Positions 1 through 38,060 of a stretch of DNA of 38,060 bases are shown here, one piece after another. Under the pieces are notes generated by a model, which saw nothing but the letters and a program-made list of their open reading frames with translations, made no database searches and had not been told where the DNA came from. A program made the translations under genes and the position numbers. Source of the stretch: Candidatus Omnitrophota bacterium. Lineage in GTDB: Bacteria; Omnitrophota; Gorgyraeia; Gygaellales; Profunditerraquicolaceae. The DNA lies in NCBI GenBank assembly GCA_028713155.1, contig JAQTPA010000012.1, positions 1 to 38,060 of the forward strand. Direction: 5' to 3'. Position 1 is the first letter of the stretch. The number at the start of each line of letters is the position of its first letter.

Positions 1-344
1 ACTTCTTCCCAGACATCCCTAAAGACGCATTTTCCTATATCCTGGCAACCGGAATATTTTTTATCCACGCAGGCAATCGGCTCAACCGGTCCGGCGATAA
101 AACGCGTTACTTCTCCCAGCGTAATTTGTCCCGGATGCCTGCATAGAGAATATCCCCCTACCTTGCCGCGCCTGCTCTCCACGAACCCCGCCCGTTTTAA
201 GTCCAGGAGGATCTGCTCCAAGAACTTGGTCGGTATATCCAGGCGCTGGGATAAATCATTGATCGCTACCGGGGCATTTCCGAAATTTGCGGCTAAATCC
301 AGAATTGTCTTTAAGGCATAGTCGCCTTTGTAGGTAATCTTCAT
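1..344 (-). CDS. Rrf2 family transcriptional regulator (3' end cut by window edge)
   Basis: Manual translation from ATG at 344: MKITYKGDYALKTILDLAANFGNAPVAINDLSQRLDIPTKFLEQILLDLKRAGFVESRRGKVGGYSL...IACVDKKYSGCQDIGKC; Rrf2 winged helix and Cys cluster; no stop before position 1. Confidence 0.9.
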   Translation of the reverse strand, partial: MKITYKGDYALKTILDLAANFGNAPVAINDLSQRLDIPTKFLEQILLDLKRAGFVESRRGKVGGYSLCRHPGQITLGEVTRFIAGPVEPIACVDKKYSGCQDIGKCVFRDVWEE

Positions 345-359
345 CTTATTCTATATAAT

Positions 360-405
360 CTCTATTATATTAGTAGAGTATACCTAAAAAAATAAATTTT
401 GTCAA
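360..405 (-). promoter_or_regulatory. Predicted sigma70-type promoter of the Rrf2 gene with overlapping palindrome
   Basis: Minus strand TTGACA (405-400), 17 nt spacer, TATACT (382-377); imperfect palindrome CTCTA-N9-TAGAG (360-378). Confidence 0.65.
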
Positions 406-419
406 GTAAAAATTATATT

Positions 420-1319
420 TTAATGCTGGGCTGCATAACGAAAGGCAGATAAGCAGGCCTTGGCGCCTTCGCCTGCGGCGATGATAATCTGTTTCTCCGG
501 GACATCTGTGACATCGCCCGCGGCAAAGATTCCCGGGCTGTTTGTCTCATTACGGCTATTGACCTTTATTTCACCGCGGCTATTCTTTTCCACGCCTTTA
601 ACAAAATCCGCATTGGGGATAAGGCCGATCTCGACAAATACCCCCTCTACGGGAAGTATCTTTTCTTCTTCCCCATAATTTACTTTTACGGCATTCACCA
701 TTTCTCCTCCCAAAACAGCAGTAACTTCAGCATTATTCAGTATCTCGACATTACGCGCTTCTTCTATTTTCTGACGCATAAGCGCGTCCCCTCCGAGTTT
801 AGGTGTATTATTGATGATATAGGTATATTTTGCGATCTTTATCAGTTGCAGGGCCGCATCCAGGGCGGAGTTACCTCCTCCGATGATTGCCACATTTTTA
901 GCGCTAAAGAGCGGTCCGTCACAAGTTGCGCAATAACTGATACCTTTGTTTTTATATTCTTTCTCTCCCGGGACACCGAGTTCCCTTGAGCGTTTACCGG
1001 AAGCAACAATTACCGCCTTAGCCTGGTAACTGGCTTTATCGGTTTTAACCAGTATAACCTCCCCCGCCCTGGTTACTTCAATTACCTCCTCGCCTCCTTT
1101 AACACTGGTATTGTAACTAAACATATGCTCTTCAAATTTCCCTACCAGGTCCGGACCGGTAATAAATTGATAACCGGTATAATTCCCGATATCGCCGCTC
1201 CAGGCAGTCTGACCCCCGATATCACCGGTCACAACCAAAAAATCCATCTTTTTACGCGCTGCGTATACGCTGGCGGTAATCCCCGCAGGCCCTGCGCCGA
1301 CAATGATCAAATCATACAT
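420..1319 (-). CDS. trxB: Thioredoxin reductase (FAD/NAD(P)H)
   Basis: GAGPAGITASVYAARK, SYCATCDGPLF redox CxxC, GGGNSALDAAL, GIFAAGDVTD motifs. Confidence 0.93.
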   Translation of the reverse strand: MYDLIIVGAGPAGITASVYAARKKMDFLVVTGDIGGQTAWSGDIGNYTGYQFITGPDLVGKFEEHMFSYNTSVKGGEEVIEVTRAGEVILVKTDKASYQAKAVIVASGKRSRELGVPGEKEYKNKGISYCATCDGPLFSAKNVAIIGGGNSALDAALQLIKIAKYTYIINNTPKLGGDALMRQKIEEARNVEILNNAEVTAVLGGEMVNAVKVNYGEEEKILPVEGVFVEIGLIPNADFVKGVEKNSRGEIKVNSRNETNSPGIFAAGDVTDVPEKQIIIAAGEGAKACLSAFRYAAQH

Positions 1320-1321
1320 AG

Positions 1322-1558
1322 TTATACTCCCAAGGACTGTTTGATTTTTTCCCGGTCAAAACCCACGATTATCTCGCCTTCAATGTCCAATACCGGCACA
1401 GCCATCTGTCCGGATTTTTTAACCATTTCATCGGCCTTGAGCCGGTCGGTGGCAACATCGTAATCTTCAAAAACGATATTATTATCTTTTAAAAACTGCT
1501 TGACCCTGATACACCACGGGCAGGTGGGCGTGCTGTAAATTTTTACGTTTTTAGCCAT
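1322..1558 (-). CDS. Glutaredoxin family protein (NrdH/Grx-like)
   Basis: YSTPTCPWCIRVKQFL CPWC motif, AVPVLDI cis-Pro motif. Confidence 0.9.
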   Translation of the reverse strand: MAKNVKIYSTPTCPWCIRVKQFLKDNNIVFEDYDVATDRLKADEMVKKSGQMAVPVLDIEGEIIVGFDREKIKQSLGV

Positions 1559-1569
1559 AGCAATCCTTT

Positions 1570-2046
1570 CTAAAGCAGCTTTTTAGTCTCAATAAGCTGT
1601 TTTAAATGACCCTCTTCCTGGACAATCAGGGTCTCTATTATCTTCACATCATAGTCGGGAACGATTTTCTTTAAACCTTCGTAAAAAACGACCGAGTCTT
1701 TCTCAAAACTGATGGCTTTTTCTATCGCCTCCTTATCGGTCTGAATAGCTTTGGCGATTTTTTCGCCTTCATCCTTCTGTGTAAATATATACTCCCTGGC
1801 TAGCGTATTCATATAAGCATAATATTCATCGGTATCCTGCCCTTGAGGCTCAAATTTCCGGGTTTTATCCAGTATGCCCTGAAATACCTTAATGTGTTTT
1901 TCTTCTTCACCCGTTAAGAACCTAAAAACCTCCCTAGCTTTCAATACTTTTGATTGCTCTGCCATCCGGTTATAGAAATCCCTGCCGTTTTTTTCGATCT
2001 GAATACCGAGTGCCACGACTTCGCTGCCCGCAAAAATGTTTCCCAT
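1570..2046 (-). CDS. Ferritin-like / rubrerythrin-fold protein (two EExxH repeats)
   Basis: EEEKHIKVF and QEEGHLKQL motifs, E in each preceding helix. Confidence 0.85.
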   Translation of the reverse strand: MGNIFAGSEVVALGIQIEKNGRDFYNRMAEQSKVLKAREVFRFLTGEEEKHIKVFQGILDKTRKFEPQGQDTDEYYAYMNTLAREYIFTQKDEGEKIAKAIQTDKEAIEKAISFEKDSVVFYEGLKKIVPDYDVKIIETLIVQEEGHLKQLIETKKLL

Positions 2047-2054
2047 GCTACCCC

Positions 2055-2075
2055 CCTGCCTGCCGGACAGGCAGG
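2055..2075. repeat. Short GC palindrome (CCTGCCTG-ccgga-CAGGCAGG)
   Basis: Perfect 8 bp arms, 5 nt loop; related palindromes at 3922-3941, 5318-5336 and 34427-34440. Confidence 0.8.
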
Positions 2076-2540
2076 CTACTTTAAATGCTGTGGCGTAAGG
2101 TCAATTACTCCTGACACTTCAACAATAATCATATGCTCGGGATCAGGGAGCAGGACCTCCGGATGCCGAAGGTGCCCTTTTACTTCACCGCGGATATTTT
2201 TAAGTAATCTCTGGGTCAGTCTCCCCGTAATTCTATCTTCCCAGGCCTGGATCGTCTCCGCATCAAGATCCGCTTTACCTAAAATCCTAGCCTTCCCCTT
2301 AAGGCAGTAACCGATGAATTTATGCTCATCAAAAGCAGTAATATTAACGCAAGGGTTGCTCTTGAGATTCTGCAAGGTTTGCCCTCTATAGGCATCCAAT
2401 AAGAAAATACTCCCCTTCTTATTGATTTTTACTATCCCCTTACAAGCACTGTGGGGAAAGCCCTCGCTGTCAATGCTGGAGACAATGACACAACCCTGTC
2501 TCTGGAAAAATTGGATAATGTCTTCGCTCAGCGGATGCAT
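2076..2540 (-). CDS. Pyridoxamine 5'-phosphate oxidase-family flavin-binding protein
   Basis: IVSSIDSEGFPHSACKGIVKI, LKSNPCVNITAFDEHKFIGYCLKGKARIL typical of the PNPOx-like split barrel. Confidence 0.8.
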   Translation of the reverse strand: MHPLSEDIIQFFQRQGCVIVSSIDSEGFPHSACKGIVKINKKGSIFLLDAYRGQTLQNLKSNPCVNITAFDEHKFIGYCLKGKARILGKADLDAETIQAWEDRITGRLTQRLLKNIRGEVKGHLRHPEVLLPDPEHMIIVEVSGVIDLTPQHLK

Positions 2541-2717
2541 CTAACTTTCCAGCTCCACGATCTTCTTTTCAATAAGCTGCTTATGCTTCTCTTCCTCGTT
2601 CATCAGGAAGGTAAAAATTTCTTTTGTCTGCGGGAACCGCGCAATAAAATTTTCGTAAAGATCCCTTGCTTCAATCTCTTTGCCTAACGCCAGTTCTAGA
2701 GCTTCTACCGGGCCCAT
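2541..2717 (-). CDS. Single-repeat (half) ferritin-like protein, 58 aa
   Basis: Absent from ORF track. Manual translation MGPVEALELALGKEIEARDLYENFIARFPQTKEIFTFLMNEEEKHKQLIEKKIVELES*; SD GGAGGT; TAATG overlap with upstream fprA. Confidence 0.85.
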   Translation of the reverse strand: MGPVEALELALGKEIEARDLYENFIARFPQTKEIFTFLMNEEEKHKQLIEKKIVELES

Positions 2718-3913
2718 TATTTACCTCCTTTTATTACTGCCGCAAAATTCCGGCCGAACTTAAAACAAGCCTCTAAATCGTTTTTATCGGGCATATACTT
2801 TACTTCCAATCCTGTTGCTGCCAATTCTATGCCGGCTTCTTTTAAAATATTTTCTATCTGTCGTACGGCCCCCCCTGCCCAGCCGTAAGAGCCGAAAGCA
2901 GCGGAAACCCTATTTCTTGGCTTAAACCCTCTTATAAAATCAAGAAAGCCGGCCAGGTTAGGAAGCATGTTGTTATCATGAGTTGACGAGCCAAAAATAA
3001 ATCCCCGGGCATCCAGCATTTCTTTAACTACCTCGGTACGGTCAGAGCCGGTTATCTCAAACAATTTTATGCTCAAACCCTCTTCTTCAACGCCCGCGAC
3101 AATTTTACGCGCCATCTTTTCGGTCGCGCCCCACATAGATTCATATGCTACTACCACTTTGGGCAGGGTTTCATTCTGCGCCCAGCTGGTATATCTATTC
3201 ACTATTTGCAGGGGGTCCTTACGCCAGATAACGCCGTGGCTGGGAGCAATGATTTTAAGCGGAATATTTAATTTTTTTACTTCTTCGATCTTCTTTAAAA
3301 TAACCGCGCCTAACGGCCAGAGTATATTACCGTAGTATTTGGCCGCTTCATCCCATAACGCGCACTGGTCAACCTCGTCGGCAAACCTCTCTTTGGTCGC
3401 CAGATGCTGACCGAAGGCGTCATTGGGCATAAGCAGTTCTTCTTCTGGGCAATAGGTAAACATGCTGTCCGGCCAATGAATCATCGGCGCCTCTAAAAAC
3501 GTTAATGTCCTCTTACCCAGCTTTAATTTATCCCCGGTCTTAACCACCTGAAAATCCCAATCCCCGTAGTAATAGCGATAAAGGCCTTCCTTACATTTCT
3601 CCGTACCTAAAATTTTTGCCTTAGGGCAGAGCTTCATAACTTCAGGGAGCGCTCCGGAGTGGTCTGTTTCCACGTGATTAGCGATGACGTAGTCTATTTT
3701 ATTGACCGGCACAACCTGCTGGATATTTTCAATCAGTTCCGAGGAAAACGCCCCGTACACTGTATCTACGAGAGTAATCTTTTCATCAATAATCAGATAG
3801 GCGTTATAAGTTGTGCCCCGTTTTGTAGTATAGGTATGACCGTGAAAATTACGCACGTTCCAGTCCACCACGCCGACAGAATAAATATCCGGTAATATTT
3901 TTAAAACTGACAT
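2717..3913 (-). CDS. fprA: Flavodiiron protein (FprA / NO or O2 reductase): metallo-beta-lactamase plus flavodoxin domains
   Basis: NHVETDHSGALPE diiron motif; VVAYESMWGATEKMARKI FMN-binding flavodoxin motif. Confidence 0.95.
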   Translation of the reverse strand: MSVLKILPDIYSVGVVDWNVRNFHGHTYTTKRGTTYNAYLIIDEKITLVDTVYGAFSSELIENIQQVVPVNKIDYVIANHVETDHSGALPEVMKLCPKAKILGTEKCKEGLYRYYYGDWDFQVVKTGDKLKLGKRTLTFLEAPMIHWPDSMFTYCPEEELLMPNDAFGQHLATKERFADEVDQCALWDEAAKYYGNILWPLGAVILKKIEEVKKLNIPLKIIAPSHGVIWRKDPLQIVNRYTSWAQNETLPKVVVAYESMWGATEKMARKIVAGVEEEGLSIKLFEITGSDRTEVVKEMLDARGFIFGSSTHDNNMLPNLAGFLDFIRGFKPRNRVSAAFGSYGWAGGAVRQIENILKEAGIELAATGLEVKYMPDKNDLEACFKFGRNFAAVIKGGK

Positions 3914-3941
3914 ACGCTCTCCCTGACTGCGGGTAGGCAGG

Positions 3942-4646
3942 CTAGTATCCTTGAAAGTTTTCGGTAACTATATTTTCTTTAGCTAAGTTCAGATCTTCCG
4001 TCAATATTTTATTCATTGCCTCCACCATCTGCGGAGGGCCGCAGAGGTAAAATTTTCTTCGCGGGTAATTTCCTACTTCCTGCTTAATCACCTGGGCATT
4101 AATCCGGCCGGAGATACATTGGAAACCTGCCGCTGGTTTGCCAAGCACATGGACTACTTTTAATTTAGGATAAGCCTTCTGCATCACTTCAAAATCTTCC
4201 TTGAATATAATATCTTTTAGCGAATGGTTGGCATAAACCAAAACCATATCCGTGCCTAAATTCTTATCTACGGTATATTTGGCAATACTTCTGATGGGAG
4301 TAATACCGATGCCTCCGGATAAAAACGCTATATCCGTTCCCGGTCCATCCAGAGTGAATTTACCGAATGGATATTCAATCTTAAGGCTATCCCCGGGATT
4401 TAACTGGCTAAGCGCTTTTGAAAAATCGCTGTTGGTAAGTTTTTTGGTAAACTCCACGTAGCCTTGCTCCGTGGGCGAGCTGGATATGGAAAGATACCTT
4501 TTTAAAACAGGGTCGCCCGCAAGGGTTACCGAAAGAAACTGGCCGGCTTTAAAATCTATTTTTCCGCCGATATCCAGCCGCACGCTTTTAACGTTATAGG
4601 CCCTTTGGATAATTTCCTTAACTCTTGCGGTTAACTCCTGCGCCAT
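3942..4646 (-). CDS. FAD/NAD(P)-binding ferredoxin reductase-like oxidoreductase
   Basis: RYLSISSSP, LSGGIGITPIRSI, YLCGPPQMVEAM motifs of the FNR superfamily. Confidence 0.9.
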   Translation of the reverse strand: MAQELTARVKEIIQRAYNVKSVRLDIGGKIDFKAGQFLSVTLAGDPVLKRYLSISSSPTEQGYVEFTKKLTNSDFSKALSQLNPGDSLKIEYPFGKFTLDGPGTDIAFLSGGIGITPIRSIAKYTVDKNLGTDMVLVYANHSLKDIIFKEDFEVMQKAYPKLKVVHVLGKPAAGFQCISGRINAQVIKQEVGNYPRRKFYLCGPPQMVEAMNKILTEDLNLAKENIVTENFQGY

Positions 4647-4805
4647 TTAAATCTTCTCAAACATATCTTTACCTACGCCACACTCAGGGCAGACCCAATC
4701 ATCAGGCAGCTTTTCAAAAGGTGTCCCCGCCGGAATCCCTCCCGCAGAATCACCTTTGGCCGGATCATAAATATACCCGCATACCGTACATCTATACTTA
4801 TCCAT
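4647..4805 (-). CDS. Rubredoxin, 52 aa
   Basis: Absent from ORF track. Manual translation [52 protein letters not shown]; two CxxC(G) knuckles; stop abuts next ATG. Confidence 0.96.
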
Positions 4806-4819
4806 CCGGATCTCCTTTC

Positions 4820-5134
4820 TTAACGCTGCTTTTCTGAACCCTGCATCATTGGAGGCATCGGCATACCAGGTGCCTGTTCTCTATTCATAAGAGCGCGCCT
4901 TCCCTTCATCATCCCCATCATCGGGCATCTAGAAAAACCCCTGGTGGCGCCAGAAGCATAGATACCTGAAGAAAACACTAAAAGCGCGCTGAGCCAAAGC
5001 AAAATAACAACAACCACCCCAAAAAGCTTTAACCTTCCCGATCCCATCTTTTGTAAACTAATTAAAACAAAAAAACTTATAGTTAGTAATACCGTCGCAG
5101 GTATCAAAGCAAAACAAAATCCCAATCCACCCAT
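4820..5134 (-). CDS. Small two-TM membrane protein with Met-rich C-terminal tail
   Basis: Two hydrophobic segments then [38 protein letters not shown] before ATG. Confidence 0.75.
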
Positions 5135-5207
5135 TATACACCTCCTTTTAAGATTGAACCTCTGCTGGCCAATCTCCCGGCATTGCTCATTCCCTACCTA
5201 AAACTAG

Positions 5208-5236
5208 ACGGGCGCCGCTTTATAAACGGCGCCCGT
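5208..5236 (-). terminator. Terminator-like hairpin after the 20-aa Cys/Lys ORF
   Basis: Perfect 10 bp stem acgggcgccg/cggcgcccgt, 9 nt loop; short T4 tract downstream on the minus strand. Confidence 0.65.
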
Positions 5237-5244
5237 GCCAAAAG

Positions 5245-5307
5245 CTACTTCTTCTTTGCCTTCTTCTTTTTCTTCTTTGCACCAGGGCCGCATCTTCCAC
5301 AACCCAT
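5245..5307 (-). CDS. 20-aa Cys/Lys microprotein MGCGRCGPGAKKKKKKAKKK
   Basis: Strong SD (GGAGGTGAAAA-ATG), stop followed closely by a strong hairpin; no homology test possible here. Confidence 0.6.
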   Translation of the reverse strand: MGCGRCGPGAKKKKKKAKKK

Positions 5308-5447
5308 TTTTCACCTCCTGCCTGCCTAAGGCAAGCTGTTTTACCTGCTTAAAATATGCTCCGAATCCTCTTCGGGAGAACGAATAAGCCTTAAAATTAA
5401 ACTTCCCCTTTAGGATAGCAAAAATATTTTAGAAATAAAAACCGGAG

Positions 5448-5462
5448 GTATCGGCCCGATAC
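5448..5462. promoter_or_regulatory. Perfect 15-nt palindrome GTATCGG-C-CCGATAC
   Basis: 7 bp arms; lies upstream of a minus-strand extended -10 (TGCTATCCT) ahead of the 20-aa ORF. Confidence 0.45.
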
Positions 5463-5557
5463 AGGTTCCTTCAAGATTAAGATACAACAAACTAAGCAAT
5501 ATAGCAACTGCTTTTTGCTCATGTCCAGAGCGCTGATCCGTTGCCTGAATATCCCGC

Positions 5558-5956
5558 TTATTCCAGTAAAGATTCTAGAGTAATAGAATTAAGCTCTCTT
5601 AAAACATACCTCTCAATCCCGGTAATCTTTTTTCTTAAAAGGCAGGTTTTTTTATGCGGGCAGGCAAGTTTCCGTAAAAAACATTCATTCAGCCTCAATG
5701 CGCCCTGGAATATCCGCATTATATCCGTTATAAATATTTTTGCCGGCTCTTTAGCCAAAGTGAACCCGCCACCCTGGCCCCTGAGAGACCTGAGTATGCC
5801 TTTCCCGTTCAATACCTGAAGTATTTTTCTCAAAAATGGCTGCGGAACGCGTAATTTCAGGGTTAATTCTGAAACAGAAACTATCTTTCCTTTGCATTTA
5901 GCAATGAGACATAACGCTCTCAGGGCGTAATCCGTATTCCTGGTGATTAATTTCAT
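5558..5956 (-). CDS. Rrf2 family regulator with predicted Fe-S Cys cluster
   Basis: MKLITRNTDYALRALCLIAKCKG..., LRGQGGGFTLAKEP, NECFLRKLACPHKKTC (CX7CX5C). Confidence 0.92.
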   Translation of the reverse strand: MKLITRNTDYALRALCLIAKCKGKIVSVSELTLKLRVPQPFLRKILQVLNGKGILRSLRGQGGGFTLAKEPAKIFITDIMRIFQGALRLNECFLRKLACPHKKTCLLRKKITGIERYVLRELNSITLESLLE

Positions 5957-5997
5957 CTTATCCTTTAGGAGTGGCGGGCTTAAAAAATTTGGGCAGT

Positions 5998-6081
5998 TTA
6001 ACGTCTTGCCCGGGACAGACTACTACAGCCCTCTTTACAGTGGGCTACCGGACGAAGCATATACTTTACGGTTATATTCAT
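5998..6081 (-). CDS. Possible 27-aa leader peptide upstream of the Rrf2 gene
   Basis: GGAGGG SD then ATG: MNITVKYMLRPVAHCKEGCSSLSRARR*; first ORF after the predicted promoter. Confidence 0.4.
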   Translation of the reverse strand: MNITVKYMLRPVAHCKEGCSSLSRARR

Positions 6082-6102
6082 ACGCCCTCCTTTTATAGAT
6101 TA

Positions 6103-6130
6103 ATGATACCACAATTGTATCATTTGTCAA
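6103..6130 (-). promoter_or_regulatory. Promoter with embedded Rrf2-like operator
   Basis: Minus strand TTGACA (6130-6125), 16 nt, TATCAT (6108-6103); perfect inverted repeat ATGATAC-N7-GTATCAT (6103-6109/6117-6123). Confidence 0.75.
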
Positions 6131-6149
6131 GAAAAAATTTTCCTTTCCC

Positions 6150-6530
6150 CTAACTTAAACTGACCAACGCTATGCCTACCACAATAAGAGCTATCCCCAT
6201 CCAGCGCTTAAGGCTAACCCTCTCTTTCAATATGAACCTGGAGGCTAAGGCGATAAATATATAATGCATACTGTCCGCGGAAAAGGCAAAGCTTAAATCT
6301 ACCTGGGATAAAACAAACAGCCATATACACAAAGAAATTAGGCTAAAGAGAAAACTGAGCCAAACCCGCGGTACCGCAATTAATTTAATAATAAACCTCA
6401 ATACTGCCCTGACATTGCCTCTCGGAGGGATTAAAGAATTAATGGCGGATTTTAAGAATAGCTGGTTTATAGTATCGCAGATGCTGGTCAGAGCGATCAG
6501 GAATAAAATAAAAACAAGTTTTTCTCTCAT
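6150..6530 (-). CDS. EamA/SMR-like 4-TM transporter subunit (probable start at MREKLVF, 6530)
   Basis: LSQVDLSFAFSADSMHYIFIALASRFILKERVSLKRWMGIALIVVGIALVSLS; ATGA overlap with upstream paralog. Confidence 0.78.
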   Translation of the reverse strand: MREKLVFILFLIALTSICDTINQLFLKSAINSLIPPRGNVRAVLRFIIKLIAVPRVWLSFLFSLISLCIWLFVLSQVDLSFAFSADSMHYIFIALASRFILKERVSLKRWMGIALIVVGIALVSLS

Positions 6531-6943
6531 TCTAAAACCCGCCCTTTCTCTGAGGTGCTTAAGGAAACAAGGACGACTCCGAGCAGTATAAACAAAACCC
6601 CTCCCCACCTAAAAAGGCTTACCTTTTCATGCAGGAAGATGATGGAAGCTAAGGGTATGAGTATATAACTAAAACTACAGATGGGAACGGCGACGCTTAA
6701 ATCAACCCTGGAAAGCAGGCTAGACCAGAGAATAAATGTGCCTACAACTAATACCAGGCCGATCAAGAGGAAGGGAGAGGAAAAAACATTCTGCAGGAAA
6801 ACAAAGAGTTCAGAGGAGTTGGTTATAACTACCCCCTCCTCAAGAAGAGTGCTTTTTTTAAAACAAAGATGAATAAACGTTTCCAGGAAATCGGTCAGGA
6901 CAAGGAAGAACAACAGTTTAAAGGTGAGCTTGTTTTTAAACAT
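6527..6943 (-). CDS. EamA/SMR-like 4-TM transporter subunit
   Basis: LSRVDLSVAVPICSFSYILIPLASIIFLHEKVSLFRWGGVLFILLGVVLVSLS; tandem paralog of the next gene. Confidence 0.8.
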   Translation of the reverse strand: MFKNKLTFKLLFFLVLTDFLETFIHLCFKKSTLLEEGVVITNSSELFVFLQNVFSSPFLLIGLVLVVGTFILWSSLLSRVDLSVAVPICSFSYILIPLASIIFLHEKVSLFRWGGVLFILLGVVLVSLSTSEKGRVLE

Positions 6944-7012
6944 TTATACCGGTTTCCAATAGGATTATTATAACCTGAACTTAAAGACTTAGTAATGATT
7001 AAATAACTCCGC

Positions 7013-7041
7013 TTGCTTTTGGAAGTATTCTAGCATAAAAT
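7013..7041 (+). promoter_or_regulatory. Predicted promoter for the DegT-family gene
   Basis: TTGCTT (7013-7018), 17 nt, TAAAAT (7036-7041). Confidence 0.5.
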
Positions 7042-7061
7042 GTATAAAAAGATAATGTAAA

Positions 7062-8279
7062 ATGAGTTTATTTCGAGAGATACCACCCACAGCCGGCCTA
7101 CCCATTTACGCAGGAGAACTTTTCTCTGCTTTCTTTAAAAGAAACCAGCGCGGTTCTTTGGAGGAAGACTTTAAAAACTACCTGGGAGTGCCCTATGCGG
7201 CTGTAACTTATTCGGGGACAGCTGCTTTTTACCTTATCCTGGAGGCCCTGAAAACCCTCTCTCCTAAAAAAACCCTGGTTATCCCTTCTTTTATCTGCCC
7301 CCTTATCCCATTGGCCATAAAAAGAGCGGGATTAAAAGTTTTAGTCTGCGATATTAATCGGGATAATTTTAATTTTGAGGCTAACCAGATAAAAGAATTG
7401 TGTTTCAGGAACCGGGATATCCTGGCAATTGTGCCTGTCCACCTTGCCGGTATACCCGTAGATGTGGCAGCGCTGCAAAAAATAGCCCGGGAAAACAATT
7501 TCTTCATTATTGAAGATTGCGCGCAGAGCTTAGGCGCACTTTATCGGGATAAAAAAACGGGGACCTCTGGAGACTTTGCTTTTTTCAGCCTTTGCCGGGG
7601 TAAAGGGCTGACTATCTATGAAGGCGGGGTATTAATTTGTAAACATGAATTTATCCCCGCGGTTAGCGCCGCAATCAAGAGCTTCGTAAAAGAAGATTTT
7701 TTTTCTGAAAATATAAAAATACTGGAGTTATTCGGTTACTGGATTTTCTACCGACCGCTGCTTTTTTGGTTCGCCTTCAGTCTGCCGCAAATTTTCTGGG
7801 AAATACAGGGTAAGGCTGAAAAAGCGTTCATTGAATATTTTACTATTGATTTTTCCTTACATAAGGTGTCCGAAATAAGAAAAAGGCTGGGCCAGGCGAT
7901 TTTCCCGCGCCTGGAAACGCAAATCTCTAAGCAAAGGCAGATTGCCTCTGGCTATATATCGGGCTTAAAAGACAGAAAGGGTATAAAATTAATTACTGAG
8001 GCTGACGGCGACTCTTCAAATTACCCTTATCTTACTCTACTCTTTGACGATCCGGCGAAGCGCGACAGGGCGCTGCATATTTTTAAAGGCTCCGGTCTCG
8101 GGCTAGCCCGGATTTATCTTTCGGCAATCACGGATTATGGTTATCTGAAAGATATCGTCGGGGATCAACCCTGCCCTAACGCCCGCTATGTCGCCAGAAA
8201 CCATATCACCCTAAGCACAAGTAGTTTTCTCAGGCCTGAAGAGCTGGATTCCGCAATAGACAAGCTAAAGAAAATATAG
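7062..8279 (+). CDS. DegT/DnrJ/EryC1/StrS-family PLP aminotransferase
   Basis: AVTYSGTAAFYLILEAL, IIEDCAQSLGALY, FFSLCRGKGLTIYEGG (PLP Lys region). Confidence 0.88.
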   Translation: MSLFREIPPTAGLPIYAGELFSAFFKRNQRGSLEEDFKNYLGVPYAAVTYSGTAAFYLILEALKTLSPKKTLVIPSFICPLIPLAIKRAGLKVLVCDINRDNFNFEANQIKELCFRNRDILAIVPVHLAGIPVDVAALQKIARENNFFIIEDCAQSLGALYRDKKTGTSGDFAFFSLCRGKGLTIYEGGVLICKHEFIPAVSAAIKSFVKEDFFSENIKILELFGYWIFYRPLLFWFAFSLPQIFWEIQGKAEKAFIEYFTIDFSLHKVSEIRKRLGQAIFPRLETQISKQRQIASGYISGLKDRKGIKLITEADGDSSNYPYLTLLFDDPAKRDRALHIFKGSGLGLARIYLSAITDYGYLKDIVGDQPCPNARYVARNHITLSTSSFLRPEELDSAIDKLKKI

Positions 8280-8301
8280 GGATTGGATAAATTAACCGCG
8301 G

Positions 8302-9228
8302 CTAAATCAGGGCTTCCAGTATCTTAAGGTTAGTTGATTCATTGAGCCTGGTTATCTCTTCTTCGGGAAACTTATCTGCCCCGACCTCTTTCGGATGATC
8401 CAGCCGAGAGAGGACACCTTTTAATCTTCCGGAAACAGAAATTTTTGAATAATCACCGGTAATATCCAGACCCGCTATATCCAGGTTTTCTTTGATTAAT
8501 TTAAGCAGCATGAGAAGTTCATCCAGCGCTAATTTGCCCTCCTCCCAATTAGTCAGGGCATATTCATTTTTAAGGCAATCTTTATCTATAGAGACATAAA
8601 CATTCTTTACGGCCAGCCTGCCGATAGCTTTAAGGAAAAAATCCTTTAAATTCTTTCCCCTAAGCTCATCCCAGTAAATCCTGCTGCGCAGGAAACTTTC
8701 TTCAACTCTTAAAGAAATGTTTTCGGGGATTTTTCTTAAAAAAACCAGAGAAGGACTGTGGCTATAAGGATAGATTTCTAACCTATCTTTGCTAAGCGCA
8801 TTCAAGTTAGCGCTTTGAATCCAGGGACAGGAAATATCACCGGAGGCTATGCCGATCAACAGGCATTTCAGGATATTTTTTTTCCTTAAGGCCTCGGTAA
8901 CCCAGGAGCCGCAGCCAAAACGGGGAGGCAGAATATCCCAGTCTGGGTGCAGGTCAAAAACAATGAGCGAAATGGGTCTTTTAAATTCAGCCAATAATAG
9001 CGGGGTTAGATGATGAAAATCCCCTGACCCGATAAAAGTAACGCTCTGACCGGATGTTTCTCTTATGCGCTCGGCAACAGCATCCTTCGTGCGGCCATTC
9101 ATCCAAAGCCGGGCCTGGGGAGCTAAATCTCGCAGATTAACAACCTTATGCGGATATTTTTGCAGTAAATTCTTTTGCTTGCTTACGCTTGCGTCAAAAT
9201 CCAGGATACGAATATTTTGGCTTAGCAT
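8302..9228 (-). CDS. Divergent arginase/agmatinase-fold (ureohydrolase) protein
   Basis: GSGDFHHLTPLL, IVFDLHPDWD, VYVSIDKDCL, IAGLDITGDYS metal-ligand motifs. Confidence 0.8.
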   Translation of the reverse strand: MLSQNIRILDFDASVSKQKNLLQKYPHKVVNLRDLAPQARLWMNGRTKDAVAERIRETSGQSVTFIGSGDFHHLTPLLLAEFKRPISLIVFDLHPDWDILPPRFGCGSWVTEALRKKNILKCLLIGIASGDISCPWIQSANLNALSKDRLEIYPYSHSPSLVFLRKIPENISLRVEESFLRSRIYWDELRGKNLKDFFLKAIGRLAVKNVYVSIDKDCLKNEYALTNWEEGKLALDELLMLLKLIKENLDIAGLDITGDYSKISVSGRLKGVLSRLDHPKEVGADKFPEEEITRLNESTNLKILEALI

Positions 9229-9241
9229 AAAGGAAGGGATT

Positions 9242-9346
9242 TTAAGATTTATTGAAAGCCCTGGAAGGAGTTTCCTCTAATCCCGTTCTCCTGCCGGGGG
9301 GAGGAGTTTTCTGTTTTATTTTTTTATTGATTAATTTTTCACTCAC
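9242..9346 (-). CDS. Possible 34-aa microprotein
   Basis: GTG start with GGAG SD: MSEKLINKKIKQKTPPPGRRTGLEETPSRAFNKS*; overlaps the upstream HAD stop codon; absent from ORF track. Confidence 0.35.
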   Translation of the reverse strand: MSEKLINKKIKQKTPPPGRRTGLEETPSRAFNKS

Positions 9347-10005
9347 ACAAAACTCCTTTTAAAATAATCATACACATCCTTTAAAGACTCATAGGCAAAA
9401 CAGGTGAGCTTTTTATCCTGAAAGTACTTAAGCAGCTGATCTTTGGCAAAGACTATGTCCGCGTATTGCGAAGGGCATATGTCTGAACGGCCGTCGCCTA
9501 TATATATTATTATAGAATCCGCAGTTATGTTTGCCAAGAGATTTTTTGTCTTGCAGTGGGCGCAGACCTGGCATTTTTTACTCCGGAAAGGAAAATAAGG
9601 AACCAGCCTATCTTTAGCGAATTTCAACTTATTGGAATAAATCTTTAAATTCTTTATGGAATTAAAACCTAATATGCGTTTTAAGATATAATCAAAATTA
9701 TCGCTTAATACGAGCATCTTTATCTTGCTTGCGGAAAGCGCTTTTACTATTTTTTTAAAATAAGGGTCTAATTTTATACTGGATAAATATTTATCCAGCG
9801 CGCGCTTGGTAATGCTTATACCGTTTATCTGGCCCTTTAGGCAGGCGTGCGAGCCAATCTTGCCCCTTTGCCAATCTTTTTCCAGTTTTACCCATAAGTC
9901 ATCCCGGGAAAAACGGGGCAACATATTATCAAAGACATCACAGGTGGCGATAGTGTTGTCAAAATCAAAAAAAACTACGCACTTTTCCGGGTTGATTAAT
10001 TTCAT
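9343..10005 (-). CDS. HAD-IB family phosphatase (MtnX-like)
   Basis: VVFFDFDNTIATCDVFD (DxD), MLVLSDNFDYIL, IYIGDGRSDICPSQYADIVFAK. Confidence 0.85.
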   Translation of the reverse strand: MKLINPEKCVVFFDFDNTIATCDVFDNMLPRFSRDDLWVKLEKDWQRGKIGSHACLKGQINGISITKRALDKYLSSIKLDPYFKKIVKALSASKIKMLVLSDNFDYILKRILGFNSIKNLKIYSNKLKFAKDRLVPYFPFRSKKCQVCAHCKTKNLLANITADSIIIYIGDGRSDICPSQYADIVFAKDQLLKYFQDKKLTCFAYESLKDVYDYFKRSFV

Positions 10006-10019
10006 TTTAGGTCTTTAGG

Positions 10020-11030
10020 CTAGTTGAATCTGCCTGGTAATTCCTCCTGGCAATAAACACATCTATTTATTTTTATATTATACTCCGAAATATTAAAATA
10101 TTCCCGCTTAACCAATCTTTTCTTGCAGGCAGGGCAATAAGTATCATTCCCCCAGCCGGAGACATTACCCACATAGACGAAGTTTAAGCCTGCCTGAAGG
10201 CCTATAGCTAAAGCTTTCTTAAGCGTTATTTCAGGCGTAGGGCCGTATCCGGTAAATTTGTAATCCGGATGAAAGCGCGATATATGCCAGGGCATGTTTT
10301 TATCCACGCCGGCAATAAACCGGGCAATGCCGGAGAGATCTTCCTCGGAATCATTCTCCCCCGGGATAACCAGAGTAGTCAACTCTACCCAAATTCCGGA
10401 TTCTTTCATCAGCCGGATAGAATCTAACACCGGTCTTAGGCTTCCCGCGCAGTTTTTTTTATACGCAGCCTCGTTAAAAAACTTCAAATCCACGTTGGCA
10501 GCGTCTAAGTACGGCTGGATCATATTAATGCATTCTTTGGTCATATAGCCGTTAGAGACAAAAACATTGCTTAAGCCTTTTTCTTTAGCGATCTTAGCGG
10601 TCTCATAGGCGTATTCAAAGAATATTGTCGGCTCGGTATAGGTATAGGATATGCTTTTACAGCCATTTCTTAAAGCCTCTTCTACTATGTCGCCAGGCGA
10701 AAATTCATCTTCTCCTAAATGAGCGCCATCCTTAAATGACTGCTGCGAGATCTCCCAATTCTGGCAAAATCCGCAGCGGAAATTACAGCCGAATGTCGCT
10801 ATGGAGAAACTGCTTGAGCCGGGTAAAAAATGATAGAGCGGTTTTTTTTCAATGGGGTCAATCTGCGCGCTGACGACATTCCCGTAGGCGTGGGTATACA
10901 ATATTCCGTCAATGTTCTCCCTCACCCCGCAAAAACCGAATTTCTGGTTGTCAATTTTGCAATGGTGGCTGCACAGACAACAATGCACTGCTTTTCCGTC
11001 TAATTTTTCATAAAGGAAAGCTTCTTTCAT
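10020..11030 (-). CDS. amrS: AmmeMemoRadiSam system radical SAM enzyme (AmrS-like)
   Basis: CNFRCGFCQNWEISQ SAM cluster motif, C-terminal CPACKKR...CVYCQ; family-typical architecture. Confidence 0.9.
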   Translation of the reverse strand: MKEAFLYEKLDGKAVHCCLCSHHCKIDNQKFGFCGVRENIDGILYTHAYGNVVSAQIDPIEKKPLYHFLPGSSSFSIATFGCNFRCGFCQNWEISQQSFKDGAHLGEDEFSPGDIVEEALRNGCKSISYTYTEPTIFFEYAYETAKIAKEKGLSNVFVSNGYMTKECINMIQPYLDAANVDLKFFNEAAYKKNCAGSLRPVLDSIRLMKESGIWVELTTLVIPGENDSEEDLSGIARFIAGVDKNMPWHISRFHPDYKFTGYGPTPEITLKKALAIGLQAGLNFVYVGNVSGWGNDTYCPACKKRLVKREYFNISEYNIKINRCVYCQEELPGRFN

Positions 11031-12025
11031 AACCTTAAGGCCTTTAGCGCAGGCTCACCAAGAGGAGAAACTTCTAAAGCTAGGGGGCTGTCTCCTTTTT
11101 TATGATAAATTATCCTGGCGCCTTGCGTTGTGTTTAAATCGCAATAACGGCAGGCTATCGCTGAAGAAAGCCGGATTAATTCCGGACTAAATTCTCCCCT
11201 GCCCAAACAGGTCGGCCCGGCCAGCTCTTTACCAGGCATAAATAAATAGTCGCCGCTACCGGCCAACCTCTCTAATTCCTGATTTTCTCCCTCGTTACGA
11301 CCAACAATTAACTTTGATTGTTTAGACAACCTAAAATGCCTGCCTATTTTTAATAATCCTACGTTTTCTATATTGAGCGCCCGGCAGTTAATTAAGTCTT
11401 TAAGCCTGTTGGAGAATCGCGGGTCGGTCAACAGGCAGCCGCCGGCGGGATTAGGATAGTTAGCGATATGAAATTCTTTGGCTAATTTAATCTGCGGCCG
11501 GCGTTCCCTACCGCTGAATTTAAAGAGCCTCTGGCGCTTAACCCACCCTTGTTTTTCCGGAAGAGTCTCCGGGAGTAGCCCGGCGCATAGGGGTCTGAGC
11601 AATAAACCTTCCAAGCCACTTTCTTTTTCTATAATCTCAAGCGCCTTGCGGTGTTGCGACATGGGCCTCTGGCCCAGGACTTCTCCGGTTACGATAAATT
11701 GCGCGCCTAAAGGTTCCAGTAACTCTTTGGCTCTTTTTAACATAAAAATCCGGCAGTCTATGCAAGGATTCATATTTGCACCAAAACCGTATTTAGGCTT
11801 TAAGACTAACTCTAAAAAGCCAACACCTAAATCAACAGTCTTTAAATCTTTGCCTAAGCTGTTCTTTGTCAGGGCCTCTGCGCCGGCAATTCCCGGAGAC
11901 TGATTTTTACGCTGGCAAAAAGGAATTTTGAAATTTAAAGGCCACACGTCAATACCCTGCTCTTGAATAATCCTGGCGGCTAGAATACTATCCAGACCGC
12001 CCGAAATCAAAGTAATCGCTCTCAT
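11027..12025 (-). CDS. PP-loop ATPase, ThiI/MnmA-like tRNA thiolation-type protein
   Basis: ISGGLDSILAARI PP-loop; NPCIDCRIFML and GGCLLTDP Cys motifs; ATGA overlap with amrS. Confidence 0.8.
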   Translation of the reverse strand: MRAITLISGGLDSILAARIIQEQGIDVWPLNFKIPFCQRKNQSPGIAGAEALTKNSLGKDLKTVDLGVGFLELVLKPKYGFGANMNPCIDCRIFMLKRAKELLEPLGAQFIVTGEVLGQRPMSQHRKALEIIEKESGLEGLLLRPLCAGLLPETLPEKQGWVKRQRLFKFSGRERRPQIKLAKEFHIANYPNPAGGCLLTDPRFSNRLKDLINCRALNIENVGLLKIGRHFRLSKQSKLIVGRNEGENQELERLAGSGDYLFMPGKELAGPTCLGRGEFSPELIRLSSAIACRYCDLNTTQGARIIYHKKGDSPLALEVSPLGEPALKALRL

Positions 12026-12061
12026 GGCCTTAAATAAGATTTTGGGAAAAGGGTTTTTAAC

Positions 12062-12802
12062 TTAAGAATGTAACAGTTGTTTAACCAGGCCCATAAAGAT
12101 GATTCCGCACAAAAAGGCGACGAATGCCAGAGTTGCCTTCTTCTGGTTACTCTCCTTATGTATCTCGGGGATAAGGTCAGAGGTAGCGATATAAATAAAC
12201 CCGCCTGCAGTCAGGGGCATAACAAAGCTGGTGAAACCATGCACAATGTCGGCAATAAAATAACCGGTAAGAGCGCCCAGGACCGCCGTTAAAGCCGAGA
12301 TAAAATTAAAGAACAGCGCCTTCTTGCGCGTGAACCCGCCGTAAACCAACACTCCAAAATCACCCAGTTCCTGCGGTATCTCATGCAAGATTATCGCCAC
12401 CGTTGTCGCCCACCCCATGCTGAAAGAAACAGTAAAGCTTACAGCAATCATAATCCCGTCAAAGAAATTATGCACCGCATCTCCGGCAATATTCAAATAA
12501 GTAAAAGCGTGGATCGAACAATGCCCTTCATGGCAATGGCGCCAGTGAAAATACCTTTCCATCAGGAAAAATAATACTATCCCCAGGATAGTGTAATAGA
12601 AAACAACCGTGGCATTAAGCCTCTCGATTGCTTCGGGCAAAATATGCAGGAAAGCTCCGCCGATAAGCGCTCCGGCGCTAAACCCCAGGAGATAAAAGAT
12701 AATCTTGTGCAACAACCTATCTTTTATTGCCAGGGTGATAACGCCGATAAGCGAGATAATGCTGACAAAAAATGTGCTTAAAAGAATCCAGCCCAGGACC
12801 AT
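12062..12802 (-). CDS. ZIP family divalent metal transporter
   Basis: AVHNFFDGIMIA, HEIPQELGDFGVLVYGG. Confidence 0.93.
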   Translation of the reverse strand: MVLGWILLSTFFVSIISLIGVITLAIKDRLLHKIIFYLLGFSAGALIGGAFLHILPEAIERLNATVVFYYTILGIVLFFLMERYFHWRHCHEGHCSIHAFTYLNIAGDAVHNFFDGIMIAVSFTVSFSMGWATTVAIILHEIPQELGDFGVLVYGGFTRKKALFFNFISALTAVLGALTGYFIADIVHGFTSFVMPLTAGGFIYIATSDLIPEIHKESNQKKATLAFVAFLCGIIFMGLVKQLLHS

Positions 12803-12827
12803 AACCGTAACTTTGAAAAGCTCCCTT

Positions 12828-12908
12828 TTAACCTAAATTCGGTTTTCTGCCTTTATTGGCTTTTTTGGAACGCCAGTTGAGCTTTCCCCTGCGTTTACGT
12901 TTTCCCAA
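12828..12908 (-). CDS. 26-aa highly basic microprotein MGKRKRRGKLNWRSKKANKGRKPNLG
   Basis: TTG start with AAAGGGGG SD, 11 Lys/Arg; 5' end overlaps the 3' end of the lipoprotein gene in another frame; absent from ORF track. Confidence 0.6.
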   Translation of the reverse strand: MGKRKRRGKLNWRSKKANKGRKPNLG

Positions 12909-13563
12909 AATTACCCCCTTTGTAATAGCTCGCCGGGACATTCTGCACGATGTATTCGGCGGCTTCAATAATACACTTATTTATTGCCTCTCCCATCGAA
13001 GTATTGGTATAGGCAGCCAACCCTTCGTTTAAAACGTTTCCCCTGCGCGAATGGCTAGCCGGGCCGGTATCAACAGCCTGGCCGGAAACACGCCCTGAAA
13101 TCAATACCTTCGATGAGGCGGTATCAACAATACGGACATTTAAGGCAATGGTTGATTTATTGCCGGTAACGCCTAATAAGCTGCCCAGCGTACCGCTGGC
13201 AGCGCTGCCGCCGCCGCCGACACCCTCGCTTCCGCCGGAAGCGCGCGGTTCAAAATCTACCACTTCCGTCGCGATGATTAATTTTGCGCTCTTATGGGTA
13301 TTGTCCTTGGGGGAGATTATCAGGAAACGGTTGGTTTTATTCAGCCTGACTATAAGCATGTCCTGTAAGCCTGAACCTACATCAATAGTAGCCTTGGCCG
13401 CTTTAATTTCAAAATCAGCCACTACTATAGTAGTCTTGGGGCCCGAGTACGGAGGAAAAAACGCCCGGCCGATAAACTGGACAGGTTTATCGATAATCGC
13501 ACAACCTGCTAAGTTTATGATTAAAAAACCGCAACTGATAATTAAAAAACACTTAGGTTTCAT
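12895..13563 (-). CDS. CsgG/HfaB-like outer membrane lipoprotein
   Basis: Lipobox LAGC; TTIVVADFEIKAAKATIDVGSGLQDMLIVRLNKTNRFLII resembles the CsgG core. Confidence 0.72.
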   Translation of the reverse strand: MKPKCFLIISCGFLIINLAGCAIIDKPVQFIGRAFFPPYSGPKTTIVVADFEIKAAKATIDVGSGLQDMLIVRLNKTNRFLIISPKDNTHKSAKLIIATEVVDFEPRASGGSEGVGGGGSAASGTLGSLLGVTGNKSTIALNVRIVDTASSKVLISGRVSGQAVDTGPASHSRRGNVLNEGLAAYTNTSMGEAINKCIIEAAEYIVQNVPASYYKGGNFGKT

Positions 13564-13570
13564 TATACTA

Positions 13571-13593
13571 AAGGCAGGGCGTAACCCTGCCTT
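13571..13593 (-). terminator. Hairpin after the 13622-14032 gene
   Basis: Perfect 9 bp stem aaggcaggg/ccctgcctt, 5 nt loop; weak T tract. Confidence 0.55.
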
Positions 13594-13621
13594 GAATCTG
13601 TTTATTGTATATTTATATTGT

Positions 13622-14032
13622 TTACTGGGCTACAGGGGCCTGGAGGCCAGCAGCCTCGGCCTTTTCTAAACTTACGCTCATGGCGGTATTTTTACCAGCG
13701 CCGGATATATAATCAATACTTACGGAATCTTTTACCTGTATCTCTTCCAAAGACCTAACATTCTCGTAGCTGGTCAGATTATCCACGGTTATCAGCAACT
13801 CCTTCTCTTCATCCGTATCGTAATCCAGGTATTTTAGCGCAAGTGTTTTATTTTGTGTATCTACGCTGGTTACCTCGCCCCACACCCATTGCGTATCGGA
13901 TTCATTTTTTTCCTGCGGGGCTGCCAAGGAAGGCTCCTTAGCTTTCGGCTCATCCTGGCTTAAGGCTAAACCCGTATTTAACAGAACGCCTAAGCCTATA
14001 ATCCCTAAGATTGTGGCTATCCTTCTTTTCAT
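13622..14032 (-). CDS. Exported hypothetical protein (start at MKRRIATIL, 14032)
   Basis: Signal peptide MKRRIATILGIIGLGVLLNTGLALSQ; SD GGAGG; ORF-track start at 14209 lies inside bioY and is unlikely. Confidence 0.75.
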   Translation of the reverse strand: MKRRIATILGIIGLGVLLNTGLALSQDEPKAKEPSLAAPQEKNESDTQWVWGEVTSVDTQNKTLALKYLDYDTDEEKELLITVDNLTSYENVRSLEEIQVKDSVSIDYISGAGKNTAMSVSLEKAEAAGLQAPVAQ

Positions 14033-14115
14033 CAAGCATCCTCCCTGAGCAAAAATTATTTTACCACGAGCACCCTTCCCTGTCAAGCCAGCCAAAGAAA
14101 GGCTTAAGTGGTTAT

Positions 14116-14682
14116 TTATAAAATCTCTGCTGCGCGGCCTTTGAACCTCGGATAAATGAAAGTTACGGCTATAACTTTTAATAAATCTCCGGGGATAAAC
14201 GGAAGGCAACCGATAGCCAGCGCCTTGGTTAAAGATATGCCCAGAGTAACTTTAAGCCAGACAGACCCGCTTAACAAAATAATCATACTCCCTACGTAAA
14301 AGATTAGGAATAACGATCCTAAATTACCCTTTGCGCGTTTTAGAGATTCGGATACAAAAAGAGTAGCCAGGATAAACCCAAACAGGTAGCCGGCTGTCGG
14401 AGAGGCAAAATAGCTTAAGCCGCCGGAGGCGTTGGCAAATATGGGCAAACCTAACGCCCCTAATAATACGTAACTTAACTGCGCGGTTAGGCCCAATCGC
14501 CTGCCAAGCAACCCTGCGGATAACAAAACAAAGAATGTCTGCAGGGTTAAGGGTACCGGTGTAAACGGTAAAGGTATGCGCACAAACGCCCCGAGGCTGA
14601 CAAAGATTACCGAAAAGAATACAGCAACTAACCTGCAGAGCTGCCTATTGGTGATTAACTCTCTTTTTAATATGGCTTCCAC
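14116..14682 (-). CDS. bioY: Biotin transporter BioY (GTG start)
   Basis: RIPLPFTPVPLTLQTFFVLLSAGLLGRRLG, GYLFGFILAT. Confidence 0.92.
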   Translation of the reverse strand: MEAILKRELITNRQLCRLVAVFFSVIFVSLGAFVRIPLPFTPVPLTLQTFFVLLSAGLLGRRLGLTAQLSYVLLGALGLPIFANASGGLSYFASPTAGYLFGFILATLFVSESLKRAKGNLGSLFLIFYVGSMIILLSGSVWLKVTLGISLTKALAIGCLPFIPGDLLKVIAVTFIYPRFKGRAAEIL

Positions 14683-14714
14683 TTTTACTCCCTTCCTGTC
14701 GATATAAAATAATT

Positions 14715-14743
14715 ATACCTGAAAATATGCCGCTAGTAAAGAT
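14715..14743 (-). promoter_or_regulatory. Predicted bioY promoter (coordinates approximate)
   Basis: Minus strand TTTACT - 17 nt - TATAAT upstream of the bioY SD. Confidence 0.55.
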
Positions 14744-14749
14744 AATAAG

Positions 14750-14788
14750 AAGGGCTGATTCTCCCTTTTAATCCCAGAACCAGCCCTT
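14750..14788 (-). terminator. Terminator hairpin after the 14810-15010 gene
   Basis: aagggctgattct / agaaccagccctt stem (12/13 Watson-Crick), T-rich 3' flank on the minus strand. Confidence 0.65.
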
Positions 14789-14809
14789 GCCTTTTGAGTT
14801 AATTTCCGT

Positions 14810-15010
14810 TTATTCTTTGGCTATAGCCAGGGTAATTACCCCTGCCAGAATTAAGAACAAACCGATGCACCCCTGGACTACCATTAACAACGAGACCCAC
14901 CATTTTAAGATCGCCGCAGCACCCAGGCCTAAAAAGATTAACCCTAAAATAACCTTAAAAAAAGTAGCCAGTATTTTCTTAGAACCGTTTCTCTTGGTCT
15001 CTTCTCCCAT
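14810..15010 (-). CDS. Small two-TM membrane protein
   Basis: 66 aa, two hydrophobic helices; SD AAAAGGAGG upstream. Confidence 0.65.
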   Translation of the reverse strand: MGEETKRNGSKKILATFFKVILGLIFLGLGAAAILKWWVSLLMVVQGCIGLFLILAGVITLAIAKE

Positions 15011-15024
15011 TTACGCACCTCCTT

Positions 15025-15936
15025 TTAACTTGGTCGGCTCTTCCATCTGCGGTGGATCCAACCCCACTCCGCAGGATATTTACGGATATACTTCTCTATG
15101 ATATCGGTTAATTTCTGGATATTTATAAGCACGGTATCTTGCGCGTCCTTGCCTTCTTCCAGTTCCAATGCCGGCTCAAAAATTATCTTATGCGTATCTC
15201 CGGGCTGCCGGATAATAAAACAAGGTAAAAGTGCCGCCCCGGTTCGCCGGGTAAGGACTATCGGCCCTGCGGCAGTAGCCGCTTTTTTACCAAAAAAGTT
15301 AACGAATATTCCGCCGGTCCCGAAATTCTGGTCAATAGGAATAAAAATCAGTTCATTATTGCGTAACGCCTGTATTGTGTTATCCACGCAGGCCTTACGC
15401 GGCTGGCTGTAAATAGTCTTAACCCCGAATTTATCGCGTGTTTCCAAAAAAATCTTTTCCATACGCGCATCATGCATCGGTTTCATAATCCCGCCGGCCT
15501 TATAGCCTTCCATAGCGAGCCTGGCCAATAAAAGAGGGAAATTCCCGAAATGCGCGCTGACTAAAATCACTCCGCAGCCTTTGGCTAAAGCCCGGTCTAA
15601 ATTCTCTCTACCTTCCAGCTTAACGCGCCCTTTAACCTTAAACGGCTTATTCATAAAGAAGACCAACTCCACCCCGGACTTAGCCATGAAGATGAAGCAA
15701 TCTCTGGCAATCTGTTCTATTTGAACCTTGGTTTTTTCTTTACCGAAAGCAATATTTAAGCTTTCTATGGCCAGCTTTCTATGTTTAGAGGCAAAACAAT
15801 AGGCCAGAAAACCCATCCCCCTGGCAAACCGGTAGACAAAACTCGCCGGGAGACACCTGATTATCAAAGAACCCATGGCTAACCCCAGCCAGCTAAAGAA
15901 CCGAGAGGTACTTTTACGTATTTTTTTAAAATCCAT
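15025..15936 (-). CDS. Lysophospholipid/lipid A acyltransferase (LpxL/HtrB family)
   Basis: GCGVILVSAHFGNFPLL, IPIDQNFGTGGIFVNFFGKKAATAAGP, EWGWIHRRWKSRP. Confidence 0.92.
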   Translation of the reverse strand: MDFKKIRKSTSRFFSWLGLAMGSLIIRCLPASFVYRFARGMGFLAYCFASKHRKLAIESLNIAFGKEKTKVQIEQIARDCFIFMAKSGVELVFFMNKPFKVKGRVKLEGRENLDRALAKGCGVILVSAHFGNFPLLLARLAMEGYKAGGIMKPMHDARMEKIFLETRDKFGVKTIYSQPRKACVDNTIQALRNNELIFIPIDQNFGTGGIFVNFFGKKAATAAGPIVLTRRTGAALLPCFIIRQPGDTHKIIFEPALELEEGKDAQDTVLINIQKLTDIIEKYIRKYPAEWGWIHRRWKSRPS

Positions 15937-15988
15937 ATTTCCTTATCCGATTAATTATACCAACCTACCTCAGGATTACAATAAAAAA

Positions 15989-16474
15989 TTATAACTTATA
16001 TCCGATTTTTCGCAAGAAATCTTTACGCCAGGCTATATCGCTTTCATTTTCAATCCCCTTGGGGCTTACTCCGTCGATTACCCCTAAGATTCCAGCGCCC
16101 TCCTCTGTCCGGGCTACGATGACCTTTACGGGATTAGCCGTAGCGCAGTATATATTGCATACCTCGGGGATATTTTTTATGGCATTCAGGACATTGATGG
16201 GAAAAGCATTGCGGATAAAGATGATAAAGCTGTGGCCTGCGCCGATTTCCAGGCTAGTGCTGGCGGAGAGTGACCTTAACTCTGCGTCATTGCCCTCAAC
16301 CCTTACCTTACAGGCGCCACTGGATTCAACAAAAGCCAATCCGAATTTTATGCCCGGGACATTATTCATCAATGTTTCGTATAAATCTTCAACTGTTTTA
16401 ATAAAATGGCTCTGGCCCAGTATTAAATTTACCTCCGCGGGCTTATTCACCTCGATTAATTTAAGCTCTAGCAT
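15989..16474 (-). CDS. Adenosine-specific kinase-like protein (PF04008)
   Basis: ELKLIEVNKPAEVNLILGQSHFIKTVEDLYE, GIKFGLAFVESSG, GHSFIIFIRNAFPINVLNAIKNIPEVCNIYCATANP, GVIDGVSPKGIE. Confidence 0.88.
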   Translation of the reverse strand: MLELKLIEVNKPAEVNLILGQSHFIKTVEDLYETLMNNVPGIKFGLAFVESSGACKVRVEGNDAELRSLSASTSLEIGAGHSFIIFIRNAFPINVLNAIKNIPEVCNIYCATANPVKVIVARTEEGAGILGVIDGVSPKGIENESDIAWRKDFLRKIGYKL

Positions 16475-16487
16475 AATTACCTCCTTT

Positions 16488-17879
16488 TTATTTTATGATA
16501 ATCTTCCTGAAACCCGTGGCATCTGCCGGTAATTTTCCTGCGTAGGCCTTGGCCGAAAGGAGGATAAAATCGGGGTTTCCCAGCATATTAAGTGGTACGC
16601 GTAAAATTAATTCCCGAGGATGTAAATCCAAACGCAGGAGCGCTCCGTTAAGGCGCTTTCTGCCGTCATAGACCCTGAATCTGGTGTGCCGGGTGACTAT
16701 GCGTATCTTGGGCATAGAGGCAAATGGCGCTTTATTACTAAACCCGAAAATATAAAACACTACACTAAAAGTATGGTTCAATTCTTCATTTTTGGCAACG
16801 CGGATAAACAGGTGGCTGTCCAGAATAGCGCAACTTACTTCTTCCTGGCTTTGGGGGAGCTTATTATTGGCGGGAGCCCCTTTTTCCGATACGGCAAACA
16901 TTTTGGAGAAAGCTAAGAATTCCGCCACGCGCTCTTTTAAAGAAGCCTGCCTGTTTAATTCTATTTCGGGATAATCCCCGAATAACTCATTCTGACGCGC
17001 AAACGATAAAAGATAAGAAGCGCTTGTTCTGGTCTGGCTCTTAGAACAAAGTATAGCCTGATGCTTACGTTCCAGCTGTTCCGGAGTTAAAGTGACCCTT
17101 AACCATTTAATCTGAGAATCCCTAAAATTCTGCGGCGGCTCTAAACTTATCCCTGGATGGTAATTCCTTGGCCGAGGCCAGCCTAACCAATGGATAAGAT
17201 AGGGGTATACTTTGACTTTAGCTATCTGCCCGCCTAAATCACACAGGGCTACCTGGAGAAATAAATACAGCGCCCGGTGGTCCACATTTACATCGGCAGG
17301 ATGCGAAACAAAAATTTTTGTCGGTTTATAATCAAGGATTACTTTTTTCAGGTCATCCAGGATACTTTCACCCACATAAGGCGCACCGAAAGAAAAATCA
17401 GTTTTGTAAGGTACCCGGGATATGCGTGTAAGTAAGCTGCGAAATGGTTTTTTTGCCTTCCAATACCGGCTGAATATCGTAAATGTCCCGTTATCAGGAT
17501 AACCTAAAAATGTAAGCTTATCCTGGCCCAGGCCCAGCAGCCTCATCGCTTCAATTGCTTCCTGGCGGCGCACCAGGCCCATATGTATAAACTCCGAGCG
17601 CCTAAAGGTAAGCCTTTTTTCATATACGATAAAAGCAAACTGGTTATGGTCACCGTTAGTCAGGTAAACAATCCTCACTTCTGAGCCTGCTTTGAGCGCC
17701 TGCTGGATGACTCCCGCGCAACCTATAGTTTCATCATCAGGATGCGGGGCAAGTATAAGGATACGGTCACTTTTCTTAATTGCCTCAATTTCTCCGACGT
17801 CTTGGGCCAACGCTACGGAGGCATACCGCCCGAGAACAATTAAGAAAAATAAGACTAGAATAAACGGCCTTACGAACAT
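16488..17879 (-). CDS. PIG-L family deacetylase with extra C-terminal domain
   Basis: ILAPHPDDETIGCAGVIQQALKAG, VYLTNGDHNQ, SHPADVNVDHRALY. Confidence 0.9.
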   Translation of the reverse strand: MFVRPFILVLFFLIVLGRYASVALAQDVGEIEAIKKSDRILILAPHPDDETIGCAGVIQQALKAGSEVRIVYLTNGDHNQFAFIVYEKRLTFRRSEFIHMGLVRRQEAIEAMRLLGLGQDKLTFLGYPDNGTFTIFSRYWKAKKPFRSLLTRISRVPYKTDFSFGAPYVGESILDDLKKVILDYKPTKIFVSHPADVNVDHRALYLFLQVALCDLGGQIAKVKVYPYLIHWLGWPRPRNYHPGISLEPPQNFRDSQIKWLRVTLTPEQLERKHQAILCSKSQTRTSASYLLSFARQNELFGDYPEIELNRQASLKERVAEFLAFSKMFAVSEKGAPANNKLPQSQEEVSCAILDSHLFIRVAKNEELNHTFSVVFYIFGFSNKAPFASMPKIRIVTRHTRFRVYDGRKRLNGALLRLDLHPRELILRVPLNMLGNPDFILLSAKAYAGKLPADATGFRKIIIK

Positions 17880-17887
17880 ATTTTAAT

Positions 17888-19465
17888 CTAACGCATCCTT
17901 TCTGGCCGGCTACGCTTAAATACCGCGATATATAAAAGAAATAATAAACAGCTGGGGATCAGAAGATCTCCGTAACGCCCGTAAAATGAAAACTGTCTGC
18001 GGATAAGCATATCCCCGGTTTTATATCCTGAGGTAAACGCCGCTTTTCCTTCTCTATCGATCAGAAAAACAGCTTTGCCGGCCGGGTCGATAAAACCGGA
18101 TACGCCGGTATTTGCCGCGCGTACTAAATGCACCCTGTTCTCTACCGCCCGAAAGACTGACGCGGCCAGATGCTGGTAGGCCTCGGAGGTCCTGCCAAAC
18201 CAGGCATCATTGGTAATATTAACCAGAAAATCCGCCCCCCGGTTGACAAAACCTCTGGCTAACTCCGGAAAGATATCCTCAAAACAGATTAATACGCCGA
18301 ATTGATACGACCTGCCCAATCCAGGAGCGGAATTTTTTAAATCCTGATGTCTAATATTGAACAAGGTGTATTTTTTACCACGGCTAATATCGCCGATAGG
18401 AGCAATTGTCTCTAAAAAACTAAAGGTACCCCTGAAGGGGATATATTCACCGAACGGAACAAGATGGAGCTTGTCGTACCTCCCCTGTAATTCACCCTCT
18501 TTGGATAATAGCAGCGCACTGTTATAATAAAGACCATCACGGTTAGTAACTGCGCCAAAAATCAGAGACCTGCCTATTGTTTTGGCCCAGCTGACCAGCC
18601 TGGCATAATATAAGGGCTCTTCTTCCAGTACAACCGGCAGGCTGGCTTCCGGCCAGATAATTAAATCCGGGGTATCTTTAAGCGAGGCGGAAGTTAAGTT
18701 AAAATACCTGTTCATTACAAATTCCCTGGCGCTTGCCTCCCACTTCAACGCCTGGGGGATATTCCCCTGAATAACCGAAGCCCTGAGCAGCCCTTGCGTT
18801 GTTGTAACGGTGTTTACAGATGCTAGACGAATATAACCGTAAGACAAAATTAAAGAAAAAAGTAAAATCACTGAAATTGTAATTATCTTTAACCGTCCCC
18901 ATAGCCTTGTCTTTAGCGACCAGATTATTTCGATAATTACCACATTCACCAGCATAATCAAAAACGAGACTCCCCAGATTCCGGTAATATCTGCGATTTG
19001 GATTACCGGTAGATTAAGATACTGGGAATAGCCTAAAAGCGCCCAGGGAAATCCGCTCAACAGACGGCTGCGGCTATATTCGAGCAAAACCCAAACCGAA
19101 GGGATAAATAACAGGATAAAGGCTCGCGAATGCCTGGTGTAAGGCCGGATAATCAAACCGAATATGGCAAAGTATAAAGCCAGGTATAAGATCAATAGGA
19201 TCGTTCCGATTAAAGTAACGTTAACCAGCCAATAAACAGTGCCTAGCCAGAAGACTATCCCTGTAATAAAGAATAAAAAAAAAGTTTGCCTTAGGGACTT
19301 ATTGTTCAGGGTAAGAAAAAGCGGGACAAAGGCAAACCAGGAAAAAATCCACAATTTACCATTGCTAAACGCCAGCGTCAACAATGCGCCGGACAAGATG
19401 CTATTAAGAATGCCCGCTGATAGCTGAAGACTGACAACTGAAGACTGGCTTACCTTCCGCAACAT
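17888..19465 (-). CDS. lnt: Apolipoprotein N-acyltransferase
   Basis: IIWPEASLP (E), [14 protein letters not shown] (K), [16 protein letters not shown] (C) catalytic residues; start codon uncertain. Confidence 0.92.
19416..19448. repeat. Short degenerate repeat (CTGAAGACTG at 14-nt period)
   Basis: gctgatagCTGAAGACTGacaaCTGAAGACTGg; two 10-mers at 19424 and 19438. Confidence 0.7.
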
Positions 19466-22377
19466 TTTTTATATTTTTTGCCGGAACCGCACGGACAAGG
19501 GTCATTCCGGCCGACTTTAGGGTGGGGTAATCTCACTGGTTTGGGAAGGATTATATCTTCTGCCCCAGAAAAGCCTTCGCCGTTAACCTGCTCGGCCGGG
19601 CCGTCTAGTTTTGTAATTTCAGGATGAGTCAGTTCCTGATGCACGGAACTAAAAACCCCGCTGAACCTTTCGGGGTGGGCTGCCTGTAACTTGAAAATCG
19701 CTTCCACCGACTCCTCTTCAATGGAGGCAACCATTTGCGTAAACATCCCAAAAGCCTCGCGTTTATATTCCACTAACGGATCGCGCTGGCCATAGGCGCG
19801 CAGGCCTATACCTTCCCGCAGGCTATCCATGGCGTACAAATGGTCTTTCCATTTGGCATCAATGATCTGTAAAAATACCATACGTTCCAAATTCCGCATT
19901 AAATCCGCACCGATAGACTTCTCTTTATCCGCATAAAGCCCGGCGATTTGGGTAAATAATTCTTCCTGTAAGTTCATACCGGGCGGATTATCAATTTTAT
20001 CCGGCGCAAGCTCTAAGCCGAACTTGGATTTTACTGCCGTAACCAGGCCTTGCGTATCTGGCTCGCTACCGGAAGAATTCTCCGGGAAATACATACTGAC
20101 CAGGTTACCGGCAATAGCCTCCACTATTTCCAATACCCTTTCCTTAAGGGATATACCTTCCAGAATCTGATGGCGTTGGCCGTAGATTATTTCTCTCTGT
20201 TTATTCATTACATTATCGTATTCCAGGAGCTGTTTTCTGATTTCAAAGTTATGCTGCTCTACGCGCCTCTGGGCAATTTCAATCGAGCGGCTTACCCAGG
20301 GATGCTCGATAACCTGGCCTTCTTCCAGGCCTAATTTTTCCATAATCCCGATGAGCCGCTCAGAGCCGAACAGCCGCATCAAATCATCAGCTAAAGAAAC
20401 GTAAAACCTGGAGGAGCCCGGGTCGCCCTGGCGTCCGGAGCGGCCACGCAGCTGATTATCAATCCTGCGCGCTTCATGCCGCTCAGTACCCAAAACGTGC
20501 AGGCCGTCCAACTCTACTACTTTCTGATGCTCGGCTTCAGTCTCCTGTTTATACTTATCCAATAACTCCTTATATTCTTTCTGATAATCCGGGTTATCGG
20601 ATTTAAGCTTTTGCCTGGCTACGTTTTTAGCCATAAATTCCGGGTTTCCGCCTAATAGAATATCTGTTCCGCGGCCGGCCATATTGGTAGCAATGGTTAC
20701 GGCTTTAAACCTTCCGGCCTGAGCGACAATCTGCGCCTCTAACTCATGGTATTTGGCATTAAGTACCTGATGTGGTATGCCGCGACGCTTAAGCATCTCC
20801 GAGAGATGCTCGGATCTATCTATTGAAATAGTGCCCACTAAAACCGGCCGGCCTGAATTATAAAGCCCAGCAATTTCCTCCACTACCGCTTCGAACTTTT
20901 CTTTTTCGGTCTTATAAATCCGGTCGGCGTAATTTGCGCGGATAAGCGGCTTATTCGTGGGTATGACTACGACATCCAGTTGGTATATATTCTTAAACTC
21001 ATTCGCTTCGGTAAAAGCCGTTCCGGTCATCCCGGCTAGCTTTTCATACATGCGAAAATAATTCTGGAAGGTCACTGTGGCCAGGGTCTGGTTCTCGCGC
21101 TCGATCTTCATCCCTTCTTTTGCCTCTACCGCCTGATGCAGGCCGTCTGACCAGCGCCTGCCCGGCATCATGCGGCCGGTGAATTCATCAACGATAATGA
21201 CTTCGCCGTCTTTAACCACATAATCTACATCCCGCTCGTAAAATTCTTTGGCCCGCAGGGCGGCGATGGTATGATGGCGGTATTCTATGGTTTCGATATT
21301 ATGCAGGCTCTCCACTCCCCAAAGACCGGCGGCCTTAGTTTCGCCGTTATCGGTAAGAGCGATAGTCTGGGCTTTTTCATCCGCAACATAATCAAAGCCC
21401 TTGCCCAGGTCCACACCCTTATACTTTGCGTCTATCTCATCTTTTTCCGTGACGCGCCTGCCGGAAAGTTGGTCAGCTATTTTTTTAGCGGTAAAATATT
21501 TTCCGGTAGATTCCTCGGCTGCGCCGCTGATAATCAACGGGGTACGCGCTTCATCAATCAATATTGAATCTACCTCGTCAACGATAGCGTAATAAAACGG
21601 CCTCTGCACCAGGTCTTCCAGGGAATACTTCATGTTATCGCGCAGGTAATCAAACCCAAATTCGTTATTCGTCCCGTAGGTAATATCGCAGGAATAAGCG
21701 AGCTTTCGCTCTTGGTCGGACATCTCGTGCTGGATAACTCCGACGGATAAGCCTAAAAATTCATATACCGGCCCCATCCACTCGCTATCGCGCCGGGCAA
21801 GATAATCGTTTACCGTAACCACGTGCACCCCGCAGCCTCTAAGTGCATTCAGATATGCCGGGAGAGTAGCAACGAGAGTCTTCCCTTCACCGGTAGACAT
21901 CTCGGCGATCCTTCCTTCATGTAAAATAATGCCTCCGGCAATCTGGGAATCAAAATGGCGCAGGCCAATAGTCCTTTTGGCCGCTTCCCGCACTACCGCG
22001 AATGCCTCCGGCAGAATATCTGCAAAAATCCGGTTGCGCGAAAATTTTAATTTCTCTTTCAGCTTCTCTTTCTCTTCCGGTATAGCCACAGAAAGCATTG
22101 CTGCTTCCAACTCCTGCAGTTCCTGCGCATAAGCTTTAGTTTTCTTAAAGATATGCTCCTTAAATTCCAAGTTCTTCTCTCTCAACTGGGCGTCGGAAAA
22201 AACGCTAATCTTAGGCTCAAAGGCATTCACCGCATAGACTATATTGCTCACCTCGGCCATCTTATTCATCGACGGCTGCGGCATCTCTTCGTGCAAGAAG
22301 ATATTTACGCCCGGGGTTTTACGCTTAATCTGGCTTTGCTTAGCCTTAAGAATAGATTTTTTAATGAATTTTAACAT
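19450..22377 (-). CDS. secA: Preprotein translocase ATPase SecA (start at MLKFIKKS, 22377)
   Basis: [54 protein letters not shown]-terminal [13 protein letters not shown]. Confidence 0.97.
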
Positions 22378-22381
22378 TATT

Positions 22382-23486
22382 TTACTGCGCTTTTTTTTGA
22401 AGTTTAAGATGCGCCTCGATAAATTCATCCAGGCCGCCATCCATTACTTTAGCCACATCCCCGGTTTCATAATCCGTGCGGTGGTCTTTAACCATATTAT
22501 AAGGATGCATAACGTAAGAACGGATCTGACTGCCGAATTCTATTTTTTTCTTGCCTCCGGCATAAGCTTTGAGCATCTCTTCTTCCTTCCTGACCTTCTC
22601 CAACTCATAGATGCGCGCCTTTAAGATTTTTAGCGCTGTCTGTTTATTCTGATGCTGCGAACGCTCATTCTGGCACTGTGCCACCAGCCCGGTAGGAATA
22701 TGCGTAATCCTTACCGCCGAATCCGTGGTATTTACGCTCTGGCCGCCGGCGCCCTTGGAACGATATACATCAATACGCAGGTCTTTTTCTTCCAGCTTTA
22801 GATCAATGTCTTCCTGGACTTCAGGGATTATGTCTACTGAAGCAAAAGAGGTATGCCGGCGTTTATTGGCATCAAAAGGAGATATGCGCACTAACCGGTG
22901 TACCCCGCGCTCCTCTTTCAAGTAACCGTAGGCGTATTCTCCCTCCACTAAAACCGTAACATTCTTTATGCCCGCTTCTTCGCCGTAGAGTATATCCAGG
23001 GCTTTCACCTTCCAGCCGCGCTGTTCGGCAAAACGGGTATACATCCTAAAAAGCATCTCTACCCAATCGCAGGATTCCGTGCCTCCGGCGCCGGAATTAA
23101 TGCTAAGAATAGCGTTGTTCGGATCAAATTCTCCCGAAAGAAGGGTTTTAAATTCTAGCCTTCCTACCTCGCTTAAGAGGGAATCAATATTCTTATTTAA
23201 TTCCGAATATAGTGCGCTATCTTGGGCGTTAAGGATATCGGCGAGTTCCTGCAACTCCTGGTGTTTCTTGGCGGAAACCTCCCAAGGCTCAACCGTATTC
23301 TTCAATGTCTTTAACTGCCGGACGATCCTGGTAGATTTTTCGCTATCGTCCCAGAAACCGGGCTCGGACATCTGAGTGGATAAATCCGCGATAAGCTTCT
23401 TTTTATTATCAATGTCAAAGATAACCTCTTAGTTGCTCCAGGTTAAGCTGGATACTCCCGAGTTTGGATTTTAACTCATCTAGCAT
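22382..23486 (-). CDS. prfB: Peptide chain release factor 2, expressed by +1 programmed frameshift
   Basis: GGQ motif [18 protein letters not shown]; 5' part [26 protein letters not shown] at 23486-23415, slippery AGAGGTTATCTTTGAC, then [24 protein letters not shown]. Confidence 0.95.
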
Positions 23487-23504
23487 CTTGTCTCCTTAAG
23501 TATT

Positions 23505-24578
23505 TTAGCTCTTTTTTATACCCCGCAACGCCAAGAGCAGCTCGTCTTTACTGTCGGCAAAATCAATTGCCTGCTCTTCGCTAATCTTAGCCTCTTTTAC
23601 CAGCCTGACCAGGGACTGCGTGAAAGACTGCATCCCGAAAACCGAGCCGTCATCAATAAACTGCGGGATTTCCCAAATCTTACCTTCGCGTATTAAGCGG
23701 CTGATAGTGGGAGTAAGCAGCATAACTTCATAAGCAGGGATCCGTCCTGCGCCGTTCTTGCTGGGAATCAGCCTTAAGGATATTACGCCTTTCAACAAAC
23801 TGGCTAATTGATTCCTGATCTCCTGATGCTGGTGCGGAGGGAAAAAATTGATAATCCTTTCTACGCTCTGCACGGCATTAATAGTATGCAGAGTGCTTAG
23901 CACTAACACCCCTGTCTCTGCCGCGGCCAATACGCTGGACATAGTCTCGGCATCGCGGATATTGCTAATAAACAAAACATCGGGGCTTTGCAAGGTAAAG
24001 GCGCGTAAGGCTGACGGATAGGAGGCGACATCAATACCCAGCTCTCTCTGATTAATAAGCGATTCCTTATCCTTAAAGGTAAATTCTATCGGCTCCTCAA
24101 TAGTCAGGATATGTTTTTTGCTGTTATTGTTGATATAATCTATCATGCTGGCAATGGCCGTGGATTTACCGCTACCCATACTGCCGGTTAAAAGTACCAG
24201 GCCCCCTTTTTCCAGACACAGTTTCTTTAAAACATCTACGGGCAGGTTCAACTCCTCGAATGTCTGCGTAACATTATTCACCCGCCTTATAACTATGGAG
24301 GGCCAGTTTCTTTGCATGAATATGCTTACGCGGAACCTCAGGCCCAGTTCTTCCACATAAACCGCAAAACCCAGGTCCAAATTGTCTTTAAAGAACTCTC
24401 TTTGTTTAAGAGTAGTTATCTCTTCGGCTGCCTTGATAACATCATCAATGGTCAGCACCTTTTCATCAATAACCAGCAATTTGCCATCGACCCTTAAGCG
24501 CGCAGAGCCTCCGGCCCGGTAGAATAAATCCGAGGCGTTACGCTTAACCATCTCATGCATCAGTTCTTTAATGCTCAT
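23505..24578 (-). CDS. PilT/PilU-like type IV pilus ATPase, substituted Walker B
   Basis: Walker A TGSMGSGKST, LSTLHT His box, TPTISRLIREGK; DVLFISNIRDAETM where DxxLVGEMRD is expected. Confidence 0.88.
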   Translation of the reverse strand: MSIKELMHEMVKRNASDLFYRAGGSARLRVDGKLLVIDEKVLTIDDVIKAAEEITTLKQREFFKDNLDLGFAVYVEELGLRFRVSIFMQRNWPSIVIRRVNNVTQTFEELNLPVDVLKKLCLEKGGLVLLTGSMGSGKSTAIASMIDYINNNSKKHILTIEEPIEFTFKDKESLINQRELGIDVASYPSALRAFTLQSPDVLFISNIRDAETMSSVLAAAETGVLVLSTLHTINAVQSVERIINFFPPHQHQEIRNQLASLLKGVISLRLIPSKNGAGRIPAYEVMLLTPTISRLIREGKIWEIPQFIDDGSVFGMQSFTQSLVRLVKEAKISEEQAIDFADSKDELLLALRGIKKS

Positions 24579-24602
24579 TTTACCTCCATCTATTGACTTT
24601 TA

Positions 24603-26096
24603 TTATACCACTCTCTTAGTTTTATGAGTAGGATTAAATTCCATGTACCTGCCTAAAGCCAGGTGCGTCTGGGCATCCAGCGCCGGGAGCGAACCGATGA
24701 TCAATATTATGAAGGGGACCATTACCCACTCCAGTATCATTACCACATTTTTCATCCAGCTGATCCCCTTTGGCCGCGGAGGCAGAATTATGCGGCTTAA
24801 AACTACCCAGACAAGGCTGGCCGCAAAGGTAAAATTAAAGAGCAGCCCGGTTATCTTAGGCAGGTTATAACCTATGGCCATTTGATTGAAAAAAGCCCCT
24901 CCCAGGATAATCGGCAATGGCCCGATAAAAACCAGAATGATCGCCCAGACTGCCCAGGTTACGTGGCTCTCTAAAAGATGGAAAGACCTTCTTATTTTTG
25001 TTAATAGGGGTATCTGTCTTTCGTTTAAAAATCCGCTGACTAAAAACGGGAAATTCTCAACTCCCCAAGCCCACCTGCGCTTTTGCCTGTATTGCATCTC
25101 GATTGTTTTTAAAAAGCTGCTGGAATATGCCACATCCATAGAAACGGTGGTATATAAAGGGATAACCCGGTAATTACCCCGATAAAAGAGGAATGCCTTC
25201 CAATAAATCACCGAATCATCCGAGACCATATCCACGGGCCAATAACCTATATCGACCAGGGTTTTAAAACTCATGCTATGGCTGGAGAATGTAACAAACT
25301 TTTCCAGGCGCATGCTTTCAATCATCTGGCAAAAAGATGAGCTTATCTCAACCAGCCGCGCAAATGACGGAGCCTGCCATATATTATTGTTATAAACCGG
25401 TATCGGCTGATAGCTGGCCTGGTGCGGTTTAGGTGAAGTTAAAAAATGGTAGCTTAAACACCCGAAATATTCTTTATCTACGCAGGTATCCGCGTCGAAA
25501 CAGGAGACAACCACTTCTTCATCCTTGATGCCTTCTGCATGCAATAACTCTTTTGCTCTTTTGGCCGCCCAGGTCGCGTTAGCGCCTTTAGTCCTGGCCT
25601 CAGCCTCAAGGCCGTCCGGATGAAAAGTGGACAAGTGTTGGAAAAATTTACCATTGAATTCTGATTCCAATACCGCGGAATTTTCCCTCGCCCTGGGGTT
25701 ACGTTCTTCAAATGCCGTAACGACGATCATTCTGTCTTTTGGATAGTTACATTCCTGCAAGGCCCTCAAAGAAGGCCTTAGGATATCCAGGCCTTCTTTG
25801 TAGACGGGGAAGATAATCAAATGATAAAGGTTATTTACGATACCTCTTGCCTGCAGCCGGTGGCACTCCACCAGCCAATTCTTATCCTTCTGCCGGTAGA
25901 GCTTATGGTGTGCCATAACCAGCAGGGTAGTCAGGTACACGGTCCGGATAATCCAGTAGAAATCAAAAACAATAATTATAATGGCGCAGGAGACCGGATT
26001 AAATACGGCCAATAAAATAAGCAGGATAATTATGCCCCAGGATAAAAACCCGGGAATAATCTCCAGTACCCTCTTTATTCTTTTATTCTTTCGCAT
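24603..26096 (-). CDS. Membrane glycosyltransferase family 2-like protein
   Basis: SCFDADTCVDKEYF (DxD), QKRRWAWGVENFPF (Q/RxxRW), multiple TM helices. Confidence 0.85.
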   Translation of the reverse strand: MRKNKRIKRVLEIIPGFLSWGIIILLILLAVFNPVSCAIIIIVFDFYWIIRTVYLTTLLVMAHHKLYRQKDKNWLVECHRLQARGIVNNLYHLIIFPVYKEGLDILRPSLRALQECNYPKDRMIVVTAFEERNPRARENSAVLESEFNGKFFQHLSTFHPDGLEAEARTKGANATWAAKRAKELLHAEGIKDEEVVVSCFDADTCVDKEYFGCLSYHFLTSPKPHQASYQPIPVYNNNIWQAPSFARLVEISSSFCQMIESMRLEKFVTFSSHSMSFKTLVDIGYWPVDMVSDDSVIYWKAFLFYRGNYRVIPLYTTVSMDVAYSSSFLKTIEMQYRQKRRWAWGVENFPFLVSGFLNERQIPLLTKIRRSFHLLESHVTWAVWAIILVFIGPLPIILGGAFFNQMAIGYNLPKITGLLFNFTFAASLVWVVLSRIILPPRPKGISWMKNVVMILEWVMVPFIILIIGSLPALDAQTHLALGRYMEFNPTHKTKRVV

Positions 26097-27030
26097 TTTG
26101 CCTCAATCTCATCAGGTCGTTGAAAAGAACCACTTTTTTATTCAGTTCAAGCTTATAGATATTATCGTAAGATACACCGTCCTCGCCGGTCTGGGAATCC
26201 ATGAAATACAGGGTATCGCTGTTGGCCTCATAAGAAACTTCGGAGATTCTGCTGTTTAGGTTCACCAGGTTCACCGGGCTGGACTTGGCTTGCATTTCCG
26301 TCACCTTAATGCTCCTGTCGGTAACCAGGACGAGGTGATAGCTGTCCGAATGCCAAAATACGTTATTTATCTGCTGCCCGGGAAAATCCAGGAGAACCGG
26401 CGGCTGGGCATAGGATAAATCCCCTGCAGGCCCCGGATAAAGTACGGCAATTTGATGCGCGTTAAAAATAAGCATCTTCTCTTTATCCGGAGATACCTTT
26501 AACTCTTTGGGGAAGGGGATAAACCCGGAAGGGATATTGCCTATTTCCTTAAACTTTTCTCCCTTAAAGTCAGATTCGTAAAGAATGCTCCCTTCCTGGT
26601 TGAGGTAATAAATCCTAGCGTTATCCTTGTCCAGCCAGAAACGCGATACCTTATCCTGGTTCAATTGCTCTATGTTCGAACGCGTAGGGAAAAGGATTAT
26701 CTTTTCTAAACGTACTACTTTACGCGGCTCGACATTGACTTGAAAAAACCACGGATAATGAGCTTTCAGCTCCAGTTTGAGATTGTATGAGCCCGGGAGA
26801 AGCTCGTTAATGGTTGCCGGAGTCTTGTCATTCAACAGTTTACCGTCCAGATAAATGCTTGCTCCCTGCGGCTGCGTTTTTAAACTGATAATGCCGGCTT
26901 TGGTAAATTTAAGGGTGCGCGGGTTGAATTTATAACCCAGGGAAGAAGACAGGATGGCTGGAAGCCCGATAAAAAATACCGCTACGCTTAAATAAAAAAG
27001 AACAGCCCTTATTCGTTGTTCATTAGACAC
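26083..27030 (-). CDS. PEGA-domain membrane-anchored protein
   Basis: LKTQPQGASIYLDGKLLNDKTPATINELLPGSYNLKLE; N-terminal TM; beta-propeller-like remainder. Confidence 0.8.
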   Translation of the reverse strand: MSNEQRIRAVLFYLSVAVFFIGLPAILSSSLGYKFNPRTLKFTKAGIISLKTQPQGASIYLDGKLLNDKTPATINELLPGSYNLKLELKAHYPWFFQVNVEPRKVVRLEKIILFPTRSNIEQLNQDKVSRFWLDKDNARIYYLNQEGSILYESDFKGEKFKEIGNIPSGFIPFPKELKVSPDKEKMLIFNAHQIAVLYPGPAGDLSYAQPPVLLDFPGQQINNVFWHSDSYHLVLVTDRSIKVTEMQAKSSPVNLVNLNSRISEVSYEANSDTLYFMDSQTGEDGVSYDNIYKLELNKKVVLFNDLMRLRQNAKE

Positions 27031-27287
27031 TTTTGTATTTGCCTTTCTAAGTCTAAGATAGCTTTTTTTCTTTTTACGCCGAACCTATACCCGCCCAATA
27101 TATTATTGCTCTTTATTACGCGATGACAAGGAATAATTAGAGGGAAAGGATTATTTTTTAAAATCGTGCCTACTGCCCGGTAAGCATTCTCGTTCCCTGC
27201 CTTCCGGGCCACCCATTTATAGGTGCGCACCTCTCCCAACGGTATACTTAATATCGCCCGATAGACTCTTCCCGCAAATGGAGTCAT
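27009..27287 (-). CDS. ogt: Methylated-DNA-[protein]-cysteine methyltransferase, catalytic domain only
   Basis: YRAILSIPLGEVRTYKWVARKAG, IIPCHRVIKSNNILGGYRFG. Confidence 0.93.
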   Translation of the reverse strand: MTPFAGRVYRAILSIPLGEVRTYKWVARKAGNENAYRAVGTILKNNPFPLIIPCHRVIKSNNILGGYRFGVKRKKAILDLERQIQKCLMNNE

Positions 27288-28525
27288 CTGCCTATGACTT
27301 TCTTACGCCTTAATATATGATGATAGGCAACAGCGAACCTGTGTGCCTCGTCGCGAACGCGGCGGAGTAAGTTCAAAGCCGGCGTATCCGCTGTCAATTT
27401 TAGCGGCGCTGGTTTATCCTTAGTATATATATGCTCTTCTTCTTTGGCAATACTTACTAAAGGAATATTTAAGCCGAGATGAGAAATTTCTCTTGCGGCA
27501 ACCGCCAGGTGCGCTCTCCCCCCATCAATAAGCACCAGATCCGGTAAAGGAAGTTTCTCTTCGGCCAGCCTGGCATAACGCCTCCCGACTACTTCGGCAA
27601 GCATCCCGTAGTCGTCAATTGAGCTGATTGTTTTGATCCGGAACCGGCGATAGTTATTTTTATCCGGTAATCCCCGGTAAAAACTTACCATTGAACCGCA
27701 AGCTTCTTTACCAGAAATATTGGATAAGTCAAAAGCCTCTATTCTTACGGGAAGCTTTTTAAGCCGTAAAAGATTTTTTAAATCTTCAAGCTCGCCCTGA
27801 TTGGAAAGGCCGGCGTAGTTTTGGGATATCGCGCTTAAGGCATTGACCTGGTCCCTGATCCTGGCGGCCTCTTCGAATGCGTGCGCTTTAGCCTTGAGCT
27901 CCATTTCGCGCAGCAGTTTCTTGATAAGTAACTCTGTTTTGCCCTCTAAGATAAAAGAAATATTCTTGATGGTCCTGGCGTATTCCTTTTTATTTATTTT
28001 ACCGATGCAAGGCGCCGGAGATAAACCGATACGGTAATATACGCAAGCCTTATCCGGCATTTGTTTGCAGGAGCGGTACGGAAAACGCTTACGGACAATC
28101 TTTAATGCCTCCTTAAGAAGCCAAGCGCTGGTGTAAGGCCCGAAGTAAGTTGCCCCGTCGTTTTCTTTCTTACGCGTAATATAAACTACGGGAAATTCTT
28201 CATTGGTAATTTTTACCAGCGGGAAACTTTTATCGTCGCGTAAAGACACATTGTATTTCGGTGCGTATTTATGTATAAGGCTTGCTTCCAGCAGTAACGC
28301 GAGGCTCTCGGTAGGAGTAAGCTTGTAGGCGATATCGGAAACATGCGACATCAGCATCATCGTCTTGGCATCAAGTACGCGACCGAAATAATTACTCAAA
28401 CGCGCTTTAAGCGACTTAGCCTTGCCCACATAGATGACGCGCCCGGCAGCATCCTTCATCAAATATATACCAGAGGCATCCGGTACCTGCGCAGCCTTCT
28501 TTTTTAATATCTTAAGATTATTCAT
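27284..28525 (-). CDS. uvrC: Shortened UvrC-like excinuclease subunit (413 aa)
   Basis: GIYLMKDAAGRVIYVGKAKSLKARL GIY-YIG; UVR-like helix pair; IEAFDLSNISG, LVLIDGG, RDEAHRFA RNase H-like motifs; ends before HhH. Confidence 0.88.
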   Translation of the reverse strand: MNNLKILKKKAAQVPDASGIYLMKDAAGRVIYVGKAKSLKARLSNYFGRVLDAKTMMLMSHVSDIAYKLTPTESLALLLEASLIHKYAPKYNVSLRDDKSFPLVKITNEEFPVVYITRKKENDGATYFGPYTSAWLLKEALKIVRKRFPYRSCKQMPDKACVYYRIGLSPAPCIGKINKKEYARTIKNISFILEGKTELLIKKLLREMELKAKAHAFEEAARIRDQVNALSAISQNYAGLSNQGELEDLKNLLRLKKLPVRIEAFDLSNISGKEACGSMVSFYRGLPDKNNYRRFRIKTISSIDDYGMLAEVVGRRYARLAEEKLPLPDLVLIDGGRAHLAVAAREISHLGLNIPLVSIAKEEEHIYTKDKPAPLKLTADTPALNLLRRVRDEAHRFAVAYHHILRRKKVIGR

Positions 28526-28531
28526 AACGTA

Positions 28532-30130
28532 TCACAGCGGCTGGCCTGGCTTGTTTTTAAACAGGGCAGATGAATTCTTAAGCATAATCCAACCCCAAAC
28601 CTGGCCCATCTCTTTAACCCTGAATATGAAACAAAAAACAATATAGGAAATTACCCCCGCCGTAATACTGAGCGCCAAATTCAGGAATTTATTAGTGGGG
28701 ATTTGTCCCGCGAAGAAACAGACCAGCCCCATGCCTAAGGAGGCCGCCAATACGCGCGAAAAACAAACCAGTATCTCCCTTCTTTCAAAATATCCGATCT
28801 TTTTTTCCAGGAGAAAAAACAGGATAAAAAATGTAATAATCCCTGAAATAGAAGTAGCCAGCGCAATACCGGCAATCTTGAGCGGAAAAATTAACACTGC
28901 ATCAAAAATAATATTCAATACCAGCGATACGGCAGCAACCTTGGTAGGCGTAACCGTATCTCTAAGGCTGAAAAAACACGCCTGCAGCATCTTGGTCCCG
29001 CCGTAAGCAAATAATCCCAGGCTATAGAAAAACAGGGCACTGGCAGTAAGATTTGCGGAATAAGCGTCAAACCTGCCTCCTCCGAATAATGTCACAACTA
29101 TTGGCTTAGCTAAAACCATAAAAGCTACGCCGGCCGGCAGCATGACGAAAAATACCGCGCGTAGGCCCCAGGCAAGCGTAGGCTTTAATTTATCTTCTAT
29201 CTCTCCCAAAGACGCCTGCGTAGAAAATGTAGGAAGTATTGCCTGAGAGAGAGCGTTACTAAAAATCCCCAGGGGAAACTGGATCAGCCTGTATGAAAAA
29301 TATAAAACTGCTACACCCCCATCACCCACAACCCAGGCTAACGAGCCAAATATTGAATCAACAAAATTATTTAACTGGTAAATGCAGGAACTCAAAAGCC
29401 GCGGCAACATTAGCTTCCCTATACTCCTGGCGGCAGGGTGGTTGAGGGCCTTAGGGGCTTTAAGACGGAACCCTTTCTTATAAAGCACCGGTATTTGAAT
29501 GGCTAATTGCAAAACCCCGCCCACCAAAACTCCCCAAGCCAAACCCTTGATCCCTTCTCCGAAAGCCAAAGCAAAAACAATTATGGATATATTTAGAAGG
29601 CAGGGGGCGAACGCGGAAACAGTAAAGTTTTTCAGGGAATTCAATACGCCCATGGAATAAGCGCTTAAACTAACCAACAGGATATACGGAAAGATAATCC
29701 GGTTAAGCTTAATGGTTGCGGCGAGTTTTTCCGGAGAAGCGATAAAGCCGGGGGCAATAAAACGCACGATGACGGGAGAAAATATTATGCCCAGTATAGT
29801 AATGGACATAAGCACTACCAATAATATGTTCAGCACGACATTAGCCAGTTCCCAAAATTCTTCTTTTGTGTGCCGGCTGGCGTATTCGCTAAAAACCGGG
29901 ACAAAGGCGGCGTTGGTTGCTCCTTCGCCGACTAAATCCCTAAAAAGGTTGGGAATCCGGAAGGCGATGACGAAAGCCTGGGCATAGATATAGACTCCAA
30001 AAAGCCGGGCAATGACAATATCGCGCAGGAACCCTAATAAGCGCGAGATGAGTGTAGCCAGGCCGATGACGCCTGCCGACCTGGCGACTGTCCGATTAGT
30101 TAATGGCCGCGAATATTTGTCTGTTGACAT
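28532..30130 (-). CDS. murJ: Lipid II flippase MurJ (MviN)
   Basis: SRLLGFLRDIVIARLFG, FRIPNLFRDLVGEGATNAAFVPVFSEY. Confidence 0.95.
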   Translation of the reverse strand: MSTDKYSRPLTNRTVARSAGVIGLATLISRLLGFLRDIVIARLFGVYIYAQAFVIAFRIPNLFRDLVGEGATNAAFVPVFSEYASRHTKEEFWELANVVLNILLVVLMSITILGIIFSPVIVRFIAPGFIASPEKLAATIKLNRIIFPYILLVSLSAYSMGVLNSLKNFTVSAFAPCLLNISIIVFALAFGEGIKGLAWGVLVGGVLQLAIQIPVLYKKGFRLKAPKALNHPAARSIGKLMLPRLLSSCIYQLNNFVDSIFGSLAWVVGDGGVAVLYFSYRLIQFPLGIFSNALSQAILPTFSTQASLGEIEDKLKPTLAWGLRAVFFVMLPAGVAFMVLAKPIVVTLFGGGRFDAYSANLTASALFFYSLGLFAYGGTKMLQACFFSLRDTVTPTKVAAVSLVLNIIFDAVLIFPLKIAGIALATSISGIITFFILFFLLEKKIGYFERREILVCFSRVLAASLGMGLVCFFAGQIPTNKFLNLALSITAGVISYIVFCFIFRVKEMGQVWGWIMLKNSSALFKNKPGQPL

Positions 30131-30172
30131 AAATAATGAAGTATGCTAATTTATTATAAAGGAGAAAATAAT

Positions 30173-30436
30173 ATGCCTAGACGCAGAACTTCAGTCAAGA
30201 AAACGCGCGCAGATAAAAAGAAACACCTGCAAAATCTAAAGATAAAACAACAGCTTAAAAAATCAATCAAGCAATTCCATGGCCTGCTTACCGCCAAGAA
30301 CATTGCTGAAGCTAAAAAATTCCTGGCTCAGGTATTTTCCCAATTGGATAAAGCAGCGAAAAAAAGAACGATCCACCCTGCAACCGCTAACCGTAAAAAA
30401 TCCCGGCTAATGAAACGGCTGGGCAAGGGCGCATAG
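30173..30436 (+). CDS. rpsT: 30S ribosomal protein S20 (start at MPRRRTSVKK)
   Basis: SD AAGGAG before ATG 30173; Lys-rich helical S20-like, IHPATANRKKSRLMKRL. Confidence 0.93.
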   Translation: MPRRRTSVKKTRADKKKHLQNLKIKQQLKKSIKQFHGLLTAKNIAEAKKFLAQVFSQLDKAAKKRTIHPATANRKKSRLMKRLGKGA

Positions 30437-31078
30437 CCTAACGATCAACTTTTCCAAAGCAAAAACGGGCCTGAGCTTGCCCGTTTTTATTTCAATATCG
30501 CACTCTAAAAGAAATCTAATCCTGCATTTGGTTTCCGGCGCGCTCAGGCGGCTGTTTTCTACCGCGTACCTTAATCCGCCTAATATCCTTTCCGGTTTTT
30601 CCCCGTCTTTCAAAAGCTGTCCTAACACCTTAAGCGCATTGCCGGCGCTGTGCTGCTCTATCATGCGGCTAAGATTAAAGGTATTCAACGCTAAAACCTC
30701 CTGGAAACGAAAGGTCTTGGCGTATTTATATATATTCCTTAAGAAGGCTTCTTTTTTACCCTGCTTTTCCATATCCAAAAGCAGCAATATATCTTTAGAC
30801 GCCTGCTTTGCCCAGCGCAGGATGAAATCATCTATGCCCGGGGCTAACTCCTGGGCATTCTTAATGACGATAATCCTTTTGGGCGATTTTACCGGAAGGG
30901 CTAAAAGTTTTTCCTGCAGCTCTTTAAGTTTTAATGTCTCGGCGTAAAGGATATCTAAATTAAAATGCTCTACGCTTTTGGGGAGGAATTCTTCTCGGAT
31001 TTGTTTTAAACGGGTATCTTTAGAACTAAGCGGAGTGTCTGGGGATTTTAAGTCCTGGCCGATAAATAAATAAACCAT
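30407..31078 (-). CDS. holA: DNA polymerase III subunit delta (HolA)-like
   Basis: VYLFIGQD, KRIIVIKNAQEL, GQLLKDGEKPERILGGLRYAVEN; short divergent version. Confidence 0.75.
   Translation of the reverse strand: MVYLFIGQDLKSPDTPLSSKDTRLKQIREEFLPKSVEHFNLDILYAETLKLKELQEKLLALPVKSPKRIIVIKNAQELAPGIDDFILRWAKQASKDILLLLDMEKQGKKEAFLRNIYKYAKTFRFQEVLALNTFNLSRMIEQHSAGNALKVLGQLLKDGEKPERILGGLRYAVENSRLSAPETKCRIRFLLECDIEIKTGKLRPVFALEKLIVRLCALAQPFH
30461..30488 (+). terminator. rpsT terminator embedded in antisense holA coding sequence
   Basis: Perfect 10 bp stem aaaaacgggc/gcccgttttt, 8 nt loop, T5 plus atttc. Confidence 0.85.
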
Positions 31079-31084
31079 TTTTAT

Positions 31085-31645
31085 TTACCACTGCTCAACT
31101 GTACGCTCAACAATCCGGCGGCTAAGGTCATTGAGGGCGTCGACCACCGCCGCATCTTCACTTTTTGTCTGGGGACCTGCTGCAAAATAGGTAGTGTCTC
31201 CGGTAAAATTATTCTCCTGCCAAAGCAACTTATTCTCCTGCCTGTCCCAAAGGCTGATGTTTACCACCAGATTGATGCGGTATTCTTTCACATTGTCGCT
31301 ATCATCATAACGTAAGGGATCCTTGCGGAAATCCATTACCTCGCCCTTTAAGATAAGGTCTGCTGAAGTATCTTCTGCCGGCCTTAAGTTTCCGTCAAAG
31401 AGATATTTATTAATCACATAATCGGTAATATCGCTTTCAATCATCGGCCGGTATATCCGGTATTTACTGCCGGTATCGACTTCATTGGTAATATTTACTT
31501 TATTTACAAAAGGAGCTACATATATCGTCCGGTATTTATTAGTGATCATGGAGCGGGTAGTATAACCGCAGCCCGATACGGTAAATGGTAAATAGCCGAT
31601 AGCAAATAACAATAAGAATACCTTAAGCGATAAGCGATTTTTCAT
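31085..31645 (-). CDS. lptE: LPS-assembly lipoprotein LptE-like
   Basis: Lipobox VSGCGYTTRS, TIYVAPFVNKV, LSRRIVERTVEQW. Confidence 0.83.
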   Translation of the reverse strand: MKNRLSLKVFLLLFAIGYLPFTVSGCGYTTRSMITNKYRTIYVAPFVNKVNITNEVDTGSKYRIYRPMIESDITDYVINKYLFDGNLRPAEDTSADLILKGEVMDFRKDPLRYDDSDNVKEYRINLVVNISLWDRQENKLLWQENNFTGDTTYFAAGPQTKSEDAAVVDALNDLSRRIVERTVEQW

Positions 31646-32583
31646 TTCTTCTTCTCCATTGCCTGCAAACGTTCCAGCGCCTTTACTGCCCAGGGGCTAT
31701 CGGAATAATTGGTTACTACATTCCCGTAGTAAATCCTGGCGGCCTGGTAGGCCTTCTGCTTTTCATAAAATACCGCGATATTGTAACTGGCTGCTGCTTC
31801 TTTCTCCTGCAGCTTGCCGATATTTTCTTCGGCTTCTTTTGACAAAACGGCATCCGGATGTTCTTTGACGAATTCTTCAAATTTTTGCTTGGCTTCCTGC
31901 ATTGCACCCTGGTCATAATCCGGCCCGCGCGATACTGCCGCGCGGCAGGAGGCGATTTGGAATTTAGCCGGCTCAACCCACTCGCTATCCGGATAATTAG
32001 TAATTATTTTATTAAAGGCGTCTTCCGCTTCATAGTAACGCTGGAGGCCTTTTAAGAGTAACCCCAGCTTATACTCTGCTTTCGGAGCCAAAGGGCCATA
32101 GGTTGAGTTCTCCACAACTTTGGCGAGTATTTCTATTGCCGGGTTGTCAACCGGCAGGGTAATCCCTAAAACCTTACGCTTATAGCCGGCTATAAATTTC
32201 TCGGCAATATTATATTCTTTTTCAATAATTTCTTTAATCCGTTCGGAAAAGGGATACTTATCAATGACCTTCTGATACGCCAGATAGGCTTCGTAGAGGT
32301 TGTCCAGCTTTTCCTCAATCAAGCCCAGGTAATACTGGGCTTCCGAGGCCTCAAAGGACTTAGGGTAAGCCTTGAGCAGCTTCTTGAATTCACGAAGGGC
32401 ATCAGGGTATTTTTTCTCAGCATAGAAGCCCAAGGCATAGTCAAACTGGGCCTTAGGGCTATCCTTAGCAACGTTCTTGGGATTAACCCACTTGCCGGTC
32501 TTAGGCGTCCAGATCCAAAAGGGATAGGCAGGGCTGACTGATAAAGCAAAAATAATGCAGAAACTTAAAATTATCCGCCGCAT
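31642..32583 (-). CDS. Outer membrane assembly lipoprotein BamD/YfiO-like, TPR
   Basis: Signal peptide, repeated FKKLLKAYPKSFEASEAQYYLG / FNKIITNYPDSEWVEPAKFQIA TPR units. Confidence 0.82.
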   Translation of the reverse strand: MRRIILSFCIIFALSVSPAYPFWIWTPKTGKWVNPKNVAKDSPKAQFDYALGFYAEKKYPDALREFKKLLKAYPKSFEASEAQYYLGLIEEKLDNLYEAYLAYQKVIDKYPFSERIKEIIEKEYNIAEKFIAGYKRKVLGITLPVDNPAIEILAKVVENSTYGPLAPKAEYKLGLLLKGLQRYYEAEDAFNKIITNYPDSEWVEPAKFQIASCRAAVSRGPDYDQGAMQEAKQKFEEFVKEHPDAVLSKEAEENIGKLQEKEAAASYNIAVFYEKQKAYQAARIYYGNVVTNYSDSPWAVKALERLQAMEKKK

Positions 32584-32642
32584 AATATTACAACTTTAAC
32601 ACAAGGGGTTAAGTTTGTCAAACATATTCAAGGAATTGAGGG

Positions 32643-34025
32643 CTATAGATACAGACAGGCGTAAGGCAGGTGAATGAAAAAATTATTGGTTTTAAGCAGT
32701 AAAACCACAAAAAGCTCGTTAGCCCAAGCAAAAGGCCCGGCAAGGGCTGGAAAGATCAGGGTAATAACAACCAGGCTGAATCCGGAGAGCGTAATCAAGG
32801 TGGCTAAAGGCACAATACAGATATTGGCAAGCACGGTAACCGGAGAAAGAATCTTGAAATAATAGAGGATAAACCCGCAGGTCCCTAGCCAGGCGGACAA
32901 AGAAACGAGGCAACCTTCCGCGATGAATCTTAAAGGCCTTACTTTTATGGCTTCGGCCTTAAAGAAGGCTTTAAGTTGAGGGTAAAGAAAGATTATCGCT
33001 GCTACACTGACGAAAGAAAGCTGAAAACTGATGGAGAAGAGCTCCCGGGGATTAATCCAAAGAATGAACAAAGCAGATAAAGTAAGGGAGTTGCGCACAT
33101 CCGGCTCCCTTCTGAGCAGAAATCCGGTTAAGAAAAATATAGCCATAACTGTTGCCCGTACAACCGGAGGAGAAGCGCCTGTAGCTAAACAATAAATTAC
33201 TAAACAAGGTATCGCTGTTATATACCGCAAGGCTCTGGTTAGGCGCAGGACTTTAAGCAATAGCATGATCATAAAAGCGACTATTCCGACATTAAAACCG
33301 CTGACTACCAGTATATGCACCGTTCCGCTTTTGACCATTGCATCGTAAACCTGCGCAGGGATACCCCTCTTCTCGCCTAAAACCATAGCGTCCAGAATGC
33401 TTGCCGTCAGGGGTGGAAGCTTACGGTAGATTATGCTTTCTATCCGGTCTTTAAGGTAAAAAGCGAATTTACGTACAGGCTGTCCGTAATTTTTAGCTAG
33501 CCTTACGGCTGAACCAGGCATACTTACACGCATAATGGCGGATATATTTTTACCATAAAGCTTAAACGGCCTGTGTATGTTTCCCCTTAAGATTAAAGCT
33601 TCTCCGTAAGAAAAAGCCCTGGTGTCTTTTAATTGGACAAGGATATCTCCCGAACATTTATAATTGCTGTCATTAAATTGCAGCTCTTGTGTAGCAAACA
33701 TAAATGAAATTCTTCCGTCTTTGGAATACGGCTGGCTGTTGATAAAACCTCTGGCTGTATAGACGGAATTGTTTTTATAAAAGATAAATCTGGAAATATG
33801 GGATTGAGGGAGAATATAGGTATTCTTTAAAAGCAGGCAGCCGAGGATAAAAATTAAACATGCAAATAATATCTTAAATATGAAATTCTTTCCTACCAAG
33901 AAGACACAGGCAAGAAGCAAGGTAAAGGCGAGAAAATAGGCCGGCCAGAATGATATCCTGATAAAATGCGTAAAGACTATCCCGCCGCAAAAATAAAACC
34001 CAAGCTCTGCTAAATTGAGCTTCAT
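32643..34025 (-). CDS. comEC: ComEC/Rec2-family competence protein lacking the C-terminal beta-lactamase domain
   Basis: HILVVSGFNVGIVAFM, ASPPVVRATVMAIFFL, NPRELFSISFQLSFVSV; ends at 460 aa. Confidence 0.9.
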   Translation of the reverse strand: MKLNLAELGFYFCGGIVFTHFIRISFWPAYFLAFTLLLACVFLVGKNFIFKILFACLIFILGCLLLKNTYILPQSHISRFIFYKNNSVYTARGFINSQPYSKDGRISFMFATQELQFNDSNYKCSGDILVQLKDTRAFSYGEALILRGNIHRPFKLYGKNISAIMRVSMPGSAVRLAKNYGQPVRKFAFYLKDRIESIIYRKLPPLTASILDAMVLGEKRGIPAQVYDAMVKSGTVHILVVSGFNVGIVAFMIMLLLKVLRLTRALRYITAIPCLVIYCLATGASPPVVRATVMAIFFLTGFLLRREPDVRNSLTLSALFILWINPRELFSISFQLSFVSVAAIIFLYPQLKAFFKAEAIKVRPLRFIAEGCLVSLSAWLGTCGFILYYFKILSPVTVLANICIVPLATLITLSGFSLVVITLIFPALAGPFAWANELFVVLLLKTNNFFIHLPYACLYL

Positions 34026-34351
34026 TTAACAGTCAGATATTCTTTTATCTTGGCGAATTTGGAATCAGTAATACCTTTTATGGCTTTTAGTTCGTCTACA
34101 TTACTGAAGCCTGCGCGCTTCTGACGGTACTCAATAATCCGGCCGGCTATTTTTTCGCCGATACCGGATATCCCCATAAGCAGTTTCTTATCCGCGCTAT
34201 TGAGATTGATTCTAGCCAGATCCTGGCTAAAGCAGGCAATGCTTTTCGCAGTTGAGAATTGCTTAATCAAAAAATTACTCCCTACCCCGATCAGGGCAAT
34301 CGTCACTAAAAACAACATCACCTTACGTTCTTCCTGAGTAAGATTAAGCAT
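34022..34351 (-). CDS. comEA: ComEA-like helix-hairpin-helix DNA-binding protein
   Basis: INLNSADKKLLMGISGIGEKIAGRIIEYRQKRAGFSNVDELKAIKGI; N-terminal TM. Confidence 0.92.
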   Translation of the reverse strand: MLNLTQEERKVMLFLVTIALIGVGSNFLIKQFSTAKSIACFSQDLARINLNSADKKLLMGISGIGEKIAGRIIEYRQKRAGFSNVDELKAIKGITDSKFAKIKEYLTVK

Positions 34352-34403
34352 CTTTCTACCTCCTGCCTTAATAGACGCGGTAAGAGGCGAAATCTAACAA
34401 AAG

Positions 34404-34498
34404 TCAGGGACGGTTCTCAACTCAAAGCCTGCCGGCAGGCAGAAAAAAGTGGCCCCTAATGGGGGACACTTTAAGATTGGTTTGAAAACCGTCCCTGA
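34404..34498. repeat. Nested-palindrome REP/MITE-like element
   Basis: Outer 12 bp perfect arms TCAGGGACGGTT (34404-34415)/AACCGTCCCTGA (34487-34498); inner palindromes at 34427-34440 and 34446-34472. Confidence 0.75.
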
Positions 34499-34503
34499 TT
34501 GAT

Positions 34504-36903
34504 TTAGACGACGATATTGACGAGCTTCTGGGGGACAAGAATGAACTTTTTGATGGGTTTGCCTTGAATCCAGGGGATAAGCCCTTTATCCGCTAAAACA
34601 ATTTCCTTGAGCTTGTCTTCTGAAATATCTGCGGCTACTGTAATCTTTGAACGTACCTTGCCATTAACCTGAATTATAATAATCAGGTTATCTTCGACCA
34701 GCATCTTGGGGTCAGCTTCCGGCCAGCCGGCCTTGAAAATACTTTCTTTATTCCCCAATACCTTCCAGAGCTCTTCAGCAAAATGCGGGGCAATCGGGCT
34801 AAGCATAATAATTAACCGCGAAAAAGTTTCTTTATCCGCGCCGGTTTGATAAATCGCATTAGTTAACTCCATAAGGCTGGCAATGGCAGTATTAAATTTA
34901 AATCCCCGGTAATCTTCACTCACCTTTTTAATGGTTTTATGCAAAACCCGGAGCAAAGAGGGGTCAGCTTTCTCCTTTAGGTTATCCTGAATACGCCAGA
35001 CGCGGTTCAAGAATTTATGGCTGCCTTCTAAGCCCCGGTCATCCCACTCTAATTCTGTTTCAGGAGGGGCAGCAAATAAAATAAATAGCCTTAAGGTATC
35101 TGCGCCGTATTTTCCGATCATAATGTCAGGGTCAACAATATTTCCCCTGGATTTAGACATAACCTCGCCTTCTTTTAACACCATGCCCTGGGTAAGCAGG
35201 CGCTTGAACGGTTCACTAAAATCAATCATACCGAGGTCTTTAAAAAATTTAGTAAAGAAACGCGAATATAAAAGATGCAGGATCGCATGCTCAATTCCGC
35301 CGATATACTGGTCTACCCTCATCCAATACGCGGCTTCCTTTTGTTCAAACGGGCCATTCTTAAATTCAGGCGAACAGAACCTCAGGAAATACCAGGACGA
35401 GTCAAAAAAAGTTGCCATAGTATCGGTTTCCCGGCGGCTAGGAGCCCTGCATTTGGGGCATTTTACCTCCACGAATTTCTTGACCTTTCCTAACGGACTG
35501 CCGCCTTCACCGGTAAAAGGAGCGTCTTTGGGCAGTTCCACTGGTAGATCTTTATGCGGTACAGGGACAATCCCGCATTCAGGGCAATAGATAATCGGAA
35601 TAGGCGTACCCCAATAACGCTGCCGCGAAATGAGCCAGTCGCGTAAACGCCAATGCGTCTGAATTTTCCCAATTCCCTTCTCCTCCATCCATTCGGCAAT
35701 TTTAACTTTGGCTTCTACATTGGGCAAACCATCAAATTCTCCGGAATTGACTTGAAGACCATCTCCCTCGAAGGCTTCCTTAAGGTCTTCGACATTGCCT
35801 TCTACGGCTGCAGTATTTTGGATAACCATTCGCATCGGTAAACCGTGTTCTTTGGCAAAAAGAAAATCGCGCTGGTCATGTGTCGGCACAGCCATAATCG
35901 CGCCGGTGCCGTATTCCATCAGGACATAGTCCGCTATCCAAACCGGGACCTCTTCGTTATTTACGGGATTAACGGCAAAGCTTCCGGTAAAAACCCCTTC
36001 CTTTTTTACATCGGAAGATGCGCGCACAACTTTACTCTCCCGGGAAACTTTTTCAATGAATTTTAAGGCCCCGCTCTCCTGCGACTTGCCTTTAATCAAC
36101 TCTTTAACCAAGGGATGCTCCGGAGCTAAAACAATATAAGTAGCGCCGAAGATTGTGTCCACGCGCGTAGTAAAAACCGGGATAACTTTACCCGCGGCCT
36201 TAACTTTAAAATAAATCTCCACCCCCTGGCTTTTTCCGATCCAATTTGCCTGCATGTTTAATACCCGCTCGGGCCAGTCATTTAATTGCTCCAAGTCTTC
36301 CAAAAGCCGCTCTTTATAATCGGTTATTTTTAAATACCATTGCTCTAAATCTTTTTGCTCTACCTTAGAGTGGCAGCGCCAACAACCTCCATCAATTACC
36401 TCTTCATTGGCTAAGGTAGTCTGGCAGCTTGGGCACCAGTTTACAGTAGAGGCCTTTTTATAGGCCAGGCCCCTCTCAAACATCTTTAAGAATATCCACT
36501 GGTTCCATTTATAATAAGAGCTGTCGCAGGTAGAGATTTCGCGCTCCCAATCGTAGGAAAAACCCATTTTTTTCAATTCATCCTGCATCTGGCGGATACA
36601 TTTATGCGTCCAGTTATCCGGCTTGGTCTTATTTTTTATCGCGGCGTTTTCCGCAGGCTGGCCAAAAGCATCAAAACCCATCGGATGCAAGACATTATAA
36701 CCTTCCAGCGTTTTAAAACGGCTGGCTACGTCGCCGATAGTATAATTACGCACATGCCCCATATGGATTTTCCCCGACGGGTAGGGGAACATTTCTAAGA
36801 GATAGAATTTTTCCTTAGCGGGATTAATTCGCGCGCGGGCAGCCTTATGCTTTTGCCAGGCGTTCTGCCACTTTTTCTCTATTTTTTTAAAGTCGTAATG
36901 CAT
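34504..36903 (-). CDS. leuS: Leucyl-tRNA synthetase
   Basis: FPYPSGKIHMGHVRNYTIGDV, MGFDAFGQPAENAAIK, VMSKSRGN (KMSKS) motif. Confidence 0.97.
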   Translation of the reverse strand: MHYDFKKIEKKWQNAWQKHKAARARINPAKEKFYLLEMFPYPSGKIHMGHVRNYTIGDVASRFKTLEGYNVLHPMGFDAFGQPAENAAIKNKTKPDNWTHKCIRQMQDELKKMGFSYDWEREISTCDSSYYKWNQWIFLKMFERGLAYKKASTVNWCPSCQTTLANEEVIDGGCWRCHSKVEQKDLEQWYLKITDYKERLLEDLEQLNDWPERVLNMQANWIGKSQGVEIYFKVKAAGKVIPVFTTRVDTIFGATYIVLAPEHPLVKELIKGKSQESGALKFIEKVSRESKVVRASSDVKKEGVFTGSFAVNPVNNEEVPVWIADYVLMEYGTGAIMAVPTHDQRDFLFAKEHGLPMRMVIQNTAAVEGNVEDLKEAFEGDGLQVNSGEFDGLPNVEAKVKIAEWMEEKGIGKIQTHWRLRDWLISRQRYWGTPIPIIYCPECGIVPVPHKDLPVELPKDAPFTGEGGSPLGKVKKFVEVKCPKCRAPSRRETDTMATFFDSSWYFLRFCSPEFKNGPFEQKEAAYWMRVDQYIGGIEHAILHLLYSRFFTKFFKDLGMIDFSEPFKRLLTQGMVLKEGEVMSKSRGNIVDPDIMIGKYGADTLRLFILFAAPPETELEWDDRGLEGSHKFLNRVWRIQDNLKEKADPSLLRVLHKTIKKVSEDYRGFKFNTAIASLMELTNAIYQTGADKETFSRLIIMLSPIAPHFAEELWKVLGNKESIFKAGWPEADPKMLVEDNLIIIIQVNGKVRSKITVAADISEDKLKEIVLADKGLIPWIQGKPIKKFILVPQKLVNIVV

Positions 36904-36907
36904 GGTT

Positions 36908-37753
36908 TTAATTTTTGCTTAATTTCCGCACTAAAGCCAGATTCAGGGAGTCGCTTTTTTCATCATCCTTAGGCGTCTCTAAAATCATGGGTATATTCTT
37001 TAACTTCGGATGGTTGATAATCCTTTTCATCCCTTCTAGCCCTATGCTGCCCTGGCCGATATGGTCGTGCCGGTCATAATGCGAAGCTAATTTCCCGTAG
37101 GCATCGTTTAAATGGATTAATTTTAGCCGTTTTAAGCCGACGAAGCGATCAATCTCGTCCACTAATTTATCCGGGCCGGCTTTTGCGGCCAGGTCATAAC
37201 CGGCTAAATAAGCATGCGCCGTATCCAGACATAACCCGACGCGCGCCTTATCTTTTAAGCCGGCGATAATTTCCTTCTGGTGCTCAAATTTATACCCCAG
37301 CCACGAACCGCTGCCGGAAGTATTCTCCAGCAATATCCCTACCCTGGACCCCTTGGTCTTATCTAGAATCTTATTCAGGGCACTCGTCAGCCTTTCTATC
37401 CCGGCCTCTTCGGAAGTTTCCTTGTGGCTGCCCATATGGGTGACAATATAATCCGCTTTTAATTTATCCGCTTCCTGGATATCGTCAATATAGGCCTGGA
37501 TTGACCCCTGATAAAGCCGGGGATTAGGCGAGGCCAAATTAATCAAGTAAGAAATATGAATAAAAACCGGGTTAAGATGGAACTTTTTACGCCTGAGCTT
37601 AAATTCTTCTATATCCTTAGGGCTCAAAGGGGCGGTGCGCCATTGCTGCGGGTTCCGGCTGAATATCTGCAGGGTTTGGCATTTTAACGCCTGCGCGCGG
37701 TCAAGCGCTTCGTAGATCTTACCAGCTCCGGAAACATGCACGCCTAAAATCAT
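36908..37753 (-). CDS. nfo: Deoxyribonuclease IV / endonuclease IV (start at MILGVHVSGAGK, 37753)
   Basis: LGVHVSGAGKIYEAL, FSRNPQQW, GLCLDTAHAYLAGYDL, HLNDAYGKLASHYDRHDHIGQG. Confidence 0.93.
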   Translation of the reverse strand: MILGVHVSGAGKIYEALDRAQALKCQTLQIFSRNPQQWRTAPLSPKDIEEFKLRRKKFHLNPVFIHISYLINLASPNPRLYQGSIQAYIDDIQEADKLKADYIVTHMGSHKETSEEAGIERLTSALNKILDKTKGSRVGILLENTSGSGSWLGYKFEHQKEIIAGLKDKARVGLCLDTAHAYLAGYDLAAKAGPDKLVDEIDRFVGLKRLKLIHLNDAYGKLASHYDRHDHIGQGSIGLEGMKRIINHPKLKNIPMILETPKDDEKSDSLNLALVRKLSKN

Positions 37754-37762
37754 AGTCTTTAA

Positions 37763-37791
37763 ATTATACCTCTCTGGAAGTTGACCGTCAA
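37763..37791 (-). promoter_or_regulatory. Predicted nfo promoter (coordinates +/- 1)
   Basis: TTGACG - 17 nt - TATAAT, with only 9 nt from the -10 to the nfo ATG. Confidence 0.7.
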
Positions 37792-37811
37792 TAGCTCTTC
37801 TAACCATAAAA

Positions 37812-37830
37812 GGACGGATATCATCCGTCC
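37812..37830 (-). terminator. Rho-independent-like terminator upstream of nfo
   Basis: GGACGGAT-gat-ATCCGTCC stem followed by TTTT on the minus strand. Confidence 0.65.
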
Positions 37831-37853
37831 CTCTATGCGATAAATATGTTTTA

Positions 37854-37983
37854 GGCACTCCGCTCTCTACGGCGCTTGTCGCGCCGTTTAACGCTCGCTT
37901 GAGTGCCACTTAAATTTTTCTGATAAAGAAAAATTTAAGTGGTGCGTATTGGAGAAAGTTAGAACCTGTCTCCAGCACTCACC
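37854..37983. ncRNA. Candidate structured RNA or multi-hairpin repeat
   Basis: Adjacent inverted repeats: 37941-37955/37969-37983; 37906-37920/37928-37942 (15 bp perfect); 37854-37860/37901-37907 enclosing 37869-37875/37881-37887; function inferred only from structure. Confidence 0.4.
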
Positions 37984-38060
37984 GTTAAAATAATTTCAAT
38001 CTTTGTCAATGTTCCGCGCGCGGAGCGCGCTCCCGTATTTCCCGTGCACCAGTCGGCCTT

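Follow-up and report, generated by a model that had tools for sequence, protein, structure and literature searches.

A 58-residue single-hairpin ferritin-like protein from Omnitrophota is probably a free-standing half-ferritin

We analyzed 38,060 nucleotides of DNA from a Candidatus Omnitrophota bacterium (contig JAQTPA010000012.1), here called the window. A gene of 58 codons in this window is genuine and under purifying selection, and it codes for a ferritin-like protein consisting of a single helical hairpin. The protein is probably a free-standing half-ferritin, i.e., two copies would form a homodimeric four-helix bundle whose single diiron site would serve in O2, peroxide or iron handling. 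A first-pass annotation had already located the open reading frame at 2541–2717; we confirm it there and place it on the minus strand, which that annotation did not give. The gene lies within a cluster of redox genes, listed here in their minus-strand order and followed by the smaller features of the 58-aa gene:

5558..5956, minus: Rrf2-family regulator, 132 aa, upstream of the cluster (TIGR00738 over cut-off)
4820-5134, minus: ORF of 104 aa, hydrophobic toward its N-terminus and Met-rich in its tail, lying between the genes of the Rrf2 regulator and rubredoxin
4647..4805, minus: rubredoxin, 52 aa (PF00301; NF045768 over cut-off)
3942..4646, minus: FAD/NAD oxidoreductase (PF00970, PF00175)
2717..3913, minus: flavodiiron protein (FDP), 398 aa, with metallo-beta-lactamase-like ODP domain and flavodoxin (PF19583, PF00258)
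2541..2717, minus: 58-aa single-hairpin ferritin-like gene, ATG to TAG, 58 codons, intact; peptide exactly as quoted in the first-pass annotation
2076..2540, minus: pyridoxamine-5'-phosphate-oxidase-like (PNPOx-like) flavin protein, 154 aa (PF01243)
1570..2046, minus: 158-aa two-hairpin (duplicated) ferritin-like protein (PF02915, 37.4 bits, profile positions 1-133 of 137)
1322..1558, minus: glutaredoxin-like protein, 78 aa (PF00462)
420..1319, minus: thioredoxin-reductase-like flavoprotein, 299 aa (PF07992)
2724-2728, minus: Shine-Dalgarno GGAGG of the 58-aa gene, within the 3' end of the FDP gene (read from the sequence)
2715..2719, minus: TAATG overlap, one base common to the FDP stop and the ATG of the 58-aa gene (read from the sequence)
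within the 58-aa protein: predicted diiron ligands E14, E42 and H45, second-sphere residue or ligand Y21 and small residue A17 (from residue conservation)

The GGAGG motif is spaced 6 nt from the ATG, and the TAG of the 58-aa gene directly abuts the ATG of the PNPOx-like gene. Translational coupling to the FDP gene, as named in the first-pass annotation, is a putative reading of this gene arrangement. A gene of this size readily escapes detection where ORFs are filtered by length, and its product fits no NCBIfam model. An NCBIfam search with the 104-aa ORF found nothing significant. Judged by family content, the cluster is one of oxygen/redox defence, in which the FAD/NAD oxidoreductase, from its neighbourhood, is the probable reductase of the rubredoxin/FDP chain.

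We searched for the family with a profile built from a 22-sequence alignment (A1). Among short frames at E <= 3e-15, stand-alone orthologues were found in 48 of 384 sampled Omnitrophota genomes, and orthologues were also seen in relatives by tblastn and in named Omnitrophota genomes. The survey covers Omnitrophota almost exclusively, from MAG data; a scan of the genome collection, with segments of the window as queries, reached close relatives only. Phage, plasmid and viral-contig sequences that we searched held no homologues of the 58-aa protein. The nearest relative of the gene differs by six synonymous and zero non-synonymous changes. Compared with the nearest relative having amino-acid changes, dN/dS was about 0.05, and substitutions were biased toward third positions. 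In our analysis set of 53 distinct short sequences, L7, A10, E14, Y21, L38, E42 and H45 are invariant; position 41 shows some variation, with E in 47/53. All members have near-constant length and end within a few residues of one common point. A chance ORF or remnant is ruled out by dN/dS and conservation, i.e., the 48/384 genomes and the seven invariant positions. The first-pass annotation had described a living protein and named absence or disruption in relatives as the sign of a frameshifted remnant; selection and conservation speak for the former, and every copy that we found is intact. The same-genus genome G001 has neither the gene nor a remnant of it; there FDP directly precedes the PNPOx-like gene, so the 58-aa gene is dispensable.

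Profile and structure comparisons place the protein among the ferritin-like proteins. PF02915 (Rubrerythrin) matched it with 24.5 bits, above the curated Pfam gathering cut-off of 22.8, and 21 of 22 aligned orthologues matched at E <= 0.01. The match covers profile positions 1–56 of 137, i.e., one hairpin only. AF2, supplied with the A1 alignment, predicted a hairpin with helices 3–27 and 29–57 at a mean pLDDT of 98.1, which agrees with the helix pair read in the first-pass annotation. Foldseek searches of the PDB returned M. xanthus EncB as the best match (TM up to 0.90, probability 1.00), followed by Rhodospirillum rubrum EncFtn; E-values were weak (0.2), which a query of 58 residues would lead one to expect. 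A profile search of the PDB found TM1526, bacterioferritin and, with E 5.5e-4, the EncFtn-type chain 5n5e of P. furiosus; further down came designed DF-type diiron bundles (E 0.03).

E14 and E42 are found at the helix midpoints and at equal height about the turn at residue 28 (14 + 42 = 2 x 28), so a twofold dimer would unite both ligand sets. When the core direction was fitted from the hydrophobicity of the other residues, E14 lay at +1 degrees, E42 at +23 and H45 at -27. The hydrophobic moments of the two helices were modestly above those of shuffled sequences (p 0.05 and 0.03). In rubrerythrin, the second hairpin carries an extra Glu at +3. The corresponding position 17 after the helix-1 Glu is Ala (34) or Ser (19) in 53/53 members of our family, so the extra Glu is absent and the site would comprise four Glu and two His, as in EncFtn and bacterioferritin and unlike rubrerythrin. 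The single E...ExxH set noted in the first-pass annotation is E14, E42 and H45, present in 53/53 members, and the partner that it was said to need would be a second copy of the chain.

We propose that two 58-aa copies would pair antiparallel about a twofold axis to give the four-helix bundle. E14, E42 and H45 of both chains would hold a symmetric iron pair at its centre. Y21 would lie next to this site, and residue 17, which is small in every member, would make room for O2, H2O2 or Fe(II). Such a site may react with O2 or peroxide, either oxidising Fe(II) or drawing electrons from the rubredoxin/flavin reductase of the cluster. The protein would then serve as a small ferroxidase or peroxidase alongside the O2/NO-reducing FDP. 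We infer the homodimer, its bound iron, the substrate and the electron donor, with metal binding read from the residues, and regard homodimeric diiron chemistry as likely.

The gene order could also mean that the 58-aa protein is no stand-alone enzyme but a small subunit accessory to FDP, or its iron donor, which is made in step with FDP, binds it, and loads or protects its diiron centre. An FDP gene is found within about 5 kb in 17 loci; in 13 it is directly upstream, usually within 22 nt, and in most FDP-linked loci the short gene's start overlaps or closely trails the FDP stop. Moreover, the two co-occur at the genome level, with FDP in 40/48 carrier genomes versus 141/336 non-carriers (Fisher p 5e-8, a value that ignores shared ancestry). 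Against an accessory role, a whole supported clade of 29 members (97/87) has no FDP nearby, and all FDP-linked loci fall outside that clade. Eight of 48 carriers lack FDP at E <= 1e-80, 141 of 181 FDP genomes lack the 58-aa gene, and the same-genus genome has the operon minus this gene. FDP linkage is hence common and not obligatory; an obligate FDP subunit is disfavoured by the FDP-free loci and carriers and by the operon without the gene, and we regard an accessory role as unlikely. Further neighbouring genes code for ferritin, rubrerythrin, a VIT1/ferritin-like protein (L072), rubredoxin and thioredoxin. Housekeeping genes also occur, often beside members of the 29-member clade, e.g., a purF-like gene and DNA polymerase III genes. 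Since this clade is away from FDP and often by housekeeping genes, O2 defence is not necessarily the function in every member. In several relatives, the rubredoxin/FDP cluster adjoins a gene for a thiol peroxidase fused to a pterin-4a-carbinolamine dehydratase domain (283-aa frame, 2218-3066, plus strand, in L036 and related loci).

The chain could, secondly, assemble beyond the dimer into a small EncFtn-like ring or cage for iron storage or mineralisation that needs no encapsulin shell. EncFtn is a metal-dependent decamer (PMC5012862), and the 58-aa hairpin matches EncB and EncFtn chains. However, the 58-aa protein has no counterpart of the third helix that contributes to the other dimer interface of EncFtn. 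Encapsulin (PF04454) was found neither in its own genome nor, over the Pfam cut-off, in any of 46 carrier genomes (0/46), in searches that detected the positive controls; this also rules out that the protein is encapsulin cargo. We consider a ring or cage quite improbable.

A heteromer with the 158-aa two-hairpin protein is very doubtful. The two genes share one cluster in several genomes, but the 158-aa protein already holds two complete ligand half-sets, and its gene is missing from several short-gene clusters (L035, L071, L109). Moreover, the two families form separate groups in a tree. This unrooted tree comprised 53 short sequences, 27 N-halves and 27 C-halves over 60 usable columns. In 90% of bootstrap trees, the short sequences grouped together and apart from both half sets; their group had an overall support of 83/61, and the single EncFtn row adjoining it is a long branch. 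A special kinship with the 158-aa protein is thus not supported. Its two halves do both match the 58-aa profile, as the alignment by eye in the first-pass annotation had indicated, but the closer likeness to the second half claimed there did not hold. In the window, the N-half scored 26.0 bits and the C-half 16.4 bits, and means were 23.1 and 13.7 bits over 42 sequences, some of them near-duplicates. Foldseek with a model of the 158-aa protein (four-sequence alignment) gave generic ferritin-like matches only. As the short sequences form their own group outside both halves, no recent truncation has taken place; truncation of the neighbouring 158-aa gene is ruled out by the tree and profile scores (60 columns, 83/61 support). 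The single hairpin possibly preserves the state from which hairpin duplication produced the four-helix ferritins. That the gene is a longer ferritin-like gene, truncated or in decay, might have been suggested by the match to only the first 56 of 137 PF02915 positions; this reading is already refuted for this lineage by purifying selection, 53 intact members of near-constant length and their own tree group, and has next to no probability.

Four-helix ferritins are thought to stem from the duplication of a hairpin. A literature search, with most subscription journals outside its reach, found no paper on free-standing single-hairpin ferritins; the sole characterised single-hairpin form that we found is the EncFtn type, which is enclosed by encapsulin shells and carries a further helix plus a tail. 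With a free-standing half-ferritin, a soluble, shell-free family of 58 residues and fixed ligand set, the duplication idea would become directly testable, i.e., by looking for a bare dimer, two irons and turnover. It is conceivable, and we put it tentatively at somewhat below even, that the protein is a natural shell-free single-hairpin diiron enzyme of <60 residues that works as a plain homodimer. No natural member of the ferritin-like superfamily would then be smaller; the protein would be the direct counterpart in nature of designed DF1 and possibly a pre-duplication state.

In EncFtn, two irons are held between Glu32, Glu62 and His65 (and Tyr39) of two chains; its sequence was termed a 'half-ferritin', and ferritins were proposed to derive by duplicating such an ancestor, so that the half-ferritin concept is already established (PMC5012862). 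E14, Y21 (+7), E42 and H45 (+3) of the 58-aa protein correspond to the ferroxidase-centre residues E32, Y39, E62 and H65 of R. rubrum EncFtn with identical within-helix spacing. Like EncFtn and EncB (PF22277, TIGR04535, NF058679), the protein is a two-helix half-ferritin, and its hairpin superposes on EncB with TM 0.90. A diiron site that likewise spans the dimer interface would follow from this likeness, and the protein may work in an EncFtn-like manner. In contrast to EncFtn, 28 instead of 30 residues lie between the ligand Glu, position 13 is mostly Lys where EncFtn has Glu31 of the calcium entry site, and the chain has neither a third helix nor a C-terminal shell-targeting tail, ending with helix 2 at 57–58 (AF2). 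PF22277 did not match the window protein at E <= 10, and TIGR04535/EncB models scored it far below cut-off. Among 22 members one matched TIGR04535 (E 9e-5), and none came near the EncFtn model cut-offs. As a positive control, PF22277 matched an 83-aa EncFtn-like protein of the same genome at E 4.7e-31. Sequence models, the lack of a tail and third helix, and the lack of a shell partner all set the 58-aa protein apart from EncFtn.

The gene of this 83-aa protein (L130 2431-2682, minus strand, i.e., G000:C22 about 30430-30681) stands, by eye, near genes for methyltransferase-like and MinD/Mrp-like ATPase proteins, NifX/NifB-like small proteins and a Fur-like regulator. The assembly has no encapsulin, and the 83-aa protein has no evident shell-targeting tail. 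Within the 58-aa family, a subgroup (L111, L112, L113 and L115, in G088:C79, G241:C79, G398:C11 and G243:C29) has a turn two residues longer and thus 30 residues between ligands, as in EncFtn; three of these loci lie near DNA polymerase III gamma/tau-type genes. Other single-hairpin ferritin-like frames of Omnitrophota fall outside the 53-member family (L117, 84 aa; L118, 78 aa; L121, 74 aa), and several independent half-ferritin lineages may exist in this group.

With rubrerythrin and the two-hairpin ferritin-like diiron proteins (PF02915, e.g., TM1526, 1VJX), the 58-aa protein shares the PF02915 match, and both halves of these proteins match the 58-aa profile. Unlike rubrerythrin, it is one hairpin, has no rubredoxin domain (PF21349 unmatched) and forms no single-chain four-helix bundle. 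Several members show weak likeness (best E 1e-5) to the MbfA-type iron exporter (NF045676), where a ferritin-like domain is fused to VIT1; the 58-aa protein, in contrast, has no membrane domain and scored 14 bits against a cut-off of 450.

The designed DF1/DF2 hairpin dimers (PDB 1EC5, 1JM0, 1LT1, 1Y47, 1MFT) are likewise hairpins of about 50 residues. DF1 residues E10, Y17, D35, E36 and H39, in a sequence identical to 1EC5, line up with E14, Y21, E41, E42 and H45 of the 58-aa protein. DF1 L13 corresponds to the natural Ala/Ser17, and the variants DF1-L13A and DF1-L13G have been deposited. DF1 is designed and has 26 residues between ligands, unlike the 28 of the natural family. A direct pairwise comparison of DF1 with the 58-aa protein was not significant; the likeness is therefore one of analogy, i.e., shared design rules, and not of homology. 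The 58-aa family is a minimal, shell-free, new form of half-ferritin and, by this analogy, a natural parallel to the designed diiron hairpin DF1, from which protein designers gain a natural reference.
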